Shown here: positions 1-64,000 of the stretch, piece by piece
Numbering within the stretch: position 1 is the stretch's first letter
How the letters are laid out: each line of letters begins with the position of its first letter
DNA from: a bacterium 1xD42-67
GTDB taxonomy: Bacteria > Bacillota > Clostridia > Oscillospirales > Oscillospiraceae
Reading direction: 5' to 3'
Length of the DNA stretch: 64,000 nt
Assembly: GCA_003612335.1 (NCBI GenBank)
Contig: RAYO01000005.1
Location: forward strand, 124,001 to 188,000
The notes under the pieces: model-generated
Told to the model about the DNA's origin: nothing
The model's database searches: none
What the model saw: the letters and a program-made list of their open reading frames with translations, nothing else
Made by a program: the position numbers and the translations under genes

Positions 1-2
1 AC

Positions 3-368
3 GGGAAGATCACCGACTTCAAGGGCACTTACCAGGAGTACTTGGCGGCGAAGGAGAAGGGGCGGCTTTCTGTGGAGAGCGGCGCTCCGGACGCCCCGCC
101 CTCCAAGGACAAGGACCGCTCTGCCCCGCCGAAAAAGCGCCCCGGCGGCACTAAGAATCTGGAGAAAGAGGTCAACGCCGCTGAGCGGGCGGTCGCGTCG
201 GCGGAGGAGCGGATGTACGACCTGGAGCAGGCGATCCAGGAGGCGTCGGCGGACTATCTGAAGCTCCAGGAGCTCTACCAGCAGCGGGAGGCTCTGGAGG
301 ACGAGCTGGCCCATCTTTATGCCCAGTGGGAGAGACTGGCAGCAGAGCTGGAGGAGGCGAAAGGATGA
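3..368 (+). CDS. ABC-F family ATPase, C-terminal end (partial)
   Basis: Only the last 121 codons are present; the gene enters from the left edge. The visible part begins with a GKITDFKGTYQEYL segment, which matches the end of the second ATPase domain of ABC-F proteins. A charged, proline-rich linker and a C-terminal coiled coil rich in Glu, Ala and Leu (roughly the last 70 residues) follow. ABC-F proteins act on the ribosome as ATP-driven translation factors or antibiotic-protection proteins; the subgroup cannot be decided without the ATPase domains. The stop codon overlaps the next start as ATGA, so the two genes are probably cotranscribed. Confidence 0.8.
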   Translation, partial: GKITDFKGTYQEYLAAKEKGRLSVESGAPDAPPSKDKDRSAPPKKRPGGTKNLEKEVNAAERAVASAEERMYDLEQAIQEASADYLKLQELYQQREALEDELAHLYAQWERLAAELEEAKG

Positions 369-985
369 CGCGGGGGAACTACAAGGGCAGACGCCGGCCT
401 GGTCTGATCCAAGTTTTCCTGGCGCTGGTCCTGGCGGGCTGCCTGTGCTTCGCCGCCCTGCTGGCTCTGGTGCTCAGCGGGGCCCGGGACGACATCCGAG
501 GTGAGCCGAAGGTCATGGTGATCCTGGGCTGTCTGATCCACAGCCAGGGCCAGCCCTCTGTCATGCTCCAGGACCGGTTGGACGAGGCGCTGGGATACCT
601 GGAGGACCACCCGGACATGACGGTAGTGGTCTCAGGAGGACAGGGGCCGGAGGAGCCCACCTCCGAAGCGCAGGCGATGGCTCATTATCTGGAACAAAAT
701 GGGTTTCCCCGGGAAAACATCCTGTTGGAAGACCAGTCCCACAACACCTGGCAGAACCTGACCTACGCCGCCCGGTGTCTGGAGGCGGCGGGGACAGATG
801 TGAAGGAGGGGATCGTCATCGTCTCCAACGGGTTCCATCTCTCTCGGGCCAGGATGCTGGCCCGACGGGCGGGGTTTGAAAATGTCTCCGTTCTGGCCGC
901 TCCCTCCAGTCATGTCCCCTCCCGGCTGAAGATGTATATCAGAGAGCCTATCGCTATGGTGAAATCCTTCGTGTTGGACAGGTGA
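365..985 (+). CDS. YdcF/SanA-type DUF218 membrane protein
   Basis: A 206-residue protein starting at the ATG that overlaps the upstream stop (ATGA). One hydrophobic segment near residues 15-40 would anchor it in the membrane with the rest outside. The body matches the DUF218 fold: PKVMVILGC strand, VVVSGGQGPEEPTSEA loop with conserved acidic residues, a HNTWQN segment and IVIVSNGFHLSRARMLARR. Family members (YdcF, ElyC, SanA) are linked to envelope integrity, but the reaction is unsettled. A longer reading frame opening at 326 lies entirely inside the preceding gene and was not used. Confidence 0.82.
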   Translation: MTRGNYKGRRRPGLIQVFLALVLAGCLCFAALLALVLSGARDDIRGEPKVMVILGCLIHSQGQPSVMLQDRLDEALGYLEDHPDMTVVVSGGQGPEEPTSEAQAMAHYLEQNGFPRENILLEDQSHNTWQNLTYAARCLEAAGTDVKEGIVIVSNGFHLSRARMLARRAGFENVSVLAAPSSHVPSRLKMYIREPIAMVKSFVLDR

Positions 986-992
986 TCCGGTC

Positions 993-1265
993 ATGTGTGA
1001 AGTGTGTCAAAGAGTGATCTTGCGCAAAGGATTCCGCTCCCCGCAGGACTATTTGGACTGCCTGAGTTACCTCCAGGAGCTGATCGACAGCGGAGACTTC
1101 GAGCTGGAGTCGGGCACCTGTGACCTGGACAAGGTGAAAGGGCCGGATGGCTGCTGGATGGACGATATGATCGGCCACGTCATCCGCTGTAGATCCTGTA
1201 GGCAGGCGTTTACCTGCTCTGCCTGCACCTATCGGGGCGGAGGCAGCTTCCGCAAGGGACGTTGA
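993..1265 (+). CDS. Small cysteine-rich hypothetical protein
   Basis: A 90-residue protein not recognised by name. Two CxxC knuckles near the C-terminus (CRSC and CSAC, about residues 68-79) plus CEVC at residues 2-5 suggest a small zinc- or metal-binding fold; the tail is basic and glycine-rich. It follows the DUF218 gene by 7 bases with a GGACAGGTGA ribosome site, so it may belong to the same transcript. No function is claimed. Confidence 0.6.
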   Translation: MCEVCQRVILRKGFRSPQDYLDCLSYLQELIDSGDFELESGTCDLDKVKGPDGCWMDDMIGHVIRCRSCRQAFTCSACTYRGGGSFRKGR

Positions 1266-1311
1266 TCATTTGACCGGGCGGACGGATACGCCTTAGAGTG
1301 CACCCCCAAAG

Positions 1312-1371
1312 GCCCCTTTTGAAAGGGGCTGTCATCCGCTTCGCGGATGTCACCTCCTTTCAAAAGGAGGT
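1312..1371. repeat. Three consecutive short hairpins before prfA
   Basis: Three near-perfect palindromes follow one another: 1312-1329 (8-bp stem, 2-base loop), 1333-1349 (7-bp stem, TTC loop) and 1352-1371 (9-bp stem, CA loop). The outer two hairpins are similar, built on CCCCTTT/AAAGGGG and CCTCCTTT/AAAGGAGG. No T-tract follows, so this is more like an intergenic palindromic repeat element than a terminator. It ends 37 bases before the prfA start. Confidence 0.7.
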
Positions 1372-1408
1372 CTGCAGGGGACGAGAGAGCGAACGAGGAG
1401 GGCTGTCA

Positions 1409-2467
1409 ATGCTGGACAAGCTGAACGCCATCGAGGCGAGATACAGTCAGATCGAGGCCCGGCTGGGGGCGTCGGAGACCTACGATGACCCGGCACTGGT
1501 GGCCAAACTGAACAAGGAACAGGCAGAGCTCCAGCCCCTGGTGGACACCTTCCGCACCTACCGGCGGACCTTGGATGCCCGGGACCAGGCGGAAGCGCTG
1601 ATGTCCGACCCAGAGATGAAAGAGCTGGCTCAGGAGGAGCACCGGCAGGCCCTGGAGGATCTGCCCCGTCTGGAGCGCGAGCTCCAGATCCTGCTGCTGC
1701 CCCGGGATCCTAACGACGGCAAGGACGTCATCGTGGAGATCCGCGCCGGGGTGGGCGGGGAGGAGGCAGCGCTCTTTGCCCACTCCCTCTACCGCATGTA
1801 TACCATGTATGCCGAGTCCAAAGGGTGGCGCATCGAGGTGGATTCTGCCAGTGAGACAGAGTTGGGCGGCGTAAAGGAGATCATCTTTACAGTGGAGGGG
1901 GACGGCGCATGGTCCCGCTTCAAGTTCGAGAGCGGCGTACACCGGGTCCAGCGGGTGCCTGAGACCGAGTCCGGAGGCAGGGTCCACACCTCCACCGTGA
2001 CGGTGGCCGTCCTCCCTGAGATGGAGACGGCAGATGTGAAGCTGGACCCCGCCGATATCGAGATGCAGGTCTTCCGCTCCTCCGGGGCGGGGGGCCAGCA
2101 CGTGAACAAGACATCCTCCGCTGTTCGGCTGATCCACAGGCCCACTGGCACGGTGGTGGAGTGCCAGCAGGAACGCAGCCAGTTCCAGAACCGGGATAAG
2201 GCAATGCGTCTGCTGGCCTCCCGGCTGTATGAGGCAGAGCAGGAGAAGATCGTGGGCGAGTACACCCAGCAGCGCCGCAGCCAAGTGGGCTCCGGGATGC
2301 GCAATGAGCGGATCCGGACCTACAATTTCCCTCAGGGCCGGGTCACCGACCACCGGATCGGCCTGACACTGTATAAGATAGACCAGGTGATGGACGGGGC
2401 GCTGGACGAGATCGTCGATGCTCTGGCCGCCGACCACCAGGCGGAGCTGCTGAAGGAGCAGGGCTGA
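1409..2467 (+). CDS. prfA: Peptide chain release factor 1
   Basis: RF1 reads UAA and UAG in the ribosomal A site and triggers peptide release. The 352-residue protein is of normal length. It shows the stop-codon-reading P-E-T tripeptide at residues 184-186, within RVPETESGGRVHTS, and the catalytic GGQ at 228-230 within SSGAGGQHVNKTSSAVRL, whose Gln is the usual methylation target. I chose ATG 1409 because GAGGAGGG lies just upstream and MLDKLNAIEARY matches the family N-terminus; an in-frame extension to 1298 would translate the hairpin element. No methyltransferase (prmC) is adjacent. Confidence 0.97.
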   Translation: MLDKLNAIEARYSQIEARLGASETYDDPALVAKLNKEQAELQPLVDTFRTYRRTLDARDQAEALMSDPEMKELAQEEHRQALEDLPRLERELQILLLPRDPNDGKDVIVEIRAGVGGEEAALFAHSLYRMYTMYAESKGWRIEVDSASETELGGVKEIIFTVEGDGAWSRFKFESGVHRVQRVPETESGGRVHTSTVTVAVLPEMETADVKLDPADIEMQVFRSSGAGGQHVNKTSSAVRLIHRPTGTVVECQQERSQFQNRDKAMRLLASRLYEAEQEKIVGEYTQQRRSQVGSGMRNERIRTYNFPQGRVTDHRIGLTLYKIDQVMDGALDEIVDALAADHQAELLKEQG

Positions 2468-2495
2468 GATGGGGATCGGCATGTTGATGATGTTT

Positions 2496-2526
2496 TGTGG
2501 GACCTGCTCCCTGAGCAGGTCCTACA
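2496..2526. repeat. Hairpin after prfA
   Basis: A 13-bp stem (one G-T pair) with loop CCCTG, starting TGTGGGACC and ending GGTCCTACA. No T-tract follows, so termination is uncertain. The outer arms (TGTRGG/CCTACA) resemble those of the hairpin at 6515-6543, which suggests a dispersed palindromic repeat. Confidence 0.55.
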
Positions 2527-2561
2527 AAGAACGAGCTGAGTAAGGAAAAGGAGCGATTTTT

Positions 2562-2819
2562 ATGGAGATGTATATCCATTACAAGGCCCTCCCCGAGGGG
2601 AAGTCCCTGACCGATGTGGTGGGGGAGCTGAACGAGGTGCTGGAGGATGTGGGCGCTGTCTGCGGCGGTGAGACCGGGCGGATCGACCTGGACCTGGAGG
2701 ACGAGCGAGCCAACCCGAAGCATGCTCAGATGGCAGTGAAAGCCTACCTCCAGCGGGCCGTGTTCCCCCCAGATACCACTGTGGAGATCGGCTGTATGGA
2801 GATCGGTATCTACGAATGA
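2562..2819 (+). CDS. Hypothetical protein, 85 residues
   Basis: Preceded by a good AAAAGGAG site. The protein is acidic and mixed alpha/beta with no membrane segment or catalytic motif that I recognise. It lies between prfA and an HAD phosphatase on the same strand with a 19-base gap to the latter, so cotranscription is likely. Codon use is like its neighbours. Function unknown. Confidence 0.6.
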   Translation: MEMYIHYKALPEGKSLTDVVGELNEVLEDVGAVCGGETGRIDLDLEDERANPKHAQMAVKAYLQRAVFPPDTTVEIGCMEIGIYE

Positions 2820-2838
2820 GCTGGCGGGGTGATCCTCA

Positions 2839-3513
2839 ATGTACAAACATGTTATTTTCGACCTGGACGGCACCCTTTTGAACACTCTGGAGGACCTGGC
2901 CGACGCCACCAACTGGGTGTGTGTCCAGCACGGCTGGCCTGTCCATACGGTGGAGGAATTCAAATACTTCGTGGGCAACGGCGCCCCGAAGCTGCTGGAA
3001 CGGGTGGTCCCGTCCGGAGTGGAGATCACCGACGCACTGCGCCGGATGACCCTGGCAGAGTTCACAGAGCGTTACAACGCCCACAAGGAGGACAAGACCA
3101 CGGTATATCCCGGGATGGAGCTGGCCCTGGCCCGGCTGAAGGAGGCGGGGCTGGTCTTGGCTGTCCTGTCTAATAAGCCGCACGAGGCCGCCTGGCCTGT
3201 GGTGGACCGGTACTACCCTGGCATCTTCACCACCGTTCAGGGGGCGCTGCCCGATGTGCCTGTCAAGCCAGACCCCACCCTGCTGCATAAACTGATGGAG
3301 GAGTTGGGCGCGTCCCCGGCAGATACTCTTTTCGTGGGGGACAGCAATGTGGACATCCGGACCGCAAAGAACGGCGGGCTCACCAGCTGCGGGGTGCTGT
3401 GGGGCTTCCGGACCCGTCAGGAACTGGAGACGGAAGGAGCGGACCACATCGCAGAGGATCCAGTACAGCTGATGGATATCATCTTGGGGTCTGGGAGTGA
3501 ACATGTGATATGA
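2839..3513 (+). CDS. HAD-family phosphatase (phosphoglycolate phosphatase-like)
   Basis: A haloacid-dehalogenase hydrolase, 224 residues. Motif I is DLDGT with nucleophile Asp8 and acid/base Asp10; the motif II region is AVLSNKPH; motif IV is VGDSNVD with Gly167-Asp168 and Asp172. The helical cap between motifs I and II is of the Gph/PGPase (subclass IA) type, so a phosphate monoester such as phosphoglycolate or another small sugar phosphate is the likely substrate; sequence alone does not fix it. The stop overlaps the next start by 4 bases. Confidence 0.88.
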   Translation: MYKHVIFDLDGTLLNTLEDLADATNWVCVQHGWPVHTVEEFKYFVGNGAPKLLERVVPSGVEITDALRRMTLAEFTERYNAHKEDKTTVYPGMELALARLKEAGLVLAVLSNKPHEAAWPVVDRYYPGIFTTVQGALPDVPVKPDPTLLHKLMEELGASPADTLFVGDSNVDIRTAKNGGLTSCGVLWGFRTRQELETEGADHIAEDPVQLMDIILGSGSEHVI

Positions 3514-4598
3514 AGACAGAACTGTTGACGGCTCAGGATGTGGACCGGGCGGCTGAGCTCCTGCGCGCCGGCGGGCTGGTGGGCATCCCCACCGAGACGG
3601 TGTACGGCCTGGGGGCCAACGGCCTGTCCGCCATGGCGGTACGGGGGATCTTCCAGGCCAAAGGCCGCCCCCAAGACAACCCGCTGATCCTCCACATCCC
3701 GGATGCAGCCTGGCTCACAAACTACTGTGAGGACATCCCGGACACCGCCTGGCGGCTGGCGGACCGGTTCTGGCCTGGTCCGCTGACCATGGTGCTCCAA
3801 TGTAAAAAGCGGACACCGGAGGAGCTGGAGGAGCTGAAAAAGGGGCCGATCTGTTCTATGACCCATTTCGACCGCCACATCATCCCTGACGTGGTCACCG
3901 CCGGACTGGATACAGTGGGGATCCGCTGCCCAGACCACAGTCTGTGCCGGGCCATCATCCAACGGGCAGGAGTGCCGGTGGCCGCTCCCTCGGGCAACAC
4001 CTCGGGCCGTCCCAGCCCCACTACGGCTCAGCATATGCTGAAGGACATGGGCGGGAAGATCGACGCCATCGTGGACGGCGGTCCCTGCCAGGTGGGAGTG
4101 GAATCCACCATCGTGGACCTGACCTGTACGCCGCCCCGGCTGCTCCGGCCCGGCGGGATCCCTCTGGAGGAGCTGCGCAGCGTGCTGACTGAGATCGAAG
4201 TGGATCCAGTGGTGATCCGTCCCATCGGGGAGGGGGAACAGCCCCGGGCCCCTGGGATGAAATACCGCCACTACGCCCCCAAAGCTCCGATCACTGTGGT
4301 CAAGGGCCCTCCGGAGCGCAGTGCGGCCTATATCCTCGCCCACCTGTCCAACACCTACTGGGATGGGGTGATCTGCTTCGACGAGTACACCCATCTATAC
4401 CAGAGCCATCCGGTGGAGCAGCTGGGCGCCGCTCGGGATCGGTGGGAGCAGGCGCGGCGGCTCTTCAACGCCCTGCGGGCCATGGATGAGGCGGGCGTCA
4501 AGCATATCTGGGCCCAGTGTCCCGATACTGAGGGCATGGGTCTGGCGGTGGTCAACCGGCTGGATAAGGCGGCGGGCTTTCGAATCGTGGAGGTGTGA
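3510..4598 (+). CDS. L-threonylcarbamoyladenylate synthase (Sua5/YwlC/TsaC)
   Basis: Makes threonylcarbamoyl-AMP from threonine, bicarbonate and ATP, the first step of tRNA t6A37 synthesis. The YrdC domain shows IPTETVYGLG, the KGRP signature at Lys51-Pro54 and SGNTSGR at 161-167. The C-terminal third (about residues 230-362) is a Sua5-type domain, entered through APGMKYRHYAPKAP, the linker typical of Sua5. At 362 residues it is a full Sua5-type enzyme. The YrdC domain carries extra residues (KKRTPEELEELKKGPICSM, about 95-113) before the VTAGLDTVGIRCPDH strand. A TsaD-like paralogue lies at 31.9 kb and the downstream t6A-modifying TcdA at 10.2 kb. Confidence 0.93.
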   Translation: MKTELLTAQDVDRAAELLRAGGLVGIPTETVYGLGANGLSAMAVRGIFQAKGRPQDNPLILHIPDAAWLTNYCEDIPDTAWRLADRFWPGPLTMVLQCKKRTPEELEELKKGPICSMTHFDRHIIPDVVTAGLDTVGIRCPDHSLCRAIIQRAGVPVAAPSGNTSGRPSPTTAQHMLKDMGGKIDAIVDGGPCQVGVESTIVDLTCTPPRLLRPGGIPLEELRSVLTEIEVDPVVIRPIGEGEQPRAPGMKYRHYAPKAPITVVKGPPERSAAYILAHLSNTYWDGVICFDEYTHLYQSHPVEQLGAARDRWEQARRLFNALRAMDEAGVKHIWAQCPDTEGMGLAVVNRLDKAAGFRIVEV

Positions 4599-4601
4599 CA
4601 T

Positions 4602-5192
4602 TTGATCGTCCTAGGGATCACCGGCCCCACCGGGTCGGGGAAGACCACCTTCCTCCGGGAGGTGGAGAAGCTGGGGGGCGGGACCATCGACTGCGACGCC
4701 GTCTACCACGAATCGTTGAAAAGTGATATCACTTTACAGAATTTGCTGGAGAAGGAGTTCGGACCTCTCCGGGACGAGGCAGGCGCCATCGACCGAAAAA
4801 AGTTGGGGGCGGTGGTCTTCCACGACCCAGAAAAGCTGGAGGCCCTCAACTCCATCGCCTGGGGGACGGTGACGGACCGGGTCCGCGCCCTGCTGGAGGC
4901 GTACTGCGGACAGGGGAGGGCCCTAGCCGCAGTGGATGCCATCGCCCTGCTGGAGAGCCCCTTGAAGGAGCTGTGTCAACTGACCGTGGCTGTCCTGGCC
5001 CCCCAAGAGGTGCGGGTGCGCCGCATCATGGCTCGAGAAGGGATCTCTGAGGACTACGCCTGGGCCCGAGTGAAGGCCCAGAAGCCGGATGGTTATTTTT
5101 CCCAAAACTGCGACTATACTTTGATCAACGACTGTTCCGATGCGGAAGGATTTTCCCAAAAGGCGCGGGCCTTGTTGGAGGAGCTTCTATGA
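4602..5192 (+). CDS. coaE: Dephospho-CoA kinase
   Basis: Catalyses the last step of coenzyme A synthesis, phosphorylation of dephospho-CoA. The P-loop GPTGSGKT is at residues 8-15, followed by the family IDCDAVYH motif and the later RRIMAREGIS lid segment. Length 196 is typical. Translation starts at TTG 4602, three bases after the tsaC stop, with GGAGG well placed inside the preceding gene's end; no ATG fits. The stop overlaps the next gene as ATGA. Confidence 0.92.
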   Translation: MIVLGITGPTGSGKTTFLREVEKLGGGTIDCDAVYHESLKSDITLQNLLEKEFGPLRDEAGAIDRKKLGAVVFHDPEKLEALNSIAWGTVTDRVRALLEAYCGQGRALAAVDAIALLESPLKELCQLTVAVLAPQEVRVRRIMAREGISEDYAWARVKAQKPDGYFSQNCDYTLINDCSDAEGFSQKARALLEELL

Positions 5193-5926
5193 TGGGACTT
5201 TTTTCGATTCCCCTGCACACCAGCTGGACGGTATGGAAAAATGACCGGACAGGGGGTCTGGAGCTTCGATCTCAGCACCGGGAACAAAAGAGCTGGCATC
5301 GGTATCAGGACTACGACCTGTCCCTTTGCCTTTGGGAGGAGTCGGGGTACCGCCTGACCCTCACGGTGTCGCCTAAAAGTGGGGAGCGCCGGCAGCTGGC
5401 GGCGTGCTGTGTCCAGGGACCGGAGGCCCTGCCGGAAAAGCTGTCTCTGTTCCAAGCTATGTCGAGCCCGAGCTGCTGGCGGGAAGAGGATCGGACTTGG
5501 ATCGCCGGCCTATGGGAGGCGGAGCGGCAGCGTCTGGGCACCCGGCATATCCGGCAGATGGGGCCGCCCCGGCCGCCTGTGCCGGTGGATCTCGTCCCAT
5601 TAAAGATCCCGGCGGCCTGGAACACCTTTGACTGCGACTACCTTCAGCCGGACTTTTCGGTAAGATCTCTGGCCCCGGCGAGGGAACGCCCACAGCTCCA
5701 CTGGGAACGGGATATCGCGATGTTCGTCAACAAGGCGCCGGAGCCCGCGCTCTGCCTGGACCTGGAGGACTGGTCCGGCGAGGACATGCGTACTGCCGCC
5801 TTTCGGGTCCACCTCTACCATTGGACGGAGGAGGGGCCAGAGACGCTGGGGGAGGAGATGACTCGAGACCCCCGGCGGGCGGTGGAGAAGTTGGAAGAAT
5901 GTTTCCTGTGGGAGGAGATCTCATGA
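5189..5926 (+). CDS. Hypothetical protein, 245 residues
   Basis: Unrecognised. The start overlaps the coaE stop (ATGATG; RBS GGAGGAG) and its own stop overlaps the next start, so it sits in a translationally coupled run. The protein is soluble and tryptophan-rich (motifs TSWTVWKND, SCWREED, HLYHWTEEG). It has no signal peptide and no catalytic signature I can name. The following gene is also Trp-rich and unknown, so the pair may work together. Confidence 0.6.
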   Translation: MMGLFSIPLHTSWTVWKNDRTGGLELRSQHREQKSWHRYQDYDLSLCLWEESGYRLTLTVSPKSGERRQLAACCVQGPEALPEKLSLFQAMSSPSCWREEDRTWIAGLWEAERQRLGTRHIRQMGPPRPPVPVDLVPLKIPAAWNTFDCDYLQPDFSVRSLAPARERPQLHWERDIAMFVNKAPEPALCLDLEDWSGEDMRTAAFRVHLYHWTEEGPETLGEEMTRDPRRAVEKLEECFLWEEIS

Positions 5927-6495
5927 ATCACAGCGACGATAAGGGCTGGAACTACCCGTTTGAGACCTTGCCCGAGTGGCGGGAAAAGGAGATCTTCCAT
6001 TTATGGGAGCATCCAGGGTCCGATACTGCCTGCGTGATCTACCACGAGACCGAATTGAGAGGGATGAGCGATTGGACCGGAGCGATCGCGCTGCTCAAAA
6101 ATAAAGCGGAGCCCAAGCTCCTGTTTGCTGAGATCGGCTATGATACCCCGGACCGGGGCCCGGCTTACAGCGAAAATGGGCAGTTCCTCTGTCTGAAGAC
6201 CTACTTTTGGTGCGATGGTCAGGAGACGACCGCATTTCTGATCTTGGATATGCTCCAGGAGCGGTTCTCCTTCTGTGACGCCGGCCCTATCGGTTATCAC
6301 TATACCGTGATCGAAAAAACGCCGGATTCCTTTTGTCTGGAGGTGACTCCCTTCACGCTTTCTCTGCATAAGGGAGAGAGGGAGGTGGAGGAGCTGGTGC
6401 CAATCCCGCTCCAAATGGACCGGCAGACCTGGCGGCCTTTTTCTGAACTGCATGATTATCCGGGCTGGTGGAAAAAATGGAGGGTGAAAAAGTGA
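5923..6495 (+). CDS. Hypothetical protein, 190 residues
   Basis: Start chosen at ATG 5923, overlapping the previous stop and preceded by GGGAGGAG; in-frame codons further upstream lie inside the preceding gene. Soluble, beta-rich by appearance, with many aromatic residues and a basic C-terminus (WWKKWRVKK). Not recognised. Paired with the preceding unknown gene and closed by the hairpin at 6515-6543. Confidence 0.6.
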   Translation: MNHSDDKGWNYPFETLPEWREKEIFHLWEHPGSDTACVIYHETELRGMSDWTGAIALLKNKAEPKLLFAEIGYDTPDRGPAYSENGQFLCLKTYFWCDGQETTAFLILDMLQERFSFCDAGPIGYHYTVIEKTPDSFCLEVTPFTLSLHKGEREVEELVPIPLQMDRQTWRPFSELHDYPGWWKKWRVKK

Positions 6496-6514
6496 AAGAA
6501 GTTTAAAATATTTC

Positions 6515-6543
6515 TGTAGGGGCGCACACTGTGCGCCCCTACA
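6515..6543. repeat. Perfect 13-bp hairpin, TGTAGGGGCGCAC type
   Basis: Perfect inverted repeat with a 3-base loop between an unknown gene and the M18 aminopeptidase. It lacks a clear T-tract. The TGTAGGGGCG...CGCCCCTACA form is seen as a dispersed intergenic repeat in related clostridia (recollection, not checked). The hairpins at 2496-2526 and 42174-42203 share parts of it. Confidence 0.65.
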
Positions 6544-6595
6544 TGAAAATCTGCAAATGGGACGTGCCCCAAAATACGACTAGGAGGTTATTTTT

Positions 6596-8011
6596 ATGAG
6601 CGAGGAAATGAAAGAACAGACCCGAGGTGAGCACCTGCGCAAGGCGCTGCTCTACGACAAGAAGAACGGCTACGACCGGCTGGCCGACGGCGAGCAGGAG
6701 GCCATCGAGGCCTACTGCACCGGCTACAAGCAGTTCCTGGACGCGGGCAAGACCGAGCGGGAGTGCGTAGACCGGACCATCGCCCTGGCGGAGAACGCCG
6801 GTTTTCGGCCCTATGTCCGGGGGACGGAGCTGAAGCCGGGGGACAAGGTCTACCGGGTGAACCGGGGCAAGGCGGTGACCCTGGCAGTGATCGGCCGGAA
6901 GGGCTTGGACCATGGGGCCCGGATCGGCGCGGCCCACATCGACTCCCCCCGGCTGGATCTGAAGCAGAATCCCCTCTATGAGACCGATGAGCTGGCGTTC
7001 CTCAAGACCCACTACTACGGTGGGATCCGCAAGTACCAATGGGTGACCATCCCCCTGGAGCTCCATGGTGTGATCGTCCTGAAGAGCGGTCAGACCATCC
7101 GGATATCCATCGGCAATGGGGAGGGGGACCCTCTGTTCACCATCGACGATCTGCTCCCTCACCTGGGAGTGGAACAGTCCAAAAAGCCCCTGGGGGAGGC
7201 CATCCCCGGCGAGAGCCTGAACATTTTGGTGGGCAGCCGGCCACTGGCCGATGACGAGGGCAAGGATCGGGTGAAGCTGGCTGCTCTGGAGCTGCTGAAC
7301 CGGAAATATGGCATCACAGAGGAGGATTTCATCTCTGCTGAGCTGTGCGCTGTCCCCGCTTTCAACGCCTGTGACATCGGCTTCGACCGCTCCCTCATCG
7401 GCGCCTACGGTCATGACGACCGGGTGTGTGCCTACGCCTGCCTGTCCGCGATCCTCCAGCTCGATCCTCCCGAATACACCGCCGTGTGTATGCTGGCCGA
7501 CAAGGAAGAGATCGGCTCCGAGGGGGTCACCGGGATGAAGTCCGCCGCCTTCGATACCTTCATGACCGACCTGTGTCAGGCCCAGGGGGTGCCTTTGCGG
7601 GCCTGTTATGAGAGGTCCTTCTGCCTGTCCGCCGACGTCACCGCCGCCTTCGATCCCAATTTTGCCGATGTGTATGAGAAGCGCAACAGCGCTTTCGTCA
7701 ACTACGGTCTGGGCCTGTGCAAATATACCGGGGCCCGGGGCAAATCCGGTGCCTCTGATGCCTCCGCCGAGGTGGTGGCTCGGGTGCGCCGGGTGCTGGA
7801 CGACGCCAGCGTGGTCTGGCAGATGGCCGAGCTGGGCAAGGTGGACGCCGGCGGCGGCGGCACCGTGGCCGCCTATATGGCCCAGCGGGATATCGACACC
7901 TTGGACGCCGGGGTCCCTGTCCTGTCTATGCACGCCCCCTTCGAGACAGTGGGAAAGCTGGACTGCTATATGACCTTCAAGGGGATGAAGGCGCTCTTTG
8001 AAGAAGTGTAA
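6596..8011 (+). CDS. M18 family aminopeptidase
   Basis: A dizinc aminopeptidase of the aspartyl/leucyl aminopeptidase (M18, TET) family, 471 residues, expected to trim peptides in the cytoplasm as a large oligomer. Visible metal and catalytic motifs are AAHIDSPRLDLK with His114 and Asp116, GHDDRVCAYA, DKEEIGSEG with the catalytic Glu pair, and the late MHAPFE histidine region. The start has TAGGAGG upstream. It is monocistronic in appearance, closed by the terminator at 8015-8044. Confidence 0.93.
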   Translation: MSEEMKEQTRGEHLRKALLYDKKNGYDRLADGEQEAIEAYCTGYKQFLDAGKTERECVDRTIALAENAGFRPYVRGTELKPGDKVYRVNRGKAVTLAVIGRKGLDHGARIGAAHIDSPRLDLKQNPLYETDELAFLKTHYYGGIRKYQWVTIPLELHGVIVLKSGQTIRISIGNGEGDPLFTIDDLLPHLGVEQSKKPLGEAIPGESLNILVGSRPLADDEGKDRVKLAALELLNRKYGITEEDFISAELCAVPAFNACDIGFDRSLIGAYGHDDRVCAYACLSAILQLDPPEYTAVCMLADKEEIGSEGVTGMKSAAFDTFMTDLCQAQGVPLRACYERSFCLSADVTAAFDPNFADVYEKRNSAFVNYGLGLCKYTGARGKSGASDASAEVVARVRRVLDDASVVWQMAELGKVDAGGGGTVAAYMAQRDIDTLDAGVPVLSMHAPFETVGKLDCYMTFKGMKALFEEV

Positions 8012-8014
8012 AGG

Positions 8015-8044
8015 AAAAGGGCCTGTCATCTGACAGGCCCTTTT
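8015..8044 (+). terminator. Rho-independent terminator after M18 aminopeptidase
   Basis: Stem AAAAGGGCCTGTC / GACAGGCCCTTTT around an ATCT loop, four bases after the stop. The A and T runs make it work in both directions in principle. A near copy of the stem recurs at 8594-8620. Confidence 0.9.
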
Positions 8045-8093
8045 GGGGCGAGGAAAGGATCACTGCATGAAAGATCGGCAAGGAGGAGACAAA

Positions 8094-8564
8094 GTGGGAG
8101 CATGGGGGATCAGATCATTACAGAGCGATGAAGGGCTGGATGTTTTAGATATTTTAGAATAACAATATTTAGCGGAACATACGGCTATCAAAATGGAAGA
8201 TATGATCTCTGTATTGAAAGAGGAAGTGATGCTGGGGGAGAGCTTCGAACAGATCGATCTTTTGTTTGACAACACCGCTATAGCACTGGCAGAATTATAT
8301 GTAGGATGGTTCGATACCGGAAAGCTGGACTATGACAGAGAAGATCGAACGCCGGTTTGGTCTAAGGTCACAGAGTTTACTGCGTCACAGGATGCGATAG
8401 GCTTTTTGCTGCGATGCCTGAACGATATCAGAAATGAGGTGCCGGATGAGGACGGTGAGCGGGAGATCGTAGAGCTTTGGAAAGACAGCGATAGCTGGGA
8501 AAGATGGAGCAGCCATCTTGATATGCTGATCTTACGCTTATCAGAGAAAAGCGAGGTCCAATGA
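8094..8564 (+). pseudogene. DUF4259 gene interrupted by an in-frame TAA
   Basis: Reading from GTG 8094, with AAGGAGGAG 7-8 bases upstream, gives VGAWGIRSLQSDEGLDVLDILE. This is the conserved MGAWG opening of DUF4259 proteins. A TAA then falls at codon 23 (8160-8162). The same frame continues without further interruption (QYLAEHTAIK, then MEDMISVLKEEVMLGESFEQ) to the stop at 8564. One base change from GAA, CAA or AAA would explain it. The downstream part alone forms an ORF from ATG 8193 (123 residues) but lacks a ribosome site. DUF4259 genes often occur as lone immunity-like genes; function unknown. Sequencing error is the main alternative. Confidence 0.8.
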
Positions 8565-8593
8565 GACACCATTGACCAGTATGTTTTATAGTG

Positions 8594-8620
8594 CAGGGCT
8601 TGTCAGATGACAGGCCCTTT
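8594..8620 (+). terminator. Terminator after the DUF4259 gene
   Basis: Stem AGGGCTTGTC / GACAGGCCCT (one G-T pair) followed by TTT. It resembles the terminator at 8015-8044, so the broken gene is bracketed by two related hairpins. Confidence 0.75.
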
Positions 8621-8625
8621 CACTT

Positions 8626-9057
8626 CTATTGGAGCGATCTGCAGGAACGGATGAAGGAATAGGCGGCGCTGACAAGGATGTGGAGCAGCAGAAGGAGGAC
8701 AGCGGAGAGCCGTATCCCGACAGAGACATACTTTGCTGCCTCATCACCTGCGCAGCTCTCGGCGAACCAGCCGATCAGAAAAAGACCAAAGGAGCCACTC
8801 CAAAAGGAGGTGCGATAGATCTTCAGCTGGAGCAGCTTCTCCCGTTCGTCGTTTTCCTCGATCATGGCCTGTCTGCCAGTTTTTTTGCTGAAGGCGGTAT
8901 AGAAACGGATACAGGCGGCGGCGATCACACAGGCGAGGATAGACCAGTCGATGGGGGAGATGTCATCCAGCTGTCCCCGATTCTGCCAGAGGTAGAGGAG
9001 AGCGAGGCAAGTATAGAATATACCGCCAAAAAGGTTCTTTCTGCTATAGATCTTCAT
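8626..9057 (-). CDS. Small membrane protein paired with XRE regulator
   Basis: A 143-residue protein with about four hydrophobic segments (near residues 10-25, 38-55, 85-102 and 112-132) and a charged middle loop containing [13 protein letters not shown]. That loop is typical of small membrane proteins (DUF2178-like) encoded after XRE repressors. The start overlaps the end of the upstream regulator gene by 14 bases and has GGAGG upstream. It is transcribed with the regulator from the promoter at 9333-9361. The exact role is unknown. Confidence 0.7.
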
Positions 9058-9274
9058 ACTTTTTATCCTCCTTCTCTTTGTTTTCCCTCAGGTCGAACAG
9101 CTCCTCCATCGGGACCTCCAGGGCCAGAGACAGCCGGTAGGCCAGCATCAGCGAGGGATTGTACTCCTCCTTCTCCAGCGCGATGATGGTCCGGCTGGTG
9201 ACATAGACTCGATCCGCCAGCTGCTGCTGGGTCAGCCCCTTGTCCTTTCGGGCCTGGCGGAGGTTGGTCTTCAA
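9044..9274 (-). CDS. XRE-family transcriptional regulator
   Basis: A 76-residue minimal Cro/C1-type protein with its helix-turn-helix at about residues 6-55 ([22 protein letters not shown]) and a lysine-rich tail. TTG 9274 is the start because GAGGAGGAG precedes it by about 8 bases and [13 protein letters not shown] is the standard family opening. A perfect 12-bp palindrome overlaps the -10 of its own promoter, which suggests autorepression. The next gene is a coupled membrane protein. Confidence 0.88.
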
Positions 9275-9322
9275 AGGGCATCTCCTCCTCTCGAATCCCC
9301 AAAACGCATTTTATGAAGTTTC

Positions 9323-9334
9323 CTTCACGTGAAG
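9323..9334. promoter_or_regulatory. Palindromic operator, CTTCACGTGAAG
   Basis: Perfect 12-bp palindrome overlapping the -10 hexamer of the minus-strand promoter by two bases and lying just inside the transcript start. Position and symmetry suit binding by the XRE dimer encoded next to it; this is inferred, not shown. Confidence 0.6.
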
Positions 9335-9361
9335 TATACATCATATCTCGACTTTTGTCAA
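9333..9361 (-). promoter_or_regulatory. Sigma-A promoter of XRE/membrane-protein operon
   Basis: On the minus strand TTGACA (9356-9361), a 17-base spacer and TATACT (9333-9338). This is a near-consensus vegetative promoter about 60 bases before the XRE start. Confidence 0.85.
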
Positions 9362-9368
9362 GCAGAAG

Positions 9369-9398
9369 GACAGGGCCCGCCAGTCAGCGGGCCCTGTC
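9369..9398. terminator. GC-rich hairpin between divergent genes
   Basis: 12-bp perfect stem GACAGGGCCCGC / GCGGGCCCTGTC with a 6-base loop. It lies upstream of both flanking divergent genes, so it ends neither transcript. It may be a displaced terminator or a repeat element. The remaining 155 bases to tepA show only its AAAAGGAGGG ribosome site clearly. Confidence 0.45.
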
Positions 9399-9554
9399 AC
9401 ATCATCTCGATCTATTCTCTGCCTGCCAGACCTTTCCCTTCCTATAATTTATCGCAAAGTGGCGAAAAGGGCGACCTACGAAAAGTAGAGCAAAGGCTTT
9501 TGATATAAAGATCCCCTCTTTGACACAAACTACACACAAAAGGAGGGAACATCT

Positions 9555-10247
9555 ATGGACGAAGAACAGGACCAGCTGCCCCACGAGGGAGACATCCAGC
9601 CGATCGAGGATCTGGGGTCGTCGATCATCCGCACAGACCGGGGGACCATCTATGTGCTGACCATCGTAGGGCAGATCGAGGGGCATCAGCTGCTGCCCCC
9701 GACCAGCAAGAGCACTAAGTATGAGCATGTCCTGCCTCTGCTGGCCACCATCGAGGGGAGCGAGCAGATCGATGGTCTGCTCATCCTGCTGAACAACGGT
9801 GGGGGAGATGTGGAGGCCGGACTGGCCATCTCAGAGGTGATCGCCTCTATGTCCAAGCCCACCGTATCTCTGGTCCTGGGGGGGAGCCACTCCATCGGCG
9901 TGCCTCTGGCGGTGTCGGCCAAGCGGTCCTTCATCGCCCCCTCAGCGGCCATGACCATCCACCCGGTGCGGCTCAATGGCCTGGTGATCGGCGTGCCCCA
10001 GACCTTCTATTACTTCGAGCGCATCCAGGAACGGATCCTCCAGTTCGTCACGGCAAACAGTCATGTGAAGCGAGAAGCCTTTACAAAACTGATGCTCCAG
10101 ACAGGGGAGCTGGCTGCCGATGTAGGCAGCGTGATCTATGGCGAGGAAGCGGTGGAACTGGGCCTCATCGATCAGATCGGCGGACTGTCCGACGCGCTGG
10201 ACTGTCTGCACGAGATGATACAAAAGAGGAAGGAGAGGGAGAGTTGA
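9555..10247 (+). CDS. tepA: ClpP-class serine protease, TepA-like
   Basis: A 230-residue member of the ClpP/crotonase fold that matches translocation-enhancing protein TepA of Firmicutes. The core shows GLLILLNNGGGDVEAGLAI, then GGSHSIGVPLA with likely nucleophile Ser113, and MTIHPVRL with His136. It has no signal peptide, so it acts in the cytoplasm or at the inner membrane face. TepA has been linked to efficient protein secretion in Bacillus, but its substrates are not known. RBS AAAAGGAGGG is strong. It converges with tcdA, the two stops being 1 base apart. Confidence 0.85.
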   Translation: MDEEQDQLPHEGDIQPIEDLGSSIIRTDRGTIYVLTIVGQIEGHQLLPPTSKSTKYEHVLPLLATIEGSEQIDGLLILLNNGGGDVEAGLAISEVIASMSKPTVSLVLGGSHSIGVPLAVSAKRSFIAPSAAMTIHPVRLNGLVIGVPQTFYYFERIQERILQFVTANSHVKREAFTKLMLQTGELAADVGSVIYGEEAVELGLIDQIGGLSDALDCLHEMIQKRKERES

Positions 10248-10248
10248 C

Positions 10249-10992
10249 CTAATACCTGCCCAACTCCCGCACCACTTCTGAGGCCAGCACCAGTCCGGCG
10301 GCGGCAGGGACGAAGGGCATAGAGCCTGGTGTGTCCCGTCGGGCGGCAGAGCTAGGACGGGTACTGCCGCTCTCCGGCGCCTCTTGGCTTGCCGGGCGCA
10401 GGGGAGCGGTGGGCAGTTCGGTGGACCAGACCACCTTTAAGTGGCCGATTCCCCGCCTGCGCAGCTCCTTGCGCATGGTGCGGGCCAGAGGACAGCCTTG
10501 AGTCTTGGAGATATCATCGATTCGGAATGCGGTAGGGTCGAATTTATTGCCGGTGCCCATGGCAGAGATGATCTCCACCTGTAAGGCGGTACACCTTGAC
10601 ACCAATTCCAGCTTAGCAGTTACGGTGTCGATACAGTCTGCCACATAGTCATACTGGGCCAGATCCACTTCGTCCGCGTTCTGGGGGAGGTAAAACATCC
10701 GGAAGACCTCCACATGACAGTCCGGGGCGATATCCCGCACCCGCTGGGCCATCACCTCCGCCTTGGGCTGTCCGACCGTGGACCAGAGAGCGGCGATCTG
10801 CCGGTTCATGTTGCTGATGGACACTGTGTCGTCGTCGTATAGGTGTAAAGTGCCAACACCTGACCGCGCCAGTGCCTCAATGGCATAGCCGCCTACGCCT
10901 CCCACTCCGAAGACAGCGACCTTAGCGTTTCTCAGCCGCTCCAGCGGCTCATCTCCAATGAGCAGACGGGTCCGGACAAATTGGTCAGACAT
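10249..10992 (-). CDS. tcdA: tRNA threonylcarbamoyladenosine dehydratase
   Basis: An E1-like ThiF/MoeB-fold enzyme that cyclises t6A37 of tRNA to ct6A using ATP. The nucleotide-binding GVGGVGGYAIEALARSG loop lies near residues 30-46, and the DDDTVSISNMNRQ segment contacts ATP. Other family landmarks are DCIDTVTAKLEL, SAMGTGNKFDP and the KTQGCPLARTMRKELRRR stretch. The length of 247 is normal, with the usual hydrophobic C-terminus. Start supported by AAAGGAG. It fits functionally with the t6A synthesis gene at 3.5 kb, although they are not linked. Confidence 0.93.
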   Translation of the reverse strand: MSDQFVRTRLLIGDEPLERLRNAKVAVFGVGGVGGYAIEALARSGVGTLHLYDDDTVSISNMNRQIAALWSTVGQPKAEVMAQRVRDIAPDCHVEVFRMFYLPQNADEVDLAQYDYVADCIDTVTAKLELVSRCTALQVEIISAMGTGNKFDPTAFRIDDISKTQGCPLARTMRKELRRRGIGHLKVVWSTELPTAPLRPASQEAPESGSTRPSSAARRDTPGSMPFVPAAAGLVLASEVVRELGRY

Positions 10993-11077
10993 GATGCCGA
11001 TCTCCTTTCATGGCACGAATCGATGTCCCAAATGGTGCTGCAGTCTTTTGGATCTGCCAGTTCAGCGCCGTCCTGTC

Positions 11078-11662
11078 TCAGACCAGCTGCCGGAACAGTC
11101 CGTGCCGGGTACAGTACCACAGCAGGACCCCATGACCGAAGCAGGGGATCCGGGTCTGAAGGTCCCACTCAGGATAGAGCCGGCGGAGGAACAGAGCATC
11201 TCCCGTGAGCAGGGCCACGAAGGAGACGTAGTGATCCTTGGTCATGGGGTGAGGGGAGGAGATGGACCAGCTGTCGTCGATCTTCTCTATGGACAGCTCG
11301 TCCTCATCCCCCGCCTTTTGCGGGTCCAGAGGAGACAGTGTCCTGCCGCAGCAGGACACACCTGCCTGTGTCGTCACAGTAATGAGATCGCCGCAGTCGG
11401 GGCAGACGTAGAATTTTAGTTTTTTCATATTTCCTCTTTCCTGGCCGTTGGTGTCCAGCTGACCAGAGAGTAGAGCATCCAGTCCGACGCCTAAGACCCT
11501 TGATAATTCAGGAAGGAGGGACACATCGGGGCACCCAAGGCCCCGCTCCCATTTGCTGACCGCCTTGTCGCCCACGCCCACGGCCTCGGCCAGCACCTTC
11601 TGGGTCAGTCCTTTTTGGGTGCGCAGGGTCCGGATGAGGGCTCCGGTTTTTACTTGGTCCAT
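11078..11662 (-). CDS. XRE regulator fused to desulforedoxin-like zinc domain
   Basis: A 194-residue protein. Residues about 8-62 are a Cro/C1 helix-turn-helix (IRTLRTQKGLTQKVLAEAV, KAVSKWERGLGCPDVSLLPEL). After a short linker comes KFYVCPDCGDLITVTTQAGVSCCG, a CxxC...CC metal-binding knuckle like the N-terminus of desulfoferrodoxin. The rest is a tail of unknown fold. ATG 11662 is preferred over GTG 11671 because AGGAGG lies right before it. Such fusions are annotated as DNA-binding regulators in clostridia; a redox- or metal-sensing role is inference. Confidence 0.78.
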   Translation of the reverse strand: MDQVKTGALIRTLRTQKGLTQKVLAEAVGVGDKAVSKWERGLGCPDVSLLPELSRVLGVGLDALLSGQLDTNGQERGNMKKLKFYVCPDCGDLITVTTQAGVSCCGRTLSPLDPQKAGDEDELSIEKIDDSWSISSPHPMTKDHYVSFVALLTGDALFLRRLYPEWDLQTRIPCFGHGVLLWYCTRHGLFRQLV

Positions 11663-11712
11663 GTGTTCCACCTCCTGAGAGCAGGGTAACAGGTTTTGAG
11701 GAAAAAAGCAAT

Positions 11713-11731
11713 CGACGCTCCGTAGAGTTTA
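11713..11731. repeat. 19-bp direct repeat, copy 1 (after a stop codon)
   Basis: CGACGCTCCGTAGAGTTTA on the plus strand. It includes the TAA of the minus-strand gene ending at 11729 and the bases just downstream. It matches copy 2 at 12301-12319 in 18 of 19 positions. Confidence 0.75.
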
Positions 11732-12175
11732 TGATCTCTGAATTTCGTTACTCCGCTGCATATACTGTTGCTTAAACTGCTCCAGACGAAGGATATCCCG
11801 CCCGTACACAAAAATTCGGTAGGCGGTCTGTCCTGCGCGGTATGGGATATCGTTGCGTTTGTATCGGATTCTCATCCATTTTAACTCACTTTCCGCCTTT
11901 TGAATCTGCTTCTGGTCAAGAGTAAATGCAACGATGTGGGCCTTGGACCAGGGGTCCCTGTCTAACTCGGCCAGGGTGTAGCGGACCAGCTCCTCCTCAG
12001 ATTGGAAGGCTTTGAGCAGGGTCTCATGGCCCCGCTCCGACGAGAACAGGCAGTACCCCAGGGCGCAGTTTTTCACCACTAGGCCCTCGTAGGCGTAGTG
12101 GCGGCCGATGGTGATGCCGTCAAAGTTGTAGCAGTTCTCCTCCAGATACTGCTCCAGCTCCTGAATGGTTTTCAT
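11729..12175 (-). CDS. Hypothetical protein, 148 residues (immunity-like)
   Basis: Unrecognised soluble protein. It has an N-terminal IQELEQYLEENCYNFDGITIGRH segment, a central YCLFSSERGHETLLKAFQSEEELVRYTLAEL part and a Lys/Arg/Tyr-rich C-terminus. Size, solitary setting and alpha/beta look fit small immunity-type proteins, but that is only an impression. ATG 12175 is used; GTG 12190 is an in-frame alternative. The gene is bracketed by the 19-bp direct repeats, one at its own stop and one at the stop of the next upstream gene. Confidence 0.6.
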   Translation of the reverse strand: MKTIQELEQYLEENCYNFDGITIGRHYAYEGLVVKNCALGYCLFSSERGHETLLKAFQSEEELVRYTLAELDRDPWSKAHIVAFTLDQKQIQKAESELKWMRIRYKRNDIPYRAGQTAYRIFVYGRDILRLEQFKQQYMQRSNEIQRS

Positions 12176-12300
12176 CCTTTCATCCCTCACATATCAGAAT
12201 TGAAGAATCACCTGATCTGTCTGCACTGCGTTGCCAGCCTGTCAAACCGCCTTTTGAGGCCGCTCCTGCCAATCTGCTACAGTCCCTCCAGAAGTACCTC

Positions 12301-12319
12301 CGACGCTCCGTAGAGCTTA
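12301..12319. repeat. 19-bp direct repeat, copy 2 (after a stop codon)
   Basis: CGACGCTCCGTAGAGCTTA, 588 bases from copy 1 with one mismatch. It lies just downstream of the minus-strand kinase-like gene ending at 12323. The 125 bases between this repeat and the start of the 11729-12175 gene hold no other feature I can support. Confidence 0.75.
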
Positions 12320-12322
12320 AGC

Positions 12323-12817
12323 TTATAGTGCCCGTATCTCGCCGCAGATTTCCTGAACTGATTTTCCAGTCGTATCAATTTTTACGGTATTCAGCTTTTG
12401 GTACAGCGGAAGTCTGGCAAGGCTGCGTTCCATTGCGTCAGGCGTTCGGATTCCCTTGGCTATGTCATACGCAATTCTCTCTCTGACCACTTTTTTGCCG
12501 GCAATCAGAGAAATGGACCTGACGCGGCAGTCTGATAAGTCCAGTTTTTCAAGAATGGCATCAATAATGGACTGTTCGTGCATGACCCAGCAGAAAATGA
12601 TATTCTCATAGGCGGAGCAACGGATAAAGCTATTGAGCACATGGGTAATATTGTCCATCACCACGCATTTTGTCTCGTCTGTCACCTGAAAGGGATTGGC
12701 ATCCCAGCACCAGTCACCGTCCAGAAATATGCTGTTGAACAGCTCTTTTTTCAGATACTGGCAGACGGTGGTTTTGCCGATCCCCATTGTACCGCCAATT
12801 AAATATAGGTTTTTCAT
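12323..12817 (-). CDS. P-loop NTPase, small kinase-like
   Basis: A 164-residue nucleotide-binding protein. The Walker A GGTMGIGKTTV is at residues 8-18, an LDGDWCWD segment (Walker B/acceptor position) follows at about residues 31-38, and there is a lid-like RERIAYDIAKGIRTPDAMERS region. This is the build of small-molecule kinases such as shikimate, gluconate or aminoglycoside-type kinases; the substrate cannot be named. Base composition is noticeably AT-richer than neighbouring housekeeping genes, suggesting acquisition. It starts 2 bases after the stop of the upstream zinc-ribbon gene without its own clear ribosome site, so translation is probably coupled. Confidence 0.72.
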   Translation of the reverse strand: MKNLYLIGGTMGIGKTTVCQYLKKELFNSIFLDGDWCWDANPFQVTDETKCVVMDNITHVLNSFIRCSAYENIIFCWVMHEQSIIDAILEKLDLSDCRVRSISLIAGKKVVRERIAYDIAKGIRTPDAMERSLARLPLYQKLNTVKIDTTGKSVQEICGEIRAL

Positions 12818-12819
12818 TT

Positions 12820-13026
12820 CTACACCACAGAAATTAATTCTAATTCATCCCATAGCGGGCCTTTTCCAAGCCTGTACATATAGCTTTTATAATTTGTAGG
12901 TCCAAAGTTTTCTCCTGAAAGCCCCCATACAGTGTCGCACTCAGCACAGATATAGATCGTCTCCTGATTTTCTTTCACAACTGCTTCATATATGGGACCT
13001 TCTTCGCAGAATGGGCAGGCGGTCAT
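12820..13026 (-). CDS. Small zinc-ribbon hypothetical protein
   Basis: 68 residues beginning MTACPFCEEG, with a second CAEC knuckle near residue 28; together CxxC...CxxC predicts one bound zinc. The C-terminal half is aromatic and acidic (NYKSYMYRLGKGPLWDEL). ATG 13026 is chosen over an upstream in-frame ATG because AAAAGGAG precedes it and the upstream part overlaps a terminator. It leads into the P-loop gene. Function unknown. Confidence 0.65.
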   Translation of the reverse strand: MTACPFCEEGPIYEAVVKENQETIYICAECDTVWGLSGENFGPTNYKSYMYRLGKGPLWDELELISVV

Positions 13027-13046
13027 AGTAAACTCCTTTTTATGAG

Positions 13047-13081
13047 AAAAGCGCCTCTGCTTCATAAAACAGAGGCGTTTT
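13047..13081 (-). terminator. Terminator downstream of dapB
   Basis: Stem of about 9-12 bp (ACGCCTCTG / CAGAGGCGC core) with a 10-base loop, flanked by A4 and T4 runs. It ends the minus-strand lysine operon four bases after the dapB stop. Confidence 0.85.
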
Positions 13082-13084
13082 CAC

Positions 13085-13840
13085 TTATTTAACTAAACAG
13101 CTCATGTCATATAGTCCCGGCTTTTCCACACCGACGATGAATTTGGCGGCCTCTATCGCGCCTTGGGCAAAGATCTCCCGGGAATACGCAGTGTGCTTGA
13201 TCTCCATGACCTCGTCATGTCCGGCGAAAACGATCTCATGCTCCCCTACGATGGTGCCGCCCCGGACGGCGGAGATGCCGATCTCCTTCTTGTCCCGAGG
13301 GTGGCGGGTAGAATGGCGCTCGTAGACGTACTGTGTCTCATGTCCGCAGGACTGGGCCGCCGCGTCGGCGATCATCAGGGCGGTGCCGGAGGGGGCGTCC
13401 ACCTTCCGGCGGTGGTGGCGCTCCACGATCTCGATATCACAGCTGTCTCCCAGGATGGAGGCGGCCTTCTTCACCAGCTCCAGCAGCACGTTGATCCCCA
13501 AGGACATGTTGGCGGAACGGAAGATGGGGACCTCCAAGGCGGCGGCCCCGATCTGGGCCACCTGCTCCGGGGAATAGCCGGTCGTCGCCAGCACGAGCGG
13601 GATCTGTCTGGTTTTGGCGAACTCCAGCAGGCCGTCCAGAGCGGCAGGGGAGGAGAAATCGATCACCGCATCCGCCGCTCCGCTGAACTGGGCGGGGGAG
13701 GTGCAGACGGGGAACTCCCGGTCGTTGGAGCCCAGCATATCGAAGCCAGCGGCTACTTCTACCTCGGGATCGGCCGTACATAGGGACTCCACCACCCGGC
13801 CCATATGGCCGTTGCAGCCGGAAATGATCATCTTCAGCAT
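13085..13840 (-). CDS. dapB: 4-hydroxy-tetrahydrodipicolinate reductase
   Basis: Reduces the DapA product with NAD(P)H on the way to diaminopimelate and lysine. The dinucleotide loop is SGCNGHMGRVV at residues 7-17; LATTGYSPEQ at 84-93 and the catalytic signature ERHHRRKVDAPSGTA at 140-154 (His142/143, Lys146) are all present. 251 residues is normal. ATG 13840 is used, with AGGAGAAC upstream; the in-frame extension runs into the dapA-dapB spacer. It is the last gene of the lysine-riboswitch operon. Confidence 0.96.
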   Translation of the reverse strand: MLKMIISGCNGHMGRVVESLCTADPEVEVAAGFDMLGSNDREFPVCTSPAQFSGAADAVIDFSSPAALDGLLEFAKTRQIPLVLATTGYSPEQVAQIGAAALEVPIFRSANMSLGINVLLELVKKAASILGDSCDIEIVERHHRRKVDAPSGTALMIADAAAQSCGHETQYVYERHSTRHPRDKKEIGISAVRGGTIVGEHEIVFAGHDEVMEIKHTAYSREIFAQGAIEAAKFIVGVEKPGLYDMSCLVK

Positions 13841-13859
13841 AATGTTCTCCTTTCCATAG

Positions 13860-13883
13860 CTCCGCCTTGCTCCCAAGGCGGAG
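13860..13883 (-). other. Intercistronic hairpin between dapA and dapB
   Basis: Perfect 10-bp stem CTCCGCCTTG / CAAGGCGGAG with loop CTCC, located 20 bases before the dapB start. No T-tract, so it may stabilise the processed message or tune dapB translation rather than terminate. Confidence 0.5.
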
Positions 13884-13894
13884 ACCATGGCAGT

Positions 13895-14782
13895 TTACAG
13901 CAGTCCCATCCGCTCCATGGAGGCGCGGAGGACGGACAGGTTCTTCTCAGAGATGTCACACAGGGGCAGACGAAGGGGCCCGGCCTCCATCCCCATCAGG
14001 TCCATCGCGGCCTTGATCGGGATGGGGTTGACCTCGCAGAACAGGGCGTCGATCAGGTCCATATACTTGATCTGGAGCTGGGCAGCGGCCTCGAAGTCAT
14101 TGTCCAGACACAGGTGGCTCATCTCCACCATGACCTTTGGGATGATGTTGGAGGCCACCGAGATCACGCCCTTGGCTCCCAGAGCCATCATGGGCACCAC
14201 CTGGTCGTCGTTGCCCGACCAGATGTAGAAGTCATCGGGGCAGAGGTAGCGGGTGTGGGCCAGGAGGGAGAAGTTGCCGCTGGCCTCCTTCACGCCGTTG
14301 ATCTTAGGATTCTCCGACAGGACCTGATAGGTGTCAGCGGTGAAGGACACGCCAGTACGGCTGGGCACATTGTACAGGATGATAGGCAGCTCGGTGCGGT
14401 CAGCGATGTACTCATAATGCTTGATGAGGCCGGTCTGGCTGGCCTTGTTGTAGTAGGGGGTGACGTGGAGCAGGGCGTCGGCCCCGGAGTCCTGGGCGTG
14501 CTGGGACAGGTAGACGGCGGCGGAGGTGTCGTTGCTCCCCGCACCGGCGATCACCTTCACCCGGTGGTCCACCCGCTTGACGCAGAACTCCACGGCAGCG
14601 ATATGCTCCCGGATGGTCATGGTGGCCGATTCGCCGGTGGTGCCGCAGACGCACACCGCGTCCACGCCCGCCTCGATCTGGGCGTCGATCAGCTTGCCGA
14701 AGGCGTCGTAGTTGATGGTGCCCTGCTGGTCGAAGGGGGTGACCAGGGCGGGACAGGAGCCGGTGAAGACTGGAGTTCTCAT
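13895..14782 (-). CDS. dapA: 4-hydroxy-tetrahydrodipicolinate synthase
   Basis: Condenses pyruvate with aspartate semialdehyde in a TIM barrel. Schiff-base Lys165 is in NGVKEASGN, Tyr137 in ILYNVPSRTG, and the GTTGES motif at 47-52 carries the catalytic Thr. 295 residues is typical. ATG 14782 is preferred because MRTPVFTGSCPALVTPF matches family starts and AAAGGGTG precedes it; an in-frame ATG at 14824 lies in the upstream gene. Second enzyme of the operon, following asd and an unknown gene. Confidence 0.96.
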   Translation of the reverse strand: MRTPVFTGSCPALVTPFDQQGTINYDAFGKLIDAQIEAGVDAVCVCGTTGESATMTIREHIAAVEFCVKRVDHRVKVIAGAGSNDTSAAVYLSQHAQDSGADALLHVTPYYNKASQTGLIKHYEYIADRTELPIILYNVPSRTGVSFTADTYQVLSENPKINGVKEASGNFSLLAHTRYLCPDDFYIWSGNDDQVVPMMALGAKGVISVASNIIPKVMVEMSHLCLDNDFEAAAQLQIKYMDLIDALFCEVNPIPIKAAMDLMGMEAGPLRLPLCDISEKNLSVLRASMERMGLL

Positions 14783-14799
14783 GATATATGCACCCTTTC

Positions 14800-15177
14800 C
14801 TAGTGATTTCGATCGCTTTCCCATATGATCGGGTCGTTTAGGCCGTGCTCACGAAGGATATCGGCCTCGTTTTTTTCATACAGCGCAAGGCCCTCCGGCG
14901 TGTCAGGCGGAGGCAGGACAGGCTTGGCCTGGATATGACTGCCAAAGAACATATCCATCGCGGTGTAGTAATAAGGCCAGCTGTGGCTTTCCAGAGAAGC
15001 GGACAAGAGATCGTCGATCCCCTCGAAGAAAGAGATCCGCTGCTCCACACAGGCGTTCGCCTCCTGATAGGAGACGCCGGTATATTTGACGATCAGCCAT
15101 TTTATCGATTCGCAGTAGCTGAGCTGATTGACGATCAATGTGTCTTTTCCATCTGACAATACGATACCGTCTCTCAT
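14800..15177 (-). CDS. Hypothetical protein inserted in the lysine operon
   Basis: A 125-residue unknown protein whose start overlaps the asd stop (ATGA) and which ends 17 bases before dapA. It therefore must be made from the lysine-riboswitch transcript. No similarity to a lysine-pathway enzyme is visible: no cofactor or active-site motif, but an aromatic segment SHSWPYYYTAMDMFFGSH and an acidic tail. It looks like the other small immunity-like genes of this window. Alternatively it is a lineage-specific accessory of the pathway. Confidence 0.65.
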   Translation of the reverse strand: MRDGIVLSDGKDTLIVNQLSYCESIKWLIVKYTGVSYQEANACVEQRISFFEGIDDLLSASLESHSWPYYYTAMDMFFGSHIQAKPVLPPPDTPEGLALYEKNEADILREHGLNDPIIWESDRNH

Positions 15178-16274
15178 GCCTTATGGTCGATATATCCCTC
15201 GGCGCACAGCAGCTCGGCCAGGAGCACCCCGCCGCCGGCGGCGCCCCGGAGGGTGTTGTGGCTCAGGCCCACGAATTTGTAGTCGTACTGGGTGTCGGGG
15301 CGGAGCCGCCCAGCGGAGATGGCCATACCGCCCTCCAGATTCCGCTCCGTCTTGGCCTGGGGCCGATCCGGTTCCTCGAAGTAGTGGATGAACTGCTTGG
15401 GGGCAGAGGGGAGGTCCAACTCCTGGGCCCGGCCCTTGAAGGTCCGCCAGACCTCCTTGATCTGCTCCTCCGTGGGCTTTTTGCCCTCCTGGAAGCGGAC
15501 GAAGACGGCGGCAGTGTGGCCGTCGGACACCGGGACCCGCAGGCACTGGGCGGTGATAGCGGGGGAGGATGCCTTGACGATCTTATCGCCCTCGATATGG
15601 CCCCACACCTTCAGGGGCTCCTGCTCGCTCTTCTCCTCCTCGCCGCCGATGTAGGGGATCAGGTTGTCTACCATCTCGGGCCAGCGCTCGAAGGTCTTGC
15701 CGGCCCCGGAGATGGCCTGATAGGTGCAGGCCAGCACCTGATCGATCTCATAGCCCGCTTTCATCAGAGGGCCCAGCAGGGGAGCATAGCTCTGGATGGA
15801 ACAGTTGGACTTGACGGCGATGAACCCCCGCTGAGTGCCAAGACGCTGGCGCTGAGCATGGATGATCTGGATGTGCTCCGGGTTGAGCTCGGGCACCACC
15901 ATGGGCACATCATCGGTCCAGCGGTTGGCGGAGTTGTTGGAGATCACGGGACACTCGGCCTTGGCGTATCTCTCCTCCAAGGCACGGATCTCGTCCTTCT
16001 TCATGTCCACGGCGCAGAAGACGAAGTCCACCATAGCGGCGACCTTCTCCACATCGGCCTGGGCGTCCAGCACCACCAGGGACTTGGCCTCTTCCGGGAT
16101 GGGGGCCTTCATGGCCCAGCGGCCGGCCACAGCCTGTTCATAGGGCTTGCCGGCGGAGCGGGGGCTTGCCGCCAGAGCGGTGAGCTGGAACCAGGGGTGA
16201 CCTTCCATCAGGGTGACGAACCGCTGGCCCACCATGCCTGTTGCGCCGATGATGCCTACTTTATACTTTTCCAT
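15174..16274 (-). CDS. asd: Aspartate-semialdehyde dehydrogenase
   Basis: Makes aspartate semialdehyde from aspartyl phosphate with NADPH, feeding lysine, threonine and methionine. NADP loop GIIGATGMVGQRF at residues 7-19, nucleophile Cys158 in VKSNCSIQS, and His253 in PVSDGHTAAV. The 366-residue length and the SNCS(I/T) motif place it with the archaeal/fungal-like ASADH class. First gene after the lysine riboswitch; GGAGG precedes the ATG. The stop overlaps the next start. Confidence 0.95.
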   Translation of the reverse strand: MEKYKVGIIGATGMVGQRFVTLMEGHPWFQLTALAASPRSAGKPYEQAVAGRWAMKAPIPEEAKSLVVLDAQADVEKVAAMVDFVFCAVDMKKDEIRALEERYAKAECPVISNNSANRWTDDVPMVVPELNPEHIQIIHAQRQRLGTQRGFIAVKSNCSIQSYAPLLGPLMKAGYEIDQVLACTYQAISGAGKTFERWPEMVDNLIPYIGGEEEKSEQEPLKVWGHIEGDKIVKASSPAITAQCLRVPVSDGHTAAVFVRFQEGKKPTEEQIKEVWRTFKGRAQELDLPSAPKQFIHYFEEPDRPQAKTERNLEGGMAISAGRLRPDTQYDYKFVGLSHNTLRGAAGGGVLLAELLCAEGYIDHKA

Positions 16275-16357
16275 TCGAATCGACCTCCATGATCAGTCCA
16301 GGCCATTCTATGTCCTGGAACAAAAATAGATGAACCTGCCTGCCAGGTCTTGGGAAA

Positions 16358-16395
16358 TAAAAAAATAGATCAGCGGCTTTTCAAGCGGCTGATTT
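16358..16395 (-). terminator. Attenuator terminator of the lysine riboswitch
   Basis: On the minus strand ATCAGCCGCTT ... AAGCCGCTGAT (one C-C mismatch) around a tight loop, followed by CTATTTTTTTATTT. It lies between the aptamer and asd, the position expected for lysine-induced termination. Confidence 0.82.
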
Positions 16396-16449
16396 TGTAC
16401 TATAATGTCGGAGAGGCGTCCAGCCCCGCCGGCAAAATATCCACAAAAA

Positions 16450-16622
16450 CAGACAGCGCTCCATCAGCTCCCGCTGATGACAGTCGGCAGGCTGTTCGCC
16501 AGACGACCAGGGCCTGCCCCGCCGGTACAGGAGACCCTTCGGCGGCTCTCCCTTTCGGCATGGCTGGAACGGGGGACCGGCACCCTGACCATGCTTACTG
16601 ATGTAAGCCGCGACCTCTATCT
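16450..16622 (-). ncRNA. Lysine riboswitch (L-box) aptamer
   Basis: Read on the minus strand, the leader begins AGATAGAGGTCGCG. It continues through AGTAAGC, GCCGAAAGGGAGAGCCGCC and GAAGGG, then a GGCAGGCCCTGG arm, GACTGTCATCAGC and GGAGCGCTGTCTG. These match in order the conserved blocks of the Bacillus lysC leader (AGATAGAGGTGCG, GCTGAAAGGGGAGCGTCGCCGAAG, GGCTGTCA, GGAGGGCTATCT). Bound lysine is expected to favour the downstream terminator and so shut off asd, the unknown gene, dapA and dapB. The aptamer starts right at the predicted transcript start. Confidence 0.93.
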
Positions 16623-16629
16623 GTTCGAT

Positions 16630-16658
16630 ATCCTATCATGATTCCCGATAGGTGTCAA
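16630..16658 (-). promoter_or_regulatory. Promoter of the lysine operon
   Basis: Minus strand TTGACA (16653-16658), 17-base spacer, TAGGAT (16630-16635). The predicted start lies about 7 bases downstream, at the first conserved bases of the riboswitch. Confidence 0.88.
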
Positions 16659-16697
16659 TAGAGCAGGTCATAAGAATCAGAGAAATGGAGCATATCG

Positions 16698-18479
16698 ATG
16701 AAAAAAAGATCTATGCAGCTTGCCGCCGTGCTGCTGGCGGCCTGTCTGGCCCTCCCTCCGATGGGAGCTGCGGCTGCCAGCGGCGGCGGTGAGGTGATGA
16801 TTCGGGTGGGCCTGGCCTCCTCCAACGCCCATGTGCCCACTCCGGAGATGGAATCCGCCAATCTGGAGAACAACAACAGCCAGGGCTTTGGCTGGGGCTA
16901 CCGCTTCGGGTATCACGACGGGGATCTCGATTTCGTGGAGCTGGCCCGGACAGAGCGGGATACCATCTCCGTTTCTGTCCTGAAGACTCAGAACCTGCGC
17001 TATGACGGCAGCCGCTACACCTCCGACGGGAGCGGTGTCCTGGTGGGGTGCTACCACATCCAGATCCCAGGCGCCTTCGGTTCCTATGAGGAGGCTGCCC
17101 AAACGGCGGCCCAGTACAGCGGCGGCTTCGTCGCCTGGATCGACGGGGCCTATCAGGTCCGCACCGGTGCTTACGCAAGCAAGGAGGCGGCCGAGGCGGC
17201 CGGGATCGCCGGCACTGTGGTGGGCACCAGCTCCTACGGCATGAGCGTGGTCCAGACGGGCACAGACAGGATCCTCTTCCAGTACGACTGCGGCGAGGAC
17301 GGGCGGCTGTCCATCCAGCCCGACGTCACCGGGGCAGAGGAGACCCGCACCTGGTTCGACGGGTACAAATATCGGGGAGGCTTCCAGTACCACCGGCGCA
17401 CTGGGGGAGACCTCACGGTGGTCAATGTCCTGCCTCTGGAGGACTATGTGAACGGTGTGGTCTGCTATGAGATGGGGCGGGAGTGGCCCCTGGAGGCCCT
17501 GAAGGCCCAGGCCCTGTGTGCCCGCACCTACGTGCTGAAGAACCTGGGCAAGCACGACAGCTACGGCTTCGACATCTGCCCCTCTGCATCCTGTCAGGCC
17601 TACCACGGCATGGGCAGCAACAAGCCGGACTACGGCCCCAGCGAGACCAGTATGCAGGCGGTGGCCGAGACGGCGGGCCTGGTGGTCAAGTACAACGGCC
17701 GTCTGGCCGAGACCTTCTACTCCTCCAGCTTCGGCGGGGCCAGCGAGGACGCCAAGAACGTGTGGGGGACGGACACCGTCACAGAGCATCCCTACCTCCG
17801 GGGGGTAACAGACCCCTACGAGGCCGACGTGGACGACCGAAATCCCAGATCCCCCTGGACAGTACGCTACACGGCGGCCCAGCTGACCCAGCAGCTCCAG
17901 AACCAGGGCTTGGGGATAGGCACCTCTGTAAAAGGTCTGGAGCTGACCTATTCCCAGTTGGGCAATGTGATCCAGGCAGTGGTCCACTGGGCCAACGGAC
18001 AGAGCAGCACTATCAGTGCCAGCAACATCCGCAAACGGTTCGGAGTGGACGCCATCCGGTTCACCGTGAACGGGGCGGGGACCGGAGAGCCGGCGGACCC
18101 TGTCCAGCCCCCGGCTGGGGAGAGCATCGCCATCAACGGTGCAGAGACGGTGGACAGCCTGGAAGGCAAGTATACCATCTCCGGCTCGGGCACGGTATCC
18201 AAAGTGGGGGAGAGCCCCTATCTCATCTCGGGCGCCGGTGAGATCTCTCCCTTTGGCGCGGACGGGACGGGCAGCGAGGGCATCGGTCCTGACGTCCCGG
18301 TCCAGCCCGGGAGCGGGACGGTGACCGTCTCCGGCGATACCTACACCTTCAGCGGCGGCGGCTTCGGCCATCAGATCGGCATGAGCCAGTTCGGTGCCAA
18401 TGCTATGGCCCGCCGGGGCTTCACCTATGACGAGATCGTCACCTTCTATTTCCCTGGGGTCCAGATCCAAAAATACTGA
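16698..18479 (+). CDS. SpoIID/LytB domain protein, secreted
   Basis: A 593-residue exported protein. It has an N-terminal signal peptide ([26 protein letters not shown]), a middle part with a SPOR-like repeat region (about 130-175), then the SpoIID/LytB domain (about 240-460). That domain includes [32 protein letters not shown], where the Glu after GR fits the lytic transglycosylase glutamate. A late [19 protein letters not shown] motif is typical of the family C-terminus; about 100 Gly/Ser-rich residues are inserted between the two SpoIID blocks. SpoIID cuts glycan strands during engulfment. As a multi-domain relative, this could serve in spores or vegetative wall turnover. Confidence 0.9.
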
Positions 18480-18534
18480 TCCTGTCCCGCCCCGTCAGGG
18501 CGGAAGACTGAGAACGATAAGGATGGTCTGTCTA

Positions 18535-19557
18535 TTGAAAACTTCTGATTTCGACTTCCAGCTCCCGGAGGAGCTGATCGCCCAGACACCTCTGGAGCGG
18601 CGGGACACCTCCCGGCTGCTGACCTTGGATAAGCACAGCGGTGCGGTGGGCCACCATTATTTCTACGACCTGCCGGCCTTCCTGCGCCCGGGGGACTGTC
18701 TGGTCCTCAACGACTCCCGGGTGCTCCCCGCCCGCCTCATCGGCCGCCGCCCTACGGGAGGGACCTGTGAAGTGCTCCTCCTCATCGACAGAGGGGGAGA
18801 CCTGTGGGAATGTCTGGTCCGTCCGGGGCGAAAGCTAAGGACCGGGGCTCAGATCATTTTTGGAGACGGCCAGCTCACTGCTTCTGTGGAGGCGGAACTG
18901 GACGACGGCAAACGGGCGGTCCGATTCCACTACCAGGGGATCTTCCTGGAGATCCTGGAGCAGCTGGGCAAAATGCCCCTGCCGCCCTATATCAAGGCGG
19001 AGCTCCAGGACCAGGAGCGGTATCAGACCGTCTATTCCAGGGTGGTGGGCTCCGCCGCCGCCCCCACCGCCGGGCTCCATTTCACTCCGGAGCTGTTAGC
19101 GCAGATCCAAGGGATGGGCATAAAGGTGTGTTATGTCACGCTCCATGTGGGGTTGGGCACCTTCCGCCCGGTCAAGGCAGAGGACATCCAGGACCACGAG
19201 ATGCACTCGGAATTTTGCATGATCCCCCAGGAGACGGCTGATACCATCAACGAGACCAAGCAGAGCAGGGGACGGGTCATCTGTGTGGGCACCACCTCCT
19301 GCCGCACGGTGGAGAGCTTCGCGGCAGAGGATGGGACCATGTCGGAATGCTCTGGCTGGACCAATATCTTTATCTATCCCGGGTATAGATTCAAGGTGCT
19401 GGACGCCCTCATCACCAATTTCCACCTGCCCCAGTCCACCCTCATCATGCTGGTGTCTGCCCTAGCCGGCCGGGAGCACGTCCTGGACGCCTATGAGACG
19501 GCGGTGCGGGAGCGCTACCGATTCTTTTCCTTCGGGGACGCCATGATGATCTCGTGA
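18535..19557 (+). CDS. queA: S-adenosylmethionine:tRNA ribosyltransferase-isomerase
   Basis: Forms epoxyqueuosine in tRNA from preQ1-tRNA and SAM. The N-terminus [28 protein letters not shown] and the later [24 protein letters not shown] and [18 protein letters not shown] blocks are all diagnostic. TTG 18535 is the chosen start: it gives the standard MKTSDF opening and 340 residues, with AAGGATGG upstream. ATG 18523 is the alternative. It lies upstream of tgt, the earlier enzyme of the same pathway, with two small genes between. Confidence 0.94.
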
Positions 19558-19570
19558 AGGAGCGTGTAAG

Positions 19571-19825
19571 ATGGAACTGACCAAGCTGCCCAACATCGGC
19601 CCGGAACTGGCCCGGCTGCTGGACCAAGTGGAGATCCACGACTCGGAGGAGCTGAAGGAGCTGGGGGCCGAGATGGCCTGCCTGCGCATGAAAGCCCAAG
19701 GGCTGGACGTCTGCTTCCACAAGCTCACCGCTCTGGAGGGGGCGGTGCAAGGGGTGAAGAAGTCTCAGCTCGCCCCAGAGCGCAAGGCGGAGCTGCGGGC
19801 GTTTTTTGACGGCTTACCGAAATAA
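19571..19825 (+). CDS. TfoX C-terminal domain protein
   Basis: 84 residues matching only the C-terminal domain of TfoX/Sxy (LTKLPNIGPELARLLDQVEIHDSEEL, a helix-hairpin-helix-like helical unit). The N-terminal TfoX domain is absent. Stand-alone versions are common in Firmicutes; the role is unknown and a competence function should not be assumed. It starts 13 bases after queA with an AAGGAGCG site, so it is in the same transcript. Confidence 0.82.
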   Translation: MELTKLPNIGPELARLLDQVEIHDSEELKELGAEMACLRMKAQGLDVCFHKLTALEGAVQGVKKSQLAPERKAELRAFFDGLPK

Positions 19826-19849
19826 TAGTTTGCATTTGAGGAGCTCGAT

Positions 19850-20095
19850 ATGGGAAAAAATGTGATCTACAACGGCCAAGTCCTTACCTTGACACGCTTC
19901 TGGGCGGACCAGAGACCCTGCCTCTGGATCCACGACCCAAGCCAGGTCCATATGTCAAAAATGGAATTTGTGGGCGGGTATCCTAACGAGTACTGTATCT
20001 TCATTGAGAAATTATCCGCAGAAGAGCGGGCCAAGATCACTTTGATGGACGGCTCCCCGATCGATATCGAAAAAGAGATCGAGGCCCTTGGATAA
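19850..20095 (+). CDS. Hypothetical protein between queA and tgt
   Basis: 81 residues, soluble, unrecognised (features: TRFWADQRPCLWIHDP and EEIEALG-like acidic tail). RBS TGAGGAGC is good. It lies within an otherwise queuosine-related gene run, but no motif links it to that pathway, and it resembles the scattered small genes of the window in size. Confidence 0.55.
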   Translation: MGKNVIYNGQVLTLTRFWADQRPCLWIHDPSQVHMSKMEFVGGYPNEYCIFIEKLSAEERAKITLMDGSPIDIEKEIEALG

Positions 20096-20124
20096 GAACT
20101 ATATTAAAATAAAGGAGTTTTTAC

Positions 20125-21258
20125 GTGTTTGAGCTTTTGAAACAAGAGGGGAGAGCCCGGCGGGGGATATTCACCTGCACCCACGGGGTGGTCCAGACCC
20201 CTGTATTCATGAACGTGGGCACCCAGGGGGCGATCAAGGGTGCGGTGTCCGCCCACGATCTGAAGGAGATCGGCTGTCAGGTGGAGCTCTCCAACACCTA
20301 CCACCTCCATCTGCGTCCCGGGGACGCTGTCATCCGTCAGATGGGCGGGCTCCACAAGTTCATGGGCTGGAACGGCCCCATGCTCACCGACAGCGGCGGA
20401 TTCCAGGTCTTCTCCCTGTCCGGCCTGCGGAAGATCTCAGAGGAGGGGGTCACCTTCGCCTCCCATATCGACGGCCGGCGGATCTTCATGGGTCCGGAGG
20501 AGTCCATGCAGATCCAGTCCAACCTGGGCAGCGACATCGCTATGGCTTTTGACGAGTGCGTAGAGAACCCGTCCCCCTATGAGTACGTGAAGGCGTCCTG
20601 CGAGCGGACAGCCCGGTGGCTGGAGCGCTGTGTGGCAAAGCATGACAAGCTCAATAGCCTGTCAGATACCGTGGACCCTCAGCAACAGCTCTTTGGTATC
20701 GATCAGGGTGGGACCTACGCCGACCTGCGGGTGTGGCACATGAAGGAGATCGCCAAGCTGGACTGTGACGGCTACGCCATCGGCGGCCTGGCGGTGGGAG
20801 AGCCCACCCAGGTGATGTATGACATCATCGATGCAGTTGAACCCTTTATGCCAAAGGACAAGCCCCGGTATCTGATGGGGGTAGGCACCCCCTCCAATAT
20901 CATCGAGGGGGTGGCCCGCGGCATCGACTTCTTCGACTGCGTCATGCCCGCCCGGAACGCCCGCCACGGCAAGCTGTACACCTGGCAGGGGACCATCAAC
21001 ATCAAGAACGAGAAGTACAAGCTGGACCCCCGGCCCATCGATCCCACCTGTGATTGTCCCGCCTGCAGGTCCTTTTCCCGGGCCTATCTGCGCCACCTGC
21101 TGACGGCGGGGGAGATGCTGGCGATGCGCCTAGCGGTGCTCCACAACCTCCACTTCTATAACGAACTGATGGCACGGATCCGGGAGAGCATCGACAGCGG
21201 CACCTTCGAGGACTTCCGGACCAAGTATTCCGGCTTGCTGGACCGGCCGGCCCTGTAG
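20125..21258 (+). CDS. tgt: tRNA-guanine transglycosylase
   Basis: Exchanges guanine-34 of GUN-anticodon tRNAs for preQ1. Asp89 in MLTDSGGFQVFSL is the conserved acid; DFFDCVMPARNARHG holds the nucleophile region. The zinc site is Cys309, Cys311, Cys314 and His340. 377 residues is the family size. Translation begins at GTG 20125 with AAAGGAG upstream; MFELLKQEGRARRG matches other Tgt starts. Confidence 0.97.
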   Translation: MFELLKQEGRARRGIFTCTHGVVQTPVFMNVGTQGAIKGAVSAHDLKEIGCQVELSNTYHLHLRPGDAVIRQMGGLHKFMGWNGPMLTDSGGFQVFSLSGLRKISEEGVTFASHIDGRRIFMGPEESMQIQSNLGSDIAMAFDECVENPSPYEYVKASCERTARWLERCVAKHDKLNSLSDTVDPQQQLFGIDQGGTYADLRVWHMKEIAKLDCDGYAIGGLAVGEPTQVMYDIIDAVEPFMPKDKPRYLMGVGTPSNIIEGVARGIDFFDCVMPARNARHGKLYTWQGTINIKNEKYKLDPRPIDPTCDCPACRSFSRAYLRHLLTAGEMLAMRLAVLHNLHFYNELMARIRESIDSGTFEDFRTKYSGLLDRPAL

Positions 21259-21302
21259 CGGTGCACAATGCCCATCCGGCGGATAAAATTTCCCAAAAGG
21301 GC

Positions 21303-21331
21303 TTGTCAACTGGGGAAATATCCGTTATAAT
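21303..21331 (+). promoter_or_regulatory. Promoter of yajC
   Basis: TTGTCA (21303-21308), 17-base spacer, TATAAT (21326-21331), 58 bases before the yajC start. It shows that yajC can be transcribed apart from tgt. Confidence 0.85.
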
Positions 21332-21388
21332 ATTTTTCACTGTGTCAAATGACATAATGATCTTACAGTAGTTTTGGAGGAAAGTTTT

Positions 21389-21661
21389 ATGGATTTCGCA
21401 TTGATGATCGTGTTGATGTTCGCTATGGTGTACTTCCTCATGATCCGTCCTGAGAACAAGCGGAAGAAGGAGGCCCAGAACCTGCGCGATTCCCTGAAGG
21501 TGGGAGATGTCATCACTACCATCGGCGGTATCGTGGGCACGATCTGTAAGGTGGATGAGAGCACGATCGTTATCGAGACCAGTGCTGACCGGGTGCGTAT
21601 CGAGTTCACAAAGTGGGCTGTGTCTACCAAAAACGTCTCCGCATCTGAGCCCGTCAAGTAA
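21389..21661 (+). CDS. yajC: Preprotein translocase accessory subunit YajC
   Basis: Small single-pass membrane protein that associates with SecDF-YidC and SecYEG. 90 residues: membrane segment about 2-20 (ALMIVLMFAMVYFLMIRP), a basic stretch, then the conserved LRDSLKVGDVITTIGGIVGTI core. ATG 21389 is favoured by TTGGAGGAAAG upstream; an in-frame codon at 21374 would overlap that site. secD/secF are not in the window. Confidence 0.93.
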   Translation: MDFALMIVLMFAMVYFLMIRPENKRKKEAQNLRDSLKVGDVITTIGGIVGTICKVDESTIVIETSADRVRIEFTKWAVSTKNVSASEPVK

Positions 21662-21730
21662 ATTAAGACCAGGCATGTCTTTCACCCTTCCCGCATAGGT
21701 TTTATCAGACCGTGGGGGAGGGTGTTTTTT

Positions 21731-22147
21731 ATGAAGAAGAAGGAGCGTCGCACGGAGGAGATGGGCAGCCAGTGGCTCAACGCCATGTGTGAGGTGCTCA
21801 AGGGGGGCGTACTGGCTGGGGTGACTACGATCCTGGCGCTTTTGGTGTGTGCAGTGCTGGTCTCGGCGGGGATGCTGCCGGTGAGCGGGATGTATGGGGC
21901 GGTACTGGCCGTCTGCATCTTAGGCGCACTGGTGGGCGGGACTTGGGCCGTCCGGCAGGTGAGAGGCCGCTCTCTGCTGGTGGGCCTGGGCACAGGGACC
22001 GTGTTGTTCCTGCTGCTGCTCACCGCAGGGCTCATCGCCTATGAGGGGACCTCCGTTGCCAACGGCGGAGCTGGGATCTTGAGCGCCTGCCTGTGCGGCG
22101 GAGCGATTCCGGGCCTGTTGGGAAGGAAGCACAAGAAAAGACGATGA
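21731..22147 (+). CDS. TIGR04086-type membrane protein
   Basis: 138 residues with four predicted membrane helices (about 25-47, 53-73, 83-103 and 112-130) and a basic C-terminus. The size, four-helix pattern and place after yajC fit the Firmicutes family TIGR04086; this assignment is by pattern, not search. ATG 21731 follows GGGAGGGTG at good spacing. Function unknown. Confidence 0.7.
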   Translation: MKKKERRTEEMGSQWLNAMCEVLKGGVLAGVTTILALLVCAVLVSAGMLPVSGMYGAVLAVCILGALVGGTWAVRQVRGRSLLVGLGTGTVLFLLLLTAGLIAYEGTSVANGGAGILSACLCGGAIPGLLGRKHKKRR

Positions 22148-22219
22148 GGATCGAATGCGGTCTGCGGCGGAGAAGCGTGACCGCTGCTCTGTCCGTCTAT
22201 CTCAGACTGGAAACGATAG

Positions 22220-22260
22220 ACAGACCAGCCGGATGGGAATGGTCCATCCGGCTGGTCTGT
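22220..22260. terminator. Strong bidirectional hairpin between convergent genes
   Basis: 17-bp perfect stem ACAGACCAGCCGGATGG with a 7-base loop, sited between the convergent membrane-protein genes ending at 22147 and 22284. T-rich only weakly (TTCGTTCG), but the position makes terminator function likely. Confidence 0.7.
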
Positions 22261-22283
22261 TCGTTCGTGGCCGATATGCCTTA

Positions 22284-23399
22284 TCACTCCTGCGATATCT
22301 TTGGACCATAATAGTTGACCAGAAGGTCCACACAGGCCCCATAGGAGCGGATGCCCAAGTCCTGACCGTTGCTCTTCAGGAAAGAGTCGTATACATCTCC
22401 GGCCACATCCTCCACAGGGGAAGCCAGCGCGTTCCAGTAGGCGATATTGTCGTTCCAGTCGATGGACAGCTCCTGATCCAAGTACTGTTCGGCGATTCGA
22501 TTCCAGGCGTCTGGAGAGGCGGACCACAGGGCATTGCTCAGGCTGATCAGCCCCATGAGATATCCGGAGTATTGGAACACTGGGTCATCACAGGAGATGC
22601 AGGCGGAGATCCCCACGAAATTAGCTTCCAACTCGGAAGAGACCATGCGCTGGTGAGCCATCTCATGCCCGATGGTGGAGGGCAGCAGACAGGCGGGGGC
22701 ATCCACGTTCACGTTGGCCTCTCCGGTGAAGGGGAAATAGATCCCAGTAAAGCCAAGGATGCTTTGCAGTCTAGAGCAGAGCAAGGGTTTTGCCCTTACA
22801 GGTTCGACGTCCAGAGAAGGGAAGCGCTGGGCGATATCGCGGTAGATCCCAGTCCCCCGGGCGAAACAGCTGGACAGATCCTCGGCGAAGTGTCCCTCTG
22901 GATCTCTGGTCATCTGGGGGGCCAGAGCGGCGGCACGCTGGGCAAAATGCTCAGTGACGGCGGCCAGTTCCTCCACTGAGTATGGACCGGTCTCCAGTCC
23001 CTCCCGCTGAGCGAAGGAGGGGACATAATAGGCGGCGTTCCACAGCCAGCACAGCCCTGCCCACAGCCACAGCCAGACTGCGGTCAGGGCCAGCAGCCGC
23101 CGCAGACAGGGGAGAAGCGCTCTCTGGCGGAAGACCAGCACTGCCGTCCGCACCAGCCAGATGACACATCCAGTGAGGAACAGGGCTGTGAGGACCTCTG
23201 CCACGGAAAAGGGGAAGAGGGACCACAGCCTGCCTAAAGCCTGCTCAAGGGGGGCCATGACGCCGAAGACCCAGGCAGACATGAGGTCCTGACTGCTTTT
23301 CAGGCTCTGGAACAGGATCACCAGCGCCAGAGGGACAGTGAGACATCCTGACAAGATCCATGTCCGGCTGGATATCGAGAGCTTTCGTTTGGTCTTCAT
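22284..23399 (-). CDS. DUF3810 membrane metallopeptidase-like protein
   Basis: 371 residues with three N-terminal membrane segments (about 13-31, 68-90 and 103-122). A large domain follows that contains IGHEMAHQRM with His245, Glu246 and His249, and SELEANFVG with Glu257. HExxH plus a downstream Glu is the zincin arrangement. This matches DUF3810. The domain is predicted to lie on one face of the membrane; the substrate is unknown. ATG 23399 is preceded by GGAGG; further upstream in-frame ATGs overlap the neighbouring gene. Confidence 0.85.
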   Translation of the reverse strand: MKTKRKLSISSRTWILSGCLTVPLALVILFQSLKSSQDLMSAWVFGVMAPLEQALGRLWSLFPFSVAEVLTALFLTGCVIWLVRTAVLVFRQRALLPCLRRLLALTAVWLWLWAGLCWLWNAAYYVPSFAQREGLETGPYSVEELAAVTEHFAQRAAALAPQMTRDPEGHFAEDLSSCFARGTGIYRDIAQRFPSLDVEPVRAKPLLCSRLQSILGFTGIYFPFTGEANVNVDAPACLLPSTIGHEMAHQRMVSSELEANFVGISACISCDDPVFQYSGYLMGLISLSNALWSASPDAWNRIAEQYLDQELSIDWNDNIAYWNALASPVEDVAGDVYDSFLKSNGQDLGIRSYGACVDLLVNYYGPKISQE

Positions 23400-23434
23400 G
23401 GAGCCTCCTTTTTGCAGATAAGTGAAGAGCAGTA

Positions 23435-24616
23435 CTACTTGAGGACCACGGGGCTGGTGGTCCACTCCAGCCCGGCGGGCCGCGGGGTAGGGAAACAGAG
23501 GGCGAACAGGTCCGTGAAGCGCTCCTCCAGGGCAAAGAGCGCCTGAGCCTCAGGGGAGAAGCGGTGAAAGGTCCTGTCGTGGATGTGGGCCGACTTCACG
23601 AAGAACGGCAGAGAGGCTCTAGAGGCCATCTCTCTCAAAAGAGCCTGTCCCCGTTGGTCGAAGCCCAGCACCCGGATATAGGGGGGAGAGGTAGGGATAT
23701 CCTCCTTCCGCAGGCCCAGCAGTGCGCACAGGGCCAGCCGCCGCACCCGGGAATGCGTATAGGTGCGGGTCTTGGTCAAAGCATACAGCTCCTCCAGGTC
23801 AGCCGTCTGCCGGGCGGCATGCAGCAGACGGGCGGCCAGACCGTCTCCGCCGCCGGGGAGGGCCTCCGCCTCCTTTTGTGTCATAGAGCGCAGCCGGGCG
23901 ATAAGGGCCCGTCCGCACCACTTCAAGTCGGCGGGCTCTCCCTTCCAGAGCAAGGATAGGAAAGGGGAGATACTTGTCACGTCTCCCGCTTTGAGAGACT
24001 GGCGCAGGAGAGAGGCGGAGACGAATCCGTCCAGCGCTGCCCCGCTGTCATGTCCCGCTCCCCGGCGGAGGACCGTGACCGCCTCCATCTCCGGAGGCAG
24101 GAAGCGCAGGTACTCCACCCCCAGATTGTTGTTGGGCGTGTCCAGCAGAGCGGCAGTCTCCTCTCCCAGCAGTCTGGCTGCGGCCTGACGGCGGCACTGG
24201 GCAAAGGATCTTTTCGGTCCCAGCTCCTGGCGCAGGGCCTGGGAGAACTGGGGACCGTTGAGGCATCGGGCCAGTTTCCAAAGGGGAGCGGTCTCTCCGC
24301 TCTCACTGCCGAAGGAGAGGACATCCACCACACCTGTGGCCGCCAAGATGGATATGGCCCCTTTGGCAAAACCCTCCGCGGAGGAGACGGCCCACACGGT
24401 GGGCAGCTCCAGCACCAGGTCCGCTCCTCCGGCCAGGGCCATCCGGGCCCTGGTCCACTTGTCGGTGACAGCGCAGGAGCCCCTCTGGACCCAATTCCCG
24501 CTCATCACAGCCACTACGGCAGAGCCTTCTCCCAGGAGCCGTCTGGTCTGGGCGATATGCCAAGCGTGCCCGGTATGGAAGGGGTCATATTCCGCAACGA
24601 TCCCGATGGTCTTCAA
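23435..24616 (-). CDS. tmcAL: tRNA(Met) cytidine acetate ligase (TmcAL, YlbM-like)
   Basis: ATP-dependent ligation of acetate to C34 of elongator tRNA-Met. The nucleotidyltransferase motif VAEYDPFHTGHAWH lies at about residues 8-21, followed by VVAVMSGNWVQRG and ADLVLELPTVWAVSSAEGFA, all characteristic. TTG 24616 is the start: KTIGIVAEYDPFHTGH is the standard N-terminus and CAGGAGG precedes it. 393 residues is usual. It lies divergent to acetate kinase; use of acetate as substrate makes this neighbourhood, common in clostridia, sensible. Confidence 0.93.
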   Translation of the reverse strand: MKTIGIVAEYDPFHTGHAWHIAQTRRLLGEGSAVVAVMSGNWVQRGSCAVTDKWTRARMALAGGADLVLELPTVWAVSSAEGFAKGAISILAATGVVDVLSFGSESGETAPLWKLARCLNGPQFSQALRQELGPKRSFAQCRRQAAARLLGEETAALLDTPNNNLGVEYLRFLPPEMEAVTVLRRGAGHDSGAALDGFVSASLLRQSLKAGDVTSISPFLSLLWKGEPADLKWCGRALIARLRSMTQKEAEALPGGGDGLAARLLHAARQTADLEELYALTKTRTYTHSRVRRLALCALLGLRKEDIPTSPPYIRVLGFDQRGQALLREMASRASLPFFVKSAHIHDRTFHRFSPEAQALFALEERFTDLFALCFPTPRPAGLEWTTSPVVLK

Positions 24617-24662
24617 AGGCGGCCCTCCTGAAAAATTAAATGGAAGAAAAATAAAAAAGAGG

Positions 24663-24691
24663 TTGTCCAAATAGGAAAAAAGCGTTAGAAT
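24663..24691 (+). promoter_or_regulatory. Promoter of ackA
   Basis: TTGTCC (24663-24668), 17-base spacer, TAGAAT (24686-24691), followed by a leader of about 90 bases. The 5' part overlaps the upstream region of the divergent tmcAL. Confidence 0.7.
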
Positions 24692-24786
24692 AGAGGCATC
24701 GGCCGGGCCGCCTCCATCCTGTCCCATTGTAATACATTCTCCGGCGGGAGGCAACCCAAATTTGATTTGAGAAGGAGACGATTCCC

Positions 24787-25980
24787 ATGAACATTTTGGT
24801 GATCAACGCTGGCAGCTCCTCCCTGAAGTATCAGCTGCTGGACCCCGAGACGCAGAAGGTGCTGGCCAAGGGCCTATGCGAGCGGATCGGGATCGACGGT
24901 AAGTTCACTTATAAGCCCGAGGGCAAAGAGGCCATCAAAGAGGCCGACGTGGCGATGCCCACCCACAACGAGGCCATCAAGGCCGTACTGGATGCGCTGG
25001 CTGACCCCAAGAACGGCGTGATCGGCTCCATGGAGGAGATCGACGCGGTGGGCCACCGGGTGGTCCACGGCGGCGAGAAGTTCGCCCAGTCTGTCCTCAT
25101 CACCGACGAGGTCATGGCCGCCATCGAGGAGTGCGACCCCTTGGCCCCCCTCCACAACCCCGCCAATATCATCGGCATCAAGGCCTGCCAGGCCCTCATG
25201 CCCGGCACTCCCATGGTGGCCGTGTTCGACACCGCCTTCCACCAGACCATGCCCCCTGTAGCTTACACCTATGCCCTGCCCTATGAGTACTATGAGACTG
25301 ACAAGGTCCGCCGTTACGGCTTCCACGGCACCTCTCACAAATATGTCGCCCAGCGGGCCGCCGCTATGCTGGGCAAGCCCATCGAGGAGCTGAAGCTGAT
25401 CTCCTGTCACTTAGGCAATGGCTCCTCCGTCACCGCTGTGGACAGCGGCAAGAGCGTGGACACTTCCATGGGCTTCACCCCCCTGGCCGGTCTTCCCATG
25501 GGCACCCGCACCGGCGACATCGACGCCGGGATCCTGGAGTATCTCATGGGCCGGTATGACATGGACATCAAGGAGATGCTCAGCGTCATGAACAAGAAGT
25601 CCGGCGTGCTGGGCATCTCCGGCGTCTCCTCCGACTTCCGCGATCTGGAGAAGGCCGGGGAGGAGGGCAACGCCCGGGCCGCTCTGGCTGTCCAGGTCTT
25701 CGAGTACGGTGTGAAGAAGCTGATCGGCTCCTACGCCGCGGCCATGGGCGGGGTGGACGCCGTCATCTTCACCGCCGGCGTGGGAGAGAACGGCGGCGGC
25801 AACCGGGCCAGCATCGTCTCCGGCCTGGAGTTCATGGGCATCAAGATCGACCCGGAGAAGAACAAGGTCCGGGGCGAGGAGATCGACATCTCCGCCGAGG
25901 GCGCAACGGTCCGCACTCTGGTCATCCCCACCAACGAGGAGCTGATGATCGCCATCGACACCGCCGCTCTGGCTAAATAA
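24787..25980 (+). CDS. ackA: Acetate kinase
   Basis: Interconverts acetyl phosphate and acetate with ATP, the energy-yielding end of clostridial fermentation. It begins [19 protein letters not shown]; the conserved [33 protein letters not shown] and CHLGNGSS motifs follow, and [13 protein letters not shown] is near the end. 397 residues, full length. GAAGGAGAC ribosome site. pta is not adjacent; the gene is closed by its own terminator. Confidence 0.98.
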
Positions 25981-25991
25981 GGAAGGATCTC

Positions 25992-26025
25992 AAAGCCGGA
26001 CGCTTTGCGGCGTCCGGCTTTCTTT
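25992..26025 (+). terminator. Terminator after ackA
   Basis: Stem AAAGCCGGACGC / GCGTCCGGCTTT followed by CTTTATAA, 11 bases beyond the ackA stop. Confidence 0.92.
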
Positions 26026-26043
26026 ATAAAAAGGAGCGTCGGA

Positions 26044-26964
26044 ATGGAGCTTTATAAAAAATGGTCCATCCATATGAAAAACAACATCAGCGGCGGGGGC
26101 GTGATGCCGCCCGTCCTGGACCCCTTTGACCCGGCTGTCTTTTATGTCTCTGACGGCTGGGGGTCCTACTACTCCTCCATGCGGCTGCGGAAGCTGTCTG
26201 CTGAAACAGGGGAGGAGCTGGCAAGTGTCCTGACACGGGACTGCACAAGGTGCGTCCACATAGAGAAGGACAGGATGTTTGCGGTGCTGAATAAACGGAT
26301 CCTGGAGCTGGACCGGAGCGACCTCAGTGTGCGGCGCGCCTATAAAAAGGGTGTGCCCCAATATATGGACTATGCGGGCTTCAACGGGGGAGACACGCTC
26401 CTGCTGATGAACTGGAACGGCGGATTTTTGAACGTGTTCGACCTCAACACCGAGAATACCCGGAAAAAGAAGGTGGATACCTGCTGCGGGATCTGGAAGG
26501 AGAACGAAAATTCCTTTCTCGTCCTGAACGGCAGCGCCATCCTGCGCTATGACTTGGCTGAAAACAAGCTGATAAAGCTGGCTGATAGTGAGCCGTTCAC
26601 CAAGTGTATGCTGGGCCCGTCCGGTCAGTTATATCTGCTGTGCAAGGGTCCGGTCGAGGGCGGTGAAATCTCGTCACAGCTTGTGATCTATCCCTCTGCC
26701 TCTGGTGGTACCCCCCGGAAGATCATATTAGAGGAGCTGATTCAGAATTTTGCTCTGTCTCAGGATGAGACCCGGCTGTTTCTGATTCGGGATAACAATA
26801 TCTGGCTGTATTCCATCCCAGAGGAAAGGATGATATTCCACAACGAGTTTGAGGGAGAATTTGCCTTTGAGGACGGCCTCTATATGCTGCATGAGACTAT
26901 TTTTACCTACCGTTGGAGCGAAAAAAAGCTGACCTGCTGGAAAATAGTGGATCAGGCGCTATGA
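26044..26964 (+). CDS. Hypothetical beta-propeller-like protein
   Basis: 306 residues, no signal peptide or membrane segment. Repeated strand patterns of the type hydrophobic-D/N-L (VFDLNTEN, LRYDLAEN, IWLYSIPEE) suggest a propeller-like fold, but no family is recognised. ATG 26044 has AAAAAGGAGCG upstream. The next gene overlaps its stop (ATGA), forming a two-gene unit between the ackA terminator and a convergent gene. Confidence 0.6.
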   Translation: MELYKKWSIHMKNNISGGGVMPPVLDPFDPAVFYVSDGWGSYYSSMRLRKLSAETGEELASVLTRDCTRCVHIEKDRMFAVLNKRILELDRSDLSVRRAYKKGVPQYMDYAGFNGGDTLLLMNWNGGFLNVFDLNTENTRKKKVDTCCGIWKENENSFLVLNGSAILRYDLAENKLIKLADSEPFTKCMLGPSGQLYLLCKGPVEGGEISSQLVIYPSASGGTPRKIILEELIQNFALSQDETRLFLIRDNNIWLYSIPEERMIFHNEFEGEFAFEDGLYMLHETIFTYRWSEKKLTCWKIVDQAL

Positions 26965-27263
26965 AGATCTGGTGTGAGTTTGAGGCGTGGCCCAGTTATG
27001 ACCCGCTGGATGACAATTCCGATGTGATCGTCACCTTGGAGGATGGGAGCCGCTGGGCAGCTCTCTTTGCGACCTATCAAAACATAAAGACCCTTGCGGA
27101 GAAAAATCGCCAGACAGGGGAGTGTCTGTCTGGACGATATCTGGATATCCCTCATCTGATCCTGGTGGAGGAGCTGTCCCGGCCGCTGGTGGAGGCGGTC
27201 GTGGAGGATATCTTACAGAGCGGGATGCTGGAGCTCTGCTTTGAATGTCTGGAAAAGAAATAG
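26961..27263 (+). CDS. Hypothetical protein, 100 residues (immunity-like)
   Basis: Small acidic protein starting inside the previous stop. The pattern MKIWCEFEAWPSYDPLDDNSDVIV, then VTLEDGSRWAALFATYQNI and DIPHLILVEELSRPLVEAVVEDIL, resembles small immunity-type proteins in size and acidity. No family is assigned with certainty. Coupled to the propeller-like gene upstream. Confidence 0.55.
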   Translation: MKIWCEFEAWPSYDPLDDNSDVIVTLEDGSRWAALFATYQNIKTLAEKNRQTGECLSGRYLDIPHLILVEELSRPLVEAVVEDILQSGMLELCFECLEKK

Positions 27264-27272
27264 ACCGCCGCC

Positions 27273-27935
27273 TTATAGCGGATCTGGCCCCGGTACGGCC
27301 CCATCTTCTGTATACCACTGGTCGATGATAGAGTGTACCATAGGTCTAAGTTCGTTCCCGATCGTTTCGTCAAAATGATTCTTTGATTCAACGCCGATGT
27401 TTAAATGATACTCGAAGTCTCCTAATAAGAATTGCAAGTGAAGATCGTAGGTCAAAGATCCATTCGCGGTTCCGTCATTATAGGAGCGATAATAATGTTT
27501 GAACCACCAATAGATTGGGATATCCCGGTACTTTTCCATGTGACTTCCCGAGAGATCCTCTTGATTGCGGGAGCAGTCCAGACACCACCACCACCTGCCC
27601 GATCCACTTTCCATGCCTGAGTGAACATGATATGTCTTCACATTTTTGTGCCATTTGATCTTAGACCGCGAGGACAAGCCTACTGTATATGTGGTGCTGT
27701 CGCTGTCGAAGGGAAAGGTGCTCTCATCCGGCATGATCATTTGATGGGGAGCGCAGGCATCGACGAGTTTCTGATAGGAAGCCACATCGTGCGAAGGAAC
27801 AGGGAAGTTGGTCATCCTGAATATAAAGGGGGAGTAGAGGAGATAGACATATAGGACCGGGCCAAAAAGCAGCAGGAACAGCAGGGTCAACAGGACATTT
27901 TTGTATAAAGCTCGGGAAGACGGCTCATTTTCCAT
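27273..27935 (-). CDS. Membrane-anchored hypothetical protein
   Basis: 220 residues with one hydrophobic helix at about 12-35 (NVLLTLLFLLLFGPVLYVYLLY) and an outside domain rich in Tyr, His and Trp (SGRWWWCLDCSRNQEDLSG, YWWFKHYYRSYNDG). Two Cys of WCLDC might bind metal or form a disulphide. Lower GC than the housekeeping genes. It has its own promoter at 28045-28073 and a long leader. Family unknown. Confidence 0.58.
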   Translation of the reverse strand: MENEPSSRALYKNVLLTLLFLLLFGPVLYVYLLYSPFIFRMTNFPVPSHDVASYQKLVDACAPHQMIMPDESTFPFDSDSTTYTVGLSSRSKIKWHKNVKTYHVHSGMESGSGRWWWCLDCSRNQEDLSGSHMEKYRDIPIYWWFKHYYRSYNDGTANGSLTYDLHLQFLLGDFEYHLNIGVESKNHFDETIGNELRPMVHSIIDQWYTEDGAVPGPDPL

Positions 27936-27975
27936 AGGATACCTCCGATCCTGTCAACGAATCGTGATATAGCTC

Positions 27976-27997
27976 CCGGCGGGGACAGCCCCGCCGG
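27976..27997 (-). other. Hairpin in the leader of the 27273-27935 gene
   Basis: Perfect 9-bp stem CCGGCGGGG / CCCCGCCGG with loop ACAG. No T-tract. It lies between promoter and start codon, so it could affect translation or message stability. Confidence 0.45.
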
Positions 27998-28044
27998 TCC
28001 AGATCAGCCCATTGGAAACGCCTCCTTTCCAGATCGTCGAAAAC

Positions 28045-28073
28045 ATCATAGCAAATATGCTCAAAAATGTCAA
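28045..28073 (-). promoter_or_regulatory. Promoter of the 27273-27935 gene
   Basis: Minus strand TTGACA (28068-28073), 17-base spacer, TATGAT (28045-28050). The leader is about 100 bases. Confidence 0.82.
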
Positions 28074-28152
28074 TATGTTTCTATGTGATCTATGCGGAAT
28101 AACGGACATTGGCCGCAAGCCTCCCATGAGCCCTCACCCGCCGATGCCGTGG

Positions 28153-28182
28153 TTGACATGCCCCTGCATATTATCCTATAAT
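28153..28182 (+). promoter_or_regulatory. Promoter of DUF951/radical SAM genes
   Basis: TTGACA (28153-28158), 18-base spacer, TATAAT (28177-28182), 28 bases before the DUF951 start. Both hexamers are consensus. Confidence 0.85.
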
Positions 28183-28210
28183 AAGGAGACAACAGAGCAA
28201 GGAGGACAGC

Positions 28211-28411
28211 ATGGACATCCACGTCAACGATATTTTAAAGATGAAAAAGCCCCACCCCTGCGGCAGTCAGGAATGGCTGGTCCTGCGGGTGGGGATGGAC
28301 TTCAAGATGCGCTGCCAGGGCTGCGGGCACGAGGTCATGCTGCCCCGGAGCAAGGCGGAGAAGAACATCAGGAAGGTCTTCAGAGAGGGCCAGCCTGTGG
28401 AAGAACTGTAA
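28211..28411 (+). CDS. DUF951 domain protein
   Basis: 66-residue protein of a Firmicutes-wide family: DILKMKKPHPCGSQEWLVLRVGMDFKMRCQGCGHEVMLPR. It carries the conserved KKPHPCG and CxxCGxxVMLPR, a probable zinc knuckle. RBS AAGGAGGA. Family members are conserved small proteins, often predicted to bind nucleic acid; the function is not established. The radical SAM gene follows 19 bases on. Confidence 0.88.
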   Translation: MDIHVNDILKMKKPHPCGSQEWLVLRVGMDFKMRCQGCGHEVMLPRSKAEKNIRKVFREGQPVEEL

Positions 28412-28430
28412 AGGAAAGGGGCTTTACTGT

Positions 28431-29318
28431 ATGCGTTACGACAGCGACCTGCTGTACCGGCCGCCGGGGGAGTGGAAGAGCTATCTGCTCCAATGCACCA
28501 TCGGCTGCTCCAACAACCAGTGCACCTTCTGCGGGATGTACAAGGAGAAGAGATTCCGGATCCGTCCGGTGACCGAGATCCTGGAGGACATCGACATGGC
28601 TCGGGACTACTACGGTCCGGAGCTGCGGCGGGTGTTCCTCATGGACGGAGACGCTATCATCATGAAGACGGAGGAGCTGATGCAGATCCTCCGCAAGCTG
28701 TACGACAGCTTCCCCAAACTGGAGAAGGTGACCCTCTACGCCGGGCCCAAGAGCACTCTGTCCAAGTCTCCGGAGGAGCTGCGGGCCCTCCACGGAGCGG
28801 GGCTGTCCCGGGCCTATCTGGGGGTGGAGAGCGGCAGCGAACAGGTCCTCCAGTTCATCCATAAGGGCTGCTCTGCCGATCAGATGCTGCTGGCCGGCCA
28901 GCGGCTGGTGGAGGCAGGGATCGATCTCTGGGTCACGATCATCTTGGGGATGACTGGGGCCAATGGGGAGGGGGGCGACTGGAGGGAGCACATCCTGTCC
29001 ACCGCCAAGATGATCAATGCGATGAAGCCCCGGCATCTGTCCGCCATGACCTTCGCCCCAGCCAAGGGCACCCCCTTAGGGGAAGACGTGCTGGCCGGGC
29101 GGTTCCAGGTCTGTTCTGCCGACCACGTGCTGGAGGAATGCCGTCTGCTCATCGAGCATCTGGATGTGGCCCCCCTCCACTTCACCAGCAACCACGCCTC
29201 CAACTACCTGCCTCTGAAGGGCGGCCTGCCTGAGGACCGGGAGAGGTTCCTGGACATGATCGATCAGGCGCTGGCAGGCAAGATCCGTCTGCGCAAGACT
29301 CTGGACAGGGGGATCTGA
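28431..29318 (+). CDS. Radical SAM protein
   Basis: 295 residues. The iron-sulphur segment CTIGCSNNQCTFCGMYK lies at about residues 22-38; the last three Cys (C-x4-C-x2-C) match the GCSxNxCxFC form of HemN-like/YgiQ-like radical SAM proteins of unknown reaction. Other landmarks are VFLMDGDAI, YLGVESGSEQVLQFIHKG and IILGMTG in the SAM barrel. The protein is a single domain with no SPASM or B12 part. It follows DUF951 by 19 bases; the two probably share a transcript. Substrate unknown. Confidence 0.82.
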   Translation: MRYDSDLLYRPPGEWKSYLLQCTIGCSNNQCTFCGMYKEKRFRIRPVTEILEDIDMARDYYGPELRRVFLMDGDAIIMKTEELMQILRKLYDSFPKLEKVTLYAGPKSTLSKSPEELRALHGAGLSRAYLGVESGSEQVLQFIHKGCSADQMLLAGQRLVEAGIDLWVTIILGMTGANGEGGDWREHILSTAKMINAMKPRHLSAMTFAPAKGTPLGEDVLAGRFQVCSADHVLEECRLLIEHLDVAPLHFTSNHASNYLPLKGGLPEDRERFLDMIDQALAGKIRLRKTLDRGI

Positions 29319-29331
29319 CCCTCCTTTTTCT

Positions 29332-29363
29332 GCCCCCGTCTCCGGCCGGAACGGCCCGGGGGC
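29332..29363 (+). terminator. Possible terminator after radical SAM gene
   Basis: GCCCCCG / CGGGGGC outer stem with an inner GGCC/GGCC pairing, 14 bases after the stop. The following sequence is only moderately T-rich. Confidence 0.45.
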
Positions 29364-29590
29364 GGGGCGTCTCCTTTTGCCGGATATTGGGATAGCTGGG
29401 AAAAAATAGGGAGAATAACGGATATACCTGACTGATTCGAACAGATCGAACAAGATCGCGTTTAGATTTATAGGCAGTTTTGCCCTTGCTTTGCCCTCCT
29501 CGATTGGTTACAATGTGGTTACAAAAGTAACAGAGGTTGCTTTTGGTTGTCATAATTTTGGCAAAATCTGTATCCATAGGAGTGTAGACA

Positions 29591-30577
29591 ATGACACGCA
29601 AGCTATTTTCCGTTGTGCTTTGCGCCTTTGCCTTGCTCCTCCTGATGGGTGCCGCAGCTGTTCCCAAAGAGCCGGCGGCCACCATCCTGGCAGAGGAGGA
29701 GAGCTCCGTCTCCAACGAGACGGCGCTTGAGACTGACGCGCAGACGCTCGACACAGAGTTCGCCCGATCCGTGATCGCCGCTTCCGGCCTCGACCCCCTG
29801 GAGGTCGCGGAGGACGCCGAGAGCATGGAAGCCACTGTTGACAACAGCCTGCTCATCGATGGACAGCCCGCACCTCTGGGCCTGGGCAAGCGGCTCCAGA
29901 ACGATACCACCTATGTATCTCTGTCCGCTATGGCACAGGTCCTGGATCCCACGGCACAGATCGGCTGGGACGGCGAGACCATGACGGTCACCACCCAAGG
30001 CCTGTCTCTGACCGCCCATGTGGGGGCGATCTTCCTGTCGGCCAACGGACGCTACCTCTACATCCCGGAGGGGGTGCAGTTCACAGAGGACTTCCAGGTC
30101 TCTGTCCCTCTGCGGACGGTGGCCAAGGCGTTCGATGCTGCTGTGGGCTATGACGGTGTCAACGGCACCATCACCATCACCCGCGGCACCGGCGCGATCC
30201 TACCCGGCGACAGCTTCTATGATCAGAACGACCTGTTCTGGCTCTCCAGAGTGATCCAGCGGGAGAGCGGCAACCAGAGCCTGGAAGGTCAGATGTCCGT
30301 TGGGAGCGTGGTCCTCAACCGTGTGGCCGACCCCATCTTCCCGGATACGGTGGAGGGGGTCCTGGCTCAAAAGAACCAGTTCACCACCTACGCTTCCGGT
30401 GTCCTGGCCGCCACGGAGCCCACTCAGTCCAGCACCATCGCTGCCAAACTGGTGATGGACGGCGGAGAGGTGGAGGAGACCAGAGGGGCCCTCTTCTTCG
30501 ACTCCAGCGTCAACAGCTGGGCCTCCAGGAACAAGGAGCACATCGCTACCTTGGGCAATCACAAATTCTACCGCTGA
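29591..30577 (+). CDS. SleB-type cell wall hydrolase with stalk domain
   Basis: 328-residue exported protein. Signal peptide about 1-23 (FSVVLCAFALLLLMGAAA), a low-complexity acidic linker, a copper-amine-oxidase-N-like stalk domain (about 75-205: DGQPAPLGLGKRLQNDTTYVSL ... VPLRTVAKAFDAAVGYDG), then a SleB/CwlJ Hydrolase_2 domain (about 215-328). The hydrolase domain is recognised by WLSRVIQRESGNQSLEGQMSVG, VVLNRV and FTTY. The Glu of QRESGNQ fits the catalytic acid of SleB lytic enzymes. It likely cuts peptidoglycan outside the membrane, possibly cortex during germination; the stalk domain suggests surface attachment. Confidence 0.87.
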   Translation: MTRKLFSVVLCAFALLLLMGAAAVPKEPAATILAEEESSVSNETALETDAQTLDTEFARSVIAASGLDPLEVAEDAESMEATVDNSLLIDGQPAPLGLGKRLQNDTTYVSLSAMAQVLDPTAQIGWDGETMTVTTQGLSLTAHVGAIFLSANGRYLYIPEGVQFTEDFQVSVPLRTVAKAFDAAVGYDGVNGTITITRGTGAILPGDSFYDQNDLFWLSRVIQRESGNQSLEGQMSVGSVVLNRVADPIFPDTVEGVLAQKNQFTTYASGVLAATEPTQSSTIAAKLVMDGGEVEETRGALFFDSSVNSWASRNKEHIATLGNHKFYR

Positions 30578-30579
30578 AG

Positions 30580-30611
30580 ACAGGGGCGCTCATAAGAGCG
30601 CCCCTGTTTTT
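30580..30611 (+). terminator. Terminator after SleB-type hydrolase
   Basis: ACAGGGGCGCT / AGCGCCCCTGT with a CATAAG loop, then TTTTTA. Confidence 0.92.
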
Positions 30612-30626
30612 AGATCCGGCTCTGTC

Positions 30627-31148
30627 CTATATTTGGGTCAGGATATCATACAGCTTTCCAAACAGCAGGGCGGTCCTGTCGTAGCAGAGGACCCCATCCG
30701 GACCGATAGTCTGATAGGATGCGCGGAAACGGGCCCACTCCAGGAGATCGCCGCCGGGATGCTGGAAACGGAGGGAGACCTCCGGCACATCAGGGCCCGG
30801 TGCGGCCCAGATCCCATTCAGACGGGAGGGGACGCTGTATCCGAGGATCCAAGCCTCTTCCCCCGAAAAGCAGCCGATCGCCTCTAAGTCCTGGAGCAGC
30901 GCCTCCAGATCCTCTCGGGACATGTCCTGGAGGTCGTACGTTTCGGACAACATCTCTTTTTGGGTATCCGTCAGGTCCACTTTGTTCCCGCCGTATCTGG
31001 CGGCCAGCACCGCGGTCCTGTCGGCGGTCTCTCTCCGCTCCTCCGCCGCCTGAAGCAGTCTGCGATAAAAGTCGTCCCTGCTCTCATCGGGCCACTGTCT
31101 GTTCGTGCTGTCTATCCTGGTGTATCTCTGTCTGATCCCATCTATCAT
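30627..31148 (-). CDS. Hypothetical protein, 173 residues
   Basis: Soluble, helical N-terminal half (RRLLQAAEERRETADRTAVLAARYGG, SREDLEALLQDLEAIG) and a mixed C-terminal half (SLRFQHPGGDLLEWARFRASYQ). Not recognised; RBS AAGGAGAGAG. It is divergent from nusB, with a pair of direct repeats upstream that could hold an operator. Confidence 0.55.
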   Translation of the reverse strand: MIDGIRQRYTRIDSTNRQWPDESRDDFYRRLLQAAEERRETADRTAVLAARYGGNKVDLTDTQKEMLSETYDLQDMSREDLEALLQDLEAIGCFSGEEAWILGYSVPSRLNGIWAAPGPDVPEVSLRFQHPGGDLLEWARFRASYQTIGPDGVLCYDRTALLFGKLYDILTQI

Positions 31149-31168
31149 AGAGCTCTCTCCTTGTGGAT

Positions 31169-31203
31169 CGATATCCTTATCAAAATATCCGATCTCCTTA
31201 TCA
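31169..31203. repeat. Two 14-bp direct repeats 21 bases apart
   Basis: CGATATCCTTATCA at 31169-31182 and CGATCTCCTTATCA at 31190-31203, one mismatch, same orientation. The spacing equals two helical turns. They lie just upstream of the 30627-31148 start within an AT-rich intergenic region. Confidence 0.6.
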
Positions 31204-31351
31204 GATATATATATCGGACGATCGCACGAAAGGATAATGGCGCGCTGCGATCTTTTTCGATGGCTGTGCAGAGATGACCACCTTGCCTGCCCAGAGAAGG
31301 ACCTAGATCGGACAGAACGTCCGTTTGCAAAAGATTTTCAAATTGGGGCTT

Positions 31352-31380
31352 TTCTTTTTGTATATCCATGTATATAATAG
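31352..31380 (+). promoter_or_regulatory. Probable promoter of the nusB-recN operon
   Basis: TATAAT with TTTTCT 17 bases upstream, about 40 bases before nusB. The -10 is consensus and the -35 weak. Confidence 0.55.
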
Positions 31381-31419
31381 TCTAGGAAGTTTACGGACCG
31401 ATATTAGGAGGCTGTACCT

Positions 31420-31914
31420 ATGACAAGAAGCAGCGCGAGAGAGATCGCCATACACATCATCTTTGCTTTGGGCTTCGACAGCCGCAGCGCCCAAGAGATC
31501 TTGGACGCAGAGCTGACCCAAGAGCGTTTCCAAGAGCTGGCGGAGGAACTGCCCCTTTATGAGCAGTTCCCGAACGAGAAACAGGAGCGTTACATACGGG
31601 ACCTGGTCCAGGGCGTGTTCGCTCATGGAGCAGAGCTGGATGACTACATCAGCCGGTATTCTGTGGGCTGGGCCTTCGCCCGGATCCCCCGTATGGCGGC
31701 AGCCGTCATGCGTACCGCGATGTATGAGGTGCTCTACATGCCCGACATCCCCAACGCCGCCGCCATCAACGAGGCCGTGGAGATCGCGAAGAAATATGAG
31801 CCGGTGGAAGTAGTCTCCTTCCTTAACGGCATCTTGGGCACCTTCGTCCGGACGGAGTTCGAGGACACCCCGCCCAGACCAGAGAAGAAGCCCCTTCCGG
31901 AGGAGGATGTGTGA
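31420..31914 (+). CDS. nusB: Transcription antitermination factor NusB
   Basis: RNA-binding helical protein that joins NusE/S10 on boxA of rRNA operons. 164 residues with SSAREIAIHIIFALGFD, the conserved RIPRMAAAVMRTAMYEVLYMPDIPNAAAINEAVEIAKKY helices and FLNGILG. The C-terminal tail is acidic/proline-rich and a little longer than usual. RBS TTAGGAGGC. First gene of the long operon that runs to recN. Confidence 0.94.
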   Translation: MTRSSAREIAIHIIFALGFDSRSAQEILDAELTQERFQELAEELPLYEQFPNEKQERYIRDLVQGVFAHGAELDDYISRYSVGWAFARIPRMAAAVMRTAMYEVLYMPDIPNAAAINEAVEIAKKYEPVEVVSFLNGILGTFVRTEFEDTPPRPEKKPLPEEDV

Positions 31915-32852
31915 TGTCTGTCCTGGGGCTGGACACCAGTAATTACACCACCTCTGCCGCCGTCTTCGACGGGGCGGAGGGGAAGGATACCAGCTGTCTC
32001 CTGGACGTCCGACCTGGGGAACTGGGCCTGCGGCAGAGCGACGCCCTGTTCCAGCATGTAAAGCGCCTGCCCCAGCTCCTGGAGGAGCTGGCGGGGGCAG
32101 GGGAGCTGGCTGAGATCCAGGCTGTGGGGGCCTCTGCCCGTCCCAGAGCGGTGGAGGGCTCCTACATGCCCTGCTTCCTAGCCGGAGAGTCTCAGGGCCG
32201 GGGGATCGCAGCGGCGCTGGGCGTCCCTTTTTATCCCTGGTCCCATCAGGAGGGCCACCTGGCCGCCGCCGCCTGGTCCGCCGGGCGGCTGGACCTTCTG
32301 GATGCTCCCTTCCTGGCCTGGCACCTGTCTGGCGGGACCACCGAGCTGCTCCTGGTCCACCCGAAGGGTCCCACCGTCACCGCTGAGATCGTCGGCGGCA
32401 CCAGCGATCTGTCCGCCGGACAGCTCATCGACCGCACCGGCGTCCTGCTGGGGCTCCGATTCCCGGCGGGGAAGGCACTGGACGAGTTGTCCCGCCAGGC
32501 CGATTCCTGTCGAAAGCCGAATGTAAAGCTAAAAGAACTTACATTCTCTCTGTCCGGGATGGAGAACCAGATAAAAGCCCTGGCGGCGGAGGGGGAAGAT
32601 CCAGCCAGCATCGCCCGCTTCGCCCTGGATGCGGTGTGCGGCGTGGTGCGGCTGGCCACAGTAGAGGCCCAAGACCGTTATCCCGGCCTGCCAGTGCTGT
32701 GCTCCGGCGGAGTCGCCTCCAACCGCCGGCTGCGCTATGTTCTGACCGAGTTTTGCCAAGCCATTTTTGCAGAGCCGAGATATTCCACCGACAATGCCAT
32801 GGGGACGGCCATCCTCACCTGGCGGGCGCTGAAAACGGGGGAGCAGCCATGA
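31914..32852 (+). CDS. TsaD/Kae1-like paralogue (O-sialoglycoprotein endopeptidase family)
   Basis: 312 residues of the ASKHA fold seen in TsaD. It shows LGLDTSNYTTS at the N-terminus, HQEGHLAAA (two metal-type His), HLSGGTTELLLV and LCSGGVASNRRLR. It is shorter than true TsaD and diverges from it, so it is annotated as a Kae1-like paralogue; clostridia carry such a gene between nusB and xseA. Whether it helps make t6A is not known. ATG 31914 fits GGAGGAGG with 7-base spacing better than GTG 31911. The stop overlaps xseA. Confidence 0.8.
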   Translation: MSVLGLDTSNYTTSAAVFDGAEGKDTSCLLDVRPGELGLRQSDALFQHVKRLPQLLEELAGAGELAEIQAVGASARPRAVEGSYMPCFLAGESQGRGIAAALGVPFYPWSHQEGHLAAAAWSAGRLDLLDAPFLAWHLSGGTTELLLVHPKGPTVTAEIVGGTSDLSAGQLIDRTGVLLGLRFPAGKALDELSRQADSCRKPNVKLKELTFSLSGMENQIKALAAEGEDPASIARFALDAVCGVVRLATVEAQDRYPGLPVLCSGGVASNRRLRYVLTEFCQAIFAEPRYSTDNAMGTAILTWRALKTGEQP

Positions 32853-34108
32853 GGGAGGACGCTATCCTGACTCCCAGCCAGGTGGGACGATATCTGAAGA
32901 CCATGATGGACCGGGACCACCTCCTGTCCCGGCTCCTGGTGCGGGGGGAGCTGTCCAACTACAAGATGTATCCCTCGGGGCACCACTATTTTACCTTGAA
33001 GGACGGGGAGGGGGCTCTGCGGTGCGTCATGTTCCGCAGCGACGCCCAGTCTCTCCGATTCCGCCCGGAGAATGGGATGCAGGTCATCGCCGCCGGACGG
33101 GTGACCGTCTTCCCCCGGGACGGCCAATATCAGCTGTACTGCGTCCGGCTCACTCCAGAGGGGGTGGGGGACCTGGCGCTTGCCTTCGAGCAGCTGAAGG
33201 AGAAGCTGGCCCAAGAGGGGCTGTTCGATCCCGCCCATAAGCGGCCTATCCCTGTGTTCCCTGAGCGGATCGCCCTCATCACCTCTCCCGCTGGGGCAGC
33301 GGTGCGGGATATGATCCGGATCCTGGACGCCAGGTGGCCTATGGCCCAGGTCAGGGTGATCCCTGTCCGGGTCCAAGGGCCGGAAGCCCCCCAGGAGATC
33401 GCGGCCGCGATCCAGTGGGCCAACTGGCATCAGGCCGCTGACCTGATCCTCACGGGGCGGGGCGGCGGCTCCATAGAGGATCTATGGGCCTTCAATGAGG
33501 AGGTCGTGGCTCGGGCCATCTATGCCTCAGAGATCCCTGTCATCTCCGCTGTGGGCCATGAGCCCGATGTGACCATCGCTGACTTCGTAGCCGACCTGCG
33601 GGCTTCCACCCCCTCCAACGCCGCCGAACTGGCAGTACCAGACCAGAATGAGATCTATGGGGCCCTGTTGGGGGCGGGGGAACGGCTGGAGAGCGCAGTG
33701 TCGGTCCAGCTGTCCCGATACCGCCAGGCCCTGGAGTGTCTGTCTGAGAGCCGCCCTATGACGGATCCCGCCGCCTATTTCCGGGAGAAGCGGCTGCTCA
33801 TGGACTATCAGAGCAGCCGTCTGGTCCATGGTCTCCAGCGCTGTGCCGCAGGGCAGCGGGAGAGGCTGGGGGAGATCTCCGGCCGTCTGCCCAACGGGGC
33901 GGAGCGGACACTGTCCAAGAGCCGGGAGCGGCTGGGGGCCCTGTCCGCATCCCTGGATGCCATGAGCCCCCTGAAGGTGCTGGGACGGGGCTATGCCATC
34001 GTCCAGCGGGAGGATGGGAGAGCTGTCGCCTCTGTCAAAGACGTATCCCCAGGGGATGACCTGAGATTGACATTATCGGACGGCGATGTAGATTGCCGTG
34101 TACTGTGA
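32849..34108 (+). CDS. xseA: Exodeoxyribonuclease VII large subunit
   Basis: 419 residues. The N-terminal OB-fold (TPSQVGRYLKTMMDRDHLLSRLLVRGELSNYKMYPSGHHYFTLKD) is followed by the catalytic domain with ALITSPAGAAVRDM, LTGRGGGSIEDLWAFNEE and SAVGHEPDVTIADFVADLRASTPSNAAE. A coiled-coil region and the usual VLGRGYAIVQ tail close it. It degrades single-stranded DNA in complex with several XseB copies. ATG 32849 overlaps the previous stop. Confidence 0.97.
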   Translation: MREDAILTPSQVGRYLKTMMDRDHLLSRLLVRGELSNYKMYPSGHHYFTLKDGEGALRCVMFRSDAQSLRFRPENGMQVIAAGRVTVFPRDGQYQLYCVRLTPEGVGDLALAFEQLKEKLAQEGLFDPAHKRPIPVFPERIALITSPAGAAVRDMIRILDARWPMAQVRVIPVRVQGPEAPQEIAAAIQWANWHQAADLILTGRGGGSIEDLWAFNEEVVARAIYASEIPVISAVGHEPDVTIADFVADLRASTPSNAAELAVPDQNEIYGALLGAGERLESAVSVQLSRYRQALECLSESRPMTDPAAYFREKRLLMDYQSSRLVHGLQRCAAGQRERLGEISGRLPNGAERTLSKSRERLGALSASLDAMSPLKVLGRGYAIVQREDGRAVASVKDVSPGDDLRLTLSDGDVDCRVL

Positions 34109-34122
34109 AAAGGAGTAGGAGC

Positions 34123-34359
34123 ATGGCTGGGAAAAAGAAGCTGGATTTTGAGGGCGCTATGGCCCGGCTGGAAGAGATCGTATCTCTGCTGGAGCGGGGA
34201 GACGTCCCTTTAGAGAAGGCCATGGCCCTGTTCGAAGAGGGGGCCAAGCTGCTGCGGGAGTGTACGAAGCAGCTGGACGAGGCGGAGCAGAAGGTGGTCC
34301 TGCTCACCGCCGGAGCATCAGAAGAAGTCATGGAGGAGCCCTTTGGGGACGATAACTGA
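34123..34359 (+). CDS. xseB: Exodeoxyribonuclease VII small subunit
   Basis: 78-residue helical hairpin: LDFEGAMARLEEIVSLLERGDVPLEKAMALFEEGAKLLRECTKQLDEAEQKV is the full XseB signature. ATG 34123 follows AAAAGGAGTAGGAG. Partner of the gene directly upstream. Confidence 0.95.
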   Translation: MAGKKKLDFEGAMARLEEIVSLLERGDVPLEKAMALFEEGAKLLRECTKQLDEAEQKVVLLTAGASEEVMEEPFGDDN

Positions 34360-34360
34360 C

Positions 34361-35239
34361 ATGGGAAAAGACTTTACACGTTTGATGGAGCAGGACCGTG
34401 CCGCAGTGGAGGGATATCTGTCCAGGGCATTCGCCGGCGAGCCACGCCACGCCGACCTTCAGGAGGCCATGGAGTACTCCCTGCTGGCCGGCGGCAAGCG
34501 GATCCGTCCGATCCTCGCCCTGGAGACCTGCCGTCTGTGCGGCGGCGACCCGGATAAGGCACTGCCCTTCGCCTGCGCAGTGGAGATGGTCCACACCTAC
34601 TCCCTGATCCACGACGACCTGCCCGCCATGGACGACGACGGCCTGCGCCGGGGCAGGCCCACCAACCATGTGGTCTATGGGGAGGCCACCGCCATCCTGG
34701 CGGGGGACGCCCTCCTCACCGCCGCCTTCGAGCACTTGACGAACGCCGAGCTGCCCGCCGACCGGATCGTGAAAGCGGTGCAGTGCCTGTCCCGCGCCGC
34801 CGGTCCCGCCGGTATGGTGGGGGGGCAGGCGCTGGATATGGCAGGGGAGGGCCGGGCTCTGGACCGGAGGGAGCTGGAGCTGCTCCAGAGTCTGAAGACA
34901 GGGGCCCTCATCTCCGCCGCCGCCGTGCTGGGCTGCATCGCCGCCGGAGGGACCGCCCAGCAGCAGGAACTGGTGGCGGCCTATGCCCAGGCTTTGGGCC
35001 GGGCCTTTCAGGTCCGGGACGACATGCTGGACGTCACCAGTTCCCCGGAGGAGCTGGGCAAGCCGGTGGGCTCCGACCGGATCAACGAGAAGACCACCTT
35101 CGTCACCGCTCTTGGACTGGATGGCTGCGCCGCTCTGGTAGAGGATCTGACCCGGCAGGCCATCGATGCTGTTGACGGCTTTGAGGTGCCCGGATTCCAC
35201 ATCTGGCTGGCCCGGTCTCTGGCCGTCCGGACAAAATGA
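34361..35239 (+). CDS. ispA: Farnesyl diphosphate synthase (IspA-type)
   Basis: Short-chain trans-prenyltransferase, 292 residues, building geranyl/farnesyl diphosphate for undecaprenol and quinone synthesis. First Asp-rich motif DDLPAMDDD and second DDMLD are present, with GGKRIRP, GRPTNH and the Gln of FQVRDDMLD. ATG 34361 is 1 base after xseB. TTG 34343 inside xseB, with GGAGGAG at good distance, is a real alternative that would add six residues. Confidence 0.93.
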   Translation: MGKDFTRLMEQDRAAVEGYLSRAFAGEPRHADLQEAMEYSLLAGGKRIRPILALETCRLCGGDPDKALPFACAVEMVHTYSLIHDDLPAMDDDGLRRGRPTNHVVYGEATAILAGDALLTAAFEHLTNAELPADRIVKAVQCLSRAAGPAGMVGGQALDMAGEGRALDRRELELLQSLKTGALISAAAVLGCIAAGGTAQQQELVAAYAQALGRAFQVRDDMLDVTSSPEELGKPVGSDRINEKTTFVTALGLDGCAALVEDLTRQAIDAVDGFEVPGFHIWLARSLAVRTK

Positions 35240-35254
35240 TCTTCCTGGAGGGAT

Positions 35255-37120
35255 ATGGAATTGACCAAAACTGTCCCCCAAAGGGGATATGAGCCCATCC
35301 TCTCCCACCTGTCTGATCAGGAGGGAGATGCTCTGTGCGCTCAGCTGCGCCAGGAGCTGATAGAGGATGTATCCAAGACTGGGGGACACCTGGCCTCCAA
35401 CCTGGGCGCAGTGGAGCTGACAGTGGCCCTCCATCGGGTGTTCGATACGTCGGTGGATCGGCTGGTCTTCGATGTGGGCCACCAGTGTTACCCACACAAG
35501 ATGATCACCGGCCGGAGGGAGGCCATGCCCACTCTGCGGCAGTATGGAGGGATCGCCGGGTTCCCCAAGCCTAATGAGAGCGTCCACGATTCGTTCATCG
35601 CTGGACACGCCTCCAATTCCGTGGCGGTGGCCCTGGGCATGGCCCGGGCCCGGACCATGCTGAAGGAGGACTGCAAGGTGATCGCCCTCATCGGCGACGG
35701 CGCCCTCACCGGCGGGCTGGCCTATGAGGGGCTGTCCAATGCCGGTGAATGTGGCCAGCAGCTGCTGGTGATCCTCAACGACAACGGGATGTCCATCACG
35801 CCCAACGTGGGCGGAGTGGCGGACCACCTGGCCCGTCAGCGGCTGAAGCCGCAGTACCTCACCTTCAAAAAGCACTACCGCCGGGTCATGAACGCCACCG
35901 GCCCAGGACGGGCAGTGTATCGGGTGACCCATCAGGTCAAGCAGGCGCTGAAGCAGTCCCTGCTGCCCTGCAGCATGTTCGAGAATATGGGGTTCCGCTA
36001 CCTGGGCCCGGTGGATGGACACGACCTGTCCCGGCTGACCAAGATCCTGAAGTATGCGAAAGACCTGGATGAGCCGGTCCTCCTCCACGTCAAGACTGTA
36101 AAGGGGAAAGGCTTTCTGCCTGCCGAGGAGAATCCGGACGCTTTCCACGGAGTAGCTCCCTTCGATCCCCTCACTGGACGGCCCAAGCGGGGACCCGCCG
36201 ACAATTTTTCCGCTGTCTTCGGCCGGACCCTCCTCCGGCTGGCCAAACGGGACGGGCGTGTGTGCGCCATCACCGCCGCCATGGTGAGCGGGACAGGTCT
36301 GGATCAGTTCGCCAAGACCTTTCCCGACCGATTCTTCGATGTGGGGATCGCGGAAGGCTGTGCTCTGTCTATGGCCGCCGGGATGGCGAAGCAGGGGGCG
36401 CTCCCTGTCTTCGCGGTGTACTCCACATTCCTCCAGCGGGCCTATGATATGATCCTCCATGATGCGGCCATCGACGGCCTCCATGTGGTGTTGGGAGTGG
36501 ACCGGGCCGGTCTGGTGGGAGAGGACGGAGAGACCCACCACGGCGTATTCGACGCCGCCTATCTGGACACCATCCCCAATATGACAGTGCTGGCCCCTGC
36601 CAGCTTCGCTGAACTGGAGGTGATGCTGGAGCGGGCCCTGTTCCAGCTCAGCGGACCGGTGGCGGTACGCTACCCCAGAGGCGGAGAGGGGAAGTATTTC
36701 CTGGGCACTGCCGGGGAGGATCCGGCGGCGATCCTGCGCTGGGGCAAGGATATCACGCTGGTGAGCTATGGGACGGAGATCAACGATGTCTTGGAGGCGG
36801 CTGAGCTTTTGGAGGGACGAGGGATCCAGGCAGAGGTCGTAAAGCTAAATCAGCTTACCCCCCTTGTCCCAGAGCTGGTCGAGCTCTCTGTCCGAAAAAC
36901 GGGGACTTTACTGGTGGCAGAAGAGCAGGCGGCACAGGGCGGTGTGGGCCAGCGTTTGGCCGCAGAGCTGGAGTTGGCTGGGTCGCCAGTAAAGACAGCG
37001 CTGGTCAACTGCGGAAGTGGCTTCGTTCCCCACGGGGCCACTGCGCTGTTGAAACAGGACCTATCCCTGGACGGGGAGGGATTGGCCAAAAAAGCGATGG
37101 AGGTGTTGGGTCGTGGCTAA
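35255..37120 (+). CDS. dxs: 1-deoxy-D-xylulose-5-phosphate synthase
   Basis: Thiamine-diphosphate enzyme that opens the MEP isoprenoid pathway from pyruvate and glyceraldehyde 3-phosphate. The 621 residues include GGHLASNLG, DVGHQCYPHKMITGR, the ThDP-binding GDGALTGG from Gly147, FENMGFRYLGPVDGHD and VAVRYPRGG. The catalytic Glu367 is present in GIAEGCALSMAAGMA; the next two residues are Gly-Cys where many DXS enzymes have Gln-His. It sits beside ispA, a product user. RBS CTGGAGGGA; the gene overlaps tlyA by 8 bases. Confidence 0.96.
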   Translation: MELTKTVPQRGYEPILSHLSDQEGDALCAQLRQELIEDVSKTGGHLASNLGAVELTVALHRVFDTSVDRLVFDVGHQCYPHKMITGRREAMPTLRQYGGIAGFPKPNESVHDSFIAGHASNSVAVALGMARARTMLKEDCKVIALIGDGALTGGLAYEGLSNAGECGQQLLVILNDNGMSITPNVGGVADHLARQRLKPQYLTFKKHYRRVMNATGPGRAVYRVTHQVKQALKQSLLPCSMFENMGFRYLGPVDGHDLSRLTKILKYAKDLDEPVLLHVKTVKGKGFLPAEENPDAFHGVAPFDPLTGRPKRGPADNFSAVFGRTLLRLAKRDGRVCAITAAMVSGTGLDQFAKTFPDRFFDVGIAEGCALSMAAGMAKQGALPVFAVYSTFLQRAYDMILHDAAIDGLHVVLGVDRAGLVGEDGETHHGVFDAAYLDTIPNMTVLAPASFAELEVMLERALFQLSGPVAVRYPRGGEGKYFLGTAGEDPAAILRWGKDITLVSYGTEINDVLEAAELLEGRGIQAEVVKLNQLTPLVPELVELSVRKTGTLLVAEEQAAQGGVGQRLAAELELAGSPVKTALVNCGSGFVPHGATALLKQDLSLDGEGLAKKAMEVLGRG

Positions 37121-37925
37121 AAAACGTCTGGATGTGGCGATGACCGAGCTGGGACTGGCAGAGAGCCGGCAGAAGGCCCAGGCCCTCATCATGGCGGGTG
37201 AGGTCTATGTGGATGGACAGAAACAGCTGAAGGCGGGGGCTCCCGTAGGAGAGGACGCCTCCATTCAGGTGAGGGAGAAAGATCCTCTGCGCTATGTGAG
37301 CCGGGGCGGGCTGAAGCTGGAAAAAGCGCTGAAACTGTGGCCCATCTGTCTGGACGGGAGGATCTGCGCTGATATCGGGGCCTCTAAGGGCGGATTCACC
37401 GACTGTATGCTCCAAAATGGGGCGGCGAAGGTGTATGCGGTGGATGTTGGCCGCAACCAACTGGACTGGCGGCTGCGCATCCATCCCCAGGTGGTGTGCA
37501 TGGAGCGGACCAATGCCCGCTATCTGACCGTAGAACAGATCCCAGAACCGCTGGACTTCTTTTCTGTTGATGTGGCGTTCATCTCCCTGGATCTGATCTT
37601 GCCTGCCCTGCGTCCGCTGGTCAAAGAGGGGAGCCAGGCAGTGTGTCTGATCAAGCCTCAATTCGAGGCCGGAAAGGAAAAAGTGGGCAAAAAAGGGGTG
37701 GTCCGAGACCCGGAGGTCCATCTGGAGGTATTAGAGCACTTCCTGGGCCATGCCGCCCGTGCGGGCTTCTCTGTAAAGGATATCACCTTTTCACCGATAA
37801 AGGGCCCGGAGGGCAACATCGAGTATCTGGGCTGGCTCCAGGCCGGAGAGGGCCCGGCTTATGAGGAGGACTTGAGGGCCCTGGTGGACCGCTCCCACAG
37901 TGTCTGGAAGGAGGAGCAGCCATGA
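37113..37925 (+). CDS. TlyA family rRNA 2'-O-methyltransferase
   Basis: 270 residues: an N-terminal S4 RNA-binding domain (KKRLDVAMTELGLAESRQKAQALIMAGEVYVDG), YVSRGGLKLEKAL, then a Rossmann methyltransferase domain with ADIGASKGGFTDCMLQNGA as the SAM site and CLIKPQFEAGKE. Family members methylate 16S and 23S rRNA or act as haemolysin-like proteins; the first is more likely here. It starts at GTG 37113 inside dxs, a coupling often seen in this cluster, and overlaps nadK. Confidence 0.92.
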   Translation: MAKKRLDVAMTELGLAESRQKAQALIMAGEVYVDGQKQLKAGAPVGEDASIQVREKDPLRYVSRGGLKLEKALKLWPICLDGRICADIGASKGGFTDCMLQNGAAKVYAVDVGRNQLDWRLRIHPQVVCMERTNARYLTVEQIPEPLDFFSVDVAFISLDLILPALRPLVKEGSQAVCLIKPQFEAGKEKVGKKGVVRDPEVHLEVLEHFLGHAARAGFSVKDITFSPIKGPEGNIEYLGWLQAGEGPAYEEDLRALVDRSHSVWKEEQP

Positions 37926-38794
37926 AGATCGTACTGAGCTCCAATCCATACCGGGACAGGGGCCTGCGGGTGGCCCTGGAGGCCAGGCGGATCTTGGAAC
38001 ATGCAGGGGCTAAGACCGTCTTGTGCCTGCCCTTCCAGCCTAAGAAAGGGGACCGCCTGGATCTGCCCCGGAACCTGTCTCTGTCAGCACTGGACAAAGA
38101 ACTGCCCACTGCAGATCTTTTGATCTGCTTCGGCGGGGACGGGACCATCCTCCATGCTGCTCGGGACGCTACCCTCCATGATGTGCCTATCCTGGGGGTC
38201 AATACGGGAAGTGTGGGCTTCATGGCGGAGCTGGAACGAGGAGAACTGCCCCTGCTGGCCCCCCTAGTCCACGGCATGTACACCATCCAGGAGCGGATGA
38301 TGCTGGATGTGCGGGTCCTTCGGGGGGACAAGCTGATCTGCCAGGACATTGCCCTCAACGATGCTGTCATCTCTAAAGGATCTATGGCCCGGGTCGCTGA
38401 GATGGAGGTGCTGGCAGACCGTGTAAAGGCCACTTCCATTACAGGGGACGGCGTGATCGTCGCCACCCCCACCGGCTCCACAGCCTACTCCATGTCGGCA
38501 GGCGGGCCCATCGTAGAGCCCACCTCCAACTGTATCATCATCACCCCGGTCTGTGCACATCAGCTGGCTGCCCGCGCCATGGTGCTGGCGCCGGAGCGTG
38601 TGGTCACAGTCCAGCTCCCCAGAGGGAATAGAAAGTATCTATACTTGTCAGTAGATGGTGGGAAAGCCGTCCGTCTGACCGGAGGCGACCGGGTAGAGAT
38701 CCGCCGTTCGGAACGCTGTACCCAGCTGGTGCAGCTGGCCGACCGCAGCTTCTACCAAGTCATCGATCAAAAGCTAGGGGGGCTTGCTCCATGA
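37922..38794 (+). CDS. nadK: NAD kinase
   Basis: Phosphorylates NAD to NADP. GGDG is at residues 71-74, followed by GVNTGSVGFMAEL, ALNDAVISKGSMAR and DGVIVATPTGSTAYSMSAGGPIV, all diagnostic. 290 residues. The ATG start overlaps the tlyA stop, and its own stop overlaps argR, consistent with one polycistronic message. Confidence 0.96.
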   Translation: MKIVLSSNPYRDRGLRVALEARRILEHAGAKTVLCLPFQPKKGDRLDLPRNLSLSALDKELPTADLLICFGGDGTILHAARDATLHDVPILGVNTGSVGFMAELERGELPLLAPLVHGMYTIQERMMLDVRVLRGDKLICQDIALNDAVISKGSMARVAEMEVLADRVKATSITGDGVIVATPTGSTAYSMSAGGPIVEPTSNCIIITPVCAHQLAARAMVLAPERVVTVQLPRGNRKYLYLSVDGGKAVRLTGGDRVEIRRSERCTQLVQLADRSFYQVIDQKLGGLAP

Positions 38795-39243
38795 AAAACG
38801 TACGGCAGAGCGAGATCTTGAAGATCGTCCAGTCCAAGGACGTGGAGACCCAGGAACAGCTCCTGGAGGAGTTGAAGGCCCGGGGCTTCACCACCACCCA
38901 GGCCACGATCTCCCGGGACATCAAAGACCTGCGCCTGGTGAAGGAGCTCACAGGGACGGGGGGCTATCGCTACGCCCAGTCCGACCGGAAAACGTCCTCC
39001 ACCCTAGACACCCGCCTGCGCAATATTTTCAAGGAGGGGGTCGTGTCGGTGGATGTCGCCCAAAATATCGTGGTGGTGCGCACCATGCCGGGCTTGGCTT
39101 CCGCCGCCTGCTCCGCGATGGACTCCATGGACATCGAAGGCATGGTGGGCAGTCTGGCAGGGGATGACACCGGGATCCTCATCATGCGGGACAACGGTCT
39201 GGCCCAGCAATTCACCAGTGAGGTACACAAGCTGCTGAGATAA
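38791..39243 (+). CDS. argR: Arginine repressor ArgR/AhrC
   Basis: 150 residues. Winged helix at about 1-70 (RQSEILKIVQSKDVETQEQLLEELKARGFTTTQATISRDIKDLRLVK) and a hexamerisation/arginine-binding domain with VRTMPGLASAACSAMDSMD and GDDTGILIMRD. It senses arginine and controls its synthesis and breakdown. No arg genes are in the window; linkage to recN is the usual Firmicutes arrangement. Confidence 0.95.
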   Translation: MKNVRQSEILKIVQSKDVETQEQLLEELKARGFTTTQATISRDIKDLRLVKELTGTGGYRYAQSDRKTSSTLDTRLRNIFKEGVVSVDVAQNIVVVRTMPGLASAACSAMDSMDIEGMVGSLAGDDTGILIMRDNGLAQQFTSEVHKLLR

Positions 39244-39266
39244 ATCAGGACAGGAGGGGATGGGCT

Positions 39267-40964
39267 ATGCTCTCCTTACTTCATATCGAGAACATCGCTA
39301 TCATCGAATCGGTGGATATCCAGTTCGGCGGTGGCTTCAATGTCCTTACCGGTGAGACCGGTGCAGGCAAGTCCATCGTCATCGATGCGATCAGTGCCGT
39401 TTTGGGGGAGAGGACCAGCCGGGAGCTGATCCGCACCGGGTCCAAGTCGGCTCTGGTCACCGCTGTCTTCACCGACCTGCCGCAGCTCCCCTGGCTGGAG
39501 GACAACGGTCTGGGCCCCCAGGAGGAGGAGCTGCTGCTCCAACGGGAGATTCGGGGAGACGGGAAGAATCTGTGCCGGATCAACGGCCGGCTGGTGACAG
39601 TGGCACAGTTGCGGGACCTGGGCCGTCAGCTGCTGAACATCCATGGCCAGCACGACGGTCAGCAGCTGCTGGACCCGGAATGTCACTTAGGCTATCTGGA
39701 CAGCTTTGGCAAAACGGGCCCTCTGCTGGAGGGATTTCAGACCTCTTACCGCGCTGTGACAGAGCTGCGGCGGGAGATCGCCTCCCTGGAGATGGATGAG
39801 GCAGAGCGTTCCCGTCGGGTGGATACCCTGGAATACCAGATCCGGGAGCTGGAGCGGGCGGAGCTGTGGCCTGGAGAGGACGAGGAGCTGGATGCCCGGA
39901 AGACCTTGCTCCGAGGGGCGGGAAAGCTGATGGAGGCCCTTCAGGAGGCCCAGTTCGCCCTGTTCGGAGGGGAGGACAGCCAGGGCGCCTGCGACCTGAT
40001 CGGTCAGGCGGAAGGGGCGGTCCGCTCTGTGACCCGTCTGAGCCCCCAATTAGAGGAGCTGGGAGAGAAGCTCATCGCTCTGCGGTACACCGCTGACGAC
40101 GCGGCCGAGACGGTCCGGGATTTCGCCGACGGCTTCGATTTCTCCCCCGAGGAGCTGGACCAGCTGGAGAGCCGGCTGGACGTGATCTACCGTCTAAAAA
40201 AGAAATACGGCCCTACAGTGGCCGACATGCTGGACTATCTGGAACGGTGCAGGACCGAGCTGGAGCAGATCCAGGACGCAGATGACACTATCCAGCACCT
40301 GGAAAAGGAGCTGGACAGGGCCCGGGAAGAGGCCAGAAAGAGGGGAGAGGCACTGTCCAAGGCCCGCCGGACAGCGGCGGGAGCCCTCCAAGAGCGTGTC
40401 CAGGAGGAGCTGCGCCAGCTGGACATGCCCAAGGTGCAGTTCGTCACCGAATTCGCCCCCAGCTCCGCCCAGGATGGTATGGACGACACTGGTATGGACC
40501 AGGTCCAGTTCCTGATGTCCGCCAACCTGGGCGAGGCCCTCAAGCCCATCCAGAAGGTGGCCTCCGGCGGTGAGCTGGCCCGGATCATGCTGGCCCTGAA
40601 GAACGTACTGGCCGAGGACGACGGGATCGGGAGCCTGGTCTTCGACGAGGTGGACACCGGCGTCTCCGGCCGGGCCGCCCAGAAGGTGGCGGAGAAGATG
40701 GCCGACGTGGCCGACCGCAAGCAGGTGCTGTGCGTCACCCATCTGCCCCAGATCGCCGCGATGGCAGACGTCCATTTCATGGTGGAGAAGGGGGAGGAGA
40801 AGGGCCGCACTTATACCAGAGTAGGCTGGCTGGAGCGCCAGGACCGGGAGGAGGAGCTGGCCCGCCTCATCGGCGGGGCCGCCGTCACTGACGCCCTGCG
40901 CAAGAGCGCGGCGGAGCTGCTGGACCAGGCGGAGGCCTATAAGGCGGCGGGACAGAAGAGATGA
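39267..40964 (+). CDS. recN: DNA repair protein RecN
   Basis: SMC-like ATPase that acts early at double-strand breaks. Walker A GETGAGKS is at residues 29-36. Long coiled-coil arms fill about 150-390 around a central hinge, then ASGGELARIMLALKNVL (signature motif), LVFDEVDTGVSGRAAQKVA (Walker B) and the CVTHLPQIAAMAD switch. 565 residues. ACAGGAGGGG precedes the ATG. In Bacillus spoIVB and spo0A follow recN; here an unrelated gene follows. Confidence 0.96.
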   Translation: MLSLLHIENIAIIESVDIQFGGGFNVLTGETGAGKSIVIDAISAVLGERTSRELIRTGSKSALVTAVFTDLPQLPWLEDNGLGPQEEELLLQREIRGDGKNLCRINGRLVTVAQLRDLGRQLLNIHGQHDGQQLLDPECHLGYLDSFGKTGPLLEGFQTSYRAVTELRREIASLEMDEAERSRRVDTLEYQIRELERAELWPGEDEELDARKTLLRGAGKLMEALQEAQFALFGGEDSQGACDLIGQAEGAVRSVTRLSPQLEELGEKLIALRYTADDAAETVRDFADGFDFSPEELDQLESRLDVIYRLKKKYGPTVADMLDYLERCRTELEQIQDADDTIQHLEKELDRAREEARKRGEALSKARRTAAGALQERVQEELRQLDMPKVQFVTEFAPSSAQDGMDDTGMDQVQFLMSANLGEALKPIQKVASGGELARIMLALKNVLAEDDGIGSLVFDEVDTGVSGRAAQKVAEKMADVADRKQVLCVTHLPQIAAMADVHFMVEKGEEKGRTYTRVGWLERQDREEELARLIGGAAVTDALRKSAAELLDQAEAYKAAGQKR

Positions 40965-41033
40965 GCCGGTGATGCTCAGATTCGGTAAGAGCCCGTAAAA
41001 TGTTGATATGATCAGCAGGAAGGGGGCATCGCC

Positions 41034-42053
41034 ATGCGATGCGATCTTCGCACACTGTTCACCTGTCCTCCACGTTCCGAAGAGGAGCTGTTCCGAAAGG
41101 TCAAACGATGTGTTTCTGTCTTTGAGCCGGAGCGGCTCAAAGATCTCAAGCCTGCGCCAGAGGAGGATATCCAGGCCTTGGAGCAGCTGCTCATGGAACG
41201 ATACGGCTGCTCTATCCCAGCATCCTACAAGCTGTACCTGCGGGAGATGGGCCAAGAAGACGGCGGTATCCTCTCCCAAAGGATGGACCACCAGTTGGAG
41301 GAGTGGAAGGGCTTTCGGCACGGAAATATGGCAAAGAGCGCGAAGGACTGCCTTGCACAAGAGAGCCTGTACCGTTGGGTGGAAAAAAAGTCCTCCGGCT
41401 GCCCGCCTTTCTGGATGTTCTTCTACGCAGCCCTTTCCGAGATGGGCTACGGCTTTCTTCTGGATGGTACGTCCTCAGACGAACTGGTGCAGACGGACGG
41501 CGGATACTTCAGCTATTGTCACGATACCTTTTCCAAGCTGTTATTTTTTCTTACCTACAGCAGTCTGATCATATGGATGCTGAAGCATGGCAAGCCCTTG
41601 AAATACAGCGCGGGGACCTTCTCCTCTGGGCTCTCCTGCATCCATGCCATGACCTTTCTCGCCGATGCTCCGCCGGAGTGGACGGTCACTGGTCACGCTC
41701 CGCTGGCGGAGTTCCTGGAAAAGCTGGAGGCGGACCATGGGTTGGAGCCCTGCTGGTTCAGTGGGGATAAGGAGTTCTGTCTATTCGATACCAAGGGCCA
41801 GCCCACGGACATCCATAATTTTTTTGCGCGCTATGCGGCTTTCCATGTGTCCTCTGGTCTTACGCTTTACATAAAATACCATTCTTGGTATCGCCCCAAG
41901 ATCCGGGTCGTGCTTTTGAGCGAGGACCTTCCCCTCACCAAGCAGATAACAGATACTGTTTTGCAGAGGGCCAAGCTGGAAGAGGGGTCTTTGGAATTTA
42001 CAAGATCAGACTGGGAACAGATCCCAAAATGGCTGACCTTCAACCCCTGGTAA
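41034..42053 (+). CDS. SMI1/KNR4-like (SUKH) hypothetical protein
   Basis: 339 residues. The stretch EEDIQALEQLLMERYGCSIPASYKLYLREMGQEDGG (about 42-78) is the characteristic N-terminal core of SUKH/SMI1 proteins, many of which are immunity proteins against contact-dependent or polymorphic toxins. The rest is aromatic and unassigned, with a C-terminal part that may be a second domain. No toxin gene is next to it. RBS GGAAGGGGG. It lies where spoIVB would be expected after recN. Confidence 0.68.
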   Translation: MRCDLRTLFTCPPRSEEELFRKVKRCVSVFEPERLKDLKPAPEEDIQALEQLLMERYGCSIPASYKLYLREMGQEDGGILSQRMDHQLEEWKGFRHGNMAKSAKDCLAQESLYRWVEKKSSGCPPFWMFFYAALSEMGYGFLLDGTSSDELVQTDGGYFSYCHDTFSKLLFFLTYSSLIIWMLKHGKPLKYSAGTFSSGLSCIHAMTFLADAPPEWTVTGHAPLAEFLEKLEADHGLEPCWFSGDKEFCLFDTKGQPTDIHNFFARYAAFHVSSGLTLYIKYHSWYRPKIRVVLLSEDLPLTKQITDTVLQRAKLEEGSLEFTRSDWEQIPKWLTFNPW

Positions 42054-42173
42054 AAAAAGACAGGAGGTGCATCGCCGTTGTTTCGTGAGGTGTGCAGAAA
42101 AGACCGCCGCTGTCTCAAGGGGAGAGCACGGTCGTGCTGAGGCGGGGGCGACCTGGAAACAGAAGATAGAAAT

Positions 42174-42203
42174 GGGGCGCACAGCTGATCAGCTGTGCGC
42201 CCC
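42174..42203 (-). terminator. Perfect 30-bp palindrome after the sodium symporter
   Basis: GGGGCGCACAGCTGA and its exact complement with no loop bases. Downstream on the minus strand comes ATTTCTATCTTCT. It lies 11 bases after the symporter stop and may end that transcript. The core GGGGCGCAC is shared with the hairpin at 6515-6543. Confidence 0.7.
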
Positions 42204-42214
42204 GAACTGTCGTG

Positions 42215-43645
42215 TCAGGTGGGTATCTTCATGAATTCCATCACCTGGCCGTACAGGACGAAGGCCATGGCGATGGGGACGATGAACTTGATGCAGAAGT
42301 TGAAGAAACTGTACAGGCCGGAGCTCATCTTGTTGCCCTCCAGCTCCACCTCGTCCCGAACAAGTTTGGGGCCAACGGACCAGCCGATCCAGATGGACAT
42401 GAGCAGGGCGCCCAGAGGCATAGCCACGCCCTCAGAGATAAAGTCCATGAAGTCCAGCCAGGAGCTGCCCAGATTCCGGCCCGTCTCATGGAAGGGGATC
42501 CACAGACCGTTGGAGCCCAAGCCGTCGGCGGCCACCAAGGCGGCCTCGGCAAAGACCACCAGGCAGACGATGGTCACCAGCTTCTTCCGGTCGGGGGTGT
42601 GGCCCTTCAGGGCGATCCGGTCAGACATGAAGGTGGCCAGTACCTCCAGCAGGGCGATGGCAGAGGTGATGGCGGCCAGGATGACCAGCAGATAGAACAG
42701 CACGCCGAAGATGGGACCGGTGGGGCCCATGGCGTTGAACACATCCTGGAGCGTGATGAACAGCAGCTTGGGGCCCGCCTTCTCTGCGTTCTCGCCGCCC
42801 AGGGCGAACGCGGCGGGCAGGACGGCCATACCAGCCATGACAGCCACGATAGTATCCGAGATGATGATGATGAGAGAGTTTTTGACCAGACTCTCCTTCT
42901 TGCTCAGGTAGGAGCCGTAGGTGACAGTGATGCCCATGGCCAGAGAGAGGGAGAAGAACATCTGTCCGCCGGCGGTGGAGAGCACCTTGAGAAAATCCTC
43001 CTTCAAAGGGGTGAAGTTGGGGGCGAACATGAAAGCCAGGCCCTCACTGGCCCCAGGCAGAGTGACGGCCCGGACGATGACGATGACCAGCATGATGAAC
43101 AGAGCGGGCATGCCGATCTTGTTGAATCTCTCGATGCCGTCCTTGATCCCGCCCCGGATGATGAGGAAGCAGATAAAGAGGAAGAGGAAGGTGAATGCCA
43201 CAGAGCCGAACTGGTTGGTGAGCATAGAGCCAAAGGTGTCGCCGCCGGACATGCCGGCCATAGCCGCCACACCAAAAGCCAGGTCGGCCAGGTTCAGGGA
43301 CATATACTCCATGCAGTAGGCGCCCAGAACGGTGTAGAAGCTCAGAATCAGGAAGGGGGAGAGCATGGCCAGGAAGCCCAGGAAGGTGCCCATCTTACTG
43401 CCCACCTGCTGATAGCTCACCAGCACGCTCCGGCCTGCCCGCCGGCCGATGGCCAGCTCACACAGCATGATGCTGAAGCCGATGGTCGCGGCCAGGATCA
43501 GATAGATGACCAGGAAGGCGAATCCGCCGCTGGCGCCCATTTTATAGGGGAAAGCCCAGATATTGCCCAGTCCTACCGCAGAGCCGACGGCGGCCATGAG
43601 GAACCCAAGGTTGCTGCCCCATTCTCCTCTGTGATGTTTTTCCAT
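42215..43645 (-). CDS. Sodium-dependent transporter (NSS/SNF family)
   Basis: 476-residue membrane protein of the LeuT type with 11-12 helices. It has the N-terminal signature GSNLGFLMAAVGSAVGLGNIWAFPYKMGASGGFAFL, where helix 1 unwinds to bind Na+ and substrate, and a clear helix 6 region (MFFSLSLAMGITVTYGSYL). Bacterial members take up amino acids with Na+; the substrate is not readable from sequence. Preceded by an AGGAGG site. Monocistronic. Confidence 0.92.
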   Translation of the reverse strand: MEKHHRGEWGSNLGFLMAAVGSAVGLGNIWAFPYKMGASGGFAFLVIYLILAATIGFSIMLCELAIGRRAGRSVLVSYQQVGSKMGTFLGFLAMLSPFLILSFYTVLGAYCMEYMSLNLADLAFGVAAMAGMSGGDTFGSMLTNQFGSVAFTFLFLFICFLIIRGGIKDGIERFNKIGMPALFIMLVIVIVRAVTLPGASEGLAFMFAPNFTPLKEDFLKVLSTAGGQMFFSLSLAMGITVTYGSYLSKKESLVKNSLIIIISDTIVAVMAGMAVLPAAFALGGENAEKAGPKLLFITLQDVFNAMGPTGPIFGVLFYLLVILAAITSAIALLEVLATFMSDRIALKGHTPDRKKLVTIVCLVVFAEAALVAADGLGSNGLWIPFHETGRNLGSSWLDFMDFISEGVAMPLGALLMSIWIGWSVGPKLVRDEVELEGNKMSSGLYSFFNFCIKFIVPIAMAFVLYGQVMEFMKIPT

Positions 43646-43807
43646 AATTTCCTCCTGTTTACAATTTATTCACACTAAAATGCCAGATAAGCGACATTTT
43701 ACCAGAAATGCCCGGTCCCGTCAACGGTGAAACTGATAAAAACGGGCCGAAAAAGCAGAGATCTATCAGGAAAAAGCCGATAAAGTGGCGGAAAAGCAAA
43801 GTGCCCA

Positions 43808-43835
43808 TTGCGCTTTTTCCAGGCTTTAGTATAAT
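43808..43835 (+). promoter_or_regulatory. Promoter of malic enzyme gene
   Basis: TTGCGC (43808-43813), 16-base spacer, TATAAT (43830-43835), followed by a leader of about 40 bases. Confidence 0.65.
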
Positions 43836-43881
43836 AGGATCAGGGAAAACTATGCGACTGAACAGAAGAGGAGGAGCGTCT

Positions 43882-45054
<1,173 letters not shown>

Positions 45055-45069
45055 TCGAAGGGGGACACG

Positions 45070-45690
45070 ATGATGAAGGAAGGGACACACCTCACGCTGA
45101 AGGATGGACGCGAGATCCTTTTACAGGACGATGAGGACATTTTGCTGTCGATCCGCTCCAGTCATGAGACACTTTGCTCCTATCCGTTTACTTGCCCGTC
45201 AGGCGGCTATGGCGGCGGCACGCTGCTGCTGTCGCCCTCGGAACAGTACCTGATCTTCTCCTTTTTCTCGGGAGAATCGGAGGAGGGCTTCAGCCTGTTC
45301 CGAATCGAGGACAGCCGCCTGGTCCCGCTGTTTGAGTCGGAGTACTTCTGCGGCGAGGGGGCGAGCTACCTGTTTTCTGATGACGAGGGGGTCCTTTTTC
45401 AGTCACTGCTGGGTGGTTTCGGCCCCTGGTATCTGGAAGATGCTGAGAGAGACGAAAACGGGGTCTCTTATTTCCAGTACGGGGAGATCGATATCCTGGA
45501 TGTCGGCTCGAAGTCGTTCAGCAGACATGATGTTCGTGTCTATCCGTCCGAAAGCTGGAAGGCGGAGATAGACGGCCCCTCTGATATCTCTAAAATCACG
45601 GGCGGCAATACACTGCACATCGCAATGCCCTGGGGAGAGGAAACACTGACGCTCCCTTTGGCGGATACCATTGTTTTTAGACCAGAGTAA
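45070..45690 (+). CDS. Hypothetical protein, 206 residues
   Basis: Acidic, beta-rich soluble protein, unrecognised. Features are THLTLKDGREILLQDDEDILLSIRSS and a glycine-rich GGYGGGTLLLSPSEQYLIFSFFSG that recalls a propeller or beta-sandwich strand pair. It follows malic enzyme by 15 bases with GAAGGGGG, and a reductase gene follows. Possibly one of the accessory small genes in this window. Confidence 0.55.
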   Translation: MMKEGTHLTLKDGREILLQDDEDILLSIRSSHETLCSYPFTCPSGGYGGGTLLLSPSEQYLIFSFFSGESEEGFSLFRIEDSRLVPLFESEYFCGEGASYLFSDDEGVLFQSLLGGFGPWYLEDAERDENGVSYFQYGEIDILDVGSKSFSRHDVRVYPSESWKAEIDGPSDISKITGGNTLHIAMPWGEETLTLPLADTIVFRPE

Positions 45691-45699
45691 GGAGGAATC

Positions 45700-46224
45700 A
45701 TGAGCGTATTTTTCTACGGCTGTATCACCCTGGACGGCTATCTGGCTGATAAAGACCACGGCCTGTCCTGGCTCCACGAAACGGGCAGCCCGGAGGAGAC
45801 AGACTGTGACCGCTTTTACAGTGCGATGGATATCACCATCATGGGCAAACGGACCTTTGAGGAGATCGCACAGCTGGAGGATGCCGCCAGTTTTTACCCT
45901 ACCACAAAGAACTATGTGTTCACCCACGCCGCCAGCCTGCCGCAGAAGGGATTCATCCCTGTGAGCGGCGATATTGCGGAGTTCGTGGAAGGGCTGGGAC
46001 AGGACAAGGATATCTGGATCGTCGGTGGGAACACCATCCTGGCCCCGCTGCTGGAGCGGGACATGGTGGACCATCTGATCGTCCAAGTCGCCCCTGTCCT
46101 GCTGGGGGAGGGGATACCGCTGTTCACTCAGAAGGAAGGGATACGGCGCTTCCGTCTGGACGAGGTGAGGCGGTATGGACAGTTCGCGGAACTGATCTGC
46201 AGCCGAAACGGTCCGAGGAGTTGA
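45700..46224 (+). CDS. Dihydrofolate reductase family protein (RibD C-terminal-like)
   Basis: 174 residues with the DHFR/RibD-C fold: CITLDGYLADKDHGLSWL, IMGKRTFEEI, IWIVGGNTILAPLLERDMVDHLIVQVAPVLLGEGIPLF. It lacks the deaminase half of RibD and the classic DHFR substrate residues, so it is one of the generic NADPH-dependent reductases (YwjB/YyaP-like) of unknown substrate. RBS AAGGAGGA. Confidence 0.88.
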   Translation: MSVFFYGCITLDGYLADKDHGLSWLHETGSPEETDCDRFYSAMDITIMGKRTFEEIAQLEDAASFYPTTKNYVFTHAASLPQKGFIPVSGDIAEFVEGLGQDKDIWIVGGNTILAPLLERDMVDHLIVQVAPVLLGEGIPLFTQKEGIRRFRLDEVRRYGQFAELICSRNGPRS

Positions 46225-46230
46225 CATATC

Positions 46231-46593
46231 ATGTACACGTATTTCAAGGATCTGGAGGAACTGAAGGCGTGTTGTCCGATCGAGAACGGGATTTGGAACA
46301 AAGAGATCTTGAAGGGATATATGATATACTGTTGTGTCAAAGGTTTTGGAGGATATATCGATGGATTTATGGCAGGATATCAAAGCGATGAGGCTTTGGC
46401 TGAGCTGCTGTTCGATTTTTTGCTGAACGACTATTATGACGGTTCAGACTGCCAGATCGGCGCTGCGGTCTATATCTCCAGAATGGACAGGGAGCTGTTG
46501 AGACGGAAAAAGGACCTGCTGCTGCAGGCACAGAACGATGAAGTCCACTGGAAGCGGCCGTTTCGGGAAAATGAGCTTTTGGACTGGCTGTAG
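46231..46593 (+). CDS. Hypothetical protein, 120 residues (immunity-like)
   Basis: Soluble acidic protein, AT-richer than its neighbours, beginning MYTYFKDLEELKACCPIENG and ending FRENELLDWL. No recognised family. It ends 27 bases before the promoter of the T-box operon. Small size and isolation are like the other immunity-type genes here. Confidence 0.55.
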   Translation: MYTYFKDLEELKACCPIENGIWNKEILKGYMIYCCVKGFGGYIDGFMAGYQSDEALAELLFDFLLNDYYDGSDCQIGAAVYISRMDRELLRRKKDLLLQAQNDEVHWKRPFRENELLDWL

Positions 46594-46619
46594 ATGAAAA
46601 AGTATATACGATCTCCCGG

Positions 46620-46648
46620 TTGACAAAGGCACGAAACTGTGGTAGAGT
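46620..46648 (+). promoter_or_regulatory. Promoter of the T-box/tyrS operon
   Basis: TTGACA (46620-46625), 17-base spacer, TAGAGT (46643-46648); the T-box leader starts a few bases downstream. Confidence 0.82.
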
Positions 46649-46654
46649 GTGACC

Positions 46655-46917
46655 ACTGCGAAGAAAAGGACGAGTAACACAGCGATATCCTGCACAGAGA
46701 GCCCCCGGTCAGGTGGAACGGGGGAGAGGGGCGCCGTGCGAATACCCCTTGGAGCAGCCGCCCGAACCGCAACGCGCAGTAGGGGACAGGCCGGGCCGCG
46801 CCCGTTACTGCGCAGGAGCTGCAGGCTCCATAAGGTCCGCCCCGTGAGGGCCGGACGAACCAGAGGTGGTACCGCGTCATCACGCCCTCTGTCCGAGTTT
46901 CGGGCAGAGGGCTTTTC
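46655..46917 (+). ncRNA. T-box riboswitch, probably tyrosine (UAC specifier)
   Basis: The leader shows AGGACGAGTAA at the base of Stem I, an AGAGAG block, GGTGGAA, and the specifier-loop region GAATACCCCTTGGAGCA. The T-box proper AACCAGAGGTGGTACCGCG lies at 46859-46877. A terminator follows (46884-46916, GCCCTCTG / CAGAGGGC then TTTT). UAC at 46743-46745 is the best specifier, since tyrS is in the operon; ACC (Thr) one base over is the competing reading. The UGGU of the antiterminator would pair with a tRNA ending ACCA. Uncharged tRNA-Tyr should allow read-through. Confidence 0.92.
46884..46916 (+). terminator. T-box attenuator terminator
   Basis: GCCCTCTGTCCGA / TCGGGCAGAGGGC hairpin followed by TTTTCG, just after the T-box sequence and 18 bases before the transporter start. 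Confidence 0.9.
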
Positions 46918-46934
46918 GTAAGGAGGCGATCCTG

Positions 46935-47795
46935 TTGTCAGCGCGTCAAAGGGGGACGCTGTATGTGTTCCTGGCCGCTGTCTTGTACAGCATCGGAGGG
47001 CTGTGCATCAAGCTGATCCCGTGGGGCGGCATGGCCATCAACGGCGGCCGCACTGCCATCGCTCTGGTGGTCATCGGCCTGTATCTGGCCGTCACCCACC
47101 ACAGGCCCTGGATGAACCTGTGGGTATTGGTGGGGGCGCTGGCCGTCTGCGGCACCAATATCCTCTTCTCCATCGCAAATAAGCTGACCACCGCCGGCAA
47201 CGCCATCGTGCTCCAGTTCACGGCGCCGATCTTCGTGATCTTGTTCTCTGTCCTCTTCTTTGGCAAAAAGCCCAGGAAGCTGGACTTGATCGCCTGCTGT
47301 CTGGTGCTGGGAGGGGTGCTCCTCTTCTTCATCGACAGCCTGTCGGCAGGGGGGATGCTGGGCAATGTGCTGGCCTTACTTTCCGGGGTGTCCTATGCGG
47401 GAGTATTCCTGATGAACGATATGCCTGACAGCGATCCGATCTCCTCTGTCTTCTGGGGGGACGTGATCAGCGCAGTAGTGGGCCTGCCCTTTTTAGGGTA
47501 TGAGACCCAGTTCACCAGGACAGCCCTCACCGCTCTGGTGGCGCTGGGGGTGTTCCAGGTGGCCCTGGCCTACATCCTGATGGTGGAGGGGCTGAAGACC
47601 ACGCCTCCCGTCACTGCCAGCCTGGTGTCGGGGATCGAGCCGGTGCTCAACCCCATCCTGGTGGCGGTGTTCTGCCAAGAGATGATCGGCCGGCTGTCCC
47701 TGGTGGGGGCTATGATCGTGGTGGGCAGCGTGGTGCTGTACAATGCGATCTTGGCCTGGCAGACCGATCCGTCTGAGATAGGGGGGATACGATGA
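46935..47795 (+). CDS. EamA/DMT family transporter under T-box control
   Basis: 286 residues with ten predicted helices in two EamA repeats (first about 5-130, second about 140-275; VTASLVSGIEPVLNPILVAVF is a typical final EamA motif). Start is TTG 46935, with AAGGAGG 9 bases upstream; in-frame codons before it lie in the T-box terminator. Being the first gene after a tyrosine-type T-box and cotranscribed with tyrS, it is a candidate tyrosine or aromatic amino-acid transporter. EamA proteins may import or export, so direction is open. Confidence 0.88.
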   Translation: MSARQRGTLYVFLAAVLYSIGGLCIKLIPWGGMAINGGRTAIALVVIGLYLAVTHHRPWMNLWVLVGALAVCGTNILFSIANKLTTAGNAIVLQFTAPIFVILFSVLFFGKKPRKLDLIACCLVLGGVLLFFIDSLSAGGMLGNVLALLSGVSYAGVFLMNDMPDSDPISSVFWGDVISAVVGLPFLGYETQFTRTALTALVALGVFQVALAYILMVEGLKTTPPVTASLVSGIEPVLNPILVAVFCQEMIGRLSLVGAMIVVGSVVLYNAILAWQTDPSEIGGIR

Positions 47796-48235
47796 ACAGA
47801 TCTCGATCGTTCTGGGACGTTATGGAACTGTGTGATTGGACCTGTGAGGGAGACGACGACAAGGTGCTCAGGCCGGTCATCCAGTATCTAGCACAGCAGG
47901 AGGATGGAAGGATCTTTCAGTTCAACGACCTGATGTCGGAGCTCCTGCATGGGCTGGATACCAAAAAACTGACGGCCCAGTGTAAAGAGGTGGAGCCCCT
48001 TATGAGCGACGATTCCTTCTTGTATTCCCGCTGTGTGGCCCTGATCAATGGGCCCAGCTACTATGAGAAGGCTCGGCAGGGGATGGCAAAGGAGATATGG
48101 AACATGGAATTTGAAGCGCTCCTCTACGTTCCGTCGCGGGCCTGGGCTCTGAAACACGAAAAGCCGGAGGAGGATTATCCCCATACCGCTCCCTTGAGCT
48201 ATGAGACCGGCAGCAACCGGGAACAATGGAAGTAA
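47792..48235 (+). CDS. DUF4240 domain protein
   Basis: 147 residues starting inside the transporter stop (ATGA). The opening FWDVMELCDWTCEGDDDKVLRPVIQYLAQQ is the DUF4240 signature. DUF4240 proteins are small, acidic, found singly or in immunity-type arrays; function unknown. Its place between a T-box transporter and tyrS is unexpected. tyrS follows after 23 bases with no promoter visible. Confidence 0.82.
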   Translation: MNRSRSFWDVMELCDWTCEGDDDKVLRPVIQYLAQQEDGRIFQFNDLMSELLHGLDTKKLTAQCKEVEPLMSDDSFLYSRCVALINGPSYYEKARQGMAKEIWNMEFEALLYVPSRAWALKHEKPEEDYPHTAPLSYETGSNREQWK

Positions 48236-48258
48236 AATGATAAAGGAGAGACAACAAC

Positions 48259-49482
48259 ATGACCTGTTATGAAGAACTGAAGGCCCGTGGGCTTATCGCC
48301 CAGGTGACCAATGAGGAAGAAATTTCCAAGATGATCAACGAGGGGAAGGCGGTATTTTACATCGGCTTCGACCCCACCGCCGACTCCCTCCATGTGGGCC
48401 ACTTCATGGCCCTGTGCCTGATGAAGCGGCTGCAGATGGCGGGCAACCGACCCATCGCCCTTATCGGCGGAGGCACCGGCATGATCGGCGATCCCTCCGG
48501 CCGCACCGACATGCGCTCCATGATGACCGAGGAGACCATCTGCCACAACTGTGACTGCTTCAAAAAGCAGATGGAGCGGTTCATCGAATTCGGCGAGGGC
48601 AAGGCCATGATGATCAACAATGCCGACTGGCTGCTCAAGCTGAACTATGTAGAGGTCCTGCGCGAGGTAGGCGCCTGCTTCTCGGTGAACAACATGCTCC
48701 GGGCAGAGTGCTACAAGCAGCGCATGGAGAAGGGGCTGTCCTTCCTGGAGTTCAACTATATGATCATGCAGTCCTATGACTTCTACTATCTGTTCCAAAA
48801 CTACGGCTGCAATATGCAGTTCGGCGGCGACGACCAGTGGTCCAACATGCTGGGCGGCACGGAGCTCATCCGCCGCAAGCTGGGCAAGGATGCTCACGCT
48901 ATGACCATCACCCTGCTGCTCAACTCCGAGGGCAAGAAGATGGGCAAGACCGCCAAGGGCGCTGTGTGGCTGGACCCCGATAAGACCTCTCCCTACGAGT
49001 TCTACCAGTATTGGCGCAACGTGGGGGACGGAGATGTGCTCAAGTGTCTGCGGATGCTCACCTTCCTGCCTCTGGAGCAGATCGACGAGATGGACAAGTG
49101 GGAGGGCAGCCAGCTGAATACTGCCAAGGAGATCCTGGCCTTTGAGCTGACCAAGCTGGTCCACGGGGAGGACGAGGCCCTCAAGGCCCAGGAGGCCGCC
49201 AAGGCCCTGTTCGTGGGCGGCGGCGACATGACCAATGTCCCAGCCACTCAGCTGACCGCCGAGGACCTGACCGATGGCGCCATCGGTGTGCTGGACCTGA
49301 TGGTCAAGTGTAAGCTGGCCCCGTCCAAGAAGGAGGCCCGCCGTCTGGTCGAACAGGGCGGGGTGGAGGTCAACGGCGAGAAGGTGACTGCTGCTGCGGT
49401 CAGTTACACCGCCGATGACCTCCACGGAGATGGCCTGATGGTCAAAAAGGGCAAAAAAGTGTATCACCGGGCACACATGTGA
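48259..49482 (+). CDS. tyrS: Tyrosyl-tRNA synthetase
   Basis: Class I synthetase, 407 residues. HIGH motif is HVGH at 45-48 in [16 protein letters not shown] motif is KMGKT at 227-231; [11 protein letters not shown] binds tyrosine/ATP. The C-terminal S4 domain (about 340-407) carries [37 protein letters not shown]. Third gene of the T-box operon, explaining the UAC specifier. Confidence 0.97.
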
Positions 49483-49576
49483 GACGATCTCAAAGCGCTT
49501 TTGAGATGCTGATCTTCCGTGACGGGCCCGCCCGCCCGGTCTCTCTGTCCGGCCAAGAAAAAAGCGCAGAAAATGA

Positions 49577-49605
49577 TTGAAATCTCAGCACGCCTATGTT
49601 ATAAT
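49577..49605 (+). promoter_or_regulatory. Promoter of the SCIFF precursor gene
   Basis: TTGAAA (49577-49582), 17-base spacer, TATAAT (49600-49605), about 50 bases before scfA. Confidence 0.85.
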
Positions 49606-49657
49606 GACTTTCACTATGGCAGAAACTGCTGTAAATGACCTAACAGGAGGAGATATG

Positions 49658-49798
49658 ATGAAACACATCCAGACTCTCAATGGGGCCACCTTGAAGGCCA
49701 GCGCCGCCAAGGGCGGCTGCGGCGAGTGCCAGACCTCTTGCCAGTCCGCCTGCAAGACTTCCTGCACTGTCGCCAACCAGAAGTGCGAGAACAAGTAA
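49658..49798 (+). CDS. scfA: SCIFF six-cysteine precursor peptide
   Basis: 46-residue peptide MKHIQTLNGATLKAS... with Cys at 21, 24, 28, 32, 36 and 43. It matches the almost invariant clostridial SCIFF precursor (six cysteines in forty-five residues), ending CGECQTSCQSACKTSC and a TVANQKC tail. The maturase ScfB joins a Cys sulphur to a Thr alpha carbon (sactipeptide/ranthipeptide class). The second of two adjacent ATGs (49658) has the better 7-base spacing to AGGAGG; 49655 is possible. The mature role is not settled, though ranthipeptides have been tied to quorum sensing. Confidence 0.96.
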   Translation: MKHIQTLNGATLKASAAKGGCGECQTSCQSACKTSCTVANQKCENK

Positions 49799-49810
49799 AC
49801 GATCAGTTGG

Positions 49811-49842
49811 AAAGAGGCAGGTGCAGCCGCGCCTGCCTCTTT
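49811..49842 (+). terminator. Terminator directly after scfA
   Basis: AAAGAGGCAGG / CCTGCCTCTTT stem around a 10-base loop, ending in TTTG. It separates the precursor gene from the three genes before the maturase and probably makes scfA message more abundant. Confidence 0.82.
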
Positions 49843-49863
49843 GCTGTGTTTGGAGGGAGGACC

Positions 49864-50430
49864 GTGGGAAATACGATCGGATCAGATCCACTGACGCCAG
49901 ACTACAAATGCGTTCACATGAGCAACGGCCTGACAGACGTCTTTTTCAATGTCCTTGTCCTCAGCGGTTCGGCACTGGCACAGAGCGTGGAGCAAAAACA
50001 GCTGATCGTCTGGCTTGCTGAACATGACCAGAGCAGGGTGGGCCGGGGCACTGTCGGCTTTGATCTGTGTGACATGCCTTGGGACCCGGCCACCTTTGCG
50101 GAGGACAAGGGATTTTTGATCCAGGCGATCTCGGCGGCCAAAGAGCGGCTGGGCTGGGAAAAGTTGGATTACCAGCCTAACGAGGATATCCTGTTTCCCT
50201 GCCTGGACCTCTTCGCGGAGCTGCTGTCCGGGATGGATGCCTCGAAGATCCAGCCAGAGGCCTTGAAGGAGTGGCTGGCGGCGGCGGAGCCTGACGATCC
50301 CGTCCTGTGCGGCTTTCCCAGGTGCTCGAAGCATCAGATCCTGCTCACGGTCTTCGGCTGCCACATCTGCAACGATCAGGGGGTGGGCCGTTTTGGAAGA
50401 GCTGCTGGCGTACGCCATCCTGCTCTATGA
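49864..50430 (+). CDS. Hypothetical protein inside the SCIFF locus
   Basis: 188 residues from GTG 49864, preceded by GGAGGGAGG. Soluble, unrecognised. It contains NGLTDVFFNVLVLSGSALAQSVEQKQLIVWLAEHDQ, then WDPATFAEDKGFLIQAISAAKERLGW and a Cys-containing FGCHICND stretch. The last 13 codons overlap the next gene in another frame. It is the first of three genes between scfA and scfB; none has a motif of RiPP export, proteolysis or regulation. Confidence 0.6.
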   Translation: MGNTIGSDPLTPDYKCVHMSNGLTDVFFNVLVLSGSALAQSVEQKQLIVWLAEHDQSRVGRGTVGFDLCDMPWDPATFAEDKGFLIQAISAAKERLGWEKLDYQPNEDILFPCLDLFAELLSGMDASKIQPEALKEWLAAAEPDDPVLCGFPRCSKHQILLTVFGCHICNDQGVGRFGRAAGVRHPAL

Positions 50431-50836
50431 GGGGATCGTCACAGAGGAGGAATACCAGGAGCGGCTGCACGACCTGTTTTTGGAGCACCCGGACGACAGG
50501 ACGCTGCTGGACCTGGAGTGTGAGACCGATATCCAGAAAGCGGTCATCTATATCCGAACGCAGGCCGACTACGGCTCTATCGGACTGCACCCGGAGACCT
50601 TCGGGCGGGCCTTGATGGAAAAGCTCAGGGACTACTATACCCGCTGCACGGACCTTCGGCGGTTTGGAAGCAAAATGTATTCCCTGTGGGAGAGCCTTCC
50701 CGGCGATCTCCAAAGTATGGAACCCTTCTGGTCGCTCTGTTATGCGGATGACCCGCTGTCGTGGGGAGATGAGGTGCAGACCCGTTCTCTTTATGAGACG
50801 ATGCTTTCCTATTATGAGGAGGATGTCAAAGGATGA
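50393..50836 (+). CDS. Hypothetical protein inside the SCIFF locus, overlapping start
   Basis: 147 residues from TTG 50393, overlapping the upstream gene by 38 bases, with GGGGTG upstream. Helical and acidic (EELLAYAILLYEGIVTEEEYQERLHDLFLEHPDD). Its stop overlaps the SUKH gene. The large overlap could also mean that the two frames were once one gene joined by a frameshift; no candidate join is obvious. Immunity-like by size and neighbour. Confidence 0.58.
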   Translation: MEELLAYAILLYEGIVTEEEYQERLHDLFLEHPDDRTLLDLECETDIQKAVIYIRTQADYGSIGLHPETFGRALMEKLRDYYTRCTDLRRFGSKMYSLWESLPGDLQSMEPFWSLCYADDPLSWGDEVQTRSLYETMLSYYEEDVKG

Positions 50837-51420
50837 AGCAGATATGGGATGAGATATTGGAGCAGATCAGGCATATCTCCGGTGATATCTACGTCAGCGT
50901 CGATCCACCGGCGGACCCTTCTCAGATCCGTCTGCTGGAGGAGACGGTGGGCGTAACGCTGCCCCAGGACTTTTGCGGCTATCTCTCCGCGCTCAACGGT
51001 CAGAAGGATACAGAGGAGAAGACCAGGGACCGAAACAGAGAGCTCCCTCTGTTGGGATATCACCCCTTCCTGTCCGTTGCCGGTATGATCGAGACCTGGG
51101 ATATGATGAACGAGCTGTTCTCCAAAGAAACGGAGCCGTTGGAGTGGGTGACGGAGGACAAGATCAAGCCCTGCATCTGGCGCCGGCACTGGATACCGTT
51201 CACTGAATATGAGGGGAGCCAGTATCTGATCTTGGACTGTGACCCCGGAAAAAACGGGACCTATGGTCAGGTGTTCCTCTGGTGTTCCGGCATGGACTAT
51301 TCTGAAGTCGTGGCCGATTCATTTGAGGAGTTTTCCAAAGAGATACTGACCAGACTGATAGAAAAAAGATTTGGAGTTTCTGGATTCGGAACGATCGAGT
51401 TCGAGGATCACTACATCTAG
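50833..51420 (+). CDS. SMI1/KNR4 (SUKH) family protein
   Basis: 195 residues with the SUKH core: PPADPSQIRLLEETVGVTLPQDFCGYLSALNGQKD near the N-terminus, then LGYHPFLSVAGMIETWDMM and the WIPFTEYEGSQYLILDCDPGKNGTYGQVFLW block. That last block (W.PF....G...LDLDP..G..GQV) is the clearest family mark. SUKH proteins neutralise diverse nuclease and other toxins. Here it directly precedes scfB, with 21 bases between. Confidence 0.85.
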   Translation: MKQIWDEILEQIRHISGDIYVSVDPPADPSQIRLLEETVGVTLPQDFCGYLSALNGQKDTEEKTRDRNRELPLLGYHPFLSVAGMIETWDMMNELFSKETEPLEWVTEDKIKPCIWRRHWIPFTEYEGSQYLILDCDPGKNGTYGQVFLWCSGMDYSEVVADSFEEFSKEILTRLIEKRFGVSGFGTIEFEDHYI

Positions 51421-51441
51421 CAAGGATAGGAGAAGAAAACT

Positions 51442-52854
51442 ATGATGACCGTACATACCTTTACCGCCCTGGGGCAGTACCTGGCGGCGGACGTAAACAG
51501 CGGGGCGGTCCATGTACTGGACGAGCTGACCTACGACCTGCTCCGCAGGGCAGGGGAGGGCCCACTGGGGGAGGAGCTCCCTCAGGAGTTGGCGGACCAG
51601 CTGTCCCGATATGACCGGGCCAGTCTGGAGGAGGGCTGGCAGGAGCTGCTGGAGCTGCAGAAGGCCGGCCTGCTCTTCACCACCGACGATTACCTGGACC
51701 CAGAGGCCGCCATGGCCCTGCCCAAAGCGGCGGTGGTGAAGGCCCTGTGTCTCCACGTGTCCCACGACTGCAACCTGCGCTGTAGATACTGCTTCGCCTC
51801 CACTGGTGACTTCGGCACCGGCCACCGGACGACCATGGATCTCGAGACCGCCAAGAAGGCCATCGACTGGGTGGTGGCCAAGTCGGGCAAGCGGCGCAAC
51901 ATCGAGATCGATTTCTTCGGCGGTGAGCCGTTGATGGCCTTAGACACGGTGAAGCAGACGGTGAGATACGCCCGGTCGTTGGAAGAGGAGCACGACAAGG
52001 TCTTCCGTTTTACGATCACTACCAATGGGATCCTTCTGGACGACGAGACCATCGACTACATCAACCAAGAGATGTCCAATGTGGTGCTCTCTCTGGACGG
52101 CCGGCAGGAGGTCAATGACAAGATGCGGCCCACCGCTAACGGCAAGGGGAGCTACGACATCATCGTCCCCAAATTCCAAAAGCTGGTGGCCGGACGGGGC
52201 ACCAAAGACTACTATGTCCGGGGCACCTTTACCCGAAACGATTTGGATTTTGCTCAGGACGTGCTCCACATGGGGGATCTGGGATTCCGGCATGTGTCAG
52301 TGGAGCCCTGCAGCGGTCCCTCAGACGACCCCTATGCCATACGCCCAGAGGATCTGAGCAGGGTGGAGGAGGAGTATGAGATGCTGGCCCGGGCTCTGAT
52401 GGAGCGGAACGATATCAACTTTTTCCACTTCAATGTGGATCTCTCTCAAGGGCCCTGCGTCATCAAGCGGCTGCGCGGCTGCGGCGCCGGCTGCGAGTAT
52501 GTGGCCATCACCCCCGATGGGGACATCTACCCCTGCCACCAGTTCGTGGGGAAAGAGGACTACCGTATGGGCAGCGTCCACGACGGCTCCTTCGATATGG
52601 AGATCTCTGGACAGTTCGCTCGTCAGAACATCTATACCCGTCCCGCCTGTCGGGAGTGCTGGGCCCGTTTCTATTGCAGTGGAGGCTGCTCCGCTTCCAA
52701 CCTGCTCGTCCATGGCGACATAACGAAATCTAACGAGACGGCATGCAGTATGGAGCGCAAACGTCTGGAGTGCGCCATCGCGCTCAATGCCATCGCCGCA
52801 GGGATGGGCCAGCAGCTATATACAGGATGTAGTAATACAGGATGTGATCTTTGA
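51442..52854 (+). CDS. scfB: SCIFF maturase, radical SAM SPASM enzyme
   Basis: 470 residues. An N-terminal RiPP-recognition-like region (about 1-90: TFTALGQYLAADVNSGAVHVLDELTYDLL) leads to the radical SAM barrel with CNLRCRYC (Cys110, 114, 117). The C-terminal SPASM domain binds further clusters: CGAGCEYVAITPDGDIYPCHQ, ACRECWARFYCSGGC and ETACSMERKRLEC. This is the thioether-forming enzyme for ScfA. The locus is split: scfA is 1.6 kb upstream beyond a terminator and three accessory genes. AGGATAGGAG lies before the ATG pair. Confidence 0.96.
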   Translation: MMTVHTFTALGQYLAADVNSGAVHVLDELTYDLLRRAGEGPLGEELPQELADQLSRYDRASLEEGWQELLELQKAGLLFTTDDYLDPEAAMALPKAAVVKALCLHVSHDCNLRCRYCFASTGDFGTGHRTTMDLETAKKAIDWVVAKSGKRRNIEIDFFGGEPLMALDTVKQTVRYARSLEEEHDKVFRFTITTNGILLDDETIDYINQEMSNVVLSLDGRQEVNDKMRPTANGKGSYDIIVPKFQKLVAGRGTKDYYVRGTFTRNDLDFAQDVLHMGDLGFRHVSVEPCSGPSDDPYAIRPEDLSRVEEEYEMLARALMERNDINFFHFNVDLSQGPCVIKRLRGCGAGCEYVAITPDGDIYPCHQFVGKEDYRMGSVHDGSFDMEISGQFARQNIYTRPACRECWARFYCSGGCSASNLLVHGDITKSNETACSMERKRLECAIALNAIAAGMGQQLYTGCSNTGCDL

Positions 52855-52872
52855 CCTCCGGGGTGTCCCAAT

Positions 52873-52913
52873 GATATCTGAGGCCCAGAGGAAAGGGCCT
52901 CAGATATCCCTTT
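52873..52913 (+). terminator. Terminator after scfB
   Basis: Perfect 14-bp stem GATATCTGAGGCCC / GGGCCTCAGATATC around AGAGGAAA, then CCTTT. The rest of the 308-base gap to spoIIM holds a duplicated TTTACATAA (52959-52980 region) and no other feature I can support. Confidence 0.85.
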
Positions 52914-53162
52914 GGAAGAGGTGCGGATCCTAGTGTGAGCCATCTGCTCCCGATAGTTTACATAATTCGGTTTACATAAAGTTATGATAGAAACGACGAA
53001 ATTGGAGAATATCAGAAAAAAGCCTTGCGAAAAAGGACATATGACGCTATAGTAAGAGGTACGGAAGATCCAGGCCGTTTTTTCACTGTCTGGTATGGAA
53101 GATGGTCAAGTCTGCGTCTATTTTTTCTGCCGGCCTCATAGACTGACACCGAGGTGACTTCT

Positions 53163-53783
53163 ATGGGGAAACGGATCGGGAAAAAATGGGACTTGCCATC
53201 GGAACAGAACGGTGCTTTGGCAGTGTTGGGCATCGCGTTCCTGTTGGGCGGCGGTGCCGGATGTCTTTTTGCCGCCCTGTCCAGCGGAGCGGGTGCCCAG
53301 GAGCTGGGCGAATATCTGATCGACTACCTGTCTCTGGCAGGTGAAGCGGGTCTGTCTCGGGATCTTTGGGCGCTGATCTGGGGCCATCTGAAATATCTTT
53401 TGGTCGCTCTGCTGCTGAGCTTGACTGCCCTGGGCGTGGTGGGACTGCCGATCCTCTTCGGGGCGCGGGGGTTCTTCCTCTCTTTTTCAGTGGCCTGCTT
53501 CTGCCGCGTGTTCGGGGGGCGCGGGCTGTTCCCCGCATCCATCCTCTTTGGACTGTCTGCTCTCCTCTGGGCGGCGGCCCTGTTCCTGATCGGGGTGACT
53601 GGCCTCCTCTCCTCGTGGAAGCTGCTGCGCAGGTCCCTGGGGGAGAGCAGAGAGGGGATATCCCTGGATGGAGCATACTGGTGCAGGACTGGCCTGTGTG
53701 TGGGGCTGGGGATCGCCGCAGGGCTCCTGGAGCACTGGGTGGTCCCAGTGCTGCTCCGGGCGGCAGCCCGTGTCGTGTTGTGA
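53163..53783 (+). CDS. spoIIM: Stage II sporulation protein M
   Basis: 206-residue membrane protein with about five helices and the SpoIIM pattern (GHLKYLLVALLLSLTALGVVGLPILFGARGFFLSFSVACFCRVFG). With SpoIID and SpoIIP it drives peptidoglycan remodelling in engulfment. ATG 53163 fits GAGGTG six bases upstream; GTG 53154 is the alternative. The following xerD is the neighbour seen in Bacillus too (spoIIM-fur-xerD), supporting the call. Confidence 0.85.
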   Translation: MGKRIGKKWDLPSEQNGALAVLGIAFLLGGGAGCLFAALSSGAGAQELGEYLIDYLSLAGEAGLSRDLWALIWGHLKYLLVALLLSLTALGVVGLPILFGARGFFLSFSVACFCRVFGGRGLFPASILFGLSALLWAAALFLIGVTGLLSSWKLLRRSLGESREGISLDGAYWCRTGLCVGLGIAAGLLEHWVVPVLLRAAARVVL

Positions 53784-53785
53784 GA

Positions 53786-54688
53786 ATGTTATTAGGAGTG
53801 GAGGAAGTGTCCAGATTGCTGACGGTCTATGAAGAGTTTTTAAAAACTGAAAAACGGGCCTCGGCCAATACGGTCAGTTCCTACCTTCGGGACGTCCACC
53901 AGTTCTCCGCGGCCATGGACGGCAAAGGCGTAGAACTGGTCCAGGTGTTGGACCGGGACGTGGAGGAGTATGCCAACTCTCTGATCAAACGGGGGAAGTC
54001 CCCCGCTACAGTGACCCGGTCGATGGCCTCTATCAAGTCCTTCTATGCCTGCCTGATGGAAAAGGGGTATGTGGACCAGAACCCAGCCAAAGGGGTGTCT
54101 CCCGCCAAAGTAGAGCGCAAACTGCCCCAGGTGCTCACCGGCAGAGAGGTGGAGCTGTTCCTGGAACAGCCGGAATGCACCGACCTGAAGGGCTACCGGG
54201 ACCGGGCCATGCTGGAGCTGCTCTACGCCACTGGGATACGGGTCAGCGAACTGATCGCCCTGGATGTGGACGACCTGAACCTGCCCGGCGGCGTACTGCG
54301 GTGCGTCAGCAAGGGCAGAGAGCGGGTCATCCCATTATATCCGGTCGCGATCCGCGCGCTGGGGGAATACATACAGTCCGTGCGGCCGCAACTGGTGGAT
54401 TCTATGGAGGAGACCGCCCTGTTCGTCAACATGAATGGGGAGCGGATGAGCCGTCAGGGCTTTTGGAAGCTGATCAAATATTATCAGGAGAAGGCGGGGA
54501 TCCAGAAGGATATCACTCCCCACACGCTTCGTCACTCCTTCGCCGCTCACCTGCTGGAAAACGGCGCCGATCTGCGCTCCATCCAGGAGATGCTGGGCCA
54601 CGCGGACATCTCCTCTACCCAGATCTACTCCAAACTCATCAACCAGAAGATCAAGGACGTCTACAAGAAGGCCCACCCCAGAGCCTAG
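53786..54688 (+). CDS. xerD: Tyrosine recombinase XerD/C
   Basis: 300 residues; resolves chromosome dimers at dif. An N-terminal SAM-like core-binding domain (about 11-100) is followed by the catalytic domain with Arg152, Lys176, His246, Arg249, His272 and Tyr281, the full active site, in ATGIRVSEL, HTLRHSFAAHLL and LGHADISSTQIYSK. ATG 53786 has no clear ribosome site. TTG 53816, about 11 bases after GGAGG and giving MLTVYEEFLKTEKRAS, is a strong alternative. No att-like or integrase context is present, so this is the housekeeping enzyme. Confidence 0.93.
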   Translation: MLLGVEEVSRLLTVYEEFLKTEKRASANTVSSYLRDVHQFSAAMDGKGVELVQVLDRDVEEYANSLIKRGKSPATVTRSMASIKSFYACLMEKGYVDQNPAKGVSPAKVERKLPQVLTGREVELFLEQPECTDLKGYRDRAMLELLYATGIRVSELIALDVDDLNLPGGVLRCVSKGRERVIPLYPVAIRALGEYIQSVRPQLVDSMEETALFVNMNGERMSRQGFWKLIKYYQEKAGIQKDITPHTLRHSFAAHLLENGADLRSIQEMLGHADISSTQIYSKLINQKIKDVYKKAHPRA

Positions 54689-54700
54689 AGGATCCAGCCT

Positions 54701-55024
54701 ATGTCAGTCGAGATATACGATGTGTCTGGAGGTGATGCGCCAAGTGAGATCATGGTCCCTGTCGCCTCCGAAAAAATGTTTGAATCGGTCTGGACAGTCG
54801 CCTTACGGCAGTTGGGCATCGATAGACTGGGAAATGGAGTTTGGCTGCATCGGGATGAGCTGGATCTGCTTTTGGCCGATCTTCGAAGGGTGGAGGAATG
54901 GGTCAAATATCATTGTACGATCGAGACCGCGGACAATATCATTTGGCATATCGATCATATTTTGAAGGAGCTCCCTCGACAGTGGGGGGAGCATCCAGAT
55001 ACACCACGACTGTGGATGGGATAG
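54701..55024 (+). CDS. Hypothetical protein, 107 residues
   Basis: Acidic, helical in the second half (LHRDELDLLLADLRRVEEWVKYHC). Not recognised. It starts 12 bases after xerD. Together with the next gene it forms a small accessory patch before murD. Confidence 0.55.
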   Translation: MSVEIYDVSGGDAPSEIMVPVASEKMFESVWTVALRQLGIDRLGNGVWLHRDELDLLLADLRRVEEWVKYHCTIETADNIIWHIDHILKELPRQWGEHPDTPRLWMG

Positions 55025-55040
55025 GCGTGTGACATGAGGT

Positions 55041-55625
55041 ATGGATCTGATCGGTGAAAAAGTCGACCGGCAGAATTATTTTTCTGTTGGCTACGATAAC
55101 ATAAGTAAAAGCTATATTTTAGAGCAAATAATAACGTATGTGGGGTGTTTTTCACGCTATTTCAAAATCAGCAAGGAACAGTATGAGTGGTTTGAAAGTC
55201 ATAGAGATCACTTGACCGCTTTATCCGACGACTTCTTTACTCAAAATATTCGTCACCCCCAATTTTTCTTCTCAGAATATCCCATAGAGAATACGGACGA
55301 GCAAAATAAACTGCTGTCTGTTTATGAAAAGAGTATCCTTACCCAAAACACCCCTTTGGTATTGAAAAATAAGATACTGGATCTACAACGAGAGATCGAT
55401 AAAGCTGAGCGGCTTGTAAACACACAAAGGGCTATGGATCTGAATCAATGCCGAATCCGGCTTGAAGTGATGCTTCAAAGGCTGTCGGATGGGTCGTTGT
55501 CCGGTTGGGGTGAAGACCTTACCGGAGTGATCAGAAAGATCAAAAGCCTGTCGGCAACCACAGGTTTGTGTCATTCAGCTGCGGAACTTGAGAAATTTTA
55601 CCATCATGTATGGTATAAAGAGTGA
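55041..55625 (+). CDS. Hypothetical protein, low GC, probably acquired
   Basis: 194 residues, clearly AT-richer than the window average, with many Asn, Ile, Lys and Phe codons. N-terminal YFSVGYDNISKSYILEQIITYVGCFSRYF is followed by a helical ILDLQREIDKAERLVNTQRAMDLNQCRIRLEVMLQRL coiled-coil segment. No family recognised. The base composition and the AT-rich non-coding DNA after it suggest horizontal transfer. Confidence 0.62.
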   Translation: MDLIGEKVDRQNYFSVGYDNISKSYILEQIITYVGCFSRYFKISKEQYEWFESHRDHLTALSDDFFTQNIRHPQFFFSEYPIENTDEQNKLLSVYEKSILTQNTPLVLKNKILDLQREIDKAERLVNTQRAMDLNQCRIRLEVMLQRLSDGSLSGWGEDLTGVIRKIKSLSATTGLCHSAAELEKFYHHVWYKE

Positions 55626-55644
55626 TGTTTAGAAGAAAAACGTT

Positions 55645-55682
55645 GACCGTTTGCTTAATAAAACAGCAGGCGGTCTTTTTTA
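55645..55682 (+). terminator. Terminator after the low-GC gene
   Basis: GACCGTTTGC / GCAGGCGGTC stem (two G-T pairs) with an AT-rich loop, then TTTTTTAT. Confidence 0.75.
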
Positions 55683-55931
55683 TCACCCCTTTTACCTTTT
55701 CTGTTGATGGAGGTTCGATTTTTTAATTTTCCGTCAAAATAACTATGCGGGCAGCCATTGTTGTTCAATGACTGCCTGATAAATCGGGTTTCGTTCATTT
55801 AGATCTGCCATTCTAATTATGATATATCTGTGAGCGTTACACAAGTTGCGACTTGGTGAAAATGCCGGAAGTATCGGCCATCAACACGAAAGGTAAAAGG
55901 GACTTTTTATTGGATAGGCTGCGGGTCATGA
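55683..55931. other. AT-rich non-coding stretch
   Basis: About 250 bases without a credible gene. An imperfect inverted repeat GGCAGCCATTG / CAATGACTGCC lies around TTGTT at about 55750-55777. No tRNA, phage attachment core or insertion-sequence end was recognised. It may be a remnant of the acquired segment that includes the preceding gene. Confidence 0.5.
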
Positions 55932-55963
55932 TTGAATTATCCGGATGGATATGGTAATATAAT
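55932..55963 (+). promoter_or_regulatory. Probable promoter of murD
   Basis: TTGAAT (55932-55937) with TAATAT 17 bases on (55955-55960); an overlapping TATAAT at 55958-55963 has a longer spacer. About 35 bases before the murD start. Confidence 0.6.
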
Positions 55964-55997
55964 GGATGGCAAGAAAATCATGGAAGGAGGACATCCT

Positions 55998-57401
55998 ATG
56001 TCCACCATATCTGGATATTTTGAGTCTCTTCGGGGAAAGTCCGTCGCCGTCATCGGCATGGGGGTGAGCAACACGCCTCTGATCCGCATGCTGCTGCGGG
56101 CGGAGCTGAAGGTCACTGTCTGTGACAAGTCCTCCCGAGAGCGGGTGGAGGAGCAGGCTGCGGAACTGGAGAGCCTGGGGGCCAGGCTGGAGCTGGGCCC
56201 CGACTATCTGGCCAAGATCCACAAGTTCGACGTCATCTTCCGCACGCCCGGTCTCAGTCCCAACACATCGGAACTGCAAAAGGCGGTGGAGAGAGGCAGC
56301 GTCCTCACCTCTGAGATGGAACTGTTCTTCCAATCGTGCCCCTGTAAGATCATCGGTGTGACGGGGAGCGACGGGAAGACCACTACTACCACCCTGATCA
56401 GCGAGTTCCTGAAGGAGGCGGGACACAACGTCTACCTGGGGGGCAATATCGGCCGGCCGCTGCTCCCGGATGTGGCAGGCATGGTCCCTGAAGATATCGT
56501 GGTAGTGGAGCTGTCTTCATTCCAGCTCATGACCATGGACCGCAGTCCGGATATCGCGGTATTCACCAATCTGTCTCCCAACCACCTGGATTATCATCAC
56601 ACCATGGAGGAGTACACCGCTGCCAAACTGAATATCTTCCTCCACCAAAGCAGGACAGGGCGGGCGGTCTTCAACTACGACAACGACATCACCCGGGAAC
56701 TGTCTCAACAGGCCAAGGGCGAGGTGGTCTGCTTCAGCCGCCAAATCTCTCTGGAAGAGAAAGGGGTCTATCTGGGTCCCAACTATCCAAACGGGCAGGC
56801 GATCTGGCTGTCCAACCAACAGGGCCGCCGTCTGGTCCTTCCTTTGACCGATATCCAGATCCCCGGCGTCCACAACATCGAGAACTATATGGCCGCTATC
56901 GCGGCGGTGGACGGGATCGTCCCTGACAAATGCGTCCAGGCAGTGGCCCAGCGCTTCACTGGGGTGGAGCACCGAATCGAACTGGTGCGGGAGCTGGACG
57001 GAGTGAGGTATTACAACGATTCCATCGGGACCAGTCCCACCAGGACCATGGCCTGTCTGGATTCCTTCGACCAAAAGCTGATCCTCATCGCCGGCGGATA
57101 TGACAAGGGAGTCCCTTTTACACGCCTTGGAGCTGAGGTAGTCGCAAAGGTCAAAGTCCTCATCCTCACCGGCGACACTGCTCCCACCATCCGAGACGCG
57201 GTGGAGAGCGCAGAAGGGTATGCTGACAGCGGTCTCAAGCTCATCGAGACCCAGGATCTGGCAGCCGCTGTGGCCGCCGCCCAGGCGGAGGCCGTCTCTG
57301 GCGATGTAGTGGTGCTGTCTCCTGCCTGTGCCGCGTTCGACCGGTTCAAAAACTTTATGGAACGGGGAAGAGCGTTCAAACAGCTGGTGAACGACCTCTG
57401 A
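55998..57401 (+). CDS. murD: UDP-N-acetylmuramoylalanine--D-glutamate ligase
   Basis: Adds D-Glu to UDP-MurNAc-L-Ala in peptidoglycan synthesis. 467 residues. The N-terminal nucleotide-sugar domain has VIGMGVSNTPLIRML, the ATP loop GVTGSDGKT is at 120-128, and FTNLSPNHLDYHHTMEEY, GVEHRIELV and YNDSIGTSPTRTMACL complete the Mur ligase pattern. ATG 55998 has GGAGG 8 bases upstream. No other mur genes are near, so it stands alone here rather than in a dcw cluster. Confidence 0.95.
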   Translation: MSTISGYFESLRGKSVAVIGMGVSNTPLIRMLLRAELKVTVCDKSSRERVEEQAAELESLGARLELGPDYLAKIHKFDVIFRTPGLSPNTSELQKAVERGSVLTSEMELFFQSCPCKIIGVTGSDGKTTTTTLISEFLKEAGHNVYLGGNIGRPLLPDVAGMVPEDIVVVELSSFQLMTMDRSPDIAVFTNLSPNHLDYHHTMEEYTAAKLNIFLHQSRTGRAVFNYDNDITRELSQQAKGEVVCFSRQISLEEKGVYLGPNYPNGQAIWLSNQQGRRLVLPLTDIQIPGVHNIENYMAAIAAVDGIVPDKCVQAVAQRFTGVEHRIELVRELDGVRYYNDSIGTSPTRTMACLDSFDQKLILIAGGYDKGVPFTRLGAEVVAKVKVLILTGDTAPTIRDAVESAEGYADSGLKLIETQDLAAAVAAAQAEAVSGDVVVLSPACAAFDRFKNFMERGRAFKQLVNDL

Positions 57402-57437
57402 CCCAAAATATCGATATAGATAGGATAGACAAGTGAT

Positions 57438-58691
57438 ATGACTTTACAGATAAGCGACCACGTCAGAGCCTTAGGTGCACAGGCACAGAAGGAGCTGACT
57501 GAGGAGTTCTCTCGAATCGATGCTGTTGCGGAAGAGAATACCGCCCGGATCCTGGCGGCGTTCCAATATCACCGAGTGGCAGAGGGATATTTTGCTGGAA
57601 CTACCGGCTATGGTTACGACGATCTGGGTCGGGATAAACTGGATGAGATCTACGCCGACCTCTTCGGTACGGAGTCTGCTCTGGTGCGGATCCAGTTCGT
57701 CAATGGCACCCATGCGATCGCCTGCGCCCTCTTTGGGGCGCTGAAGGCGGGGGATGTTCTGGTCTCCGCTGTGGGGGCTCCCTATGATACCCTGCTGGGG
57801 GTGGTGGGGGCAGCAGACAAGGGCCCCGGTTCCCTGAAAGACTACGGCGTGGAGTATAGACAAGTAGAGCTCCTTGACAACGAACCGGACCTGGAGGGGA
57901 TCGCCAGAGCCGCTGCCGACCCCCGAGTGAAGGCTATCCTGATCCAACGCTCCAGGGGATACTCTGCCCGGTCGTCCCTGTCTGTGGCAGAGATCGGGGA
58001 GATGTGCCGCATCATCAAGGATGCCGATCCCAACGTCGCCATCCTGGTGGACAACTGCTACGGCGAGTTCGTAGAGGCACTCGAGCCCACTCACGTGGGA
58101 GCCGATCTGGTGGTGGGCTCCCTGATCAAGAATCCTGGTGGCGGGCTGGCTCCTACAGGGGGCTACATCGCCGGACGGCGGGACCTGGTGGAAGGGGCCG
58201 CTATGCGGCTCACTGTCCCGGGGATCGGTGGGGAGTGCGGCTGTACCTTGGGACAAAATCGGCTGCTCTACCAGGGCCTGTTCCTAGCTCCCCACACGGT
58301 GGCCCAAGCATTGAAGACCGCGGTCTTCGCCGCCAAGGTGATGGAGCTGCTGGGCTATGAGACAGAACCTCGCTCTTCGGCGGTCCGTCATGACATCATC
58401 CAGATGATCCACATGAAAACGCCGGAAGCATTGCAGCGGTTCTGCAAGGGGATCCAATCCGGTGCGCCGGTGGACTCCTATGTCACCCCGGAGCCCTGGG
58501 ACATGCCGGGGTATGACTGTCAGGTCATCATGGCCGCTGGTGCTTTCATCCAGGGGGCATCCATCGAGCTGTCTGCTGACGCCCCGATGCGAGAACCATA
58601 CACTGTCTACCTCCAGGGTGGCCTGACCTTCGAGTCGGGCAAGCTGGGGGTCCTGCTGGCAGTCCAAGAGCTGCTGGGGCCCACTGGCTGA
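57438..58691 (+). CDS. Methionine gamma-lyase family (YnbB-like) PLP protein
   Basis: 417 residues of the family once called aluminium-resistance protein, common beside hfq/glnR-type genes in Firmicutes. PLP fold-type I: FVNGTHAIACALFGAL, ILVDNCYGEFVE with the Asp near the pyridine nitrogen, and the Schiff-base lysine in VGSLIKNPGGGLAPTGGYI. The reaction is not proven for this subfamily; a C-S lyase role is inferred from fold. The ribosome site is weak (AGGATAG). Confidence 0.9.
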   Translation: MTLQISDHVRALGAQAQKELTEEFSRIDAVAEENTARILAAFQYHRVAEGYFAGTTGYGYDDLGRDKLDEIYADLFGTESALVRIQFVNGTHAIACALFGALKAGDVLVSAVGAPYDTLLGVVGAADKGPGSLKDYGVEYRQVELLDNEPDLEGIARAAADPRVKAILIQRSRGYSARSSLSVAEIGEMCRIIKDADPNVAILVDNCYGEFVEALEPTHVGADLVVGSLIKNPGGGLAPTGGYIAGRRDLVEGAAMRLTVPGIGGECGCTLGQNRLLYQGLFLAPHTVAQALKTAVFAAKVMELLGYETEPRSSAVRHDIIQMIHMKTPEALQRFCKGIQSGAPVDSYVTPEPWDMPGYDCQVIMAAGAFIQGASIELSADAPMREPYTVYLQGGLTFESGKLGVLLAVQELLGPTG

Positions 58692-58734
58692 TATGTACCG
58701 TTTTGGACAGATCTGGAGCAACAGGAGGATCGCG

Positions 58735-59061
58735 ATGAAAACATTCGATGGGAACTATACGCTGCTGGATGAGATGTATCAAGATGGATACTATCCTGAC
58801 TTTCTGGTGGACAAGGTGAAGGCAGAGCTGCTGAAGGTCATCAGCCTGCTGGAGAGCGGCGCGACCGACTTAGCGGTCATCCAAGAGAAGCTGGACGAGG
58901 CGGTATGTGCCATCAATGACTTACAGGACGAATTCGACGAGAACGACAGTGAGATCGAAACGGTGGCCCGTGACTGTATCGGGGAGACGGTAGGCTACAT
59001 TTTAGAGTGGTTCGGGATCCCTATCGATATAGAGGAGGCCATCCGGGAACGGGATTGGTAA
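58735..59061 (+). CDS. DUF5713 family protein
   Basis: 108 residues. LLDEMYQDGYYPDFLVDKVKAELLKVISLLESG and the DEFDENDSEIETVARDCIGETVGYI segment match the DUF5713 pattern as I remember it: small acidic helical proteins found singly, sometimes with immunity genes. ATG 58735 follows CAGGAGG. Function unknown. Confidence 0.72.
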   Translation: MKTFDGNYTLLDEMYQDGYYPDFLVDKVKAELLKVISLLESGATDLAVIQEKLDEAVCAINDLQDEFDENDSEIETVARDCIGETVGYILEWFGIPIDIEEAIRERDW

Positions 59062-59113
59062 GCGCATAGTCCAAGCTCCCTTTGGAATATCCTGGCCCAT
59101 AGGGGGTGAGGAT

Positions 59114-59841
59114 ATGGTCATGCGGTCCTGGCGGCGGGAGCTGATTCGATGGGCACGAAGACCGGCGGCGGACCGGCGGCGGCCTGTGAGGACAGGCAGG
59201 GGCCTGGCCATCCATCCCTTCGTGCTCACTTTGGCGGTAGCGCTGTTGGTAGCTGCGTCGATCATCGCTCTGCTGGAGGCAAAGCTGCGCCCTTTGGTGG
59301 CGGAGCTGGCCGCCGCTCAAGCTCAGAACACCATGACCGCAGTCGTGGAGCGCGCTGTCACTGCTGACTTGACCGCCCGTCAGGTGAGCTACAGCGATCT
59401 CGTCACCATCCAGCGGGACGAGAAAGGGGCGATCGCTGCCCTGACCACTGACATGGCACAGATGAATCTGCTCCGAGCGGAGCTCACTGCCGCCATCCTG
59501 GAGGCGCTGGAAGGGGCAGACGTATCCGTCGTTCAGGTGCCCTTAGGCACCCTCTTCGATCTGGAGCCTCTGTGGGCTAAGGGCCCTTCTCTGAAGGCAC
59601 GCGCCATGACTGTAGGGACGGTGCGGGCAGAGTTCGACAGCCAGCTCACCTCAGCGGGGGTGAATCAGACCCTCCACCGGATCTGGCTGGAGGTATCGGT
59701 GCCCATGGATCTGCTGCTCCCCGGCGGGGAGGTGGAGACGACCCTCCACACCCGGCTGTGTGTGGCAGAGACGGTGATCGTGGGCCAGGTACCGGACACC
59801 TATCTGCAGCTGGGCAGCAATGAACGAAGGAGAGAGGACAC

Positions 59842-59854
<13 letters not shown>
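59114..59854 (+). CDS. yunB: Sporulation protein YunB
   Basis: 246 residues. A basic N-terminus, one membrane helix at about 35-58 (FVLTLAVALLVAASIIALLEAKL), then the YunB body with AVTADLTARQVSYSDLVTIQRDEKGAIAALTTDMAQMNLLRAEL and PLGTLFDLEPLWAKGPSLKAR. YunB is made in the mother cell under sigma E in Bacillus and is needed for normal sporulation; its chemistry is unknown. GGGGTGAGG precedes the start. It overlaps the VanZ gene. Confidence 0.9.
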
Positions 59855-62497
<2,643 letters not shown>

Positions 62498-62527
62498 CCT
62501 TCCAAAGAGAGAAAGGGGAGAGGGCGT

Positions 62528-63469
62528 ATGAAAAAAGGCTATCTCTATATCGCCGTGGCGGTGGTGATGTTCACCTCTTATGAGGTGGTCTTGAAGTTCA
62601 TCGCCGGACAGATCAACTCGGTCCAGCTGACTCTGTGCCGGTTCTTTATCGGCTTCCTGTTCCTGCTCCCCGTGGCCCTGAGCACACTGAAACAACGGGG
62701 GAAACGACTGGACGGCGGAAGTATGGCCTTTTTTATCCTTTTGGGACTGACAGGGATCGCGCTGAGCATGCCGATCCTTCAGATGGCGGTGAGCTACACC
62801 GGCTCCGCTGTGGCGGCGGTGCTCTTCAGCTGCAACCCGGTGTTCGTCACCTTCCTGGCCTTTTTCCTGCTCCATGAGCCCATCAAGCCCCGTCATATCG
62901 CCGCCCTGGCCCTGGAGATCCTGGGCACGGTGGTCATCATCAGCCCATGGGACACCAGACTGGACATGAAGGGGGTGTCCCTGGCCCTCCTGTCCACCTT
63001 GCTGTTCTCTCTATACGGCGTGATGGGAAAACGGAAGGTAGCCGAGTTTGGCGGAGCGGTGGTCACCTGCTTCAGCTTCCTCTTCGGGAGCCTGATCGTA
63101 CTGGCTTTCATCCTGCTCACCCATATCCCAGCAGTGGCCCAGATGTTCCAGAGTATGGGGTTGGACAGTTTTGCCGAGATCCCCATCTTCTCAGGGTACA
63201 CTCTTGAGAATCTTCCCTATGTCCTGTACGTTTCGGTGGGCGTGGCGGGAATCGGTTTCTACGCCTACTTCCTGGCTATGGAGCATCAGCCGGCCAGTGT
63301 GGTCTCCCTGGTGTACTTTTTCAAACCGGCTCTGTCTCCTGTCCTGGCTTGGCTGATCCATAAGGAAGAGATCTCCCAAAACATGCTCATCGGGATCGTA
63401 TCGATCGTCGCAGGCTCCCTGTGCGCCATCGTCCCTGGGATCCTGGAGGCAAAACGGGGAAAAATTTGA
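62528..63469 (+). CDS. EamA/DMT family transporter
   Basis: 313 residues, ten predicted helices in two EamA repeats (GYLYIAVAVVMFTSYEVVLKFIAGQINSVQLTLCRFFIGFLFLLP; second repeat from about 155; SVVSLVYFFKPALSPVLAWL near the end). The substrate is not readable. It starts 30 bases after ligA with AAAGGGGAGAGGG. Unlike the transporter at 46.9 kb it has no leader element. Confidence 0.9.
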   Translation: MKKGYLYIAVAVVMFTSYEVVLKFIAGQINSVQLTLCRFFIGFLFLLPVALSTLKQRGKRLDGGSMAFFILLGLTGIALSMPILQMAVSYTGSAVAAVLFSCNPVFVTFLAFFLLHEPIKPRHIAALALEILGTVVIISPWDTRLDMKGVSLALLSTLLFSLYGVMGKRKVAEFGGAVVTCFSFLFGSLIVLAFILLTHIPAVAQMFQSMGLDSFAEIPIFSGYTLENLPYVLYVSVGVAGIGFYAYFLAMEHQPASVVSLVYFFKPALSPVLAWLIHKEEISQNMLIGIVSIVAGSLCAIVPGILEAKRGKI

Positions 63470-63477
63470 GCAGCCCC

Positions 63478-63508
63478 TTGACTTAAACCATGGTTCAAGT
63501 GATATAGT
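63478..63508 (+). promoter_or_regulatory. MerR-type promoter with dyad in a 19-base spacer
   Basis: TTGACT (63478-63483) and TATAGT (63503-63508) are 19 bases apart. A 20-bp dyad at 63481-63500 (ACTTAAACCA / TGGTTCAAGT, one mismatched pair) is centred within the promoter. Over-long spacer plus central dyad is the layout used by MerR-family activators, which untwist the DNA to align the hexamers. Confidence 0.78.
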
Positions 63509-63541
63509 CCTCATATATCTACATGAGAAGGAGGTCCCGAT

Positions 63542-64000
63542 ATGCAGACATCAAAGGTATATTACACTGATTTCCACACCGAGGCTTATGGCGACAGCCT
63601 GCCCACCAAGCTGAAGAAGCTCATCAAAAAAGCCGGGATCCAGGATCTGGACCTGGAGGGCAGATTCGTGGCCATCAAGCTGCACTTTGGTGAACTGGGC
63701 AACATCAGCTACCTGCGGCCCAATTATGCCCGTGCGGTGGTGGACGTGGTCAAGGAGCTGGGGGGCAAGCCCTTCCTCACCGACTGCAACACCATGTATC
63801 CCGGCAGCCGGAAGAACGCTCTGGAGCACCTGGAGTGCGCCTGGCAGAACGGCTTCACGCCCCTGACGGTGGGCTGTCCCATCCTCATCGCCGACGGTCT
63901 GAAGGGCACTGACGATGTGGAGGTCCCTGTGGAGGGGGGCGAATACGTAGAGAGCGCCAAGATCGGCCGGGCCGTCATGGATGCTGATGTGTTCATCAGC
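63542..64000 (+). CDS. DUF362 domain protein, N-terminal part
   Basis: 153 residues before the window ends; the gene continues to the right. The sequence SKVYYTDFHTEAYGDSLPTKLKKLIKKAG, VAIKLHFGELGNISYLRPNYARAVVDVVKELGGKPFLTDCNTMYPGSRKNALEHLE is the DUF362 core. Full-length relatives in clostridia usually carry a C-terminal 2x[4Fe-4S] ferredoxin domain, which cannot be checked here. GAAGGAGG precedes ATG 63542. Its promoter has a MerR-type operator, so it is probably inducible. Confidence 0.9.
   Translation, partial: MQTSKVYYTDFHTEAYGDSLPTKLKKLIKKAGIQDLDLEGRFVAIKLHFGELGNISYLRPNYARAVVDVVKELGGKPFLTDCNTMYPGSRKNALEHLECAWQNGFTPLTVGCPILIADGLKGTDDVEVPVEGGEYVESAKIGRAVMDADVFIS

Follow-up and report, generated by a model that had tools for sequence, protein, structure and literature searches.

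The locus examined here raises the question why genes for an EamA transporter and a DUF4240 protein are located between a tyrosine T-box leader and tyrS, and what this arrangement suggests about the substrate of the transporter. In Bacillus subtilis, the tyrS T-box leader comprises a UAC specifier, a UGGU antiterminator and a terminator, with tyrS downstream. The present locus shares all of these features with the tyrS leaders of B. subtilis and other Firmicutes, and differs from them by the transporter gene and DUF4240 inserted between leader and tyrS. EamA proteins are numerous and their substrates mostly not known. The window, i.e. the entire stretch of 64,000 nucleotides that was analysed and from whose first letter positions are counted, originates from the 3.56 Mb draft genome of a gut bacterium; Flintibacter muris, Pseudoflavonifractor and Lawsonibacter are its nearest named relatives when judged by EamA. 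What is described below of the leader, its specifier, the gene order and their conservation was established by computation. With modest confidence, the locus is read as a transcriptional tyrosine T-box operon, in which EamA is a long-standing partner of tyrS that likely serves uptake of an aromatic compound or a precursor, and DUF4240 is cargo.

A promoter-like site (TTGACA-17-TAGAGT; 46620–46648, forward strand as all following features) was detected by sequence scan, and its hexamers are identical in the four relatives examined. It precedes a T-box leader RNA (RF00230; 46652–46892), which was identified by cmscan with 72.7 bits (E 4.8e-16; E 1.1e-15 in the genome-wide search) as a full-length covariance match covering model positions 1–219 of 219. 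The score is below the RF00230 gathering score of 93 bits; 7 out of the genome's 11 T-boxes do not reach this cut-off, among them those ahead of leuA, glyS and thrS. The specifier UAC (Tyr) is located at 46743–46745, in the register common to the other T-boxes of the genome and to all 36 compared T-boxes. The antiterminator (46861–46891; −10.9 kcal/mol) displays the bulge UGGUACC with UGGU at 46867–46870, and the intrinsic terminator (46884–46912; −26.3 kcal/mol) consists of 13 pairs followed by TTTT. Since the bases CCCUCUG are common to both, the two structures are mutually exclusive. Promoter-like site, covariance match and folds together confirm the T-box with UAC and UGGU behind a promoter-like site that a previous sequence-only reading had proposed, and register, discriminator base and conservation (see below) support UAC, not ACC, as specifier.

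The EamA (DMT) transporter gene (46935–47795; 286 aa; PF00892, E 4e-33) most likely starts with TTG at 46935, judged by the ribosome-binding site AAGGAGG read from the sequence at 46920–46926. Its stop overlaps by ATGA with the start of the DUF4240 gene (47792–48235; 147 aa; PF14024, E 5.4e-19, 69.1 bits versus a Pfam cut-off of 27), which is followed after a gap of 23 nt by tyrS (48259–49482) for a tyrosyl-tRNA synthetase of 407 aa (TIGR00234, 399.3 bits versus a cut-off of 113.8). Gene order, common strand and close spacing correspond to what had been described from the sequence. The claim that no other promoter is visible agrees with a consensus scan (by its nature weak evidence), which revealed no forward promoter-like site between leader and tyrS and only weak five-pair terminator-like sites. 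In one relative (G180), the EamA and tyrS matches are as close as 16 nt and therefore leave no room there for an intergenic promoter.

Two bases of UAC overlap with the threonine codon ACC, and the thrS leader of the same genome contains GUACCGC, both of which would suit a leader that reads ACC and responds to tRNA-Thr. The register points to tyrosine. In the window leader, UAC ends 5 nt before GGAG of the Stem I base, and the specifiers of the genome's other T-boxes likewise end 5 nt before GGAG or CGAG; this register yields ACC for the leader of thrS, GGC for that of glyS, CUG for that of leuA, CUC for that of acetolactate synthase and UGC for that of a cysE-like (serine-acetyltransferase-like) gene ahead of cysS, and it leaves ACC in the window leader one base out of place. 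By the same register, Tyr is read by the window leader alone out of the genome's 11 T-boxes. A single unpaired base lies between UAC and the lower helix AAGG/CCUU; according to the TBDB paper, a specifier position one unpaired base from the lower helix is given priority, and UAC represents 0.99 of Tyr specifiers (PMC7778990). At the acceptor end, the genome's tRNA-Tyr (GUA anticodon) ends with ACCA (A73) and pairs with UGGU. Pairing with UGGU is impossible for the UCCA end (U73) found in all three tRNA-Thr genes; the thrS leader has UGGG at the position of UGGU, and similar-looking leaders in two relatives have UGGA.

From 60 loci (L055–L114, the window's own included), 36 T-boxes remained after repeated leaders had been dropped (33 recognized by pattern, 3 by eye). 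In all of them UAC occurs at the same distance from the lower stem, with 0–2 bases between GAA and UAC, and a further set contains UAC in 31 out of 31 T-boxes (29 by pattern, 2 by eye). In the relatives, UAC is followed by A, C or G; a shifted reading therefore always spells a Thr codon, and conservation alone cannot exclude threonine. Threonine is excluded because the U of UAC is invariant (36/36), the register fits UAC and tRNA-Thr carries U73. ACC was rejected as specifier on these grounds, and a response to tRNA-Thr is regarded as extremely improbable, the more so as the synthetase encoded downstream is TyrRS; the UAC of the sequence-only reading is retained.

Conservation of the arrangement was studied in 200 sampled genomes of the family, and EamA homologs reaching at least E 1e-30 are present in 55 of them; out of 58 EamA places listed, 30, all among the better-scoring ones, were examined as loci. 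All 17 homologs with at least 65 % identity (the window's included) have a T-box upstream, the UGGU core being located 70–104 nt upstream of the matched part, and none of the 13 examined homologs with at most 55 % identity has an upstream T-box or adjoins tyrS. Sixteen of the 17 T-box-linked EamA genes lie directly upstream of tyrS, and the 17th (G058) is located at a contig end. The distance between the EamA and tyrS matches is 16–118 nt in 13 of these 16 loci, and 371–463 nt with one extra gene in the other three (window, G091 and G064). Altogether, the 16 loci cover nine genera, to which the contig-end case adds a tenth. In a collection of 30 named relatives, EamA is followed by tyrS in all 28 loci with tyrS in view (L131 and L141 end before tyrS), and a T-box is present in 28 out of 30, of which 27 were recognized by pattern and L137, whose core is a variant, by eye. 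The remaining two (L127 and L135) have kept promoter, terminator, EamA and tyrS, and the T-box aptamer is absent; where the Tyr aptamer is missing, the examination covered every T-box of the two genomes (11 of 11 and 10 of 10). The conserved linkage of T-box, EamA and tyrS among relatives is a new observation, and since the three recur together in many relatives, the transporter belongs in the operon. On a tyrS tree (38 rows from 46 loci, with identical rows and matches of at most 330 residues dropped; SH-aLRT support), the distribution of the EamA label requires 7 changes, 2 of which are forced by well supported branches; among 500 label shuffles, 0 (label EamA) and 2 (label none) were as low. 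The linkage is therefore scattered (but clustered) and has been retained or acquired anew on more than one occasion.

Other occupants of the same slot were surveyed by reading the tyrS upstream regions of the 30 best-scoring loci and of 60 further ones, out of 178 genomes with tyrS, T-boxes being sought by pattern instead of covariance model. Among the 30 best-scoring loci 27 are T-box-led: 8 with EamA, 10 with no gene between leader and tyrS, 8 with other genes, and the last with a gap of 783 nt in which no gene is evident. The 8 loci with other genes contain Zn-ribbon proteins (four), a NUDIX protein, an M28 peptidase, a RibD_C protein and a metallo-beta-lactamase-fold protein accompanied by a C_GCAxxG_C_C protein; proteins from six of these loci were run against Pfam, and the two remaining Zn-ribbon genes were assigned by similarity. 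Within the DNA examined for the 60 further loci, a T-box core was found in 31, with no gene between in 26 and another gene in 5 (RibD_C, GNAT, C_GCAxxG_C_C and two Zn-ribbon, one of them below the Pfam cut-off). Since unrelated genes occupy this slot, the position behind the leader alone does not imply a function related to tyrosine. EamA is set apart from the other guests by being repeated and old.

DUF4240 was found in 5 out of the 28 named relatives with the EamA–tyrS interval in view, always between the two genes, and 23 lack it; elsewhere, this interval contains a cupin (L057), a GNAT protein (L145), a Zn-ribbon-like protein below the Pfam cut-off (L066 and L146) or nothing. Small genes of this kind are also present in other T-box operons of the genome. 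DUF1963, a 251-aa protein and an NTF2-immunity-like protein (below cut-off) are encoded ahead of ileS, three small proteins ahead of valS, PhzF, DUF3887 and three more ahead of alaS, and a cysE-like gene together with two SMI1-like proteins (one below cut-off) ahead of cysS, while the Phe operon carries a deacetylase gene before pheS and one for a 128-aa protein between pheS and pheT. Downstream of the Thr and Gly leaders, thrS and glyS are the first large open frames.

Many of these extra genes are present in F. muris (11 of 11 T-boxes examined). In the compact complete genome of Clostridiales bacterium CCNA10 (12 of 13 T-boxes examined, the weakest, E 6e-5, being left out), the Ile leader is followed by ileS, the Phe leader by pheS-pheT, the Cys leader by cysE-cysS, the Ala leader by PhzF-DUF3887-alaS and the Tyr leader by EamA-tyrS; upstream of valS, nothing was detected beyond a weak match (30 % over 76 aa) to one of the small genes. 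In the comparison with these two genomes, a gene was scored as having no match when nothing reached E 1e-6 within a distance of about 5 kb. In CCNA10, tyrS is accompanied by EamA alone, just as cysS is by cysE. EamA thus counts as a core companion, and DUF4240 as cargo. Because the genome's other T-box operons hold similar small genes, DUF4240 looks like a recent, lineage-specific addition which is probably not part of the tyrosine response. The regulated context that had been suggested for DUF4240 is weakened by its absence from most of the named relatives and by its fit to this pattern.

The EamA domains of the transporter were recognized in two stretches with 115 bits (Pfam cut-off 28.2), and it accordingly belongs to the family. 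It is not filed as YddG by NCBIfam (NF050091; 37.4 bits versus a cut-off of 300), matches NCBIfam RhtA weakly (26.1 bits), and is below the cut-off of 230.2 bits for the carboxylate/amino acid/amine transporter family TIGR00950 (90.1 bits). A fold search was used because phmmer against solved structures with EamA yielded chance hits only. The AlphaFold model (pLDDT 85.3, pTM 0.84) contains 11 helices; with two short and adjacent ones taken as one broken span, it displays the ten-helix DMT fold. The best PDB match is 5i20 (E 1.9e-8, TM 0.75, 19 % identity), which we take to be YddG of Starkeya novella, followed by a triose-phosphate translocator (TPT), the choline importer LicB and nucleotide-sugar transporters. 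Since the importer LicB has the same fold, this fold allows import or export. A TyrA-type gene (PF02153) is present in 17 out of 17 genomes with T-box-linked EamA and in 162 out of 200 overall. The former are therefore not simple tyrosine auxotrophs, and auxotrophy fails as a reason for the transporter. The characterised EamA relatives named in PMC11005379 are exporters, and the same source describes the substrates of B. subtilis EamA members as likewise mostly not known.

From its genomic setting, a tyrosine or other aromatic substrate of EamA is plausible, and the chances are about even that the protein facilitates uptake, its substrate being tyrosine, a different aromatic amino acid or a precursor. 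That this EamA clade represents a dedicated importer of tyrosine or an aromatic precursor, i.e. a member of the DMT superfamily wired to uncharged tRNA-Tyr by the T-box, is possible, if short of probable, and is put forward tentatively. EamA could instead be a mere passenger, with T-box control serving tyrS alone and the transporter handling a substrate unrelated to tyrosine. Such a role is suggested by the Zn-ribbon, NUDIX, M28 peptidase, RibD_C and GNAT proteins and the metallo-beta-lactamase-fold protein with its C_GCAxxG_C_C neighbour in the same slot of relatives, by the T-box-led tyrS loci with no gene between (10 of 27 and 26 of 31) and by the unrelated small genes in the genome's other T-box operons. 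It is nevertheless rather unlikely, considering that EamA is the commonest companion seen, that homologs with 65 % identity or above have stayed directly upstream of tyrS in nine genera (ten if the contig-end case is counted), and that the gene is still present in the compact CCNA10 genome, where most extra genes have no match.

Export in place of uptake would assign EamA the role of a YddG-like protein that protects the charging of tRNA-Tyr during tyrosine shortage by removing a competing or toxic compound such as phenylalanine, meta-tyrosine or another analogue. With the aromatic amino acid exporter YddG of the DMT superfamily, the protein shares EamA domains and the ten-helix fold (TM 0.75 to 5i20, the nearest solved fold); the weak NCBIfam matches to YddG and RhtA and the TyrA-type gene in all 17 genomes with T-box-linked EamA are also in line with export. 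It differs from YddG in regulation, in the mere 19 % identity of the aligned fold and in an NCBIfam score far below the 300-bit cut-off, and the fold shared with LicB does not give the direction of transport. An exporter is thus judged improbable.

In the favoured reading, with EamA as partner of tyrS under a tyrosine T-box, the leader would terminate transcription at 46884–46912 as long as tRNA-Tyr is charged. Once uncharged tRNA-Tyr accumulates, it would contact the leader at two places, through pairing of its GUA anticodon with the UAC of Stem I and of its ACCA end with the UGGU of the antiterminator, and the polymerase would continue into EamA, DUF4240 and tyrS. During tyrosine shortage, EamA as long-standing partner of tyrS would then most likely admit tyrosine, one of the other aromatic amino acids or a precursor, and DUF4240 would be transcribed along as lineage-specific cargo outside the tyrosine response. 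Regulation by uncharged tRNA-Tyr is well supported by analogy with the T-box family.

Tyr T-boxes are known ahead of tyrS as well as of NhaC or NSS transporters (Wels and others 2008, PMC2494555), the latter resembling the present locus in that a transporter is placed under a tyrosine T-box. Among the T-box-controlled transporter families named in that survey are ABC, APC, DAACS, LIVCS, MFS, NhaC and NSS, in contrast to EamA/DMT here; if true, the importer reading would add a family beyond these. Hypothetical genes under T-boxes of tRNA ligases are recorded there for streptococci (PMC2494555, Table 2), whereas in the present locus the companion is a transporter, retained in nine or ten genera. 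A text search did not find the word EamA in the main text of PMC2494555 or of the TBDB paper (PMC7778990), and the titles and abstract openings listed in a literature search revealed no report of a T-box together with EamA, which does not establish absence from print. For gut Oscillospiraceae, a conserved EamA clade whose gene is under the control of one tRNA narrows the substrate to a guess that can be tested. As the specifier alone cannot annotate all genes behind T-boxes in these genomes, conserved companions (EamA, cysE) must be separated from recent cargo (DUF4240).

The Trp T-box of the genome leads a gene for an ABC transporter substrate-binding protein. No terminator was detected by scan directly 3' of tyrS, and read-through towards scfA is therefore possible; scfA, located beyond tyrS, has a good promoter-like site of its own at 49577–49605.

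Comparison of the T-box operons of strain 1xD42-67 (loci L230-L235) with those of the Clostridiales bacterium CCNA10 and Flintibacter muris (L236-L258) revealed small genes separating leader and synthetase gene in six synthetase operons of the 1xD42-67 genome (Ile, Val, Ala, Cys, Phe and Tyr). These inserted, often lineage-specific genes encode DUF1963, SMI1/SUKH-like, NTF2-immunity-like, DUF4240 and unknown proteins. In contrast, the Ile, Val, Ala, Cys, Phe and Tyr T-box operons of CCNA10 are compact. The specifier of the Ala T-box, read by register, is GCC. In this operon (L233) a PhzF-like and a DUF3887 gene precede alaS, and both likewise lie between Ala T-box and alaS in CCNA10 (L247). 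This pair is a further companion common to the Ala T-box operons of both genomes.

Matches to SMI1_KNR4 were detected in only 11 of the 101 family genomes searched. The 1xD42-67 genome harbours 13 (E 0.001), nine of which score above the Pfam cut-off, and two other family genomes contain 14 (G086) and eight (G071); the same search yielded none in the same-genus genome G039. One SMI1_KNR4 protein gene (50833-51420) is among the small genes interrupting the scfA/scfB pair in the window (49657-52854), i.e. the putative SCIFF peptide gene scfA (49657-49797; assigned from Cys pattern and neighbour) and scfB for its radical-SAM maturase (51442-52854; TIGR03974). In the relative L134, by contrast, the scfA and scfB matches are 71 nt apart.

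In two relatives, L127 (604-698) and L135 (3910-4001), the whole T-box aptamer is missing, while promoter and terminator ahead of EamA-tyrS are retained; the terminator consequently begins 43-44 nt past the 5' end of the -35 box. No UGGU-type Tyr leader was found among the remaining T-boxes inspected in these genomes (11 and 10, respectively). The absence reflects either a true deletion or an assembly fault. Besides the T-box, the window contains a lysine riboswitch on the reverse strand (16446-16627; 93.2 bits).
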